The notes beneath the pieces are model-generated. The model saw nothing but the letters and a program-made list of their open reading frames with translations. It ran no database searches and was not told where the DNA came from. A stretch of DNA of 64,000 bases from the NCBI GenBank assembly GCA_032622095.1, contig CP136067.1:94292707-94356706 (forward strand), read 5' to 3'. Below, one piece after another: positions 1 to 64,000 of this stretch. The stretch is from Siphonodentalium dalli. Lineage: Eukaryota > Mollusca > Scaphopoda > Gadilida > Siphonodentaliidae. The translations under genes and the position numbers were made by a program. Each line of letters opens with the position of its first letter. The first letter of the stretch is position 1.

Positions 1-49
1 CTGATGCCAGTGTTAGTACAACTGTCTTTGGGGATGTGAGTATGCGGTA

Positions 50-418
50 TGCAAGCCTGAATTTAATGTGCCTTGACATTTGCAGAATGAGGTCCCCAGA
101 GGGTGAATTTAGTATGGTAATGCTACCCCGCACAGTGGGCTAGCATCACCAAATTCACCCTCTGGGGACCTATTTCTACTCTGGGAAGTATCTGCAGTCT
201 CAAATTGTTTTTAGTTACTAATTGGAAGAAGATAACATGCATAAATGAGGTGACTTATGGGTGAACATCACCATACCATAGCAGTTGAGGCCGAAGCAGA
301 ATGAGGTCCCCAGAGGGTGAATTTAGTTATGCTAGCCCACAATGCGTGATAGCGCTACTAAATTCACCCTCTGGGGACCTCATTCTGCAAATGTCAGACA
401 CACTAATTTCAGGCTTGG
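50..418. mobile_element. Double-hairpin MITE, family M1 (GAGGTCCCCAGAGGG)
   Basis: Family description. Each end is a hairpin of ~85 bp with arms AGAATGAGGTCCCC... and ...GGGGACCTCATTCT. The centre carries conserved words ATCAGATTGAAGTTCCC, GTGATGTTCACCCATT and AATTAGGGGATATAGAAAC. Full elements are 400-460 bp with outer inverted ends near CAAGCCTGA...TCAGGCTTG. No coding capacity: the RSPEGEF-like peptides seen in several frames come from the hairpin arms. This copy lies 3' of GXYLT exon 7 in block A. Confidence 0.9.
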
Positions 419-553
419 CGGTATGGTAAATCACATTATTGTATGCTACCTGATGCCTGTGATGCTGTGAGGGCCGCATATATGTTTTATGTTTCTTCAA
501 GCACAAACAAGTCTTCAGAAGTATATCCAATCTTTGAATCACGTTATCGTATG

Positions 554-724
554 CTACCTGACGCCTTTGTTGCTATGACCGTCTTTAAACATGTTATGCA
601 CGACGTTTTCCACGTTCTTCCAGTACGCACTCTCCAGTCGACCACAGTATCCCTGGTCCTTGACTTCTGTCACCTTATTTTTGAGAGTTTCTAACAGTTT
701 CATAGGGCCGTCATTCAGATTGTG
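554..724 (-). CDS. GXYLT: GXYLT copy A exon 7 (last coding exon)
   Basis: 171 nt ending in TAG at 554-556. Two conservative changes relative to B. The GGCATCAGGTAGCATAC tail is repeated at about 440-465. Confidence 0.88.
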   Translation of the reverse strand, partial: HNLNDGPMKLLETLKNKVTEVKDQGYCGRLESAYWKNVENVVHNMFKDGHSNKGVR

Positions 725-3700
725 CTGAAATAGAATTTTTTTTTGTTTAATTAAGAAATATGTAGGTAATACTGTTTCTTAGTCTCTTCGCTTCTCGGGA
801 TGGAGTGGGGGGGGGGGGGGGGGGGTCTGTATCATTATTAGACCTACCTCTCTGAATGTCATGTATACAGCTTTGAATCCTGGTTGTTTGGCATTATGCA
901 TGACTCGACAACTTCCATGCAGTAATCGCACACCTTCTCTCAAGCTGAGGGGGGTGGTATGTCTGGGAGAAGGGGGTCGATGGTTGTCTGATTATTAGAC
1001 CTACCTCTCTGAATGTCGTGTAGACAGCTTTGAATACTGGTTGTTTGGTGTTATGCATGACTCGACGACTTCCATGCAGTAATCGTACGCCTTCCTTCTC
1101 TGCCGGCTGACACAGGCTTTTATACATACAGTGATCTGTTCTATAATTCCAGTGACAATCATAAATGTACAATTGTTCTGAAAAAAAATAAATAAATAAA
1201 AACTTGTGATGTAATTCCCTCTTGGATGTCTTAATCTTAAGGCCATATAAACAAAATAGTTTGTTTTTCAGGGATTTTTTTTTTTAAAGTGATGAGGGAG
1301 GCAGTTATTTATATTTATTATTTTTTTCAAATTAATTCTGTGGTGAGGCAGGTATTTATTTATAAAGTATTTACTGGAATCCCATATTAAGCAGTAATAT
1401 GGGCAATATACCGAAGCAGGGAAGCTGCATGACCATCATATCATATATCAGATTTGTAATAGAGTTGTATAGAGCAAACAAGGACGTGGCTAGAGGGTCT
1501 CCATTAGGGGGGTGTGTCCACATTGGTAATTCCAACTGCACCCCCCCCCCCCCTTGAATCAAACCAAAACAGTCCTTGAATCAGACCAAATGTTTTGCAT
1601 AATTCCATTCCCTCCTTGCACCTAAGTGTTCACATGCCTAATAGCCTATTTATAAACCATGGTTCAATCTACCCGGTATCATAATATTCGTATATTTGAA
1701 CCTGAAAATTTCGCAAATCCTAACATCTACAGTAGTGGTCTAACTCCAGACAAATGCACACAACTATGGGCAATAGCCCAGGACACACCGGGCCAACTAT
1801 GGTTGTTCGGCCCGGTGTGAGAAAATTTTGAAAACTAAACAAGAAAATCGCTAAATCCTGGCATCTAGACTGACCTCAAGTTTTCCTAGTGTTGGAAATT
1901 TCAAACCTCATACTCTTCCTTAGTTTGGAAATTTTCCAACTGATGACCATTTTAACCAAATGTAGTAAAATATTGTTTTCTTACCAGACTAGGCTTACTC
2001 ACGAGGATGGGCTTACTGACCGGTGTATACAGTAATATCATTAGCAGATTTTTTATTGGCCACGGGGAGGGACCACGGCACACCGGGCCGACCATGGTTC
2101 GCCCCGGTATGCGAAAATTTTGAAATCTGAACAAGAAAATCGCAAAATCCTAGCATCTAGACTAGCCTCAAGCATTCATAGAGTTGGAATTTTCAAACCT
2201 GACACCGTGACTTAGGTTGGAAATTTCCAACTGATGACAATTCCAGTAACAATTTTGACCAAATGTAGGACAATATTGTTTTCTTAAATAAACTAGCAGT
2301 TTTTGACTGGTCACGGGGGAGGGACCAGGACACAAGCTTTCCAAGTGTTGGATATTTCCAACCTGACACCCCCTAAGGTTGGAAAATTTTCAACCGATGG
2401 CCATTTCAGTCCAATATTTTTACCAAAAGAAGGAAAATATGCAAATATTGGTCCAAAAACAATAAATTCCTCCCAATAAATTGTTTGGAAATCAAACTAC
2501 AAGAACATTTTCAACCTACTGTTGGCGTGAGACACCCCACCCCCCAACCCCCCTCTGTCGCCACGTCTCTGAGAGCAAACAGTTTGAGTTTTTCACTCAT
2601 ATGGCAGAAGATGCGAAAACTACATCGGTGAAATTTGACGTAACTCAGGGTGACCAGCCAGATCAAGCTTTATTGGAAGGAGTTCCACTGGACTACACAT
2701 GAATTGATAATATTAAATCACAACAATAATTTCTGAAATAAAAGGTTCATTTTCTAATTAATCAGACTTTCATAAAAATTACAACAAATGCACCAAAAAA
2801 AAAAATATACCAGTTGTTGTGGAACATGACATGAGCGATCTTGAAGTTTGGAATAGTGCTGATCCACAAACCAGTGTGCATTACATACAACAGCCACAAA
2901 CTGCCAACCCACACTGTCAACGCTATCATTTCGGAAGCCCACTTTGTTTTCACCTAACCAGTCAATGATTGAATGAATGAATTGCACAATTCGTCACGTT
3001 TGTTTTTCACATTTGTCTTACTGGGCAACACCACCTCATTGCAACTTGTCATCAGTACCGAGAATACATCAACTACTTCTCCCGATTTCTTCTGTGGTAC
3101 ATCTTCTTTGGTCACTCGAATTTGAAAATATCGTCCGAAAAATTGCGTGACTTCAGAAACCATGATGTCGCCTGCAACTGTGTCAAAGTCCCGTTTTGTT
3201 TTTGAAACAACCAGGTCAAAATCATCATCAATGTCTTTCGTGGACATGAAATCATCAGCCATTTGACGAACAGTTTTTGATCTGTTGACTGATATAATTG
3301 TCCATTTGCCTTCCGACGCATTCTGCACGATACAAATGTTCACCAAAGTTGCCATTTTGTTATTATTTTAAACAGGAAGTTCGCCGAATTATTCGCCCTT
3401 GTTGTTTGTGAATGTATAAAGTCCAGATAGATTTGCAGTCCAGATAGATTTGCAGTTTGCAGAAAGTTTCAAGACAAAGTTATCAGTCTGGGGCGGTTGG
3501 GATATGCGGTATTTATATATTTATTATTTACAGCTGCCAATAAATAAGGGGTAGCGCAGGTTTTTTTTGGGAGGCGGCGATCCCTGATAAATGAACCATT
3601 ATGTTTATATGGCCTAATATAAACTGATTCACACTCCTCGGCCAATCAAATTGCTCCAACCCATGAACATTATTTCTTGTATGAATCTGTATTTCGCCAG

Positions 3701-6700
3701 GACCAAAATATAGACTTGAGATAACACTCAATCAAGAAATTGGCATTAATGGCTCTGGGAAAAGTTTGGAGAGTAGCAGACGGGAGAACTCGATCAATTT
3801 CTATCTGACACCGACTCAACATTTCATGACAGTCTGTTCTAAATATAGTAATGAATAAATGCCCCAATTGATTATCTCATTATTTAATAAACTGTTGATA
3901 TAAAATCAATATTAATTGACAGAAACTTTTCCAGACAGGTGTTTTCGACTAATATTTATTATTTTATACCCTGGAAATTATATAAAATGTTTATAGGAAG
4001 AGATAATCCATCTCTAAAATGTTTGGTGGCTTGAATTAAAATGGAGATAAACAAGCGTGGAAATAGTGTGTCTGTCATTTGCATAATGAGGTCCCCAGAG
4101 GGTGAATTTAGTGACACTATCCCATACAGCTGGCTAGCATCACCAAATTCACCCTATGGAGACCCCATTCTGCTTTGGCCTCAACTTCTGGGAAGTATCT
4201 ATAGTATCAAATTAACATTCTTTTTAGTCACTTTATCCCTTCTGGGAAATTTGTATATCCCCTAATTTGCAGCAGATCAAATGCATAATCGAGGTGACTA
4301 ATGGTGCACATCACCAACTTCAACTGGGGAAACTTCAATCTGATCCTAGGTCTCCCATAGCAGTTGAGGCCTAAGCAGAATGAGGTTCCTAGAGGGTGAA
4401 TTTAGCATCACTAAATTCACCCTCTGGGGACCTCATTCTGCAAATGACAGACACACTATTTGCAGGATTGAAGATAACGGTACCCTGTATGGTTGGATAA
4501 TTGTGGATACGAGCATGAAAACAAGCCAACCTGTTCACAAACTTTTGTCCTCATATATCCAACTCATTAAAGTACGATTATCTCTTAAATGAAATTAGCT
4601 TACCTGGAAAATAGTGGAAATAAATATTAATGAGATCCTGGTCGCCCCATGTTATTTTTGTTTTATAATCTTTATAATATTCTGTGATTTTCTCAATCCA
4701 TGGAACCAATCTCAGCCTAGTCAAGTTCATTAACATCACGCCTGAATTTATACCTGAAAAAAATGAGGTTCATTAAAGACATATTATATGCACATTTCAC
4801 TACTTCAAACAGATATTTTACTATTCAATCACTACACCCATGTGATGAATTAATTGTTGAAAAATTCAACAACCTTGGATTTACTCTTTCTTAAAATACA
4901 TTATCTGAACTATGCAAATACCGGTATGTAAATAAGCAGTCTGTCATTCGTCCCGAACAAATTGCTGATAAACTAACGACAATGATTTCGCTAAAGAGAG
5001 TCACTATATTTTTGATTGTGTGCTGAGAAATTTGATACAAAATTCATTAAAACACCTGCTTTCAGCAAATTTAATCTGTGATAATGCATTCTTTTATTAG
5101 TGCGAGTCACACATATATAAGAGCATACATTGGCTTAGAATATTTACCTTGACCTTGTAAGCCAGTGCATTCTCTTATATATGAGAGGCTCCCTTTGGGA
5201 GAATTGCACATATAAGTGAATGCATTGGCACATGGTTTTCGCAAAATTTCAGGAAGCTCCAGTCATGGAATGTTTAACATCAATCCTGAATTTAAACCTG
5301 AAAGAAATATTTGCAGGTTCCTCTGTGTATAATTATGACATCCTTCAAATAAAACTTGACAATCAAAGATATATATAGAATATGTAGCTAATGCCGTCTC
5401 TTGAACGGTTTATATCAATGAGGGAGATTTGGCATCTATTGGACTCAATTTTCCCTCGTGGATATAAACTGTTTAAGCAACAGCATTAACAATGAATGGA
5501 ATTCAATTTACACCCCAACATCACCCTTCTATGATGCAATAAGTTCCTCAGTTGAACATGGTGATGTTCACCCATTAGTCACCTCAATTAAGCATTTTAT
5601 ATTTTGCAAATTAGGGAATATATAAACTGAACAGATGGGAAAATGTGTACTAAAAATAATGTCCCAAGCATCTTTTAGTATATGCTACAAAATGTGTAAC
5701 CATTACGAGCAAACCTACCTAAAGGGGGATAATAAGGATGTCATGCGAAGCATCCGTACCAAATCTTGGCTCGATCTGTCATGGGGCATAATAACATGTA
5801 AACTAAGTACTTACCTAAAGGGGGGTTATAAGGTTATTGTGCAAAACATCCATACCACCTCGTGGCTCGGTCTGTCATGGGGCATAATAACATGTAAACT
5901 AAGTACTTACCTAAAGGGGGGTAATAAGGTTATTGTGCAAAACATCCATACCACCTCGTGGCTCGGTCTGTCATGGGGCATAATAACATGTAAACTAACC
6001 TAAAGGGGGGTAATAAGGAATTTGTGCAAACCATCCATACCACCTCGTGGCTCGGTCTGTCATGGGGCTATATCAACAAATTCCTTATTACTCTCCTTTA
6101 GGTTAGTTTACATGTTATTAAATAACATGTAAACTAACCTAAAGGAGAGTAATAAGGAATTCGTGTGAAGCGTCCATACAAACTTGTGGCTTGGTCAAGT
6201 GACTCTATGCTAAAAGCTGCAATCTGGGAGGAGTTAAACTTAGTGAAGAAACTCCAAATATTCTCCATTGGATCGAGCAGCAAAACATCTGTGTCAAGGT
6301 AGAGCACTGAATCAACATTCTTTAGTATATACTACAAAAGATGAGTGAAGTATCATTAAAGGTAGAGCACTGAATCAACATTCTTTAGCATATACTACAA
6401 AAGATGAGCGAAATATCATTAAAGGTAGAGCACTGAATCAACATTCTTTAGCATATACTACAAAAGATGAGTGAAGTATCATTAAAGGTAGAGCACTGAA
6501 TCAACATTCTTTAGTATATACTACAAAAGATGAGCGAAATATCATTAAAGGTAGAGCACTGAATCAACATTCTTTAGTATATACTACAAAAGATGAGCGA
6601 AATATCATTATTAAAGGTAGAGCACTGAATAAACATTCTTTAGTATATACTACAAAAGATGAGCGAAATATCATTAAAGGTAGAGCACTGAATCAACATT

Positions 6701-9700
6701 CTTTAGTATATACTACAAAAGATGAGCGAAATATCATTAAAGGTAGAGCACTGAATCAACATTCTTTAGTATATACTACAAAAGATGAGTGAAGTATCAT
6801 TAAAGGTAGAGCACTGAATCAACATTCTTTAGTATATACTACAAAAGATGAGCGAAATATCATTAAAGGTAGAGCACTGAATCAACATTCTTTAGTCTAT
6901 ACTACAAAAGATGAGTGAAATATCATTAAAGGTAGAGCACTGAATCAACATTCTTTAGTAAATACTACAAAAGATGAGCGAAATATCATTATTAAAGGTA
7001 GAGCACTGAATCAACATTCTTTAGTATATACTACAAAAGATGAGCGAAATATCATTAAAGGTAGAGCACTGAATCAACATTCTTTAGTATATACTACAAA
7101 AGATGAGTGAAATATCATTAAAGGTAGAGCACTGAATCAACATTCTTCAGTATATACTACAAAAGATGAGTGAAATATCATTAAAGGTAGAGCACTGAAT
7201 CAACATTCTTCAGTATATACTACAAAAGATGAGTGAAGTATCATTAAAGGTAGAGCACTGAATCAACATTCTTCAGTATATACTACAAAAGATGAGTGAA
7301 GTATCATTAAAGGTAGAGCACTGAATCAACATTCTTTAGTATATACTACAAAAGATGAGCGAAATATCATTATTAAAGGTAGAGCACTGAATCAACATTC
7401 TTTAGTATATACTACAAAAGATGAGCGAAATATCATTAAAGGTAGAGCACTGAATCAACATTCTTTAGTATATACTACAAAAGATGAGTGAAATATCATT
7501 AAAGGTAGAGCACTGAATCAACATTCTTCAGTATATACTACAAAAGATGAGTGAAATATCATTAAAGGTAGAGCACTGAATCAACATTCTTCAGTATATA
7601 CTACAAAAGATGAGTGAAGTATCATTAAAGGTAGAGCACTGAATCAACATTCTTCAGTATATACTACAAAAGATGAGTGAAGTATCATTAAAGGTAGAGC
7701 ACTGAATCAACATTCTTTAGTATATACTACAAAAGATGAGCGAAATATCATTATTAAAGGTAGAGCACTGAATCAACATTCTTTAGTATATACTACAAAA
7801 GATGAGCGAAATATCATTAAAGGTAGAGCACTGAATCAACATTCTTTAGTAAATACTACAAAAGATGAGCGAAATATCATTATTAAAGGTAGAGCACTGA
7901 ATCAACATTCTTTAGTATATACTACAAAAGATGAGCGAAATATCATTAAAGGTAGAGCACTGAATCAACATTCTTTAGTATATACTACAAAAGATGAGTG
8001 AAGTATCATTAAAGGTAGAGCACTGAATCAACATTCTTTAGTATATACTACAAAAGATGAGCGAAATATCATTATTAAAGGTAGAGCACTGAATCAACAT
8101 TCTTTAGTATATACTACAAAAGATGAGCGAAATATCATTAAAGGTAGAGCACTGAATCAACATTCTTCAGTATATACTATAAAAGATGAGTGAAGTATCA
8201 TTAAAGGTAGAGCACTGAATCAACATTCTTCAGTATATACTACAAAAGATGAGTGAAGTATCATTAAAGGTAGAGCACTGAATCAACATTCTTCAGTATA
8301 TACTACAAAAGATGAGTGAAGTATCATTAAAGGTAGAGCACTGAATCAACATTCTTTAGTATATACTACAAAAGATGAGTGAAATATCATTATTAAAGGT
8401 AGAGCACTGAATCAACATTCTTTAGTATATACTACAAAAGATGAGTGAAGTATCATTAAAGGTAGAGCACTGAATCAACATTCTTTAGTATATACTACAA
8501 AAGATGAGCAAAATATCATTAAAGGTAGAGCACTGAATCAACATTCTTCAGTATATACTACAAAAGATGAGTGAAGTATCATTAAAGGTAGAGCACTGAA
8601 TCAACATTCTTTAGTATATACTACAAAAGATGAGCAAAATATCATTAAAGGTAGAGCACTGAATCAACATTCTTCAGTATATACTACAAAAGATGAGTGA
8701 AATATCATTAAAGGTAGAGCACTGAATCAACATTCTTTAGTATATACTACAAAAGATGAGCGAAATATCATTAAATGTAGAGCACTGAATCAACATTCTT
8801 TAGTATCTATATCTATATTTGCGAATGTCTGTCTGTCTGTCTGTCTGTCTGTGTTCTATAGAAATCCACAGGGGACCATCTAGATGATACCAAAGGCATC
8901 TACTAGGGGTAACTTTTTACGAGAAAGATAATGGTGGGGGTTAGAATTTTCTAAAGTGACGCCGTTGTTGTCAGGGGCAGAACATGGGGAGGGGCAGAAT
9001 TTTTTTTTGTCGCTGATTGCCACGAAACTTACATATAATCATCCCCATGATATGAAGAATCTAATGGCGTGGTTTATATATGTCAAAAGTGGCATTGTTC
9101 GAGTCAGTGATGCACGGAAGGGGAGAGGGGCACCAAAATTGATAAAACTAATTTTAGCGCCGATTTCCACCAAATTGATATATAGATACCAAAGGCGTCT
9201 ACTAGGGGTAACTTTTTACGAGAAAGATAATGGTGGGGGTTAGAATTTTCTAAAGTGACGCCGTTGTTGTCAGGGGCAGAACATGGGGAGGGGCAGAATT
9301 TGTTTTTGTCGCTGATTGCCACGAAACTTACATATAATCATTCCCATTTAACAACGCCAAATTGTTGTCGTTTGGATGAGAGATTGGGGGGGTGGGCACT
9401 AAATTTGATAAGAATGGTTTTAGTCGCCGATTGCCGATTGCCGATTGCCGATAATGGTGGGGGTTAGAATTTTCTAAAGTGACGCCGTTGTTGTCAGGGG
9501 CAGAACATGGGGAGGGGCAGAATTTGTTTTTGTCGCTGATTGCCACGAAACTTACATATAATCATTCCCATTTAACAACGCCAAATTGTTGTCGTTTGGA
9601 TGAGAGATTGGGGGGGGTGGGCACTAAATTTGATAAGAATGGTTTTAGTCGCCGATTGCCACCACCTATTCAAAATCATCCCCATGGTATGAGGAGTCTA

Positions 9701-12700
9701 ATGGTGTGGCGTAAATCTGTCATATGTGGCCTCATTCGAGTCAGGGGTGCACTGAAAGGGAGAGGGGCACCAAATTTTATACACATTATTTTTAGCGCCA
9801 ATTTCCACCAAATTGATACACGTTCTTATCCATGATACGAGGAATCTAATCGTGTGATTTAAAGACCCCATATTGGTGCTGTCTGTGTGAGCGATGGGGA
9901 GGGGAGGGGTGGGAACCAAATTTGATAAATATTTGTTTAGTCGCCGATTAGCACCAAACTTATAAATAATCATCTTCATGATATCAGGAGTCTAATTGTG
10001 TGATTTAAGGATGTCACAAGTGGGGCCATTCGAATAAGTGGTGTATAGAGGTGAGAGGGACACAAACAAAAATGATAACAATATGTTTAGCGCCGATTTC
10101 CACCAGATTGATACATATTCTTCTCCGTGATACGAGGAATCTTATCGCGTGGTTTAGATACACCGAATTGGTGCCCTCTGGGTGAGAGATACAAACGCAT
10201 AAACATAATCATCTCCACGATATGGCGCTGTTCGAGTCAGCGTTGCAGGGGGCATCAACAATTGATTTAATAAACTATTTTTAGCGCAGATTTCCACCAA
10301 ATTGATATATTGTTCTTCTCTATGATACGAGGAATATAATCGTGTGATTTAAAGACGCCAAATTGCTGCCGTTTGGGTGAGAGATGGGGGGGGGGGGGGT
10401 CTAATGGACGTGGTTTAAATATGTCAAAAGTGGCGCCGTTAAAGTCATGCATGAGGATGGCAGTTGCACCAAAGCTGATACAAATATATTTAGCACTAAT
10501 TTGCAGCAAATTAATACACGTTCTTCTCGAATGATACAATGAATTAAATCACATTTGGTGTCGTTTGGGTCACGGATGGCGAGAGGATATGCACTATCAT
10601 TAATAAGATTGCTATTCGCCGATATATCATTTTAAGGAGTTTTGGGCGTTCAAATTTCACAATCTCGACAAATGGTGACCCAATTAAGTCACTTGAATAA
10701 TTATATCTTCTCAACTGTCATATTTATATGGGGATGGCAATCAGGGAATTGGGAATTCACATAATGAGCTAGCAAAAAGAGATACATAGAAGACGCATTA
10801 AAAGTATATTTATCATTCTATTTAAGAGATACATATATTCTTGCAAACTGAGAGACCTTGAACCGTCAGAGGATTGCATATAATACAGTTTCCACAAACA
10901 AGTTACAATTTGTCAAGACATATGGAAATGTATCGGAGGCCTGTTCAAAAATAGTGGTCACAGTGTGCAGTCAATTATATTTTCGTCTGATATAAAAGAA
11001 AACGCATTCAGTAGCACATGAATTTTCAGGATCCTCCAATACTGACATCTGACAAGGGTATATCTGCCCAATACAGCTGAATTTTTAGAACAGACTCATC
11101 GACTAACATGTCTTATACACTGAGAATATTTAGCCAGTTTATAGCACCATGAACAGAGGAGCACCTGGAAATTTCTTTAAAACATATGTATCTTCATGGA
11201 GATATGATGGCCAGGTGTCCTCATGATCTTAGTCCAACTCACTAGATTGATTGATACATCTCTATATGTAAAACCCAATTGTTGTCTTTTATTTTTGCGA
11301 ACTAATGTGTTTATGATGTTCATGTATCATATTATAACGTCTAAAGTATACGCAGTTGTAAATAAATAAATACTTCATTATTGGTGGAACGTATTAATCG
11401 CGATAAACAAAATGACAATCGACAAGGTGAGCCACTACTTATATTCCATGACTGTGTAAGAATACTGTTTTGTGATGCTATTTGAATATACAATTTATGA
11501 GAATACATGTAACACTTTGAGCAAGAGTATTCTCTATTCCAAACAAATATCCACGTCATGCAGAGGGTTTTTTCACATCACTTTAACCTGGGCAACGCCG
11601 GGTAACCCTGCTAGTATACTATAAAAGATGAACAAATATCATTAAAGTACAAGTAAAGTAAAAGAGTAGGATCTATCTGTCCATCCCCCCTCTGTTCGGA
11701 TTTTTATCTCAGACCCTGGACAGATTTCTTGGTGACTCAGTGTACCCCGGCGGATGTTATAATTAGTATTTCAAAATTTTGATTAAAAAAATTATTATTT
11801 ATTACTTTTAAAGGCACTCAATCCGATCAAATTACTATTTCTTTGGCTTCGGGGGTAAAAAAAATAGTCCGAACTTTTCAAATTCAAATGAGTTCCACTG
11901 ATTGATCAGTCACACCATTAGAAGCAATAGCAATTTATATTTATTTTTCACATTTGGCTAAAATGGCTAATGGCAGCGCAAACACTGGCTATGGGAGACC
12001 TAGGATCAGATTGAAGTTCCCCAGTTGAAGTTGGTGATATTCACACATTAGTCACTCTCAATTATGCATTTTATCTTCAACAAATTAGGGGATATAGAAA
12101 CTGAACATAAGGGGAAAAAGTACCAAAGCAATGTTAATTTGAGACTGTAGATACCGGTACTTCCCAGAAGATAAGGCCTAAGCAGAACGAGGTCCACAGA
12201 GGGTGAATTTGGTGATGCAAGCTCGCTGTGCGGGGTAGCATCACAAATTTCACGCTCGGAAGACCTCATTATGCAAATGACAGACACACTATTTCAAGGC
12301 TCGGTTTTGACGTACCGGAACAAACATTCTCTGACTTGCGCATGGTTTGAACAGCTTTCTCCATTCTTCGGGGTCATAGGCCGATGGATATTGTATATCG
12401 TAGATATTGAGTTCAAGGTTATCTCTAAATTTCTTTGGCCACCCTTCAACCTGGAATTGAGACAACAGTTAACATATTTGTTTGAGATTATAGTAATGCC
12501 CTAAATAATCGACTCCTTAACCACAGCATAATTATGGGTAACTTTTCAGGATTAGGTCGGAAATATGGCTTTTTGCCATTCCTCGAAAAGCTCTCAATTA
12601 CCCATAATTCTGCTGTGGTTAAGGAGTCGATTATGTAGGGCATTACTGTATGCCTATACAGTCAATTTCAGTTAATTTAATATCGCTTAAGTGAATATTT

Positions 12701-13997
12701 CGGATATTTGCATAAAAATCGTCTGTACCAAACCATTTCCTTGTATGAAGACTGTTTCTTACCTCATTATTTGTTTCTAATGGTAATCTGCTCAAATCAA
12801 TTGAATATTTGAATATAAGTCGCCACTCCTTTCCAATATTTAAAAAATAATTCAGATTATTTTTGCATTCTGAGAGTTGTCTTCTGCGAAATCACATTGT
12901 AAATATTTTGAAATATTGGAAAGATGTGGCGAAATTGCTTCAAATATATGATTAATTTGAGCAGATGTACGTGGACCAGATAATGTTTCATGATATGAAA
13001 ACACAAAAAGTGAGAACATATGTCACCAAGCTTGAGTTAAACATCTGCAGCTCTAAAATCCAATTTTTATTTTTGGAAAACAACAAATTGTGGAAAAATG
13101 ACATAATTCAAATAAATTTTAAGTGAGTGAAGAAATTTACAACCAGAAGGGCAATTTTTATCAAAATGGACTCCTTCAGGCTTTTCGAGGCAGAAATTAT
13201 AATTACCTCAGTACGGCATTGTTTCTTTAGATCCTTGTCTGCAAACACATGGAACACTAGATGACTTTTAGTGAAAATGACGGCAGATTTCAGAACCACC
13301 AATGTCTCGTTCATTCGGTCACCACATGCCACCAGTACCAGATGTAGAGATTGCTTCCTCTCTCTAGAATGAAAGTTTCGATGACATTTTAGTATAGTAA
13401 ACATTTTGAAGATGATTATCTCTTTCTTAACTATTAAAATACTTATTGACGAGTGCAGGGACCAGCCATGAGATTAAAAATTTAGAGAAGTCACATCTCC
13501 CTGTTTGGCTAAGTGGACTCTTATCAAGAAAAGTGCATTCCGATAAATGGCAACAAGCCATATTTCCGACTAAATCCTGAAAAGTTACCCATAATTCTGC
13601 TGTGGTTAAGAAGTCGATTACTTAGAGCATTACTGTACATGTAGTATTGTAATGAGTGTTTTAAAAAAAATATGTTGTTGCTGTAATTTTGGCACCATCT
13701 TTAAAATAAGCAAAATTTTAAGGCAGACTACTATTCAATGGTCATGACTCCACCAACGTCATTGGCCAGTTTATAACAAATGTTTCACCTATTAGCTCTT
13801 TTGATTGGCTGTTCTTCATGAGTATTTTTAGCATCGATGTGTTCTTTGTTACCATCCTTTCCTTGATCGTTTACGATTCTATGAGCCTGTTGAGTTTGAT
13901 CATCTTTAATACCACTGTTATCTGGGGTTTCTACATCTAGTTCATCCTTGTTGTGAATTGCGCAGAACAAGCATACAGCGACTAAGATGATGACCAT
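554..13997 (-). CDS. GXYLT: GXYLT-like paralog, copy A, with transposon-split exon 1
   Basis: Exons: partial exon 1 13997-13789, then 13363-13207, 12450-12316, 6331-6139, 4753-4604, 1177-1005 and 724-554. From ATG 13997 the chain is 1188 nt (395 codons plus stop) with matching phases. The ancestral start (ATG 15210) is cut off by an element at 14004-15189. ATG 13997 arises where copy B has ACG, and would keep most of the hydrophobic anchor (MVIILVAVCLF). Exon 4 also lost conserved residues: B has WYGRFARHPYY where A has LYGRFTRIPYY. A may be a decaying gene or a functional variant using a new promoter; the sequence cannot decide. Confidence 0.8.
835..960 (-). repeat. Truncated exon 6 copy in block A
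   Basis: A single extra copy of the exon 6 3' half and donor, next to a poly-G run (about 808-826). Block A therefore has one unit where B has about five. Confidence 0.85.
1005..1177 (-). CDS. GXYLT: GXYLT copy A exon 6
   Basis: 173 nt with CAG acceptor and GTAGGT donor. One replacement (Ala to Thr) relative to B. Confidence 0.93.
1241..3614. mobile_element. 2374-bp TIR element with TAA target duplication
   Basis: Both ends start GGCCATATAAACA and stay similar for about 36 bp (to TCAGGGAT). Flanking TAA at 1238-1240 and 3615-3617 is single at the empty site in block B near 31207. A 3-bp TAA duplication would fit PIF/Harbinger-type elements, but I see no DDE transposase. The interior has a degenerate ~300-bp repeat (CCGGGCC...GGCCCGG phrases near 1790, 2070 and 2320) and one ORF region at 2760-3355. 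Confidence 0.9.
2765..3355 (-). pseudogene. Unrecognised ORF carried in the TIR element, frameshifted
   Basis: ATG at 3355 (MATLVNICIVQNASEG) opens 133 codons ending at a stop near 2954. The downstream reading switches frame to IIDWLGENKVGF, then a Trp/His/Cys-rich stretch (WQFVAVVCNAHWFVD) to about 2790. The switch lies at an ATTC tandem (about 2968-2985), where loss of one tetranucleotide would explain it. Both parts are polar, intronless and protein-like. I do not recognise a family, and it does not look like a transposase. It could be a captured host gene or an accessory transposon gene. Confidence 0.5.
4056..4466. mobile_element. M1 MITE in intron 5 of copy A
   Basis: Right hairpin is shortened (arms directly abut at ATTTAGCATCACTAAAT), a feature shared with the block B copy. 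Confidence 0.88.
4604..4753 (-). CDS. GXYLT: GXYLT copy A exon 5
   Basis: 150 nt with CAG acceptor and GTAAGC donor. The encoded protein is identical to B (NSGVMLMN, WGDQDLIN). The next intron is lengthened by the 2374-bp element at 1241-3614. Confidence 0.93.
5083..5272. mobile_element. M3-like remnant in intron 4 of copy A
   Basis: Hairpin region and AAGCTCCAGTCATGGA end, left terminus lost. Shared with block B. Confidence 0.78.
5700..6120 (-). repeat. Tandem truncated copies of the exon 4 3' end with donor
   Basis: Four ~95-bp units at about 5719, 5813, 5911 and 6000 match the last ~60 nt of exon 4 and its donor (TTTAG then GTAGGT or GTAAGT). In the exon frame they read like RATRWYGCF but contain a stop before PYYPPL, so they cannot replace exon 4. 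An inverted fragment at 6074-6120 ends the series. Confidence 0.9.
6074..6167. repeat. Palindrome spanning the exon 4 donor of copy A
   Basis: Two arms of about 47 bp meet at 6120/6121 (ATGTTATTA against AATAACAT at the centre, AAGGAGAGTAAT against ATTACTCTCCTT outward). The real exon 4 donor at 6138/6139 lies in the right arm, so a transcript could fold over it. Confidence 0.88.
6139..6331 (-). CDS. GXYLT: GXYLT copy A exon 4, diverged second half
   Basis: 193 nt, open. The first half including DTD matches B. The last ~33 codons hold about ten replacements, including loss of the conserved Trp and His of the WYGRFARHPYY segment. The donor is GTTAGT and lies inside a near-perfect palindrome (6074-6167). 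Immediately upstream in transcript direction lies the satellite of copied acceptors. Confidence 0.85.
6301..8815 (-). repeat. 63/66-bp satellite built from the exon 4 splice acceptor
   Basis: About 40 occurrences of the phrase GAGCACTGAATCAACATTC, counting the real exon 4 at the low-coordinate end. Read on the minus strand each unit is intron end (CATCTTTTGTAG), then the first 37-38 nt of exon 4 (YILKNVDSVLYL), then a stop and intron sequence again. Unit lengths are 63 bp, or 66 bp where ATT is doubled. Variants (AGC/AGT, TTTAGT/TTCAGT, GAAATA/GAAGTA) recur in multi-unit blocks, showing higher-order duplication. Block B has a single unit. Confidence 0.97.
8816..11614 (+). mobile_element. Helitron-like element, non-autonomous
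   Basis: Begins TCTATATC after A8815 and ends CCCTGCTAG before T11615, the TC...CTAG ends and A-T target of Helitrons. A GC-rich hairpin (GGGCAACGCCGGGT) lies about 12 bp before the end. Removing it rejoins TTTAGTA and TATACTA, restoring a satellite unit with no target duplication. The interior has a (GTCT)n tract and degenerate repeats based on GCGCCGATTTCCACCAAA. No Rep/helicase ORF is seen. A ~225-300 bp block repeats at 8930, 9228 and 9453. Confidence 0.88.
11989..12303. mobile_element. M1 MITE, 5'-truncated, beside exon 3 donor of copy A
   Basis: Lacks the left hairpin. Its right end reaches within about 13 bp of the exon 3 boundary. Confidence 0.85.
12316..12450 (-). CDS. GXYLT: GXYLT copy A exon 3
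   Basis: 135 nt, open, flanked by TTCCAG and GTACGT. Three conservative replacements relative to B. It is enclosed by the same two MITE insertions as in B. Confidence 0.9.
12490..12650. mobile_element. TA-flanked palindromic MITE, family M2 (CAGTAATGCCC)
   Basis: Family description. Full copies are ~205-220-bp near-perfect palindromes from TACAGTAATGCCCTAA to TTAGGGCATTACTGTA. Arms include GGATTTAGTCGGAAATATGG and GGAAAGCTCT at the centre. Ends with TA flanks fit Tc1/mariner-derived MITEs. Non-coding. This copy lies 40 bp before the exon 3 acceptor of GXYLT copy A and has a deleted right arm. Confidence 0.92.
13207..13363 (-). CDS. GXYLT: GXYLT copy A exon 2
   Basis: 157 nt, open, with the same splice signals as B. 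Differences are conservative (KS to QS, DED to DKD). Intron 1 is only 425 bp here against 3.3 kb in B, because B gained a minisatellite and other elements. Confidence 0.9.
13537..13637. mobile_element. M2 half element in intron 1 of copy A
   Basis: Right arm only. Confidence 0.85.
13789..13997 (-). CDS. GXYLT: GXYLT copy A exon 1, remaining 3' part
   Basis: Runs from the new ATG at 13997 to AATAG before GTGAAA, same phase as in copy B. The stem residues differ from B at several sites. The ATG is six bases from the insertion boundary. Confidence 0.7.
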
Positions 13998-14003
13998 CAC
14001 ACC

Positions 14004-15189
14004 TATGGGAGGCCAAATTCACATTTAATATCGAATTGCGCTAAAGCGCAAATAGTTGCGCTTAACCACAAATACCACATATTGTGCTTAAGCACAAATA
14101 GGGCATTTACGTTTAAGCGTAATTAGTTGCGATTAAGCTTAATTAATTGCGCTTAAGCATAATTGTAACTACTATCTAACCTACCCATAAACTATTGGCA
14201 TGACCTGGTGTTTAACCTGGCAACACAAGAGGAGCATTGGGCTAATTTTAACCTGTTTTAATTAGCCTGAGTACTCAACAGTCAACTGTGAGTATGTGTT
14301 CAACAATGATAATCCCTAATTACATATTATCAGCATCCCTATATCCAAAAATTGATGTCTCGATCCTTCCCGGAACTCTAGTAATTTTTTATATGATGTT
14401 TTTTAATGTATTTTTGCACAGATTTGGGCCATTACTATGGTCATATCCTATAGCATGCATGTGGTGTCACTACATGTACATGAGGGCTTGCTTACCTCAT
14501 ATGGTTTACTTATTGACTTAAATCAGGGAAAAAACCCTATTTTCATATTATCAGCATCCCTGTCCCAAAAATTGGTGTCTCATTCCTGGAGCTTTGGTGT
14601 CTCGATCAGTCCTCGGGTTCTAGTGTTTTTTTTTATTAAATCAGCATCTCTTGCACAGATCTATAGTATTTCCATGGTCATGTAGTGTGAATGTGGTGTC
14701 ACTGAGGGCTTGCTTCCCTCATATGGGGTGCCTGTATACTCGAAAATTGAAGAAAACCAAAGTCGCCCGACTAATACAGAAAGTAATGCTATCGCGAGTG
14801 GCCCCAACTAATATACACAGAAGATAATATAATGCTATCACGAGTCGCTCCAACTATTAAAAACAGAAGGTAATTTAATACTATTGCGAGTCAGCCATTT
14901 TGATAAAGAAGTTGGGCTAGCTCCCTACCCATCCAAACCAATGAAAACGAGAGGTGATATGTCAATAGGAGTTAAGGTTAAGTTATGGATAAACCTATTT
15001 ATTCACCAGGGGTGTTTAGTTACATATAACTATGAATTGCGCTTAAGCGCAAATAATTGTGCTTAAGCGCAATTAATTGCACTTAAGCGCAAATAATTAC
15101 GCTTAAGCGCAATTAATTGAGCTTAATCGTAATTATTTGCGCTTCAGCGCAATTTATAAAATTATTAAATGTGAATTTGGCCTGCCATA
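14004..15189. mobile_element. 1186-bp TIR element inserted in GXYLT exon 1
   Basis: Ends are inverted repeats of about 26 bp with one mismatch (TATGG-G/C-AGGCCAAATTC). The 6-bp sequence CACACC is duplicated on both sides (13998-14003 and 15190-15195), and copy B shows the empty site. Both subterminal regions are crowded with the palindrome GCGCTTAAGCGC and near variants. No transposase-like ORF is seen, so it is non-autonomous. The TIR and TSD do not let me name a superfamily with confidence. Confidence 0.92.
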
Positions 15190-15214
15190 CACACCGAGCT
15201 TGAACAACATCCAT
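15190..15214 (-). pseudogene. GXYLT: GXYLT copy A exon 1, detached 5' fragment
   Basis: Contains the ancestral start ATG at 15210 (MLFKLGV), now separated from the rest of the exon by 1186 bp. Copy A also has an out-of-frame ATG at 15214 that is absent from B. Both changes argue against use of the old start. Confidence 0.85.
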
Positions 15215-15281
15215 CGCCTTCTGATACTGTGAATCAAATAGAGCACAGTCATGTATCAGAATTAAAAATCATTGCCCAAAG

Positions 15282-15484
15282 TACAGTAATGCCCTAAGTA
15301 ATCGACTCCTTAAACACAGCAGAATTATGGGTAACCTTTCAGGATTTAGTCGGAAATATGGCTTGTTACCATTCACCGAGAGCTTTCCGATGAATGGCAA
15401 CAAGCCATATTTCCGACTAAATCCTGAAAAGTTACCCATAATTCTGCTGTGTTTAAGGAGTCGATTAATTAGGGCATTACTGTA
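15282..15484. mobile_element. M2 MITE upstream of copy A exon 1
   Basis: Complete palindrome, absent from block B at the matching site. Confidence 0.92.
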
Positions 15485-15640
15485 AGTAATAATAAGTTCA
15501 CTGCCAAGAGTATCCCCAGCAAAGTGGCTTTCCGCTGAGGTATATTAATTTTATGATGTCACTTAATTTCGAAGATGTCTTTAATAATCTACCAAATTTC
15601 ATTCAGATCTGACAACCCATGGCTGGGATATGTCTGCTTA

Positions 15641-15996
15641 AAGACATATTATGTACTTGTTCATGTGCGTGAAACTGATCAGTTAGTATATCCAGGCACT
15701 GTGCCAACTGGAGGAATGTAGCATTCTACTAACAGCGAATCGACCGTAACACTCATAGAAACCATCGTCTCAACTACGCTCAATTGCAAATATTTACTTC
15801 TCGATTCGGGACGCATCTATCGGCGATAAACTAACAAAAACGAGTTCGCCACCGAGAATCACTGTATTTAAATAATATATAGAATGACGGTGTGTGTTGT
15901 CAATTCGGATATAATATTTGTAAAAATTACTACTTTGAACAAGATTTTTCTCCATTTATATTTGATCACCCAACTGGGGAGTTGTACATCACTTTA
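15641..15996. mobile_element. TTAA-flanked ~360-bp element, family M5
   Basis: Present in block A, absent at the matching block B site near 43995. Left AGACATATTAT, right TTTGATCACC...ACATCACT, with TTAA on both sides. The right ~100 bp resembles the region just before the Helitron 3' hairpin (CACATCACTTTAA). Confidence 0.78.
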
Positions 15997-16232
15997 AACA
16001 GACAAAAACAAATGATTTACAGAAAAAGAAGGATAACTCCAAAAATGGAAAAGTGAAAGTCATTTGCCCCCTATTCTGTAAGCAATCATCTGATCATGAT
16101 GATGATGAAGCTCCATACTAAATTTCATTTATATCCTATAACCATTGGTTGAGATATATCCAATATAGACTCAACACATGCAGTGTAAATCAAGTGTGGT
16201 ACTGGATGCCTAAGGTGGTCTATATCACTTAC

Positions 16233-16262
16233 CATACTGGTGGCCGCATCATGTCGGTTAAT
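16233..16262 (-). pseudogene. Remnant of the membrane-protein exon in block A
   Basis: About 30 nt encoding INRHDAATSM and the GTAAGT donor match the end of the exon at 45996-46219, then homology stops. It marks the right edge of block A. Confidence 0.75.
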
Positions 16263-16745
16263 AAGAATAATCTCCAATCTGGGCCTTGCGCACTGATTTG
16301 GGCATGTACCTGGTATTGAACTTCTCACTAAAGCGAGGGATTTGGATTTTGCTCTATTTGCACGACATATAAATCATTAGATTTTTTCCATGATTAATAA
16401 GAATTTGTGGCACACACAGGTGAATGCATTGGTATGCGACTGGTTATTAGATTATCTTACCACTGTTGATTCTCACAGCATGATGTGTCTGACTTCAGAA
16501 TGTGAAAGCAATTATATAATATACTGGTATGTGCGTGTTTGGTGGGGTGGGTGGGATTGCAGTGTGCACGGCTGCATGCATTTGCACTTATGTATAACAT
16601 GCTAGACGGCTTATTGTTTGAATATGCATGTACACGTACATACATTATACTATGTGTGGTTTATGTAAGTTTGTGTGCTCTCTGTAAGACACATGTAACT
16701 GGCTGTGCTGTATGTATACAGTCGTTCAGTCATCATACAGTAGCT

Positions 16746-16925
16746 ATGTCATCGTTGGACGAATCAATGGATGATGCTCCCAACTTCCAAGCGGACAACA
16801 GAGCACATGTACGCCAATATAAATATCTGAGAACAAGGTGCTCGCGTTTTGAAACACCAAACATCTCTTCTGCTAATTTTGTTTTCGCAACGGAAGTACA
16901 TTCTCGGTTATTCCAGTTTCGTTGA
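16746..16925 (+). CDS. Small ORF, uncertain (MSSLDESMDDAPN)
   Basis: 59 codons from ATG 16746, polar and protein-like at the start (DDAPNFQADNRAHVRQYKYLR in outline, with key words DESMDDAP and RQYKYLR). No clear splice signals, homologous copy or family. The opposite strand is also open here. Low support. Confidence 0.2.
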   Translation: MSSLDESMDDAPNFQADNRAHVRQYKYLRTRCSRFETPNISSANFVFATEVHSRLFQFR

Positions 16926-17137
16926 TGAAAATGATAAAGCGGGACATTTATTTGAGAGTTTGGACCGTCGCTTGGTTTATTATTAATTTTTTCCCTCAAA
17001 ACCAATAAAAAGGACATATGTCGGGGGTAGCCCGGATAGGGGTGGACTGTATAGGGGAAAGGAGCATATTATTCACATAATTGGCCTAAAAGGGAAGCGG
17101 TGCACTTAGGCTGGTGCGGTGTTGTCCCGGAAAGCCG

Positions 17138-17516
17138 ATTAAAGTGATATGAAACACTCCGGTTGGGTGATCAAATAGAAATGGAGAATAACCTTGCTTA
17201 AAGTAGTTATTTTTATGAATATTAATCCAAATTTACAACACACCCCGCCAGTCTTATACATTTATTAAATGCAATGAGTATCGATGGCGAAATCATTTGC
17301 GTTAGTTTATCGCCGATTGTTGCGTCCCGTATCGAGATGTAAATATTTACAATTGAGCGTAGTTCAGGCGGTGTTTTCTATGGAGTTGTATGGTCGATTT
17401 CTTTGAGATTTTGGGCAATGTTAGTAGAGTGCTACATCCCCCAGTTGGCATGGCGTCTTGAGTACTAATTTATCAGTTTTACGCACCTGAACAAATCCAT
17501 AATATGTCATAATTTA
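17138..17516. mobile_element. M5 element, inverted
   Basis: Starts ATTAAAGTGATATGAAAC and ends near CATAATATGTCATAA. Confidence 0.75.
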
Positions 17517-18235
17517 GCACAATTCTAAAGTGAGTGAAGGATGGCCACCCCTACCTCCCAACCCACCCCCACATATCCCTGACTGACCATAACAGACTCA
17601 CCTGTGATGAAATAATAGTAATTTAAGCTGGACATCGATCAGGTAGAAGCAAAACAAAAGATCTTCAATGATATTATTACTGCATTTTCCAATGAGAAAC
17701 AGAGGAAAAAGTAGATGTAAAATCTTCAACTTTAGATAATATAGATAAATCGCTGATTTAATATAATGTTCATGTAAATAGACATGGACACTCCATGCTT
17801 CAAATGTGACACCAAATTATGAATTTAAAGCAAATCACTGATGCCTGTAGTGATTTGATACTGGTAACAGAAAAACCACTGATGCAAGGAATGATGCATT
17901 GTCACAGTTCATGGCTGGATGATGAGCATTCTGAAGATGAATAAAAGGTCACTAACCATCATCCGCAGAAAAAGGCAGCTTTTTTGGGGGGGTGGTGGCT
18001 TATTTTTTATCTTGAAATTCCTTTGAAGATTGCTCAAGTTATCATCCGGACAACACAAAAATTGTGACTTCTAAATTGAACAAATGCACATAACTCCTAG
18101 TAAATCAACGGAATGTTACCAAATTCTAACCTGACCTGTGACCTGACCTGTGGCTTTTGAACTGTGTTTGATTAGTCTATTGTTATATTAACGATTTTCA
18201 TGGAATTATCTTTGTTCAAACAAAATCATCTGATC

Positions 18236-18696
18236 CAAGCCTGAGTTTAGTGTGCCAGACATTTGCAGAATGAGGTCCCCAGAGGTTGAATTTAGTGATG
18301 CTAACCCAAATAGCAGGCTAGCATCACCAAATTCATTCTCTGGGAGCCTCATTCTGCTTAGGCCTCATCTGCTATGGGAGACATAGACTCTGGGTTGAAG
18401 TTCCCAAATGGCGAATATTGTGATGTACACCCATTGGGAACCTTGATTATGCAATGTCATCTGCCAATTTGAGGATATAGAGAAACTAAACTAAAAAAGA
18501 AATAGAATTTATTTGAAGAAGTTTCCATAGAAGTTTGATAATAAAGAAACTTTCCAGAGAAGATGAGACCTAAGCAGAATGAGGTCCCTAGAGGGTGAAT
18601 TTTGTGATGCTAGCCCTCTATGCAGGATAGCATCACTAAATTCACCCTCTGGGGACCTCATTCTGCAAGTAACAGGCACATTCGACTCAGACTTGA
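18236..18696. mobile_element. M1 MITE, complete
   Basis: Both hairpins and outer ends (CCAAGCCTGAG / CTCAGACTTGA) present. Confidence 0.88.
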
Positions 18697-19416
18697 TCTG
18701 ATCACATATTAGTCCAGTGCATTTATTATTTTGTCCGGAACTTATTGCAACATAATTTTTTTGCAGAAGTACATAAACCCATCATAAACAACAAACTAAA
18801 AATCAACAAAAGGGAAATTGGTGAAATAAATTTGGGAAATTTTATTGGTCAAATAATCATTTTATAGATTTTCTGGGAATGATCTTCTGTTCCGAAATGA
18901 GGAAAGTAAGGTCGAAAAATGGACATGAAATTTGAAGGACTTGTGAATTTTTTATAAAAACCCACATGCCAAAGGTTTTGGCAAATGAATTGTTTTTTTT
19001 GCCAAATGAAATTAGTTTTTGCCAAATGAAATTAGTATTTGCCAAATGAACTTAATTTTTCGCATTGGCAAATGGCAAGTTGCAGCATGAACCCTGGGGG
19101 TTGGAATATTAAGTAAGAAGTGAATGATTCTTATTAAGAATATGTATTACTTACAACAATTTGGCACATAAAAATATACAATCTTAAAAAATAAATCAAA
19201 TGCAAATCTCTGAATCTGATGGCATTAACATGGATGCATGATGAACTAATATACAAAATAATATATCAATACATAGATCTGTATGTCAAATGATGGGATG
19301 AAATATGATGTGTAATGCACCCAGGGTTTCCACTAGGGGTTGAGGGCATGGGAGACAAACTCAGTCCAAGCAACCAACTGTAAATATATAATTATGGTAA
19401 ATCAGCCATCACTTAA

Positions 19417-19527
19417 CCCTTTCAGTGCCAAGTCCAATTTTTGTAACACATTATTATAATCAATAAATTTGAAAAATGATCAAGGAAATATGGGTTGATA
19501 CAAAAATCGGACTTGGCACTGAAAGGG
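19417..19527. mobile_element. TTAA-flanked MITE, family M4 (CCCTTTCAGTGCCAAG)
   Basis: Flanked by TTAA; ends CCCTTTCAGTGCCAAGTCC and GGACTTGGCACTGAAAGGG form long inverted repeats. A central AT stretch (TTATTATAATCAATAAATTT) is also conserved. Confidence 0.9.
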
Positions 19528-19956
19528 TTAAAGGCACGGATGGCCTTCACAGTGGGTATGCTGTTAAAATAGTCAAACCTGTTAAAACTGCCTTAAACAG
19601 AAATAATACTAAAATATGGACATATTTTGTTCTTATACCACTCATAGATATCGCATAAATAGTATGTTATTGTCAAATTTGTATGCTGTATTATGTGAAC
19701 AAAAGTCAGGTTCTGTAACATTTTTGGCTGTTGTTTACATAACAAAGCATACAAACTTGACAATAGCATACTATTTACGTGATTTTTATCATTGGTATAA
19801 GAACAAGGTTTGTCTATGTTTTAATATTCTTTCTCTTTATATGGTGGTTTTAATAGATGTGACTGTTTTAACAGCAATAGCCGTCGCGAACGGCATCCAT
19901 GCCCAAATGCTGAACATATAAGGTATTATAAGTAAATTAATCAAGGAATCACAATT

Positions 19957-20209
19957 AACCCTTTCATTCTGGGGACTATGCTAGTGCAGCATTAAAGATC
20001 CGGTGCCATTGCATTCTCGTATATGCGAGTCTCCCATAGAAAACCTCACATACATAAGAGAATGCACTGGTTTACAAGATCAAGGAAATTATTGTTTGGG
20101 CAATGCATTCTCTAATATATGCGAGGCACCCTATGGGTGACTCTCTATATAAGAGATTGCATTGGCACAGGGTTTTTGCAAAAATTCAGAAAGCTCCAGT
20201 CACGAAAGG
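19957..20209. mobile_element. M3-like element, CCCTTTCATTCTGG subtype
   Basis: TTAA on the left; hairpins with TCTCCCATAG centres; right end CACGAAAGGGCTGAA is decayed. Confidence 0.8.
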
Positions 20210-20307
20210 GCTGAATCAAAATGCTGAACATATAAGGTAATATAAGTAGATTAATTTAAGGAATCACAAATAAATAATAACTGTTTTTATTTTTGACAAA
20301 CTGATTG

Positions 20308-20456
20308 TACAGTAATGCCCTAAATAATCGACTCCTTATTTAGAGCAGTGAGAGCTTTCCGGTGAATGGCAACAAGCCATATTTCTGACTAAATCTTGAA
20401 AAGTTACCCATAATTCTGCTGTGGTTAAGGGGTCGATTATTTAGGGCATTACTGTA
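20308..20456. mobile_element. M2 MITE, left arm shortened
   Basis: Left arm reduced to about 35 bp, right arm intact. Confidence 0.88.
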
Positions 20457-21202
20457 TATCCAGGCACAATCAGAAGCTTTTAGCGATGCACACCTAGATA
20501 TCTTTCAGAATACGGCAATAACTATCGATTTGCATCGCCTTGAAAAATATTATTTGCCATAAAATGGTCAACTAGTGGTCAACGTTGACAAAGACAAATT
20601 AAGTATTTTTGTTTATCACTCACTGTTGGTTTTATATAGTGGGATATAAATGATATATATATTAATCTGTGGGTGGGGTAGGGGAATGTGAGATGGGAGA
20701 TATGTGCCAGGGGGAAAGGGACCATAAAATGGGACAAGCGGAAACCCAGTCTCTTTGAAAAGCCAACAAAACTTCGATCGGATGCACGTCTCTAGATTTG
20801 TCGATTATATTTCATTTCTATGAAGAAGTGGCATTCCCAACATGGCATAGTAAACCGTTTCAAATATGGAGTGCATTCCTGGCGTAGTAAATAGGAATTG
20901 TAGTATTTAGAAATAGTTATAAATAAAACAAGATGCGAAAGAATAATCAGTCATGAATATCGTTGAATGATAAAAATTGATGTCTCCTATGTTGCGATAA
21001 GTATAATAAATTATGGATATATATCGCCTACATTCAGTTTTCCAACAATATTTGTGCTTGACAATGCGTGGGAGAATTGTCAGCATATCATTGACCTCTG
21101 ATCTCTGAAGTGATCTGTTAAGCCATCAATGAAATAGCACGTAATATGTGCCACTCTTCAATGAAATGGAGGGAATCCCATCAATACAGAAACTGATTTT
21201 AA

Positions 21203-21337
21203 CCCTTTCAGTGCCAAGTCCGATTTTTGTATCAACCCATATTTCCATCAATGTATCACATTATTATAATCAATAAATTTGAAAAATGATCAAGGAAATA
21301 TGGGTTGATACAAAAATCGGACTTGGCACTAAAAGGG
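21203..21337. mobile_element. M4 MITE
   Basis: Longer left arm than 19417-19527; right flank TTAT instead of TTAA. Confidence 0.87.
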
Positions 21338-21451
21338 TTATTAAATCACAAATCTAGATATGTACATCAGTTAGGATTTTGTCAGTGCTAGGGGAAAAGG
21401 ACCATACAAGGGACTCACTGCCCCTCCAGCGGAAACCTTGATCAACCAATA

Positions 21452-21612
21452 TACAGTAATGCTTTAAGTAATCGACTCCTTAACCACAGCAGAATTATGG
21501 GTAACTTTTCAGGATTTAGTCGGAAATATGGCTTGTTGCCATTCATCGGAAAGCTCTAAGTTACCCATAATTTGCTGCGGTTAAGGAGTCGATTACTCAG
21601 GGCATTACTGTA
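21452..21612. mobile_element. M2 MITE, right arm internally deleted
   Basis: Left arm complete through GGAAAGCTCT; right arm resumes at TTACCCATAA. Confidence 0.88.
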
Positions 21613-21722
21613 GGGGAGAGCTTTCCTATGAATGGCAACAAACCATATTTCCGACTAAATCCTGAAAAGTTACCCATAATTCTGCTGGGGTTAAGGAGTC
21701 GATTATTTAGGGCATTACTATA
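21613..21722. mobile_element. M2 half element next to 21452-21612
   Basis: Right arm only, directly adjoining the previous copy. The pair may result from insertion of one copy into another or from unequal exchange. Confidence 0.83.
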
Positions 21723-23424
21723 CATTTATTTTTTATAGATACTCCATCTTTTGCTATCAACAATTCCAACAACAACGAAAACACAGACAAAACTGAAGAT
21801 TTGTCAATAAAGTCATTTGGGGTTCCTTCGATGGTCCCATGTTACTGATGTCGGACTTTGAGTTGCAAGTCACATTCAGGGTTCGAATGCCTCCCAATCC
21901 AAAAAATGTGCATTGTCTCAAAAACTCATGCAGCTTCTAAAAATCGGCACCTTATGTGTTATATAGTCCCAGGCATGTACACAGGGCGATGATCAGCATG
22001 TCTCGGAGACAAGTAAATATAACATTTAACATGCAGCTATGCCAAAAAGCTACAATATATAAAGTCAAAATATCTGAATCAAAATGATATTTTGCCTTGA
22101 TGGAGAGCACTTACAAGATAAGAGTTCTCCCTCTGATGTTTCTGTGAGATCGCCAGAAGTTTCCACTCTGAAAATAACCCATAAAACTGTCCCGAAATGG
22201 TTGAAATGTATTATACTACAAATAGAGGATCTACAAAGAGTCCCCAGTTTATAGCGAAAGTTACAAAACGAGTCCGGTAAATTGTCTCGTTCTAATTTAC
22301 TTGACGAGTTTGTAAATTCTGCTATAAACTGGGAATCGTTTATTACATGATCCAAAACCTCAATATACATACTTAAATCAACAAATAGCACATGAAACTA
22401 ACATCGACTTCTATAAGGCATGCGATGACATTTCAAGTAAATATGCATTGCTTGTCCGCATAAGGAAATAGTCCCAGATAAATAAAGACTCTTTGACGTA
22501 TTTAATGGCAAATATTTAATGAAATAAGTTTCAAACTCTTTATTCATTAGAGTTTGTTGGAAAAAATATTGGAAGCCATAGTATTTTGAGACGTAGCATA
22601 GAGAATGTAAACAGATGAGAAATCGGAAGTCAAAGGTCACCTGGCACTATTTCTTGTTATGCAACAAACATTGCATATCACAATTTATAGAATGTAATAA
22701 GGGTAGGATCATGTAATAAAAATTAATATTAATTGATAGAAGCATTTCCGGACATGGGTCTTCAATTCATATCTATTATTTTATACCCAGGAAACTGTAT
22801 AAAAACCTGTTATAAGAAGAGATACGCTATCTTTATCATTATCAACTGATATGTAGCTTCAATCAACAAAACTGGAGCCACCTGATGTTGCTGAGACCTG
22901 TGGTAATTTAACTCGCGCAAACTAACATAAAAATGGACTTGTGTCAGGTTTAACTTAACCTCTTTACTGCTATGATGTCCGTAACTATTACGGACGTAAA
23001 CGTGCATGCTGTGTGCTATATGGTCCGTAGGTACTACAGACCTACTTCAGCACACTAGCAGTAGGTCATTATACATAACTGGAACTCAGAGATTAGTACA
23101 TCGGAATAACTGTATCTCGAAGTTTCAAACTGTGTATGATGTTCCACGATTGTGAACGATAATAGCCTTTCAACTGAGTCAGTTTTATGGTTCTTGTGAT
23201 ATTCACATTATATTTTCCCACTGTAAAATGGCAATAACGTCAACAGCCCAGCATACGACGTCATAACGTCATTCAGCAGCGAAGAGGTTAAAGGGTATGT
23301 AGGTAAATAGGTAAAATATAATATATACAATGTGTATTAAGTAGAGTAATGCATAAGTAGAGTAATGTGTAAGTAGAGTAATGCATAAGTACCAACCAGA
23401 CGATAAAGTAAAATGTTTGATTTT

Positions 23425-23578
23425 TAACCCTTTAATGCCAGGAGCTTAGCTGGTACAGCATTAATGATCCTGTGCCAGTGCATTCTCTTATATATGAGAG
23501 GTTCCCTATGTGAGAATAGCATACATAACAGGGTTTTGCACAAAATTTCAAGAAGCTAAAGTCATGAAAAGGATAAAC
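23425..23578. mobile_element. M3-like element, reduced
   Basis: Left end TTAACCCTTTAATGCC, one hairpin arm, right end GTCATGAAAAGGATAAA. Confidence 0.75.
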
Positions 23579-24065
23579 ATAAACATAGTTACCAAATACC
23601 TTGTGAGTCAAGAAGTGCATAGAGATAGATATATATAACAGGGCCAGGAATCGATGTAACCAATCAAAGCGTTTTTTTATTTTAAATTTGTTTAAAACAT
23701 ATCTAAATATTTGTTTGACGGGATAAACTATTACATGAGCCATGGAAATTCACAATGCACGTTCAAAAATCAGTAAACATTAAAATCTCATATTAATAAC
23801 TGAAATTTACAAATAAAATAGGTATGGATTTTTTCCCCAGATTTTGAATATCAAACACACATCATCCATTTTAAATGTACTTAAAATGTACACAATCCCT
23901 TTCACTTGTGAGTACAATAACACATGCAACAAATATCTAGCTCATCCACTGTACGAGTTCCAGAGAGCAGCTATCCGAAAGACTGAAGGGACGGTTTAGA
24001 GATTACATTAGTGACGTATGTTTCTGAATGTCTGAAGCGATGGTTTAGAGATTACATTAGTGAAG

Positions 24066-24282
24066 TACAGTAATGCCCTAAGTAATCGACTCTTTAACCA
24101 CAGCAGAATTATGGGTAACTTTTCAGGATTTAGTCGGAAATATGGCTTGTTGCCATTCATCGGAAAGCTCTCCCCGAGAGCTTTCCGATGAATGGCAACA
24201 AGCCATATTTCCGACTAAATCCTGAAAAGTTACCCATAATTCTGCTGTGGTTAATGAGTCTATTACTTTGGGCATTACTGTA
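24066..24282. mobile_element. M2 MITE, complete
   Basis: Near-perfect palindrome with centre CTCTCCCCGAGAGC. Confidence 0.92.
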
Positions 24283-24748
24283 GGTTCCTGGCCTTGGGTA
24301 CAAACATCAGAAACTGCAAATTCTCATTTCTTATCGAAATGGCCATGTGTCGATCGGAATAGCACATTGTGATGTCCCTCAACTCAGATCAAGCTTGAAA
24401 ATCGGTCCGGATTTTCATCCATGTTGGGTAGATTTTGGACAGACAAAAAAATGAGTAATCTCAGATGAAGAGATAAAATAGTGGAATGTAAAATTTGAGC
24501 AAATTACCAGCCGAACAGTGCTGAATCGCTGGATTTATGAGTTTGAGCAATTTACCAGCTAAATGACGGTCTGACTATTTGCAGTAAGTTCCAATTCATG
24601 GAGGTCCGTGTATTTGCAGAGGTTCTTTTTATTGTATTTATATGGGTCAGTTAAGATATAATTGAATTGAATAACTGACTAAGAATGAATAATAATAATA
24701 ATATCATGAATTATTTCCATTATGAGGGGGTGTTTACGTCTATACGAC

Positions 24749-25185
24749 AAGCCTGAGTTCAGTGTGCCTGTCAATTGCAGAATGAGCTCCCCAGAGGGTG
24801 AATTTAGTGACAATATCCCGCATAGTGGGCTAGCATCACTAAATTCACACTCTGGGAACCTCATTCTGCTTAGTGCTCTGGAAAGTTTCTTTATTATCAA
24901 ATTTCTTTAGAAACTTCTTCACATATTCTATTTCTTTTTTAGTTTAGTTTCTCTATATCCCCAAATTGGCAGAGAACACATTGCATAATCGAGGTTCCCA
25001 ATGGGTGCATATCACAATAGTCACCATTTGGAGCTTCAATCTGAGTCTATGTCTCTCTTAACAGATGAGGCAATGCAGAATGAGGTTCCCATAGGGTGAA
25101 TTTAGTGATGCTTGCCCACTATGCGGGATAGAGTCACTAAATTCACCCTCTGGGGACCTCATTCTGCAAATGACACACACTGCTT
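24749..25185. mobile_element. M1 MITE, complete
   Basis: Both hairpins present. The right outer end diverges after GACACACACTG. Confidence 0.85.
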
Positions 25186-25529
25186 TTCGCCAGATAACAT
25201 TCATGTGTGGGGAATATTCCAACATAAAATCGTGAAGATAAACAAAGATATTCATAGATATTCACCCCAGATTGTCGAATCGAATACGAATCGAATACTC
25301 AGGTTGAATCAAATATCACTTCAAACATCCAATATTCGCAGGACACTAATGTTCACCTGAGAGATCGGCAACTTGATATTTTAGAATGCTATTTTGGGCA
25401 TAAAGTTTCCATTTCCTTGAGAAAAACCATCAACATTGATATTATTTAACAAATGAACATATCAATGATGGTTATTTCAATGTCTCAATATACTGACATT
25501 TATCCAGTATTTCCCAAAAATAACAATAC

Positions 25530-26260
25530 ATAAAAGGTCGGTAGACCTCATGTCCGCCTCTAAGTGTTGGCTTGATACGACCGTTGTTTGCGCATAAAAA
25601 CCTGTCTTTAGTGCTAGTAAACCTACATACCAAATTTAATTTCATTCAGTACACATTTACTAAAGTTATCATCCGGAAACCTCAAATTGGCAAAAATTCT
25701 ACGTAAAAAAGGGACATAACTCTGGTGAAAATTGGCGGGCGGAATCCGAATTCGAACTTGACCTGTGTTTTGCTGGGAGAAAGACACATACCATCTTTGG
25801 TTCAGATCAAATAATCCAAACTGGAGTTATCGGTCAGAAACCAAAAATGTTAACCAACGGTCAAATTCTAAGTCGAAAAAGGGCCGTAACTCATGTAAAA
25901 ATAATTGGACGGAACCCATATTCGAACTTGGCCTGTATCTTTAGCTGGGAAATACACGTACCAACTTTGGTTCAGATCAAATAATCCAAACTGGAGTTAT
26001 CGGTCGGAAACCAAAAATGTTAACAGACAGCCAAATTCTAAGTCGAAAAAGGGGCATAACTCTGGTGAAAATTGGTGGACGGAACCAGAATTCGAACTTG
26101 ACCTGTCTTTTCTGCTAGTAAACCCACATACCAAATTCAATTTAATTTGGTTCAATCTAACTAAAGTTATCATCCGGAAACCTCGGACGGACGTACGGAC
26201 GGACGCACAGGCTGATTATAATAGTCCTCCGAACCCGTTGGGTCGGCGGACAATAAAATA
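25530..26260. mobile_element. M6-related repeat, multimeric
   Basis: Three to four internal units each with GGGCATAACTC and CGAACTTGACCTG, ending in a GGACGGACG run and GGTCGGCGGACAATAAA. Frames through it give shadow ORFs only. Confidence 0.8.
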
Positions 26261-26763
26261 CATCATATGTATACTAGTAAATATAAAATGATTTTCAAGC
26301 ACGCATTTCTCTCATTAATATTGCATTGTAGGATATACAAGCCAATGCAGCAATATGTAAACTGAGCACACACTTCAGTCAAACTGTCTATCGTTGTATG
26401 ATAGGGTGCATCGAAAAACCGAACATAACCGAACACAAGTTCAAATAAGAGGAAATACAACAAATAAAGTTGATAGACATGCATATTTATGACTAAACTA
26501 GTCTCATGTGAAGTTTTGTGTAGTTTGGGTCACTAATAAGATCTTTAATGCATGTTTGGTATAACATGTAAATTTGTGTTCAGCATCCAAGCATTCAGTC
26601 ACTGGTAATTAATTAACTTCTGGTAGCATTAGTACAGCGAACTCAATGACAAACATGTGTTAGGCAATTAGGCATTGGATACAGATCTTGAGTATACTGT
26701 TTTTTATTTTTATTTTTATTGATACACAAAGAGACAGATGATTTTAAAGCAAGACAGATGAAC

Positions 26764-26982
26764 TACAGTAACGCCCTAAATAATCGGCTCCTTAACTACA
26801 ACAGAATTATTTGGTTAATTTTTCAGGATTTAGTCGGAAATATGGCTTGTTGCCATTCATCGGAAAGCTCTAACTGAGAGCTTTCCGATGAATGGCAACA
26901 ATCCATATTTCCGACTAAATCCTGAAAAATTACCCACAATTCTGCTGTGGTTAAGGAGTTGATTATTTAGGGCATTACTGTA
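26764..26982. mobile_element. M2 MITE, complete
   Basis: Centre AGCTCTAACTGAGAGCT; both arms present. Confidence 0.92.
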
Positions 26983-27023
26983 TACACTATGGTGTTTACA
27001 ATAGAGAACATTCATCTGACACA

Positions 27024-27224
27024 TACAGTAATGCCCTAAATAATCGACTCCTTAACCACAGCATAATTATGGGTAACTTTTCAGGATTTAGTCGGAAATA
27101 TGGCTTGTTGCCATTCTGAGAGCTTTCCGATGAATGGCAACAAGCCATATTTCCGACTAAATCCTGAAAAGTTAACCATAATTCTGCTGTGGTTAAGGGG
27201 TCGATTATTTAGGGCATTACTGTA
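27024..27224. mobile_element. M2 MITE, second of a close pair
   Basis: Only 41 bp from the previous copy. Left arm lacks the last ~12 bp before the centre. Confidence 0.9.
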
Positions 27225-27331
27225 TATTGTTTACAATAGAGAACTTTCATCTGACACATATATTCAATCATTTCTCTTTCACGTACACTTGCACACTAGC
27301 TTACAAACTTCAACCATAAACAGACCTGAAA

Positions 27332-27771
27332 ATATGGTGCTGGACATTTGCAGAATGAGGTCCCCAGAAGGTGAATTTAGCGATGCACATCGGGTTAGCA
27401 CTACCCTATTCACCTTCTGGGGGCCGTCTTCCTCTTAGTCCTCATCTTCTCTGGAAAGTATCTTTATTATAAACTTAATACATTTTTTAGTTTCCTCAAA
27501 AAGTTTCTTTTTTACTTTTTTAGTTTAGTTTCTCTATATCCCAAATTGGCAAACATCACTGTGTATAATTGAGGTGCCCAATGGGTGCACATCACCACCT
27601 TCACCATCTGGGAACTTAAATCTGTGTCTAGGTCTCCCATAGCAGATGAGGCCATGCAGAATGAGGTCCCCAGAGGATGAATTTGGTGACCGTACCCAGT
27701 TATGCGGGGTAATGTCACTAAACTCATACTATAGGAACCTCATTCTATAAATGTCCAGCACCATATTGTCA
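27332..27771. mobile_element. M1 MITE with variant ends
   Basis: Outer inverted ends are AATATGGTGCTGGACA and TGTCCAGCACCATATT, so this subfamily has its own 16-bp perfect TIR. Confidence 0.88.
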
Positions 27772-27809
27772 GGCCCGAGAATAATCTCAAGAATACTCCC
27801 AGTCCAGGT

Positions 27810-28022
27810 ATACAGTAATGCCCAAAATAAACGACTCTTTAACCACATCAGAATTATGGTAATTTTTCAGTAGTCGGAAATATGGCTTGTTGCCATTCAT
27901 CGGAAAGCTCTCACTGAGAGCTTTCCTATGAATGGCAACAAGCCATATTTCCGACTAAATCCTGAAAAATTACCCATAATTCTGCTGTGGTTAAAGAGTC
28001 AATTATTTAGGGCATTACTGTA
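27810..28022. mobile_element. M2 MITE, complete
   Basis: Both arms present, with small deletions in the left arm. Confidence 0.9.
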
Positions 28023-28594
28023 TCTCTGATTCTGTGACTTTCTGCATACTGTGCTGAATGGCTTTCGTGGTTTCTTATAAAAAGTCCGTATCATGGGGAT
28101 GAGAATTTGTGTGGATCTAGGTATCATTTTTATCCAGATCAACATGTCCAAAAATAGCAGGTTTATGATATCTTTGAGTAGTCAATGTTGAAAAATGGGA
28201 CATCCAGATATTTCAGCGCCAAAAGGGCATTACGCAAACAGTGAACTGGTATAATTTCACATGCTGGCTATATAGTTATTTCTTGTTTTATGTAACCTCC
28301 ACATGGTGAAACTATGCATTAGCCTTGATCAAGAGACCAATTCACTGCTAATATTTATAGAAACTATTATTGAATGGATCAGACAATGTAGTAAATAACA
28401 AATAGACCACTGACAAACGACTGATATTTTTTATAAATAGATTACGTTTCATCTTGTCTCATATTATGACACAGCAAAAAACAGACATACCACAGTACAC
28501 AATGCACGATCTTTGTTTTCATCTCGTACATTGTATATTGATATATACTCTACCAACTCAGTGTAAATTATTTCGTTGAATGTTGATTTCGTGG

Positions 28595-28727
28595 ATTTTA
28601 CAGTACATAATATACATGATGTTTTCACAAATTAAAAGGATTTTACTGTACATAATATACATGATGTTTTCACAAATTAAAAGGATTTTACAGTATATAA
28701 TATAAATGATGTTTTCAAGAATTAAGT
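28595..28727. repeat. 45-bp tandem repeat, three units
   Basis: Core GGATTTTACAGTACATAATA repeated three times with few changes, in otherwise AT-rich DNA. Confidence 0.85.
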
Positions 28728-29193
28728 TTTTCCATTTTCATCTGGAACATACTGTTGTCAACTAGTTTCCGAAGTATTTATGATCTTTGAATCACATAAT
28801 CCATCTGACTGGGTATATCTGTGTCGTGTATATCTGTGTTGCTGTGACTTTCTGCTTACATAGTATATATGACGTTGTCCCACTTTCTTCCAATACAAAC
28901 TCAACTTGTCATCCAAAGGATCTCAGATCTTTGAATCACATAATTCTGTATACATTTTATGCACCACATTTTCTCGTTATTTCAGAATGCATTCTCGTGA
29001 TCTTCCATAGTACCTGGTATGTTAAATCACATAATTGTCTGCTTACCATCATTGCTTTTCTTTCCTATGACCTTCTTTAAACATGTAATACATTATTTTT
29101 TTGCACATCTTTGAATCATATTAACATATGATATCTGATGCCAGTATTAGTACAACCATCTTTGAGGATGTGATCATTCCACAGTATGCGGTA

Positions 29194-29607
29194 TGCAAGT
29201 CTGAATTTAGTGTGCCTTGACATTTGCAGAATGAGGTCCCCAGAGGGTGAATTTAGTGACGTTACCCCGCACAGTGGGCTAGCATCACCAAATTCAGCCT
29301 CTGGGGACCTCATTCTGCTAGGCCCCATCTGGGAAGTATCTACAGTCTCAAATTAACATTGTTTTTAGTTAATAATTTGAAGAAGATAAAATGCATAAAC
29401 AAGGTGACTTATGGGTGAACATCACCAACTTCAACTGGGGAACTTCAATCTGATCCTAGGTGTCCCATACCAGTAGAGGCCTAAGCAGAATGGGGTCCCC
29501 CGAGGGTGAATTTGGTGATGCTAGCCCACTATGCGTGATAGCGCTACTAAACTCACCCTCTGGGGACCTCATTCTGCAAATGTCAGACACACTAAATTCA
29601 GACTTGG
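29194..29607. mobile_element. M1 MITE, block B partner of 50-418
   Basis: Same site relative to exon 7 as in block A, so it predates the duplication. Confidence 0.9.
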
Positions 29608-29742
29608 CGGTATGGTAAATCACATTATTGTATGCTACCTGATGCCTGTGATGCTGTGAGGGCCGCATATATGTTTTATGTTTCTTCAAGCACAAACAAG
29701 TCTTCAGAAGTATATCCAATCTTTGAATCACGTTAACGTATG

Positions 29743-29913
29743 CTACCTGATGCCTTTGTTGCTATGACCGTCTTTAAACATGTTATGCAGGACGTTTTCC
29801 ACGTTCTTCCAGTACGCACTCTCCAGTCGACCACAGTATCCCTGGTCCTTGACTTCTGTCACCTTATTTTTGAGAGTTTCTAACAGTTTCATAGGCCCGT
29901 CATTCAGATTGTG
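29743..29913 (-). CDS. GXYLT: GXYLT copy B exon 7 (last coding exon)
   Basis: 171 nt from CTATTTCAG to TAG, 56 residues. It is a helical, charged C-terminus (PMKLLETLKNKV, WKNVENVLHNMF). The tail around the stop codon is repeated once about 100 bp downstream. A more degraded fragment resembling LHNMFKDGHS lies near 29066-29095. Confidence 0.9.
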   Translation of the reverse strand, partial: HNLNDGPMKLLETLKNKVTEVKDQGYCGRLESAYWKNVENVLHNMFKDGHSNKGIR

Positions 29914-32900
29914 CTGAAATAGATTTTTTGTTTGTTTAAAGCCACATGGCGGTTTGCGATCCAAAATACACATAATATTAATGGTTCCAGCTCAAGATTG
30001 CATGATTTAGACAACTTTTGTGAACCAATTTCACAATAAACATTGAATAGATCACCCGGTGGAAATTTCATGATTGTCAGTGATACAAAGAGAAATCAGC
30101 TCCTTCTCTCAGACTGAGGGGGGTATGTCTGGGAGGAGGGGGGTGGTCTGTCCGATTATTAGACCTACCTCTCTGAATGTCATGTAGACGGCTTTGAATA
30201 CTGGTTGTTTGGCTTAATGCTGGAACTCAACGACTTCCATGCAGTAATCGCACACCTTCTCTCTCGGGATGGAGGAGGAGGGCCTGTATCATTATTAGAC
30301 CTACCTTTCTGAATGTCGTGTAGACGGCTTTGAATACTGGCTGTTTGGCATTATGCATGACTCGATGACTTCCTTGCATTAATCACACTCTTTCTCTCAG
30401 GCAGATGGGGGTGGGGGGTGTCATATGTCTGGGAGGAGGAGGAGGGGGTATGTCTGGGAGGAGGGGGTCAATGGTTGTCTGATTATTAGACCTACCTCTC
30501 CGAATGTCATGTAGACAGCTTTGAATACTGGTTGTTTGGCATTATGCATGACTTGACGACTTCCATGCAGTAATCACACACCTTCTCTCAGACTGAGGGG
30601 GGGGGGGGGGGGGGGTGGTGGTATGTCTTGGAGAAGGGGGTCGATGGTTGTCTGATTATTAGACCTACCTCTCTGAATGTCGTGTAGATGGCTTTGAATA
30701 CTGGTTGTTTGGCATTATGCATGACTCAACGACTTCCATGCAGTAATCGCACACCTTCTCTCTTGGAATGGAGGAGGGGGGGTCTGTATCATTATTAGAC
30801 CTACCTCTCTGAATGTTGTGTGGACGGCTTTGAATACTGGTTGTTTGACATTATGCATGACTCGATGACTTCCATGCATTAATCACACTCTTTCTCTCAG
30901 GCTGAGGGGGGGGGGGGGTGGTATGTCTGGGAGAAGGGGGTCGATGGTTGTCTGATTATTAGACCTACCTCTCTGAATGTCGTGTAGACAGCTTTGAATA
31001 CTGGTTGTTTGGCATTATGCATGACTCGACGACTTCCATGCAGTAATCGCACACCTTCCTTCTCTGCTGGCTGACACAAGCTTTTATACATACAGTGATC
31101 TGTTCTATAATTCCAATGACAATCATAAATGTACAATTGTTCTGAAAATAACAAAATAAAAACTTGTGACGTAATTCCCTCTTGGGTGTCTTAATCTTAA
31201 TCTTAATCTTAATATAAACCGATTCATACTCCTCGGCCAATCAAATCGCTCCAACCCATGAACAATATTTCTTGTATGAATCTGTATTTTGCCAGGGCAA
31301 AAATATAGACTTGTGATAATACTATCTGACATCGACTCAACATTTCATGACAGTCTGTTCTCAAAATAGTAACGAAAAAGTGCCCAATTGATTATCTCAT
31401 TAAGTAAGAAAATGACAATATAAAATCAATATTAGAATAGAAGCTTTTCCAGACAGGTGTTTTCAACTAATATTTATTATTTTATACCCTGGAAATTATA
31501 TATAGGAAAAGATAATCCATCTTTAAAAATAGTGTGTCTGTCATTTGCATAATGAGGTTCCCAGAGGGTGAATTTAGTGACACTATCCCACACAGCTGGC
31601 TAGCATCACCAAATTCACCCTATGGGGACCCAATTCTGCTTTGACCTCAACTTCTGGGAAGTATCTATAGTATCAAATTAACATTATGTTTAGTCACTTT
31701 ATTCCTTCTGGGAAGTTTCTATATCCCCTAATTTGCAGCAGATAAAATGCATAATCAAGGTGACTAATGGTGCACATCACCAACTTCAACTGGGGAAACT
31801 TCAATCTGATCCTAGGTCTCCCATAGCAGTTGAGGCCTAAGCAGAATGAGGTTCCTATAGGGTGAATTTAGCATCACTAAATTCACCCTCTGGGGACCTC
31901 ATTCTGCAAATGACAGACACACTATTTGCAGGATTGAAGATAACGGTACCCTGTATGGTTGGATAATTGTGGATACGAGCATGAAAACAAGCCAACTCGT
32001 TCACAAACTTTTTTCATGCATCCTCATATATCCAACTCATTAAAGTACGTTTATCTATTAAATGAAATTAGCTTACCTGGAAAATAGTGGAAATAAATAT
32101 TAATGAGATCCTGGTCGCCCCATGTTATTTTAGTTTTATAATCTTTATAATATTCTGTGATTTTCTCAATCCATGGAACCAATCTCAGCCTCGTCAAGTT
32201 CATTAACATCACTCCTGAATTTATACCTGAAAAAAAAAGAAAGAGGTTCATTAAAGACATATTATATGCATATTTCACTACTTCAAACAGATATTTTACT
32301 ATTCAATCACTACACCCATGTGATGAATTAATTGTTGAAAAATTCAACAACCTTGGATGTACACTTTCGTAAAATACAATATCTGAACTATGCAAATATG
32401 TAAATAAGCAGTCTGCCATTCGTCCCGAACAAATCGCTGACAAACTTGTGATGTAATGACGACACATATATATGATACCAATCTTTAATGTATGATGTAT
32501 AATACACAATCAATGTATACAAAAGAAGTCGCTGAATTAATGTGTACAAAGCCGCGAAGTGATGGCCCCGAATGATAGGTGATGCCCGGTTTAAGTATAG
32601 GAACCTCAAGACAAGATGAGTCAAGTGAAAGCATGAAGTGATGGGGTGTAGCGGTGTCTTATATACTCTTGGGATGAATATAGGATGAGATATTTGGCAA
32701 TACACATCGGCATTGGCTCTGCCGTTATGGTCATTCCCTATGACCATATTTGGGGGATCGCCTTCATTGTGTGTGGGTCTGAGCTGTGATTAAGATGTGC
32801 GAGCTGAGGTTCCTGTAAGGAACCGAGCACTGATATTGAGTTCTATACTATACTTAGCACGTTAGCACAGGGGGACGATATAGTTATGTCACAAACTAAC

Positions 32901-35900
32901 GACAATGATTTCGCTAAAGAGAGTCACTATATTTGATTGTGTGCTGAGAAATTTGATACAAAATTCATTAAAACACCTGCTTTCAGCAAATTTAATCTGT
33001 GCTAATGCATTCTTTTATTAGTGCGAGTCACATATATATAAGAGCATACATTGGCTTAGAATATTTACCTTGACCTTGTAAGCCAGTGCATTCTCTTATA
33101 TATGAGAGGCTCCCTTTGGGAGAATTATATATATATGTGAATGCATTGGCACATAGTTTTCGCAAAATTTCAGGAAGCTCCAGTCATGGATTGTTTAACA
33201 TCAATCCTGAATTTAAACCTGAATTTAAATCTGTGTATAATTATGACATCCTTCAAGTAAAACTTGACAATCAAAGATATATATAGAATAATTAGCTAAT
33301 GCCGTCTCTTGAACGGTTTATATCAATGAGGAAGATTTGGCATCTATTGGACTCAAATCTCCCTGGTGGATATAAACTGTTTAAGCAACGGCATTAACAA
33401 TGAATGAAATTCAATTTACACCCCAACATCACCCTTCTATCATGCAATAAGTTCCCCAGTTGAAGTTGGTGATGTTCACCCATTAGTCACCTCAATTAAG
33501 CATTTTATATTCTGCAAATTAGGGGATATAGAAACTGAACAGAAGGGAACAAGAGCAAACCGTCGGGGTGTGGCATAATACGCCCGTTTCTGGAGTAGAG
33601 TGGGGCATGTAGACAGAACACATATTTGAATTTGAGCTGTATACCAAATTTGGTTCAGTTCACTTGATTCAATCTAAAGTTATCATTCGGAAACCGCAAA
33701 TCAGGTAAAATCTAAGTTGAAAAAGGGGCATAACTCAGTCAAAATCATGCGGACGAAACCCATATTCGAACTTGATCTTTATTTTGGTGTGGTAAACTAA
33801 CATACCAAATTTGGTTCAGTTCACTCGATTCAATCTAAAGTTATCATCCAGAAACCAAAAGCGGACAGACGGACGACGGACGGACAACGGACAGACGGAC
33901 GGACAACCCATTTACATAATACGACCGTTTTTTCAAACGGGCGTATAAACAGTAATAATGTCCCCAGCATCTTTTAGTATATGCTACAAAATGTGTAACC
34001 ATTACGTGCAAATCTACCTAAAGGGGGATATTAAGGATGTCATGCGAAGCGTCCATACCAAATCTTGGCTCGATCTGTCATGGGGCTTAATAGCATGTAA
34101 ACTTAGTACTTACCTAAAGGGGGTAATAAGGATATTGTGCAAAGCATCCACACCACCTCGTGGCTCGGTCTGTCATGGGGCATAATAACATGTAAACTCA
34201 CCTAAAGGGGGATAATAAGGATGTCTTGCGAAGCGTCCGTACCAACTCGTGGCTTGATCTGTTGATTCTAAGCTAACTCCCGCTATCTGGGAGGAGTTAA
34301 ACTGATTGAAGAAACTCCAAATATTCTCCATTGGGTCGAGCAGCAAAACATCTGTGTCAAGGTAGAGCACTGAATCAACATTCTTCAGTATATACTACAA
34401 AAGATGAGTGAAATATCACTAAAGTACCTGAAAGTACAAGTAAAGTAAAAGAGTAGGATCTGTCTGTCCGTCCCCCCTCAGTTCGTGTTTTTCTCCCAGA
34501 CCCTGGACAGATTTCTTAGTGACTCAGTGTACCCCGGCAGATGTTATAACAGCATTAGTATTTCAAAATTTTGATTTAAAACAAATTATTATTTTTAATA
34601 ACAAGAACAATGCAAGGGAATGGCAAAATACGTAAGTGTAATTTCAACAATGGGCCATAACTCAAGTGAAAATTGGAGGCAGAACCTAAATTCGAACTTG
34701 ACTTGTTTTTTGTGCTAGCAAACCCTCATACCAAATTTCAGTCCATTCAGTTCAGACTTACTAAAGTCATCAACAGGAAACCAAAAGCGAATGGACAGAC
34801 GGACGGACATTGATTGAGCAAGGAGTTCAATCTAAACAAAAATAAAAATAAAATTCTTTAACTTTAACAGACTTGAGCTCACAGAGATAAAATTTCAATT
34901 TGAACCAAAGAAAGGAAGTTTTCAGAGTCATCACTAGCTACGAAGAGCTCAAGTGTAATAGTGCCCTGCAAATCGGGGGTTTTCATTTCAAATAGAATCA
35001 GGCAGAAGATTCAAAATTGCATCGGATCTCGAATAAAATCATTGTGTCAAGTAAACAATAAATACATGTAGTGCAGGTATGAAACAGTTAAAGACATATT
35101 ACAGACTTGTTTGGTTGTGCAAAATTGATAAGTTAGTACTCAGACACTATGCGAACAGGAGGAATGTAACAATTTAATAACATCACCGAAAATCTCAATC
35201 AAATTGACCATACCACTCAATTGTCTGAACTACACTCAATTTTATATATTTACTTCTCGATTCGGGACGCAACTAAATTAACGCAAACAAATTCGGAAAT
35301 GAGAGTTACTGCATTTAATTAATATATAAGAATGATGGTGTGTGTTTGTCAATTTGGATACAATATTTGTAACAAATAACAACTTTGAGCAAGATTAGTT
35401 TCCATTTCTATTTGATCATCTTACCGGAGTGTTTCACATCACTTTAATAGAAAACTCAAAATGGTGGCCATAATAATTCGAAACCTCACTATGATAAGAG
35501 ATCATTAATGAAATATGATTTAAATGGATCATGTTCTTATCTAATCAAAGTAATTCGACATAAAAGACACCTTCAGCAGTGACAGCCACTCCATAATACA
35601 AACTGCTAACATCATTAACAGAGGCTGCGCCACAAAAAAAAATTAATTGAGTCTCAGACAATTTTTTCTGAATCAATGAGGGAGGGAAAACTTTATATTT
35701 AGCATGGATTATAATAGCTTTCCTTGTCTAGTAATGGTCCGAAAATTTTGCATCCGCTTATTTAATCTGATGTAAAAATTATATTGTGGCACTAGTATAC
35801 CTGTATTACAAAGGGAAATATTAAGATATTAGCCATTTCATGATGCTGGTGCAGCATTAAAGATCATGTACCAATGTATTCTCTTATATATGCGAGTCTC

Positions 35901-38248
35901 CCATAGGGAGCATGGTATATAATAAGAGATTGCACTGGCTTACAAGGGTCGTGGTGGGAGATGTGCTGGTGCAGCATTAAAGATCCTGTTCCAATACATT
36001 CTCCCATAGGGAGCCTCGCATATATAAGAGAATGCACAAGCTATACAATATATTATATATTGTTAGGCCAATGTATTCTCTTATATAAGCGAGGCTCTCT
36101 ATGGGAGACTCACATATATAAGAGATTGCATTGGAACATGGTTTTCGCAAAATTTCAAGAAGCTCCAGTCATGGAAGGGTTAAGTAAACAAACAGCCGTT
36201 TGTTGAATGAATTATTTGAACATTTCCTTAGGGAACTACAGTAATGCCATAAATAATCGACTCCTTAACCGCATCAGAATTATGGGTAATTTTTCAGGAT
36301 TTAGTCGGAAATATGGCTTGTTGCCATTCATCGGAAAGCTCTGTGTGAGCTTTCTGATGAATGGCAACAAGCCATATTTCCGACTAAATCCTGAAAAATT
36401 ACCCATAATTCTGATGCGGTTAAGGAGTCAATTATTTAGGCCATTACTGTATTTGTCAGTGAGTGTTTAGTAAAGGAAGGGTTAATCAGCAGTGATAACT
36501 ATGTAACAACAGACTGAGAGATGGGTGGCATTGTCAGAACAAACAATTAGGGAAAAGAGTAAATAAAACTCCAGCGGAAAATACAACAAAGCTTTTATAG
36601 ACGACCTGTTTAATAAGAGAGCACATTGATGATTGTTTGTCTGGATATCAATGTTAGTTCAGGTGATCCTTTGACCGTGAATTAGTTTTATCTAGATCTG
36701 CCTGTGAGTGGCAAAATATAGTTGACAAGGATATCTCCCAAAACCATCAATGGACCACGAAGCAACAGATTTTATTTTATCATGCTGGCCTATTGGATTG
36801 ACCAATGAGAATGTAGATCTACTGACAGGATATGAGGGTATATTAGGTTCACTTTGATTGACACTAACCCCATATTGAAAGCCCCAGGGGGTATATGGAT
36901 TCATATGGGGTCGATAGATGCCATCTTGTTTTTATTGGAACCCTGCCGCCTCGGGGATATTTTCGGTGTATTTTGGCACCAAGAAAAGGGAAATTTGTCG
37001 GAAATCATGTTTTGCAAATTTAAAGACTAAGTACCATGTACCAAAACATGTATGTGATATACTTGAGGAATTCTAAATACTCATAAATGAATTATCAAAC
37101 TCAATTTGTTGTCCTTCTTCTGGTGATTAGCTATTGACTCAATCCGTTGACGTTCAACGACATGCTGCGTCACTGTGACGTTACATAAGTTAATGGCCAT
37201 ATGAGACATATTTAACTTACTAGATTACTGAACTTCGTACAAGAAATTAAAATTCTCACATGGAAAGCATGATAAAATCGTTACAGGACTCTTTGTTGCC
37301 GGCTACAGTGACAAATGAGGCTCAGCGAGATAAATATTGGGCGAGGCGCTACAAAAAACTTAATATCTAAATATTTCTTACATATGAATAGGAATCCTTA
37401 TGTGAATCTATTTTTATCTGTTCATCTGTCTGTGGTATGCATATATTTCCTGAATACCCCTTAAGATGAAGAATAGACCAATCCAATGTATACTTTGTTT
37501 ATTTCGATCATAATATCGTGGTGAAATCTATAGACGTAATGCAATTTGCCGTGATTGAGGGTGCCACTAACATAGACCACCTGTTTAAAGACATATTATG
37601 GACTTGTTCGAGTATGTGAAACTGGTAAGTTAGTATTCAGGCACCATGCCAACTGGAGGAATGTAACATTCTACTAACATAGCCGAAAATCTGAAGCAAA
37701 TCGACCTTACCATTCCAAAGAAAACATCGTCAAAACTACGCTCAAATCTAGATTCGGGACGCAACTATCGGCGATAAACTTATGAAAATTATTTTGCCAC
37801 CGAGAGTCACTGCATTTCATTAATATATAAGAATGACGGTGTGTGTTGTCAACTTGGATATAATATATGTAAAATATAACCACATTGAGGAAGATTATTC
37901 AACATTTTTATTTGATCACCCTACTGGAGTGTTTCACATCACTTTAATAAGAGACCACATTGATGATTGTTATTCTGGATATCATTGTTAGTTTGGGTGA
38001 TCCGTTGACCGTGATTCAGTTTGAACTACCGGTACATGCATTCGAATAGATACATGTAGTAAAGACTAGTCCAAATAGTGTAAAGTTTACTTTATCAAGG
38101 GAACCTGAGTGATCATCTTATGAACTGATTTAAAATATTTGCACCTGTCTTAAATACTTTCTACATAATTCATCAAAGAAATAGTCTGAACTGTTCATAT
38201 TCAAATGAATTCCACTGATTGATCAGTCACACCATTAGACGTAATGGT

Positions 38249-38293
<45 letters not shown>

Positions 38294-41200
38294 AATAGCA
38301 ATTTCTATTTATTTTTTGCATTTAGCTAAAATGGCTAACGGCAGCGCGAACCCTGATTATGGGAGACCTAGGATCAGATTGAAGTTCCCCAGGTGAAGTT
38401 GGTGATGTTCACCCATTAGTCATCTCGATTATGCATTTTATCTTCTACAAATTAGGGGATATAGAAACTGAACATAAGGGGAAAAAGTATCTAAAAACAA
38501 TGTTAATTTGAGACTATAGATACCGGTACTTCCCAGAAGATAAGGCCTAAGCACAATGAGGTCCACAGAGGCTGTATTTAGTGATTCAAGCCCGTTGTAT
38601 GGAGTAGCGTCAATAAATTCAGCATCTTAGGACCTCATTCTGCAAATGACAGACACACTATTTCAAGACTTGATTTTGACGTACCGGTATAAACATTCTC
38701 TGACTTGCGCAGGGTTTGAACAGCTTTCTCCATTCTTCGGGGTCGTAACCCGATGGATATTGTATATCATAGATATTGAGTTCAAGGTTATCTCTATATT
38801 TCTTTGGCCACCCTTCAACCTGGAATTGAGACAACAGTTAACATATTTGTTTGAGATTACAGTAATGGCCTAAATAATCGACTCCTTAACCTCACTGAGA
38901 GCTTTCCGATGAATGACAACAAGCCATATTTCCGACTAAATCCTGAAAAGTTAAACATTATTCTGCTGTGGTTAAGGAGGCGATTATTTAGGGCATCACT
39001 GTATGCCTATACAGTCAATTTCAGTTAATTGAATATCGCTTAACTGAATATTTCTGATATTTGCATAAAAATCACCTGTACCAAACCATTTCCTTACCTG
39101 TTTCTTACCTCTTTATTTGTTTCTAATGGTAATCTGCCCAAATCAATTGAACATTTGAATAAAAGTCGCCACTCCTTTCCAATATTTAAAAAATAATTCA
39201 AATTATTTTTGCATTCTGATTATTGTCTTCTGTGAAATCACTTCGTAAATATTTTTGAAATATTGGAAAGGAGTGGCGATATTGCTTCAAATATGTGATT
39301 GATTTGAGCAGATGTGGACGAGATAATATTTCATGATATGAAAACACAAAAGGTGAGAACATGTCACCAAGCTTGAGTTAAACATTTGCAGCTCTAAAAT
39401 TATTATTTTTTTTGGAAAACGACAAATTGTGAAAAAATGACGTATTTCAAATAAATTTTAAGTGAGTGAAGAACTTTACAGACCAGATCAGACCAGAAGC
39501 GCAATTTTTATCAAAATGGACTCCTTCAGGCTTTTAGAGGCAGAAATTCTAATTACCTCAGTGCGGCATTGTTTCTTTAGATCCTCGTCTGCAAACACGT
39601 GGAACACTAGATGACTTTTAGTGAAAATGACGGCAGATTTAAGAACCACCAACGTCTCATTCATCCTGTCACCACATGCCACCAGTACCAGATGTAGAGA
39701 TTTCTTCCTCTCTCTAGAATGAAAGTTTTGATAAAAATAAAGCACAATTTGACAGTAAACATTTTGAAGATGATTATATCTCTTTCTTTACTATTAAAAT
39801 ACTTATTGATGATTACAGGGACCAGCCGTGAGGTTTCAAATTTAGAGAAGACACATCTCCCTGTTTGGCTATTAGCAAGAAGTGGACTCTTATCAGGGAA
39901 AAGTAACAATGAATGAATTTCAATTTTCACCCCAAACTCACCCTTCTATGATTCAATAAGTATTATGCAACATCAGAGCCCATTTATAAAACCATTATAG
40001 TGAGTAAGAACACCATTATAATCTGTAAATGCACTTTAAATATGCTGTTCCGACATATGCATACTGGTATATCAGAGAGAAGTCACTTCTCCTTAAGACA
40101 ATAACAGGGAGAAGTTACACATTTTAGAGAGAAGTGTCTCCCAAGTAGTCCTCTAGGCTGATCCCTGAAAAAGTAGTTCCCTTAGGCCAAAGTGAAATAG
40201 ATCTGTGTTACTGGTGACCCGCCTGCCCTTATTCCTGCATCCCCGACCGTTTTCATTTGATTGATTTTGCAAAATTAGTATGCATCCGATTGTATTTTCC
40301 AAGTAAACGGATTCATTTCCATGTAAAACGGACACATCGCTTGCACAGTTAACCGGAAATTATACCAATTAAACTTACTTTTTTAAATAAAACAATAAAT
40401 TACACTATATTCTAATATTAGTAGTTCCCTTAGGAAATGTTCAGATTTTAAGCTGTCATTTGCTGAACTTATTATTTTCCTCCAATGAATATGTATCCTT
40501 CTGCACTTATATTATATTTTCCCTGTCCGTTACCTGCTTTTATTACTTGAACATCCCTCTAGCTGAATAATAGACCATTCCAATGTATACTTGATTAACT
40601 GAATGGGAGAATCCATTCAATATAGAAAGGGTTAAGGTAAATCTCTTCCCTGTACTTTTGTTTATATTTAACCCTTTCATTGCCAAGTCCAATTTTTGTA
40701 ACCCATATTTCCTTGATCATTTTTAAAATTTATTGATTATAATAATGTGATACATTGATAGAAAGAGCTCAAAAGAGCTCTTTCAATCAATGTATCACAT
40801 TATTATAATCAATAAATTTGAAAAATGATCAAGGAAATATGGGTTGATACAAAAATCGGACTTGGCACTGAAAGGTTTAAAGTAATAATTTGAGTAGGAG
40901 ACCAGTCAACACATCGGTGGTTTGGATTTGCTGTTGAAATTAAGAAGGAATTTCATGAGTATTCATCTAAACACTCCTTATTTTAAGTTGCATTTTCTTT
41001 TGACAAGAATGCTATGAACCCTTAAAGTCATGTGGAACACTCAGCTCGGGGTGATAGAACACTATGAAGACTAAAAGTCATGTGGAACACTCATTTCGGG
41101 GTGGTCAAACACTATGAAGACTAAAAGTCACATGAAACACTCAGATCGGTGATGGAACGATGCAAACATTTAACGACATGTAGAACACTCAGCTCGGGGT

Positions 41201-43290
41201 GATCAAACACTATGAATACTTGAAGTCATGTGGAACATTAAGATGTGTGATGGAACACTATGAACACTTAAAGTCATGTGGAACGCTCAGCTTTAGGTGA
41301 TCGAACACTATGAACACTTAGTCATGTGTAACTCTCAGATTGGTGATGGAACACTATGAACACTTAAAGTCATGTGAAACACTCAGCTCGGGGTGATCAA
41401 ACACTATGAAGACTTAGTCATGTGAAACACTCAGTTCGGGGTGATTAAATACTATGAAGACTTAATAGTCATGTGGAACATTAATTTAAGATGTGTGATG
41501 GAACACTATGAACACTTAAAGTCATGTGGAACACCCAGATCTGGGGTAATTGAACATTATGAACACTTAAAGTCACATGGAACACTCAGCTGGGTGATGG
41601 AACACTATGATCACTTAAAGTCATGTGAAACACTCATATCAGGGTGATCAAACACTATGAACACTTAAAGTCACATGGAACACTCAGATGGGTGATAAAA
41701 CACTATGGACACTTTAAGCCACATGGAACACTCAGCTTGGATTGATTGAACACTATGAACACTTTAAGTCAAGTGGAATACTCAGATGGGTGATTGAACA
41801 CTATGAACACTTCACTTAAAGTGACATGGAACACTCATAATGGTGATAGAACACTTTAAACACTTAAAGTCACATGGAACACTCAGATGGGTGATCAAAA
41901 ACTTAAAGTCATGTGTAACACACAGCTCGGGGTGATCAAATGGGAAAACAATATACAGCAGTTGGTTTCATACTTTTATATCAAATTGGCATATTATTGT
42001 ATATGAATTATATGCAGCAACTCTCATTGTAGGAATCATAGCTGTTTCATCCATAGGTGAAAATTCGCCTAAAATTAAGGCGTATATGTTCACAATTTTG
42101 AGAATTTTAGAGGTTGTGTTTTCTGAAATGGCACAATTGAGAACTTTCGTTAATATGCTACATTCTTTCAGTGTGTAAAGTGCCTGTTACTCACTTATTA
42201 GTTTGAGATAAGTACATAGTTTGTCTTTAAAGATAGTGTATCTCTTTCTATAACAAGTTATATATAGTTTCCTGGGTATAAAATAATAAATATGAATCGC
42301 TATTTTTAGAACTGAAACTCGCAGCAATGTTCAGGGCAGAGCATGAGTGAGAACTCTATCTTGTTACCACTCTTCATCAAGGCATAATGCCCTTTCGATA
42401 CAGATATTTTGCTCATCTACATCAGGAACAAACTGCTTTATTTACAAATAATATATCCAATTTTGTTTTGGTCTGTGTTGTATTCAAAGAAAAAGGTAGA
42501 TGTAGTCTTGTAATCAGAGTTTTAAAAAAAATATGTTGTTTTGTAATTTTGGCATCATCTTTTAACCCTTTACCCAACAAACCGGCCAAAACCGGCCAAA
42601 TAAAGCTTCAACAGCCTAAAATATCTTCGGTCTGTCTCAATAGAACCATACAAATATGGATATCATTGGAACCGGCTCCTTGACCACATTGTGATAGTTA
42701 CAGTTATGCCCTGTGCCAATGCATTCTCTTATATATGTGAGTCGACCATAGGTCGCCTCGCATATATAAGAGAATGCATTGGCCTAAAAAAACACTTTTT
42801 TTAACACTTTTTACCATTTTTTCTTACATTCTTTAACAATTTTATAATTTTTAATGTGTTAAGCCAATGCATTCTCTTATATATGCGAGGCGACCTATGG
42901 TCGACTCGCATATATAAGAGAATGCATTGGCACTGGGCCGCTCTGTTGGGTAAAGGGTTAAAAAATATCAAAATGGAAAAGCAAAATTTCAAGGCAGACT
43001 ACTATTCAATGGTCCGTACTCCACCAACGTCATTGGCTAGTTACTAAACAAATGTCTCACCTATTAGCTCTTTTGATTGGCTGTTCTTCGTGAGTATTTT
43101 TAGCATCGATGTGATCATTGTTACCATTCTTTCCTCGATCGTTTACGATTCTATGAGCTTGTTGAGTTTGATCATCTTTAATACCACTGACATCTGGTGT
43201 TTCTACATCTAGTTCATCCTTGTTATGAATTGCGTAGAACAAGCATACAGCGACTAAGATGATTACCGTCACACCGAGCTTGAACAACAT
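29743..43290 (-). CDS. GXYLT: Glucoside xylosyltransferase-like protein (GT8), copy B, seven exons
   Basis: Exons in transcript order are 43290-43061, 39713-39557, 38819-38685, 34394-34202, 32226-32077, 31141-30969 and 29913-29743. All junctions are GT-AG and all phases match. The total is 1209 nt, giving 402 residues plus stop, close to the ~440 residues of vertebrate GXYLT1/2. Residues ~6-22 form a signal anchor after a short basic tail, so this should be a type II ER/Golgi membrane enzyme. A variable hydrophilic stem follows. The catalytic domain starts near residue 82 with LHLVLVACGDR. The metal-binding D187-T188-D189 lies in LYLDTDV, followed by NSGVMLMN (241-248), WGDQDLIN (274-281), a Cys-rich CHWNYRTDHCMY (296-307) and LLHG (321-324). 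By family knowledge it would transfer xylose from UDP-xylose to O-glucose on EGF repeats (EC 2.4.2.42). The substrate is inferred, not seen. Confidence 0.93.
30104..30960 (-). repeat. Tandem truncated copies of exon 6 3' half in block B
   Basis: About five units of 110-190 bp repeat the last ~90 nt of exon 6, its donor GTAGGT, and a C/G-rich spacer with runs of G. Landmarks such as ATTAGACCTACCT appear near 30155, 30294, 30485, 30656, 30795 and, for the true exon, 30958. Units carry differing base changes. Confidence 0.9.
30969..31141 (-). CDS. GXYLT: GXYLT copy B exon 6
   Basis: 173 nt, from TTTTCAG to GTAGGT, starting in phase 1 and ending in phase 0. It encodes EQLYIYDCHWNYRTDHCMY and VRLLHGSRRVMHNAKQPVF. 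The His-Gly pair and the Cys pattern match the C-terminal metal/acceptor region of GXYLT enzymes. About five truncated copies of the 3' half follow in intron 6. Confidence 0.95.
31530..31935. mobile_element. M1 MITE in intron 5 of copy B
   Basis: Orthologous to 4056-4466, with the same shortened right hairpin. Confidence 0.88.
32077..32226 (-). CDS. GXYLT: GXYLT copy B exon 5
   Basis: 150 nt, from TTTTCAG to GTAAGC. It encodes GINSGVMLMNLTRL and ITWGDQDLINIYFHYFP, both hallmark GT8/GXYLT motifs. N248 sits in a potential N-glycosylation sequon (NLT). The protein sequence is identical in copy A, pointing to constraint or recent homogenisation. Confidence 0.95.
32446..32889. mobile_element. Block B-specific insertion in intron 4
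   Basis: Interrupts sequence continuous in block A near 4969. Ends TGTGATGTAA and TTATGTCACA are imperfect inverted repeats, with AACT repeated at both flanks. Family unknown. Confidence 0.7.
33001..33195. mobile_element. M3-like remnant in intron 4 of copy B
   Basis: Partner of 5083-5272. Confidence 0.78.
33577..33946. mobile_element. Mollusc-type interspersed repeat, family M6, with TIRs
   Basis: Ends AATACGCCCGTTT and AAACGGGCGTAT. The interior has the words GGGGCATAACTCAG, TTCGAACTTGATC, CTAAAGTTATCATCC and an ACGGAC-rich tail. Absent from block A at this site. Confidence 0.82.
34010..34200 (-). repeat. Two truncated copies of the exon 4 3' end in block B
   Basis: Units at about 34017 and 34113 resemble those in block A, so the array began before the duplication and expanded in A. 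Confidence 0.88.
34202..34394 (-). CDS. GXYLT: GXYLT copy B exon 4 (DXD exon)
   Basis: 193 nt, starting TATATACTGAAG after TTTTGTAG and ending TTAG before GTGAGT in phase 1. It carries VLYLDTDVLLLD with the DXD metal/UDP-sugar motif and the conserved tail WYGRFARHPYYPP. The acceptor plus the first 38 nt are the parent of the satellite in copy A. The 3' end is repeated twice downstream in intron 4. Confidence 0.95.
34605..34830. mobile_element. M6-related fragment
   Basis: GGGCCATAACTCAAG at left and GACAGACGGACGGACA at right. Confidence 0.75.
35088..35447. mobile_element. M5 element in intron 3 of copy B
   Basis: TTAA flanks; internal CGATTCGGGACGCAAC as in other copies. Confidence 0.78.
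35836..36183. mobile_element. M3-like element in intron 3 of copy B
   Basis: Three hairpin repeats and a partly repeated GATGCTGGTGCAGCATTAAAGATC segment, here noted by its core GGTGCAGCATTAAAG. Right end GTCATGGAAGGGTTAA. Confidence 0.8.
36237..36451. mobile_element. M2 MITE in intron 3 of copy B
   Basis: Complete; carries the CGCATCAG variant on both arms, so the arms were homogenised or this is a distinct lineage. Confidence 0.92.
37585..37947. mobile_element. M5 element in intron 3 of copy B
   Basis: TTAA flanks. Second copy in the same intron, same orientation. Confidence 0.78.
38249..38292 (+). repeat. 44-base poly-G run
   Basis: Uninterrupted G tract in intron 3 of copy B, just after ACCATTAGACGTAATGGT. 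The matching site in block A (near 11925) has no run. It may be a real expansion, able to form G-quadruplexes, or a sequencing/assembly artefact. Confidence 0.95.
38356..38672. mobile_element. M1 MITE, 5'-truncated, beside exon 3 donor of copy B
   Basis: Same truncation and position as 11989-12303. The right hairpin is more decayed. Confidence 0.85.
38685..38819 (-). CDS. GXYLT: GXYLT copy B exon 3
   Basis: 135 nt, 45 codons, phase 0 at both ends, between TTCCAG and GTACGT. It encodes VEGWPKKYRDNLEL, then EEWRKLFKPCASQRMFIP, the segment leading up to the DXD strand in GXYLT proteins. A GAGGTCCCC-type MITE begins within about 15 bp of the donor and a TA-palindrome MITE ends about 40 bp before the acceptor. 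Both are shared with copy A, so they predate the duplication. Confidence 0.93.
38858..39003. mobile_element. M2 MITE before exon 3 of copy B
   Basis: Same insertion as 12490-12650, but here the left arm is deleted instead of the right. The two copies lost different halves after duplication. Confidence 0.9.
39557..39713 (-). CDS. GXYLT: GXYLT copy B exon 2
   Basis: 157 nt. The acceptor ATTCTAG joins the first exon base to complete an Arg codon. The exon encodes ERKKSLHLVLVACGDR and FHVFADEDLKK, the first beta strands of the GT8 nucleotide-sugar fold. It ends ACTGAG before GTAATT in phase 0. Confidence 0.93.
40672..40876. mobile_element. M4 MITE, full palindrome, in intron 1 of copy B
   Basis: Complete ~205-bp palindrome with GAGCTC at the centre; the other copies are deletion forms of this. 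Confidence 0.9.
41014..41945. repeat. ~48-bp minisatellite in intron 1 of copy B
   Basis: About 20 units of the form GAACACTATGAACACTTAAAGTCATGTGGAACACTCAG, written here only in outline: key words are CACTATGAA, AAGTCATGTGGAAC and CTCGGGGTGAT. Units alternate between a GGTGATGG and a GGGGTGATCAA ending. It is absent from the 425-bp intron 1 of copy A. Confidence 0.9.
42566..42957. mobile_element. TTAA-flanked MITE, family M3 (CCCTTTACCCAAC)
   Basis: Family description. TTAA on both sides, ends CCCTTTACCCAACA / TGTTGGGTAAAGGG: a TTAA target and CCC...GGG ends fit piggyBac-type MITEs. Inside are two hairpins built from GCATTCTCTTATATATG and GTCGACCATAGGTCG. Older relatives start CCCTTTCATGAC and end with AGTCATGAAAGGG. 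No coding sequence. Confidence 0.9.
43061..43290 (-). CDS. GXYLT: GXYLT copy B exon 1 (anchor and stem)
   Basis: Starts at ATG 43290 (MLFKLGVTVIILVAV) and ends after AATAG before GTGAGA, leaving phase 2. Residues 6-22 are the only strongly hydrophobic segment. The rest is polar and Asp/Asn/Gln-rich, as expected of a Golgi stem. The reading frame stays open upstream of this ATG to at least 43317 but I see no earlier ATG, so 43290 is chosen. The same sequence is split by a transposon in copy A. Confidence 0.85.
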
Positions 43291-43324
43291 CCTTCGCCTT
43301 CTGATACTGTGAATCAAATAGAGC

Positions 43325-43690
43325 CAAACCTGAGTTTAGTTTGCCTGTCATTTGCAGAATGATGTCCCCAGAGGGTGAATTTAGTGATGCTATCCCTCTG
43401 GTGACCTCATTCTGCTTAGGCCTCATCTGCTATGGGAGACGTACATAAGACTCAGATTGAAGTTCCCAAATGGGAAATATTGTTATGTACACCCATTGGG
43501 AGCCTCGATTATGCAATGTGACGTCTGCCAATTTGGGGATATGGAGAAACTAAACTAAACAAGAAATAGAATCTATGTGAAGAAATTTCTATAGAAACTT
43601 GATAATAAAAACAACTTTTCAGAGAAAAAGAGGCCTAAGCAGAATGAGGTCCCCAGAGGGTGAATTTATTGATGCTAGCCTGAGGCTTGC
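43325..43690. mobile_element. M1 MITE upstream of GXYLT copy B exon 1
   Basis: Inserted about 35 bp upstream of the start codon region. Block A lacks it (15240 region). Both hairpins are reduced. Confidence 0.85.
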
Positions 43691-44179
43691 ACATGTATCA
43701 TAATTAAATATCATTGCCTAAAGTAAATAATAACACGTGCCCGCCTAGAGTATCCCCGCCAAGGTGGCTTTCCGCTAAAGGTATATTAATTTTATGATAT
43801 TGCTTAATTTCGAAGATGTCTTAATCTGGCCTGTGATAACTAAAATCAGTTCATATTTATTTGAGTTATCTAGCCGGACAAGGCAAAATTGCAAAACAAT
43901 TGACAACCTATAGTCGATAACTGAGACAAATTGCATTATGGCAAACATCCATACCAAATTTCATTCAGATCTGACAACCCATGGCTGGGATATCTGCTTG
44001 AACAGTCAAAAAAAATTTGATTTACATATAAAGAATGATAACTCTAAAATGGAAAAGTGAACATCATTTGCCCCTATTCTGTAAGTAATCATGATGATGA
44101 AGCTCCATACTAAATTTCTTTTAAATCCTATATCCATTGGTTGAGATATATGCAAGGATGGACAAAAACAAACACAATT

Positions 44180-44560
44180 CCAGATAAACAAGATGGCTGC
44201 TGGCGTTCATTTGTTAAAAAAAAATTTGAAAAATAAAATTGACACATCCCAACTAGAGACCACCCAAAAGATCCATATGAAGTTTGGTGATGATTGGATG
44301 AGGGATGTGGCCAATAGCTTACATTTTCACAAGTCTTATTTACACAATAAGGGCAGTAACTCTGGAAAAATATCAATGGACAAATCCCGCTGTTTGTAAA
44401 TACTCTTTCCGCCCATGTTGCTTCATCAATATACTGAAGATCATTAACTTTTGACAGACGATGACAAAGAAATAGAACTTCAAAGTTGTTATGGACGGCA
44501 GGACCGATTCACGGACTGACAGACAGACCAATAACATAAGATGTTCCATTTAAAAATAAA
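44180..44560. mobile_element. M6-related fragment with CGGACTGACAGACAG tail
   Basis: Starts near a CAAGATGGCTGC word and includes GGGCAGTAACTCTGG. It begins where A/B homology ends. Confidence 0.6.
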
Positions 44561-44786
44561 AACGATTCGAGTCGAGGAACCCACCTATCAAAGCTCAGAG
44601 ATCAATTTTTTTAATTTATTTTTCGAGATATGTACTTATTTTTGGCCTTATTTGTGGTAATACGGCAAATTTTGTGATATTCAAGTGATAATAGGGCCAT
44701 ATTTCATTGAACAACATGTTGATAAATAAAATGTTTTGGGAAATGTTATACCATAGTTGACAGTAGTTAGCGTATTTTGAAGAAAT

Positions 44787-44803
44787 GTTGTTGTTGTTGT
44801 TGT
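44787..44803. repeat. GTT microsatellite
   Basis: Short uninterrupted GTT run. Confidence 0.9.
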
Positions 44804-45488
44804 TGTAACTTGATCATATGGGGACCGTCTGATCTGATTGAGAACCTTAATAAAAGAATGTAATTTGTGCTGGAAAATTGTAAGCATCCATTGTGTAAAG
44901 AACTAGTATAAACTTTTTGGGCCAGATGATTTTTTATGTCATGTGACATGTCAAATCCTCAGCTGACCAGCTATCTCTAACACTGTGTCCTATTTACCAT
45001 TGACTTCTCCCTGCTTGAGTGATAACCTGCATATACTAACATTTGTATTAATTGGGCTGGTTCTTCAAGGTAACAGTGCTTACAAACTATCATTCTTTTA
45101 ACAGTCTTGAAGCAGCATTGCTCTCTGTTAAATACTCATTTCAGCCTTTCGCTAGTTCAGATCATGTACATTTTATGGCAATTAATCATTTCCAATATTG
45201 TTTTTTATACTTGCTAAGAACACTCTTCACAAAATTTCCCTAAAGTATTCTTTTTGACATTTTTATTGTCATATAATATGCTAGGTGTGGTCTTCAGATA
45301 GTACAGATGCCTTCATGTGGTGTACTAGCTTAACAATTAAGTAGTAAACTTTCCACCTCCTAGGTGTGGAAACCCCTTAAAAAGGACATTATCCTGAGAC
45401 ATATTAAACAAGACTCCATTCCCATGAAGTTTAAACAAGAATCTCTGCCCATGTAATTTAGAAGCCACATAACTTCATACAAATTTAT

Positions 45489-45755
45489 TTAACCCTTCCA
45501 TGACTGAAGTTTCCTGAAATTTTGTGAAAACCCTGTGCCAATGCATTCTCTTATATAAGCGAGTCTCCCGAAGCTTGCCTCACATATATAAGAGAATACA
45601 TTGGCCTAACAATGTTTACCTTGACATTGTAAGGCAGTGCCTTCTCTTATATATACAAGGTTCCCTATGAAAGCTGGCTTATATAAGAGAATGCACTGGC
45701 ACAGGATCTTTAATGCTACACCAGCGCAGCTCCTGTCATGAATTGAAAGGGTTAA
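45489..45755. mobile_element. M3-like element
   Basis: TTAACCCTTCCATGAC at left, GAAAGGGTTAA at right, two hairpins inside. Confidence 0.85.
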
Positions 45756-45793
45756 CAATATGATGAAATTCAGAAACCAATATAAACTCAACA

Positions 45794-45944
45794 TACAGTA
45801 ATGCCCTAAATAATCGACTCCTTAACCACAGCAGAATTATGAGTAACTTTTCAGGATTTAGTCGGAAATATGGCTTGTTGCCATTCATCGGAAAGCTCTC
45901 ATTCTTCTGTGGTTAAGGAGTCGATTATTTAGGGCATTACAGTA
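45794..45944. mobile_element. M2 MITE, right arm deleted
   Basis: Ends 52 bp before the donor of the membrane-protein exon at 45996. Confidence 0.88.
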
Positions 45945-45995
45945 GTGTAAATCAAGTGTGGTACTGGATGTGTAAGGTGGGTCAATATTACTTAC

Positions 45996-46219
45996 CATAA
46001 TGGTGGCTGCATCATGTTGGTTAATAGCCTCAGTGTATCCAATACAAAGCCTCACACACTTAGAATCATGGTAATATGTAGAGATATAGTGATATGAGAT
46101 GACCCCAGCTTTCCATACAACATAAGCTGATATCAAGAACAGTGCATTTGTGATTCCCTCCTCAACAAAATAAAATCCACAGATGTTGTCAGAACAGTCA
46201 AAAGAAGACTCGATTTGTG
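45996..46219 (-). CDS. Internal exon of an unrecognised membrane protein
   Basis: Acceptor ATTATAG, donor GTAAGT, 224 nt, phase 1 in and phase 0 out. It encodes about 75 residues with a Cys pair (DCSDNICGF), one hydrophobic segment (ITNALFLISAYVVW) and an aromatic stretch (ISYHYISTYYH), ending INQHDAATIM. It lies 2.7 kb upstream of GXYLT copy B on the same strand. Its last ~30 nt and donor are duplicated at 16233-16262. I do not recognise the family. Confidence 0.6.
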
Positions 46220-46995
46220 CTATAATATTATATGGATGATGGCTATTGGCTATAAATAAGACTCCCTGCATGAGTGCATGTACGGTAATATGTTATGGAT
46301 GGTGGCTATAGACGTATGTAGAAAAATAAATATATTGATAGGACACCACACAAGTTGTTCCTCAATCAAAAAAGTGTCTGCGTTCAACAGGATGTTATCC
46401 AGAGACAATTTAAACAAGACTCCCTGTCCAGATAACTTCATTAAAATTCATTTAACAATAGAATGAAATCCGGAGACCAATAATACAACACAGTGTAAAT
46501 TCAAGTGCGGTACTTCAGGGACAAATTTATGTACTCAAGACTCAACAAGAGACTGAGCCGCACTGATGAGGTTATTAGGTCAGTATAAAAAGTTACTAGA
46601 TTAACGTCCCCACAATGAGAGGGACCAACCAAGAGGTATTGAATAAAGAGTAGATCCATATATACTAAATACTCATTGATGAGTAGTTATCCCATAGGAA
46701 ATCATTGCGTTAAGCTCTTAAGTCACGGTATGTGCCGATAATACATGTGTGTCTTACTAAACAATATGAGGCCGGGTTTAGTGGCTAATTATGTGATAAA
46801 ATAAGTTCAACAACATTAATAGGATTCCTTCTGCAATTTCTATTAACAGTCTTCTGCTTACATTTCTTGAACATCCCTCCAGATGAATAATAGACCATTC
46901 TAATGTATACTTTTATAACTGATTGGGAGAATCCATTTATTATAGAAAGGGTTAATAAACACAATGTGATGAAGGATCCAGTCATCGTAGGCCAG

Positions 46996-47245
46996 CAAGC
47001 CTGAATTTAGTGTGTATGGCATTTGCAGAATGAGTCCCCAGAGGGTGAATTTAGTGATGCTATCCCGCATGGTGAGCTAGCATCACCAAACTCACCCTCT
47101 GGGACTCTGCTCAGGCCTCATCTTCTGGGAGGTATCTATAGTCTCAAATTAACATTATTTTCATTTACTTTTTCCCTTCTGGGAAGTTTCTATATCCCCT
47201 AATTTACAGAAGATAAAATTCACAATTGAGGTGACTAATATATCT
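46996..47245. mobile_element. M1 MITE, 3'-truncated
   Basis: Left hairpin plus centre, ending at GAGGTGACTAATA, about 95 bp before a TTAA element. Confidence 0.8.
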
Positions 47246-47345
47246 CAATCCGGCATGCAATGAGTGAACAAACCTATTGCATGTGGATATTCTTCATCCC
47301 GTTGTAGTTCAGGGCTATACCAGAGATTATTATCATCTGTTTTAA

Positions 47346-47739
47346 CCCTTTACCCAACAAAACGGCCAAAAAAACGGCCAACTAAAGCTTCAACAGCCTA
47401 AAATATCTTCGGTCTGTCTCAATAGAACCATACAAATATGGATATCATTGGAACCGGCTCCTTTACCACTTTGTGATAGTTACAGTTATGCCCTGTGCCA
47501 ATGCATTCTCTTATATATGCGAGTCGACCATAGGTCGCCTCGCATATATAAGAGAATTCATTGGCCTAAAAAAAATCTGTTTTTAACACTTTTTACCATT
47601 TTTTCTTACATTCTTTAACAATTTTATAATTTTTAATGTGTTAAGCCAATGCATTCTCTTATATATGCGAGGCGACCTATGGTCGACTCGCATATATAAG
47701 AGAATGCATTGGCACAGGGCCCTTCTGTTGGGTAAAGGG
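47346..47739. mobile_element. M3 MITE, almost identical to 42566-42957
   Basis: The two 390-bp copies differ at few sites, so this subfamily moved recently. Confidence 0.9.
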
Positions 47740-47743
47740 TTAA

Positions 47744-48197
47744 GCAAGCCTGGTTATAGCATGTCTGTCATCTGCAGAATGAGGTCCACAGAGGGTGAGT
47801 TTAGTGACGCTATCCCATATAGCGGGTTAGCATCACCAAATCCACTCTCTGGGGGACCTCATTCTGCACAGCCTCATCTGCTATGGGAGACATAGACTCA
47901 GTTTGAAGTTCCCAAATTGTGAATATTTTGATGTACACCCACCCATTGGGAACTTCAATTATGCAATATGTCGTCTGCCAATTTGGGGATATAGAGAAAC
48001 TAAACTAAAAAAGAAATATAATCTATGTGAAGAAGTTTCTGTGGAAAATTGATAATAAAGAAGATGAGGCCTAAGCAGAATGAGGTCCTCAGAGGGTGAA
48101 TTTGGTGATGCTAGCCCACTATGCGGGATAGCGTCACTAAATGCAGCCTCTGGGGACCTCATTCTGCAAATAATAGGCACAATAAACTCAGGCTTGG
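47744..48197. mobile_element. M1 MITE abutting a TTAA element
   Basis: Starts directly at the TTAA flank of 47346-47739, so one element inserted at the edge of the other. Confidence 0.87.
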
Positions 48198-48327
48198 TTC
48201 TAAGATGACGAAGATAAAGCGATGGATTTATTTAATATACTCTAAGGGCCATAACTTGAGAAGAAATAATTGGCCAAAATCTTTGACATCTCGATATCGT
48301 TCTCTTCATGCTGCCTCTGACATGAAC

Positions 48328-48770
48328 AAGCCAGCAAATAGTGTCTGTCATTTCCAGAATGAGGTCCCCAGAGGGTGAATTTAGTGACAGTATCCCGTAA
48401 GGCAAACTAGCATCATCAAATTCACCCTCTTGGAACCTGCTTTATAGGCCTCAACTGCTATGGAAGACCTAGGATATCAGATTGAAGTTCCCCAGTTGAA
48501 GTCAATGATGTTCACTCATAAGTCACATCGATTATGCATTTTATCTTCCGCAAATTAGGGGATATAGAAATTTCCCAGAAGGAAAAAAGTAACTAAAACT
48601 AATGTTAATTTTAGACAGGTACATCCCAGAAGATGAAGCCTAAGCAGAATGAGGTCCCCCAGAGAGTTAATTTGGTGATGCTATCCCACTGTGCGGGATA
48701 AAAAAAAGTGTTGTTAAATCACCCCCTGGGGACCTCATTCTGCAAATGACAGACACTATTTGCAGGCTGG
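48328..48770. mobile_element. M1 MITE, complete
   Basis: Ends AGCCAGCAAATAGTGTC and GACACTATTTGCAGGCT; only 130 bp from the previous copy. Confidence 0.87.
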
Positions 48771-49030
48771 GACGTGAACATACTAAAGATCATTCAAACA
48801 TGACCTACTGAGATAGAGAGATCCAAAGTTGGCACAGACGCATTTTCATTCTAAGTCCAATAACTCTGCAACAAATTAAACGACAGATCCATTCCTCCAT
48901 GCTTGTTCCTGAGCATACCAAAGATCATTCAAATCCGACCTGTGATGACTGACGTAGATAGCTCCAAAGTTGTTACAGATGGTTGCATGGATGTAAAGAC
49001 AGATGGACAGACAGACGTAAGGCACTCATT
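48770..49030. mobile_element. M6-related fragment
   Basis: Words CCAATAACTCTGCAAC and GACAGATGGACAGACAG. Confidence 0.6.
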
Positions 49031-50000
49031 TCTGTATTCTCTGCTAAACTTCATTTGCGGGGCATAATAGACATAATATTTGCCAGTCCTGCTTCAATTT
49101 AAATTTTTTTACTGTATATACCCATTAGTAAGCCAATCCCTGAGCATAAGCCCAGTCTATGTTTTTGCTCCCAAAAAGATCATGATGTGGTCCTCAAAGA
49201 TAAGCCCACCCCCATTTTTATAAGTTAGATGGTGAGTATATATTGATGTCATGTTATAAACTCTGAATGAAGATGACAAAAATTCATGCACAAAAATAGT
49301 ATTACTCCAGCTAATTTCATTGCAAACTCATTGTTACTACCTGCCCCATTGTGTTTCACAAAATTCTGTATTACGATATATAAAATGATCTTTGTATCTT
49401 AATTTCAATATTTATCTTACAAAATAAAACACAAAACAATTATTTTCAATAAAATAAAATAATATACATCATGATTCATATTAAACATGACATTAGATTA
49501 GCACTTAATTAATGCAAACAGAGATTTTGCATGTGGGGGGGTCCTCGAAGGTAAGCCAAGACCCATTTTTTGTGTGTAAAAAGTCAACTGGCCACCAGGC
49601 TTACTGATGGGTGTATACAGTACATGATAATCAAGTAATTTGTTCCAGATGGCCTTATTGAAGATACATTGAGGAACAGCCATGGAATATTTACATATCA
49701 AATTCAACTGGACACCATGGAGAGAGAGAGAGTGAAGAAAAAACATGCATCAACAATTTATTGGTTTATATTAAACACCTTCCTCATGCAATAAGTTTAC
49801 ATAAACTGTTCTCATATGTTCTTATGAATTGAAAAATTAGCTCTATTCAAAAGAATGTCACGGTTCATAAGTTTTTTGAAACTCACTAAAGCATAAAGTG
49901 AAATTTTCTATAAATATCTCAGCTTCAGTATGGATGACTGCATGTAATCAAAATGGATAGAAGCTTTGGTGACATAGAACTAAATCATGGATGAACTGCT

Positions 50001-50175
50001 AACCCTTCCATGATTGGAGCTGCGCTGGTGCAGCATTAAATATTCTGTGCCAGTTCATTTTCTTATATATGCGAGTCTCCCATAGGGAGTCTGGCATATG
50101 TAAGAGAGTGCACTGGTTTAAAAGATGAAGGTAAGTATTGTTAGGCCAATGCATTCTCTTATATCTGCAGGATTC
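50001..50175. mobile_element. M3-like element, interrupted
   Basis: Left end AACCCTTCCATGATTG and hairpins. The right part is replaced by the CAGTGGCGGATCC element. Confidence 0.78.
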
Positions 50176-50345
50176 TCAGTGGCGGATCCAGGAAATTTGA
50201 AAAGGGGGGCCGCTATGTATTATTATATATATGATGCATAGCATCATCCGAGCCGCGAAGCGTCGAGTGGGGGGAGAGCACGAGAGGGGGGTTTAACTCC
50301 CTTCTCGTAGGTGGGGGTCCGGGAAATTTTGCGTATACTAACATT
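50176..50345. mobile_element. CAGTGGCGGATCCAGG repeat
   Basis: Begins CAGTGGCGGATCCAGG within an M3-like element and runs through a GC-rich stretch (GGGTTTAACTCCC). Such ends occur in hAT-like MITEs of marine invertebrates; the right end is not clear. Confidence 0.55.
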
Positions 50346-52184
50346 CAAAACGACGCGTTTTCCTGTGTTCTGGACCCTGTTTATATTGCTTTATATTAGG
50401 CCTATATGGAACGAGTGACAATAACATTCAGTACAATTACGATATACTATGGAAGGTTAGTGATGGAAGATCAAAGCTTCTTTGAACTGTGACCTTATCT
50501 TCTGAAAGTCTGTGCAAATGTGAATTATCTGGGCGACATGATGATTTTGGCGCACCGGACATGCCCATGGATAAGCCCCGGAATCACGGTCGCCTATGGT
50601 TTGGGCTGGTGCATGGGAGAATATTTTGTAATTCAGAATGAATAATCGCAAAATCATGGCTTCTAGACAGTACTAGTATAGAGGTGTTTCGGCTGGTAAT
50701 ACAATGCATCTATCCAACCACTTAATTCCTCCATTGACCATGCTGATTTTTTCAGTTTTACTTCTAATAGTCATCAGCTTCATGATACACCAGCAAAATA
50801 AGTCATCAATACAAGCCAAACGGGTGGTCCGATCACACTCCAATCACATACTCGTTTTATTAGTATAAACACAGTTTCACCTAAAAATATCTGACCAGGA
50901 ACAGATTAATTAGTATTCCAATCCCCTATTCATCTACATTCTGGTTGCATCCGTAATATTAATTAAAATATTGTATGTAAATTAATATCTGTTGTGTAAA
51001 TGTTTGGGTTATGAATAAATATATGTTCAGCCAATCAACTGACTAATGACGATAACGACACATGGAAACCGATGTTTTGAAGGACGAGTTCGTGTCAGAC
51101 TTTTTTTATTAAGCAATGGCAGATGCGTATTTGTCGTGACCTGAAGATGTCTTGTTATCACACATTTGTTCCAATTAGGGTGGCACACCATGTGATGGAA
51201 GATATAACCAATTTTAAATGACATGCATACATACCATTGGAAACGATCCAGCAATGTATTTCTATAATAATTCGAAAATATACTATGTACGGTACATGTA
51301 CATGTATACCATATAGTAGTATGGCGTATGTGCCTTTAGATAATCTATTTACGATGATACTGCCGCCAGTGCGTTTTATAGTCCCGGCGTTGATCGGACT
51401 ACATTGTATAACCTAGAGTGCACTGTAGACGACTCATGTTTATCAATCATTTGTTCTTTACATATATGTAGATGGAATTGTCTAAATTTTGACTCCACTT
51501 TTAGAATTGCTATATTTATTTTTGATAGAAATATTCAGTGTTGAAACTTCGGGCGCCCAAAACTTGGCGCCGGGCAAGATATTTTCCGACACTCTGATAC
51601 AAAATGTCGCAGAAATTGTTTGCTCTGCATGGCGAAAAATAGCCCGCGGGCCTTCTTCTCGGGATGTTGGATTCGCCCCTTGCATGGCTATATATAGTGC
51701 GTGGAATACCAAATTGAAGTCATTTCAACCCATTGTTAAAAATATATACGTTTGAGTAATGTAAAACATGTAAACTGCTGTATTTGCATGCACGTTAGCA
51801 ATATTCAGTGTGGAATCTTCGGGCGCCCGAGACAAATGGCGCCAGTACACCTCGTATATGAATATGTATTTTATGTCCATTTTAATGAACAACAAACAAC
51901 CAAGCTATATGCCACAAGAATTTATGTTATTCAATTTATGTACAATTGCTATGCTAATGCTGAATATTAGGAATGCCAATTTAAACATTAAAATATGTGT
52001 TAACATCTCTAAAAGTCATCTTCGAGTCAGTTCATCATAAAAAAAACCAACATATTCCCCATTTTCTTCGGTTTCAGAAATTACACTCAGATGACATATT
52101 AAAATGTGAGAAAATATCGATTATGCCCTACAGATTGTTCACATGTGTGATCTCAAAACACTGATCAAGAAATCACATCACCAA

Positions 52185-52512
52185 AGCCCTCTGGGGACCT
52201 CATTCTGCATGGCCTCATCTGCTATGGGAGACATAGACTCAGATTGAAGTTCCCAAATGGTGAATATTGTAATGTACACCCATTGGGAACCACGTTATGC
52301 AATGTGTCATCTGCCAATTTGGGGATAAACTAAAAAAGAAATAGAATCTATGTGCAGAAGTTTCTATAGAAATTTGATAATAAAGAAAGTTTCCAGAGAA
52401 GATGAGGCCTAAGCAGAATGAGGTCCCCAGTGGGTGAATTTAGTGATGCTAGCCCGCTATGCGGGATAGCATCACTAAATTCACCCTCTGGGGATCTCAT
52501 ATCTCAGGCTTG
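52185..52512. mobile_element. M1 MITE, 5'-truncated
   Basis: Begins inside the left hairpin (CCCTCTGGGGACCTC) and keeps a near-perfect right hairpin. Confidence 0.83.
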
Positions 52513-52899
52513 CGAAAAAATGTTTACCATACCAGTCCCAGAAAATATTTCAAATACCAGTCCCAGAAAATGTTTAACAAACCAGTCCCAGAAAAAAATG
52601 TTTAACACACCAGTCCCAGAAATGGAACTGATTACACTCACTGTTCATACGACCCATCATATTGAATTGATAGTTGCCACTTTCATGTTAGAGCATCGCA
52701 AGGTGCGAATCACCCCCTGCAATTGGGAACAAATTGTGTCGTAGAGGCTAAAATTGGGAATTCCTCCTATAACAGCAAGAAATATATGTACAAGCAATGT
52801 TATTGTGTACATGAGAGCAATTAAACCACTTATAAGCTTGCATAGCTTCATTAACAATTGAAACAACAGTTACACTAACACATTGGCAATTCTCACAAT

Positions 52900-53247
52900 G
52901 AACAACTTTAACTAAATGGAGAATAATCTTGCTCAACGTAGTGATGTTTACACATATTTTATCCAAATTGACAACACACACCATAATTCTTATCTATTAA
53001 CTAAATCAAGTGACTCTCAATGGCAAAATCTTTTTCATTAGTTTATCGTCGATAGTTGCGTCCCGAATTCAGATGTAAATATTTACAATTGAGCTTAGTT
53101 CAGACGATGTTTTCTGTGGAGTGGTACGGTCGATTTGCTTGAACTTTTCGGCGAGTTAGTAGAATGTTACGTTCCTCCAGTTGACATAAAGCCTGGATAT
53201 TAACTTAACAGTTCCAGGCACCGAACAAGACCATGATATGTCTTTAA
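52900..53247. mobile_element. M5 element, inverted
   Basis: Ends CCATGATATGTCTTTAA; left end decayed. Confidence 0.72.
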
Positions 53248-53919
53248 AGGTGGATTATCTCTTCATATAAAAAAATTGAAATAGTTTTCATTCATTCCAT
53301 ATTTTATTGAACATCCCAAACATTAACATAATATACCAATATTACACGAGCTGTAACAACAGAAAAAGATGATGGGAGTACAATGGGGATCGGAGCACAA
53401 GTTATTTCAACTTAGGAAATGCTCCTCTCCCCTATTGAAATAGTTGTGTGGGTATAAAATAATAAATATGAATTGAAGACCCCTGTCTGGAAATGCTTCT
53501 ATCAATTAATATTGATTTTATTTCAAATATTTTATTATAAAATGAGATGATTAAATCAGACAATTTTAATATTGTTCTACTTTTAGAACAGACCATTCAG
53601 GCAATACCAAATAGCGATAGAGATCATTAGGGTGTTCACATAGCTACATTCCGAACGTCAAATGTCCCAGATTGATTGTTTGTATTGTTGTATTCCATAG
53701 TTATAAGCGATAATCAGTCTAATTGACGTTTATTTGTAACAAAATTACACAATAAAATTTCTGGTCTCTGTTAACAGTAACCACTATTGTTCGTTACCAA
53801 AACAACCACACATTTTTAGACCAGAAAATAATTTAAATATAATCAATATTAATCGATAGAAACATTTCAGGACAGGGGTCTTCGATTCATATCTAATATT
53901 TTATACCCCGGTAACTATA

Positions 53920-54090
53920 TACAGTAATACTCTAAGTAATCGACTTCTTAACCACAGCAGAATTATGGGTAACTTTTCAGGATTTAGTCGGCAATATGAA
54001 TGGCAACAAGCCATATTTCCGATTAAATGCTGAAAAGTTACCCATAATTCTTCTGTGGTTAAGGAGTCGATTACTTAGGGCATTACTGTA
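53920..54090. mobile_element. M2 MITE, left arm shortened
   Basis: Located about 40 bp downstream of the exon at 54132-54267. Confidence 0.88.
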
Positions 54091-54131
54091 TATACTGAGA
54101 ATGCAGATAACGATGCAGAAATAATCATTAC

Positions 54132-54267
54132 CTGATTGAATTTGAACACCCAAAAGTCTACCAGTAGCTATGTACATAGTCTGTCCACCAACAGAGTCAC
54201 TGGATCCTTCAAGTGGCAAACGGATTACTTCACCAAAGTTTAAAACAAACCAATACGAGAATGTAAA
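54132..54267 (-). CDS. Internal exon of the same unrecognised membrane protein gene (probable)
   Basis: Acceptor TCATCAG, donor GTAATG, 136 nt, phase 0 in and phase 1 out. The outgoing phase fits the exon at 45996-46219 across an ~8-kb intron. It encodes FTFSYWFVLNFGEVI, then a Gly/Ser-rich hydrophilic segment and IATGRLLGVQIQS. A TA-palindrome MITE sits 40 bp after the donor. No family is recognised. Confidence 0.55.
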
Positions 54268-54451
54268 CTGATGACAGGTCTATGCAGTAATTATTGACCC
54301 ATTGTATTGAATAGATAGAACTAAATGTCACCTCATGTTTGAGCATGCACCATCACAATGTATGAGTTATGTTCGATAGGAAGGTCTGTGAATATGAGAA
54401 TTAAATCAATATAAAAGCCACAATAGAAACATGGACAATAGAAGTTCCTAC

Positions 54452-54515
54452 CATAGAAAGATCCAATAAACAAGAGGCCAACAGACATGTGCTCATGTGG
54501 TGTAATATCATTCAT
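54452..54515 (-). CDS. Possible exon MNDITPHEHMSVGLL
   Basis: ATG 54515 followed by 21 codons ending in a GTAGGA donor, with a hydrophobic tail (MSVGLLFIGSFY). It could be an upstream exon of the neighbouring membrane gene, but its outgoing phase (1) does not match the next candidate exon (phase 0), so at least one exon or boundary is missing. Confidence 0.3.
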
Positions 54516-54519
54516 GATC

Positions 54520-55291
54520 TATTCAAAGTTCCAGGCCAATATTTACGAAAACTGCTTCTCTTTTTGTTTAGATTATTTGGGGATTGACCATAATAAATGA
54601 CGAGTCTATAAATGCTTTTCGATATTTTTTGGTGCATGCTGCCATTTTTGGTCATTTTCATCATTAAGGCTTCATAATTGCCATCAGGTCTATAATGATA
54701 CACTTGGTCACAATACGATACAAACAATATAATACGAATAACGATACATGATCAATGATATGATATGTATCACGATACGCTAAAGTAGTGTTCTCAAATG
54801 ATCTACCACATGAAATATCAGAATCAACATATTTATAATTGGAGATAGAGATAATTTTAACTAAAATGTAGTTTAATAGTGAGCTATATGAGTCAAATAA
54901 ACATAATAGACATGTAAACTTTGAGAGAACTTTGCAGGTTTTGCTGTTTTACACAAACCCATCATCAGATATTACATGATTTCCTGTATCATATAACATG
55001 ATACAATATGCGTATTGTTTGAAAGTGTATGGTGATACATTGAATTCATGATGAATCATTAGAGCCCTAATTGCCATAATGCATTTACTAACAAAATTGA
55101 AATTAACCTTTCAGGATTGTTTCCACCCCCGCCCCTTTGTATAAATGCAATGAATGCTACCAGTCCTGTTAATTTCTTTAAGAATGAGAGGCCGATCACA
55201 ATAAGCAGGTGTTTAACCCATCCCTCGGCGATGGTAAATAGCTATGATCGGAATCATAATCTAGAGTTATGATGTTGAATTATAGAGTATA
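54520..55291. other. AT-rich DNA without recognisable features
   Basis: Contains ACGATAC/GATACA-rich low-complexity stretches and no supported exon. Confidence 0.5.
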
Positions 55292-58127
55292 CTAGCAGGG
55301 TTATCCGGCGTTGCCCAGGTTAAAGTGATGTGAAACCCTCTGTAGATATTTGGTGGGAATAGAGAATACTCTTGCTCTCAAAGTGGTACACGTATTCTCA
55401 TAAATTGTATATCCAAATGGCATCACAAAACATGATTCTTACACATGGAATATAAGTAGTGGCTCACCTTGTCAGGTCGGAGCGATTATTATTTTGTTTA
55501 TCGCGAATAATCCGTCCCACCAATAAAGAAGTATTTATTTATTTACAACTGCGCATACTTCAGACGTTATAGCATGAAACATGAACATCATAAACACATT
55601 AGTTCGAAAAAATAAAAGACGACAATTGTGTTTTACATACAGATGTATCAATCAATTAATCAATCTAGTTTATCATATCTTCATGAAGATACAGATGTTT
55701 TAAAGATATGTCCATATGCTCCTCTGTTCTGGTGCTATATACTGGCTAATCATTTTCATAAAAGATTTGATGTTATGCATGCATAGCAGCTACATGTGCC
55801 CGACACAGCGAGATTTTGAGTTGTTTATGTTAGGCGATGAGTCTGTTCTATAAATGAAAGAAATCCTCTGTATCTGGCAGATATACCCTTGTCAGATGTC
55901 AATATTGGAGGATCCTGAAAAGTCATGTGCTACGGACTGCGTTTTCCTTGATCTCAGAAGTAACCATATTTGACTGCACACTGTAACCACTATTTTTGAA
56001 CAGGCCTGCTCTACATTTCCATATCTCTTGGCAATTGTAACTTTTTTGTGGAAACTATATTGAATGGGACAGACTCAATCGTGTTACATATAATATATAC
56101 ATGAGCCATTATAATATGCGATCCTCTGACGATTCGAGGTCCCTCAGTTTGAATGAATATATGTATCTCTTAAATAGATTAATATAAATATACTTTTAAT
56201 GCTTTCTTCTATGTATCTGTGTTGCTAGATCATTAAAGGAATGCCCTGATTTCCATCCCCATATAAATATGACAGTTGAGAAGATATAATTGTTCAAGTG
56301 ACTTAATTCGGTCACCATTTGTCGAGATTGTGAAATTGGAATGCCAAAATCTCCTTAGAATGACATGGAGATGGCCTGGTAGATGACTGTATATAACTTT
56401 GTTGGATATCGGCGAATTGAACAATCTTATAAATGCTAGTGAATCTCCTCGCCATCCATAACCCAAACGAACCCAAATGTGATTTAATTCATCATGTCAT
56501 TAGAGAAAAACGTGCATAAATTTGGTAGAATCAGCGATATTAGACTCATGGTAATCGGCAACTAAACAAATTCTTATCATAGTTATTACCCCCCCCCCCA
56601 TCTCTCACCCAAACGGCACAAATTTCGCGTCTTTAAATCACACGTTTATATTTCTCGTATCACGGAGAAGAATAATATATCAATTTGGTCGAAATCTGTG
56701 ATAAAAATAGCCCTTCCCCTGACATCAACAACGCCACTTTAGAACATTTTAACTCGCACCATTATCTTACTCGTAAAAAGTTACCCCTGTTAGACCGCCT
56801 TGGTGCCATCTCGATTGTACCCTTAAAGTTATATATAGAACAGTCAGATATTCGCAAATATTTGATTCATTGTATCATTTGAGAAGAACGTGTATGAGTT
56901 TGATGGTAATTGGCACTAAACATATTTTTATAAGTTTTTGGTGACCCTCCCGTCCATATGTCGGACTCAAGCGGCGCCACTTTGACATCATTAAACCACA
57001 CACTTAGACTCATTATAGAGATGAATATATATACAATTTATAAAAATTGGCGAGTATGCAAATTCGTATCAAATTTAGGGCCACCATTGCATATCTCTCA
57101 CACAAAAGGCACCAATTTGGCGCAATTAAACCACACGATTAGATTATTCGTATCACAGAGAAGAATATGTATCACTCAGGTGGAAATCGGCGCTAAACAT
57201 ATTGTTTATCAATACACACTCTAGGCACCCCTGACTCGAATGGCCCCACTTTTGACATCTTTAAGCCACATAATTAGACTCCTGATATCATAGAGATTAT
57301 TATTTGTAAGTTTGGTGCTAATCCGCGACTAAACAATTTTTTATCAAATTTAGTGCCCACCCCCATCTCTCACAAAAGCAGCATCAATATGACGTCTTTA
57401 AAATCATACGATTAGATTCCTCATATCATGGATAAGAATGTGTATCAATTTGGTGAAAATTGGCGCTAAAAATATTGTGTATCAATTTTGGTGCCCCTCC
57501 ACTTTCACTGCACCCCTGACTCGAATGACGCCACTTTTGACAGATTTAAGCCACGCAATTAGACACCTCATACCATGGGGATGAATTTGTATAAGATTCG
57601 TGGCAATCGGCGACTAAACCAATTATTGTCAGATTTAGTACCCACCCTCCGCCCCTCAAATATCTCATCCCAACGACACCAATTTGGCGTCTTTAAATCA
57701 CACAATAAGATTCCTTGTATCATGGAGAAGATCTCAGAAGAATGTGCATCAATCTGGTGGAATTCGGCGCTAAAATTATTTTGGATCAAATTTGGTGCCT
57801 CTCTCCCCTTCCGGGCATCCCTGACGCGAACAGCGTGACTTTTGACATATTTAAACCAAACTATTAGATTCCTCATATTATGGGGATGATTATATATAAG
57901 TTTGGTGGCAATCGGCGACAATTTTTTTCTGCCCCTCCCCTTTTCTGCCCCTGACAACAACGGGGTCACTTTAGAAAATTCTAACACTCGCCATTATCTT
58001 TCTCGTAAAAAGTTACCCCTATTAGACCCCTTTTGTGCCATCTAGGTGGTCCCCTGTGAATTTCTATAGAACACAGACAGACAGACAGACAGAAAGACAG
58101 ACAGACATTCGCAAATATAGATATAGA
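55292..58127 (-). mobile_element. Second Helitron-like element, inverted
   Basis: Same family as 8816-11614 in opposite orientation: CTAGCAGGG start and GATATAGATA end on the plus strand, with A/T flanks. The hairpin end, internal GCGCTAAA-type repeats and the GTCT/CAGA tract are shared. Length is 2836 bp. It lacks the triplicated block and has no helicase ORF. Confidence 0.87.
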
Positions 58128-58472
58128 TACTGTTATGTAATAAATTAGTATAGACAAATGTACATAATAAGACAAGTTCTCAAACTATTTATGGAATTTA
58201 TGGGTCCTGGTGCCAATTTTGCACTAGTAGGTGTTATTTTGACATCAGTAGGCATATAATAACATTGGAATACCTTATGACCCCTATCCTGAGATAATGA
58301 ACAAAGTCCATACCCTGGTAGTATGTTTTGCTCTCAAGAAATTAGTTTAGACCATACAAAAGTATTATCCATATACTTGTAATGTTTATACAGACATAAT
58401 ATGATGAGGATACTGGCCCTTATGACTCCTAGCCTGAAACAAGTTACCACAGTTCACATAAAAGACATTAAC

Positions 58473-58720
58473 TACAGTAATGCCCCAAGTATTCGACTCC
58501 TTAAACACAGCAGAATTATGGGTAACATTTCAGGATTTAGTCAGAAATATGGCTTGTTGCCATTCATCGGAAAGCTCTCCCCGAGAACTTTCCGATGAAT
58601 GGCAACAAGCCATGAGAGCTTTCCAATGAATGGCAACAAGCCATATTTCCGACTAAATCCTGAAAAGTTTCCCATAAATCTGCTGTGTTTAAGGAGTCAA
58701 TTACTTAGAGCATTACTGTA
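58473..58720. mobile_element. M2 MITE with duplicated centre
   Basis: The motif TTTCCGATGAATGGCAAC occurs twice in the right arm, a partial internal duplication. Confidence 0.9.
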
Positions 58721-59524
58721 GTCCTCAATAAAATGATTTCAGACATTACAATGTTTACAAGTAGCTTGGATGCTAACATCAATAACATTCAATGTTAATC
58801 ACCAAAGCGCTCTGTGACCCCCTAAAATTCTATGAACCATGAGAGTAAGAACATATTGTAAACTATGGTCCATGGCAATAATCCACAACAAGTATTAACA
58901 GCATCTGTCCTCTTGGACTGAAGAACACAAGTTTTTGGAGTACTTATTTTATTTAGAGTTATCTGACCCATATGTTGCCCCCTGTCTTGGACCACCTGAA
59001 GTCTCTGACATGATAATCTTAAGATAGCCCTTTTCCAAATACTTTACTCAATAGAATTTTTTCATACATAGTAAAGAATTTATTTATTTTCTTGAGATGA
59101 AATCCATGAAAACCCTATAGCCCTCATTGTTAATCTTCTGAACCCTCGGTGGTTCCTAAAATTCACTCAACCATAACCATATGAACAAATTATAAACTAT
59201 GTCTTATGCTTATGGCAATGCTCCATACTAACTATTAAGGAAATCCATTTAGTGAGACTGCAGACAAAATTTAAATCATTTAAAATAGTGCTATCAGACC
59301 CTAACCAAAGACCTTTTGTTGCCCCCCATCTGAGACCCTTTAAGCCCGACATGAAACCAGAGTAAACAAGCACATTGAGAATTCTGGAGGAATATCACAC
59401 TTAGCTTTCGATGACTAATACTCTTAAGCTAGTAAATGGGGGAGCTAAAAATATCTCCATTTCAATAAACCACTGTGATAACACTGATAAGGTTCTTATA
59501 ATATATTTCACAGTGGGAAGCCTA

Positions 59525-59880
59525 AGTATTCTAAGTCGAAAAAGGACCATAACTAAAAAATCGGAATTAAACCAATATTCGAATTTGATCAGTGTTTTGG
59601 GCCGAGAAACTCACATATAAAAATTTTGTTCCAATCAAATAAAAAATGTTTGAGTTACCACAGCATGAGTGAATTATAAGTAAAAATAAGGGCCATAACT
59701 CCATAAAGAAACTCAGATAAACTCATATTTGAACTCGATCTGTATTTTGGGCTGAGAAACTCATATACATATTTTGGTTCCGATCGGATAGAAAATGTTG
59801 CACCATGCGTAAAATGTCTATGCCTAGACAGATGGACAGACAGATGGACGGACAGATGGACGAATAATGAGTGAACAATC
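59525..59880. mobile_element. M6-related repeat, two units
   Basis: AAGTCGAAAAAGGACCATAAC and GGGCCATAACTCC units, then a GATGGACAGACAG tail. Confidence 0.75.
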
Positions 59881-60307
59881 CGGAAGTCAACACAATGTGT
59901 ACAATACTGTATGGTATGGGTATACATATAAAGTAGCTAGCGTCGACAGTGATGTAAACATGTTACTCGGTCTGAATGTGGCTTTTCATATGGGGTTTTG
60001 AACTGCTTTAGATGCATGGTGTGTGGGCAAACAGCATCCCGTGCTTGTCCCCTCGTGATCGAGTATACTCCTTTGATTCCACATTGAGTTAAACTGAGTT
60101 CAGTCAAATCTGTTGATCAAATGCTGATCAGCAACTGATCAGCAACTTTGGTGCTTCCAGAGGCGTCTTACATGTGCATGCATAGGGTCTTATCTATAAT
60201 ATATATAGATTCAAACCAATTAAGGGATTTTCATAACATGGTCATAGACATTCACAGTTAAATTCATGGGAGGACCACACAACAAGCTCACAGACAAACA
60301 TTCACTG

Positions 60308-60735
60308 TTAACCCTTTCATGACGGGAGCTTCGTGAATTTTTTGAAAACCCTGTGCCAATGCATTCTCTTATATATGCGAGTCGACATTGTTAAAAAATG
60401 TAAGAAAACATTATAAAAAATTATTAAAGAATGTAAGAAATAATGATAAAAAAATTCTAAAATTTATAAAGAATGTAAGATAAAATGATAAAAAATGATA
60501 AAATTGTTAAAGAGTGTAAGAAAAAATGATAAAATTGTTAAAGAATATAAGAAAAAATTCTAAAATTTTTATGGTAAGTAAAAATAAAAATTATAAAAGA
60601 TGATAAAAATTGTTAAAGAATGTAAGAAAAATTTATAAAAATTGATATAAAAGAATGTAAGAAAAATTGATAAAACATTGACCCATGGTCGACTCACATA
60701 TATAAGAGAAAGCATTGGCAAAGGGTCTTTAATGT
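60308..60735. mobile_element. M3-like element with AT-rich tandem repeat inside
   Basis: TTAACCCTTTCATGAC at left and a hairpin arm near 60360. A ~36-bp degenerate repeat (AAAGAATGTAAGAAAAAAT) then fills 60390-60680 before the closing hairpin arm. Confidence 0.82.
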
Positions 60736-60744
60736 TGCGTCTAG

Positions 60745-61040
60745 AGGGCGACATTGGAGATATATTCTCCTTAAAATGCGCCACTTCTCAGGGACCAGCC
60801 TGGAGGGTGACATTGGAGATATATTCTCCCTAAAATGTGCCACTTCTCAGGGACCAGCCTGGAGGGCGACTTGGTATATATTCTCCCTAAAATGTACCAG
60901 TTCTCAGGATCAGCCTAGAGGGCAACATTGGAGATATATTTTCCCTAAAATGTGCCACTTCTCAGGGATCAGCCATTAGCCAAGAGGGAGACTTGGGAGA
61001 TATACTCTCCATAAAATACGCCACTTCTCCCTAGTTTTGT
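60745..61040. repeat. ~60-bp tandem repeat
   Basis: About five units with GAGATATATTCTCCCTAAAATG and CCACTTCTCAGGGACCAGCC cores (cores shortened here: GATATATTCTCC, CTTCTCAGGGA). A diverged fragment of the same repeat occurs near 40070-40170. Confidence 0.8.
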
Positions 61041-61361
61041 ACCATGGAGAAGTGACTTCTCTCTCATATACAAGTATACATATGTCCCAACAGCATGTTT
61101 AAAGTATCTTATTACAAATAATTAAAAAATAATTATCTCTTTTAACGAGGTCCACAGTCGCACAACATCCGGAACGAAACTGAATTTGTAGTTGTCCCGA
61201 GTAGCCAAAAGGGATGTCTCGACAATGGGGCTGTGTGTGATGACTTAAGTGGGTATAAAGTGAGAAGTTTTCCTTTTCCTTGTTTACAGACATTTCCAAA
61301 CCAATTTTTTTAGAATTGCAGTCATTGAACCAGGTTCATATGTATAGTTTCCAGAACAGAA

Positions 61362-62150
61362 TCATGCTGATCTATGTTGAATTTTATCAAATTCATGAAT
61401 GAGGTTGTCGTAATAAAGATCCCATGCAGATGAGGCATGTTCAATTATAGGAAGAACTAGTCCGAAGTAGGTTTTCACTCTTATGTCTTTGTGATAGCCA
61501 TGAAGATTTCTTTTAAGAAGTCTGAGGACGTGATTTGCTTTGTTATAATTCACATTTATATGTTTTTTTCCAGCTGAGGTTGGATGATATCTGAACACAA
61601 GATATTTAATAGAGTTCACTACTTAAAGTTCAACACCACATAAGCTATAGGGTCAGAAGAGAAAATGTTTCGTTTAACGAGTGAGATGCAGGACATTAAA
61701 CTTTACTGGTTGTAATCTCATACTCCATCATTTCGCCCAATCTCCAAGTTTATTGATGTCCTGTTGAAGAATGGTTCTGTAACAAAACACAGTTATCAGC
61801 GAATAGCCGGATTTCTGAAGAAATATTCTCCGGGATGTCATTTATATGAATTAAGAATAAGGGTGGTCTGGGAACAGTGCCTGGAGAGACTCCTGATAAG
61901 ACCGGAGATTATGAAGAAGATTCATAACCATTGACGACTACCCGTTGGTTCCTATGGCATAAGAAGGCATCAAGTCATCGTAGAAAATGAGGTGATACTC
62001 TGTAGCAGTACATTTTAGATTTTAGTAATTAATGGTGTCAAAAGCTTTTTCAAAATGCAATATAAAAATATCAGTTTGAAGAGTTTTGTGCAGGTATAAG
62101 GCACAATTGTCTATGGCAGTGACCTGCCGAATAATAGTGCATGCATGATT
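61362..62150 (-). pseudogene. Non-LTR retrotransposon reverse transcriptase fragment
   Basis: Read on the minus strand it shows FEKAFDTIN (RT motif A region), then [19 protein letters not shown], then LFADN where an active enzyme has [YF]ADD, and lower down an open stretch YNKANHVLRLLKRN...LPIIEHASSAWD typical of the region after the RT palm in jockey/CR1-like elements. Several stops and frame changes interrupt it. Upstream endonuclease and 3' tail are not seen. Confidence 0.85.
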
Positions 62151-62444
62151 ATTTAATTTCAGTCAAAAATACAACCCTGCACTATATTATAAGCAATGAG
62201 ACGTATAGTGAAATTGCCTGCATTATTATTAATTTCAGCCGAAAATACAGCCCTGCACAATAATTTGGCCTGCACTAGTATTTGGCAGTATATCATCTAC
62301 AGCAAAAGAATTATCCTATTTCTTCAAAGGAGGTGTAGCCTGAGAGTCTGTACATTTGCCATTTATATTTCCAAAAAGGCTTGGGGTCCTTTTTTATGTT
62401 GCCGATCATATTATCCACATAAGATTGGTGGGCAATTTACAAAC

Positions 62445-62637
62445 TTATGGGTGAACATCACCCGAACTTCAATAGGGGCACTTCAATCTGATCCTAGGTC
62501 TCCCATAGCAGTTGAGGCCTAAGGCAGAATGAGGATTGGATTTGGTGATGCTAGTCCACAATGCAGGATATCATCACTAATTCACTCTCTGGGGACCTCA
62601 TTCTGCAAATGCCAGACACACTAAATCCAGGCTTGCA
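62445..62637. mobile_element. M1 MITE, fragment
   Basis: Only the central words (GTGAACATCACC) and right hairpin remain. Confidence 0.8.
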
Positions 62638-62958
62638 TTAATCATAACTGTAGTTCAGACATTTGTACATCAGAACCAGTGTATCGATGTATTAAACTGT
62701 GTATGATGGTCCAGGATTGTGTATGATATAAAGGTAAAATGAAACAAACTTTCTGATTGGCTGCTTAAAATAATCTCCCTCTGTGTGTATGATTTTACTA
62801 GTTATTGAATTTCACTGGTTAGAACATATGGAAAGCCATGTGCTTATAAACCATATAAGGATACCACACAATAGAAAACACAGTAAGTGATGCATAAAAT
62901 TATACAGTAGAATATTAATGTATTGACTACTCGCTCTTCCATATTTATTCTTCTCTTA

Positions 62959-63071
62959 ATGGCAGATCAGTCACTTTCGACAAACGATTTCTTGTATTGG
63001 ATGCCAGCTATTTATCCAATCGGACAAGAAGTTATAACCATGCAAGTGTCCCCTTCAGAAATACATTCCAG
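62959..63071 (+). CDS. Candidate short exon (MADQSLSTNDFLYW)
   Basis: ATG 62959, 37 codons then donor AG|GTAAAT. The composition is protein-like, but a direct join to the candidate exon at 63746 gives a stop, so it may be an alternative first exon, another gene, or chance. Confidence 0.25.
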
Positions 63072-63284
63072 GTAAATTCATATGCAGAAGTGACAGTTTC
63101 GAACACAATTTCGTAAGTTCGATAAGAAGCTTAAACAATCTTCAAAAAGTGTTATTAAAATCCCTTTTATCACACCGAAGCTGTTAATTGAAAATTAGTT
63201 GAACCGAAGGTGTTTCTGTGAGTGTGAAGCTCTATAAGTATAAATGAAAGTTAATTCCTGTAGCCATACATATAATTCGCGGAT

Positions 63285-63345
63285 CCGGGCCAGCTCGTCC
63301 CAGGGCCCACTCGGTCCAGACGGTTTTTGGGAAGAGCTGGCCCGG
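63285..63345. repeat. GC-rich inverted repeat upstream of the candidate exon
   Basis: Arms CCGGGCCAGCTC (63285-63296) and GAGCTGGCCCGG (63334-63345) are perfect 12-mers around a GC-rich loop. A further GGCCGAGTTAGCCCGGG follows. It stands out from an AT-rich background and could be a MITE end or a structured promoter-proximal element. Confidence 0.7.
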
Positions 63346-63745
63346 CTTTTGTGGCCGAGTTAGCCCGGGAATTAAATTTGTGGATATGAATTTCTTAAGT
63401 TAAGATTATGATATATTTCAGGATGTTGTCTATCAATTTTGACATTTTGATTACTTTAGCAGTTTAGGCATGTTTGTTTACAAAGATAATAGCCACTAAT
63501 AGTCGATTTGAATGAGAAACCGGCAAATTCATGAAAAATCAATATACATGTATTGTACTGTTTTCACATTCTGAATAAATTTCTCTGATTCTCTATCAGT
63601 TCAATCATCTCACTATCACTGGGTTAATTTTGGAAGAAGCCATCATTGTCCCCACTCCTATCAAAACAATATAAGCATATTGTTTACACAGTAACCAGTC
63701 ACGGTCGGCTCATCACAATTTATCACACTTCGATCAGAGGGTGAG

Positions 63746-63890
63746 ATGGCTTCAGAACGTGTGACAGAACTTGTGGTAAGAACTTGTATACTGAATCATT
63801 TGATACAGATCAAGAATCCAGCGCTGGCAAGAGATATTACAGTGCTGGAAACTGAACTTGGTCTGTGTACGTCATCAAGTAAAAGGAACA
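63746..63890 (+). CDS. Candidate first coding exon (MASERVTELVV)
   Basis: ATG 63746 opens a frame of 51 codons to a TAA at 63899-63901. A good donor (GTAAGC) after 63890 suggests it is an exon continuing beyond the window. The sequence predicts two amphipathic helices (VVRTCILNHLIQIKNP, ARDITVLETELGL). A second donor-like GTAAGA lies at 63776. No family is recognised. Confidence 0.4.
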
Positions 63891-64000
63891 GTAAGCCATA
63901 ATTAAGAGATCACTGCAATGGGGTTTTGGGTTATTTAGTCAAAATACCCCCGGTGTAGAAAGATGCTATGACATGTGGCATACCGGTACTTGTATAAAAT

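Follow-up and report, generated by a model that had tools for sequence, protein, structure and literature searches.

Why should the acceptor of a single exon be present in dozens of near-identical versions, and does this multiplicity serve a function? The question is raised by exon 4 of GXYLT copy A, located in a window (the whole stretch of DNA analysed) of 64,000 nucleotides from a mollusc. The locus represents a natural experiment in which the spliceosome faces 39 consecutive, nearly identical acceptors, and its choice among them bears on scanning versus exon definition. Gene models were derived from DNA, on the basis of open frames, splice sites and homology.

A tandem array at 6296-8806, whose sense is the minus strand, immediately precedes the true exon 4 in copy A (6139-6331, minus strand, 193 nt, first base 6331), which contains the DTD motif. 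The tandem-repeat measure returned 39.5 copies of 63 bp with 95% matches, the highest-scoring tandem array in 324 kb. Counting from the acceptor motif gave 38 complete units with a decoy acceptor, of which 31 measure 63 bp and 7 measure 66 bp, together with a partial outermost exon piece. A 21-base exon core was then searched in the whole window with up to 3 mismatches, giving 41 matches against 0.00 expected (100 shuffles); 40 belonged to the copy A stretch and one (34362-34382) to copy B, whose exon 4 (34202-34394, minus strand) has a single acceptor. These data confirmed the satellite described in the initial annotation and the single acceptor of copy B. The "about 39 extra" units proposed there are indeed many, but they correspond to 38 complete decoys and a partial 39th exon piece.

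Each unit consists of 36 exonic nt (12 codons) and 27 intronic nt (30 nt in the 66-bp units); where exonic and intronic sequence join, 3 nt (CTT) could belong to either. The proposed anatomy, the end of intron 3 followed by the beginning of exon 4, was thus correct, except for the exonic part, which is 36 nt and not 37-38 nt. The acceptor reads TTTTGTAG in 37 decoys and TTTTATAG in the remaining one, the AG being kept in 38/38. As previously claimed, every unit carries an acceptor, a short reading and a stop: 12 codons followed by TAA were found in all 38 decoys, exactly YILKNVDSVLYL before the stop in 32 of them, and every reading ends just before the DTD motif of copy A exon 4. The unit lengths are multiples of three, as had been pointed out, but nothing follows from this, as all decoys run into their stop in the exon-4 frame.

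Sixteen distinct unit types make up the array and follow an ordered pattern. One series of units, HCEKKIH, appears twice, its two occurrences sharing one unit, and 509 bp of sequence recur exactly at a 381-bp offset, in agreement with the earlier remark that variants recur in multi-unit blocks. These block duplications suggest turnover within the array. A dispersed element of about 2.8 kb (approximate ends 8807-11617) interrupts the outermost unit. The partial 39th exon piece (core 8777-8797) has its own acceptor 2.8 kb away at 11618, beyond the inserted element, within the native intron 3 end (11618-11650, minus strand), which carries the outermost acceptor TTTTATAG. Exon 3 of copy A (12316-12450, minus strand) ends with the donor CCG|GTACGT. 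An exact 509-bp internal repeat is a spot where assemblers can err, and the array might have been wrongly expanded or collapsed. However, the ordered pattern of 16 unit types argues against an assembly artefact, an element-split outer unit would be unlike the product of misassembling identical units, and ordinary long reads are longer than the 2.5 kb of the array. We therefore regard an artefact as quite unlikely.

The decoys were then evaluated as functional sites. According to one explanation, the array acts as an attenuator or switch of splicing: each further decoy would cut the share of correct exon 3-4 joins via nonsense-mediated decay, and the decoys would be kept because they silence or tune copy A. 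The AG and the stop before the DTD motif in 38/38 decoys would suit this role, as would the AG-free stretch of 36 or 39 nt located 5' of all 39 acceptors, the TTAAT branch-point candidate found 24 nt upstream in the two acceptor sites inspected, and the 11 decoys out of 38 identical to the true acceptor over positions -20 to +3. However, only 9 of 63 sites vary across the decoys (5/36 exonic, 4/27 intronic) and two given sites would stay unchanged by chance with a probability of about 73%, so that AG conservation is silent on selection. Kept AG or kept frame was thus dropped as a sign of function, the array being too uniform to inform. The exonic changes (4 amino-acid-changing versus 1 silent) show that the decoys are without visible coding constraint. 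Moreover, copy A is start-truncated and appears relaxed, and the RNA data of the amphioxus reports on comparable repeats suggest undisturbed splicing (PMC3087553, PMC3902484). A selected attenuator is therefore unlikely. A length-tunable version, in which decoy number sets the copy A enzyme level via failed exon 3-4 joins and nonsense-mediated decay and varies among individuals, is considered very unlikely; if true, unit number would be a heritable dial on the amount of the enzyme. RNA folding of a 253-nt array stretch with four exon pieces was no better than that of shuffled sequences (z -0.21; 78/200 at least as good).

Among the three roles put forward in the initial annotation, neutral expansion was the best supported. 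Silencing of copy A is conceivable as a side effect. Titration of splicing factors was unsupported, since the decoys show no sign of selection and each transcript would offer few sites. The earlier interpretation was thus supported in part.

The state of copy A was assessed from its remaining exons. Exon 1 (13789-14003, minus strand) lacks the first 15 coding nt including the ATG, all of which copies B, C and D retain, and copy A has Leu in an alignment column where the remaining 14 of the 15 sequences have Trp. Outside exon 4, copy A showed 7 nonsynonymous and 3 synonymous changes versus 1 and 6 in copy B, with 13 changes unassigned (Fisher p 0.0498); these small counts indicate that copy A is probably under relaxed constraint. 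Exons 1-6 of copy A contain no stop in the coding frame, and the pairwise A/B values over exons 2-7 (dS 0.204 vs dN 0.026) point to long constraint; together, these data suggest that copy A may still be used. The open frame, the dS/dN values and the small branch counts with 13 unassigned changes were counted against the view of a decaying copy.

Boundary duplications were not confined to this acceptor. GXYLT occurs as a four-gene cluster (copies A-D), and at least three copies carry such duplications, at the exon 4 acceptor (A), the exon 4 donor (A, B), the exon 6 donor (A, B, C) and the exon 5 acceptor (C). In copy A, a second boundary repeat (5716-6068, minus strand) comprises the 3' end of exon 4, the donor and the start of intron 4, with extra donors at 6000, 5911, 5815 and 5719. 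A near-perfect palindrome (6076-6164, minus strand), with 44-nt arms that are 98% complementary, includes the true exon 4 donor (6139/6138) in one of its arms and was counted in favour of the view of a decaying copy. Exon 6 of copy A (1005-1177) is accompanied by one extra copy of the exon end and donor (848-937), the whole feature spanning 848-1177 on the minus strand. Copy B, on the same strand, shows a donor-side repeat at exon 4 (34013-34262, extra donors 34114 and 34018) and five extra copies of the exon end and donor at exon 6 (30969-31141; whole feature 30155-31141). In 4/4 copies, the true exon 5 is preceded by short echoes of its start, of which only that of copy C passed the local-duplication filter. 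Two arrays near copy D exons (45 bp x15 and 33 bp x11.5) were rejected as boundary repeats, their units reading intron-only.

A DNA search of the same genome returned at least nine matches (seven in the array, one in copy B and one in copy C exon 4). An Introner (mobile intron) identity was rejected, as dispersal among many unrelated genes did not emerge from this own-genome search. At window coordinate -21755, copy C has an echo of exon 4 that is a separate and more diverged piece without an acceptor. A separate exon-4 search of 324 kb also detected one 33-nt inverted fragment (window coordinates 96684-96716).

Local same-strand duplication covered 20.4% of 124 kb and 20.7% of 324 kb. Ten of 48 exon ends fell within a local duplication (7/44 splice junctions and 3/4 exon-7 ends; two junctions, the exon 1 donors of C and D, and two exon-7 ends, also of C and D, are approximate, being placed by copy B exon lengths). 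Shifting the positions of the 48 ends gave 9.8 (P 0.51), revealing no enrichment, and the 44 splice junctions showed no duplication excess in any of 12 parameter settings. The junction enrichment first expected from exons 4, 5, 6 and 7 was thus rejected by the shift tests. Coverage of exon interiors was lower (7.8-9.0%). Bins of 20 kb in the cluster were slightly richer in duplication than the flanks (14-32% vs 4-34%), partly because of this array, a difference that was counted against the neutral reading. Fourteen arrays with at least 10 copies and a period of at least 20 were found in 324 kb, this being the only one that spans a GXYLT exon junction by coordinates. As junctions here are duplicated about as often as other sequence, boundary minisatellites may need no special mechanism.

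On these grounds, the array is probably a neutral boundary-spanning minisatellite in a decaying paralogue, which may lower the output of its gene as a by-product and not as a selected role. We infer that the array began as a small tandem duplication, in which the start of exon 4 (36 nt) became fused, at a 3-nt CTT match, to the end of intron 3 (27 nt); it would have been tolerable because a tandem duplication over a boundary keeps one whole boundary beside the exon. Growth to 38 decoys may then have proceeded by unequal exchange or slippage, in part through multi-unit blocks. Copy A has lost its native start codon and probably much of its constraint, whatever the order of these losses and of array growth. 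Exon 3 might be joined in part to decoys; the resulting messages would end after 12 codons, short of the DTD motif, and be removed by nonsense-mediated decay, with lower copy A output as a by-product; the array perhaps lowers correct splicing of copy A.

Contrary to the statement that no named system resembles this one, boundary tandem repeats have been described for amphioxus, human segmental duplications and potato. In potato RdRp (PMC4974935), a duplication reaches from the 3' end of an intron into the 5' end of the exon, with branch site, pyrimidine tract and AG, as in our case, and this boundary-crossing tandem duplication led to a new intron with a donor from the exonic part. The array might likewise be an early stage of intron or microexon gain, in which repeats become tiny introns and exons, and splicing at TCA|GTGCTC would by arithmetic leave 24-nt in-frame pieces. 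However, the potato duplication consists of two copies and makes use of a cryptic GTAAG donor, whereas our unit has no comparable donor: its consensus' four GTs scored -0.25 to -3.27 bits (approximate donor matrix) versus 5.65 to 11.12 for 12 authentic A/B donors, so that no usable donor was found by score in the duplicated unit, and the resulting introns would be only about 39 nt. We judge such a gain highly improbable. Human segmental-duplication genes (PMC2812944) also carry internal tandem repeats at exon-intron boundaries, as minisatellites in recent paralogues with altered gene structure; they differ in that variable repeats average 30-bp units x4 and that altered introns are reported in the transcripts.

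The closest parallel is provided by the "mirages", intron/exon boundary tandem repeats of amphioxus Adh3, the globins BflGb6 and BflGb9, troponin C and PGBD5 (PMC3087553, PMC3902484). Like our array, they are minisatellite-like tandem repeats over the exon/intron boundary of a real gene, affect both 3' and 5' exon boundaries, keep AG/GT in many units and show units partly homogenised among themselves. Amphioxus RNA data suggest normal splicing, and length instability among haplotypes or somatic cells is a further trait of mirages; for our array, turnover is suggested by the block duplications. PMC3087553 gives 6 and 3 units for two BflGb6 haplotypes versus 38 complete decoys here, a gap that, like the top score of the array in 324 kb, was counted against the mirage reading. 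Furthermore, the host is a mollusc and not a lancelet, and several boundaries carry such repeats within one gene cluster. The array is thus best described as an extreme, most likely neutral, case of a known repeat kind, notable for its copy number and its occurrence outside lancelets, indicating that boundary minisatellites, called mirages in lancelets, also occur in an animal group far removed from these and can reach much larger sizes.

Both GXYLT-like proteins of the window, which lies on contig C7 (94292707-94356706) of a 2.23 Gb genome in 9 contigs, matched Pfam Glyco_transf_8. Among the best 31 of the 120 protein matches listed (1188 found), the top named ones came from Pinctada, Mactra and Tegillarca with 49-52% identity, and all 20 entries that carry an organism name belong to molluscs, so that the genome is probably molluscan. 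The two paralogues, copy A (14003 to 558) and copy B (43290 to 29747), are encoded on the minus strand by seven exons apiece, with a single open frame through the joined exons 1-6 in both; exon 7 of copy B terminates GGC ATC AGG TAG. Copies C and D were located downstream, beyond the window, and matches to exons 3 and 4 of copy D were sought and not found. The 324 kb examined contained four copies and one 33-nt inverted exon-4 fragment. This fragment (96684-96716, outside the window, opposite strand, 94% alike) is distant from the four copies and could be either the leftover of another copy or a rearrangement. Copy A also has a 137-aa open frame between its exons 5 and 6 (2954-3367, minus strand), within a stretch (about 1240-3615) having no match in copy B, and 44 consecutive G occur at 38249-38292.

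Between exon 3 (12450-12316) and the true exon 4 (6331-6139) of copy A, both on the minus strand, the array at 6296-8806 contains 38 complete units, of which 31 measure 63 bp and 7 measure 66 bp. Each consists of 36 nt of exon 4 followed by the terminal 27 nt of intron 3, or 30 nt in the 66-bp form. The units join as ...CTCTACCTT|TAATGATA..., and the CTT at the join is common to the exon and the native intron, a match of the kind that small tandem duplications often leave behind and possibly a trace of one. Each unit carries its own acceptor and is counted here as a decoy, retaining the AG in 38/38 cases and TTTTGTAG in 37/38; the positions from -20 to +3 are identical to the true acceptor in 11 of the 38. 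The nearest upstream AG lies 36 nt away in 32/39 acceptors and 39 nt away in the other 7/39, and a candidate branch point, TTAAT, was located 24 nt upstream at the two acceptor sites inspected. By these features the true acceptor has no visible edge over the decoys, save the adjoining exon 4 body and donor.

Sixteen unit types were distinguished in the array. The seven-unit pattern HCEKKIH is present twice with one unit overlapping, and an exact 509-bp repeat occurs at a 381-bp offset, block patterns that point to blockwise unequal exchange or slippage. The outermost of the exon pieces (core 8777-8797) starts exactly at the end of a dispersed element of about 2.8 kb (approximately 8807-11617), and the native intron 3 end, with its own acceptor at 11618, lies beyond the far side of the element. 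The outermost unit was probably split by the element, in which case at least two units were already present before the insertion. The element recurs in inverted orientation at about 55280-58131, the two copies being 65-88% alike, piecewise; it has internal repeats and a GACA microsatellite close to one end.

No sign of selection on the decoys was found in site variation, exonic change types or AG retention. With the 66-bp units taken without their 3-nt insertion, 9 of 63 sites were variable (5/36 exonic and 4/27 intronic), four exonic changes altered an amino acid and one was silent, and simple arithmetic returned a chance of about 73% that the AG stays unchanged. Use of the decoys as internal exons is unlikely, since the unit consensus has four GTs, which with the donor matrix used scored at most -0.25 bits against 5.65-11.12 for 12 authentic donors. 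RNA folding of a 253-nt stretch of the array was comparable to that of its own shuffles.

Other exon boundaries of the cluster are also repeated. Extra copies of the exon 4 end with its donor occur in copy A (donors at 6000, 5911, 5815 and 5719) and in copy B (donors at 34114 and 34018), those of the exon 6 end with its donor number five in B and one in A, and copy C duplicates the exon 5 acceptor and the exon 6 donor; by the filter used, 10/26 exons across the four copies had a local partial copy. Local duplications (same strand, within 2.5 kb, at least 28 nt) cover 20.4% of 124 kb and include 10/48 exon ends (7/44 splice junctions and 3/4 exon-7 ends), against 9.8 expected from 20,000 shifts (P = 0.51), 4/48 exon ends being approximately placed. 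Over 324 kb, the 7/44 splice junctions inside duplications compared with shift means of 5.8-10.7 under 12 settings (P 0.38-0.89). By this test, exon boundaries are not special targets of duplication. Coverage per 20-kb bin ranged from 14% to 32% in the cluster and from 4% to 34% outside it, and exon interiors were covered at 9.0% (124 kb) or 7.8-8.5% (324 kb). The missing junction excess and the low exon-interior coverage make the boundary repeats look like general local duplication, from which selection would have purged the events within exons. Large arrays (at least 10 copies, period at least 20) numbered 14 in 324 kb; a GXYLT junction is crossed by that of copy A and, going by coordinates, by none of the remaining 13. 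Two of them near copy D exons, 45-bp x15 (-43552..-42878) and 33-bp x11.5 (-33236..-32853), both outside the window, begin within introns, from roughly ten to several tens of bases past the donors of exon 5 and exon 1; both were read as candidate boundary repeats and rejected, their units being without exon sequence.

Exon 1 of copy A is without the first 15 coding nucleotides including the ATG, which B, C and D possess, and has an in-frame ATG further on. Pairwise comparison of exons 2-7 of A and B gave a dS of 0.204 against a dN of 0.026, indicating constraint through much of the time since the two copies split. Changes outside exon 4, assigned by means of C, plus D for the exons it possesses, were 7 nonsynonymous and 3 synonymous in A, 1 and 6 in B, and 2 and 11 unassigned (A against B, Fisher p = 0.0498, nucleotides treated as independent). 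Of the 25 sites that differ in exon 4, copy A agrees with C and not B at 18, which suggests gene conversion with a C-like copy, and an A-only change places Leu where 14/15 aligned sequences have Trp. A palindrome at 6076-6164 (44-nt arms, 98% complementary), one arm of which contains the true exon 4 donor, looks like an inverted duplicate of the donor region; its RNA has a folding energy of -81.7 kcal/mol (z -13.2, 0/200 shuffles as good). With the same matrix, this donor scored 6.9 bits against 10.71 in B, and two downstream donor copies scored 11.02 each. The hairpin may harm splicing of copy A more than the decoys do.

An influence of the array on splicing would be plausible, and most likely the array is neutral, inside a decaying paralogue. 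No report of mirages, as tandem repeats crossing exon-intron boundaries were named in amphioxus, was found for molluscs among the matches listed from the open-licence literature, the searches having named bivalves as their sole mollusc group; given this limited scope, priority is not established. Published sources use the term mirages for such repeats (PMC3087553), add PGBD5 and troponin C as further cases (PMC3902484) and describe relatives in human (PMC2812944) and potato (PMC4974935). The array of copy A is a true, extreme boundary minisatellite of this already known kind.
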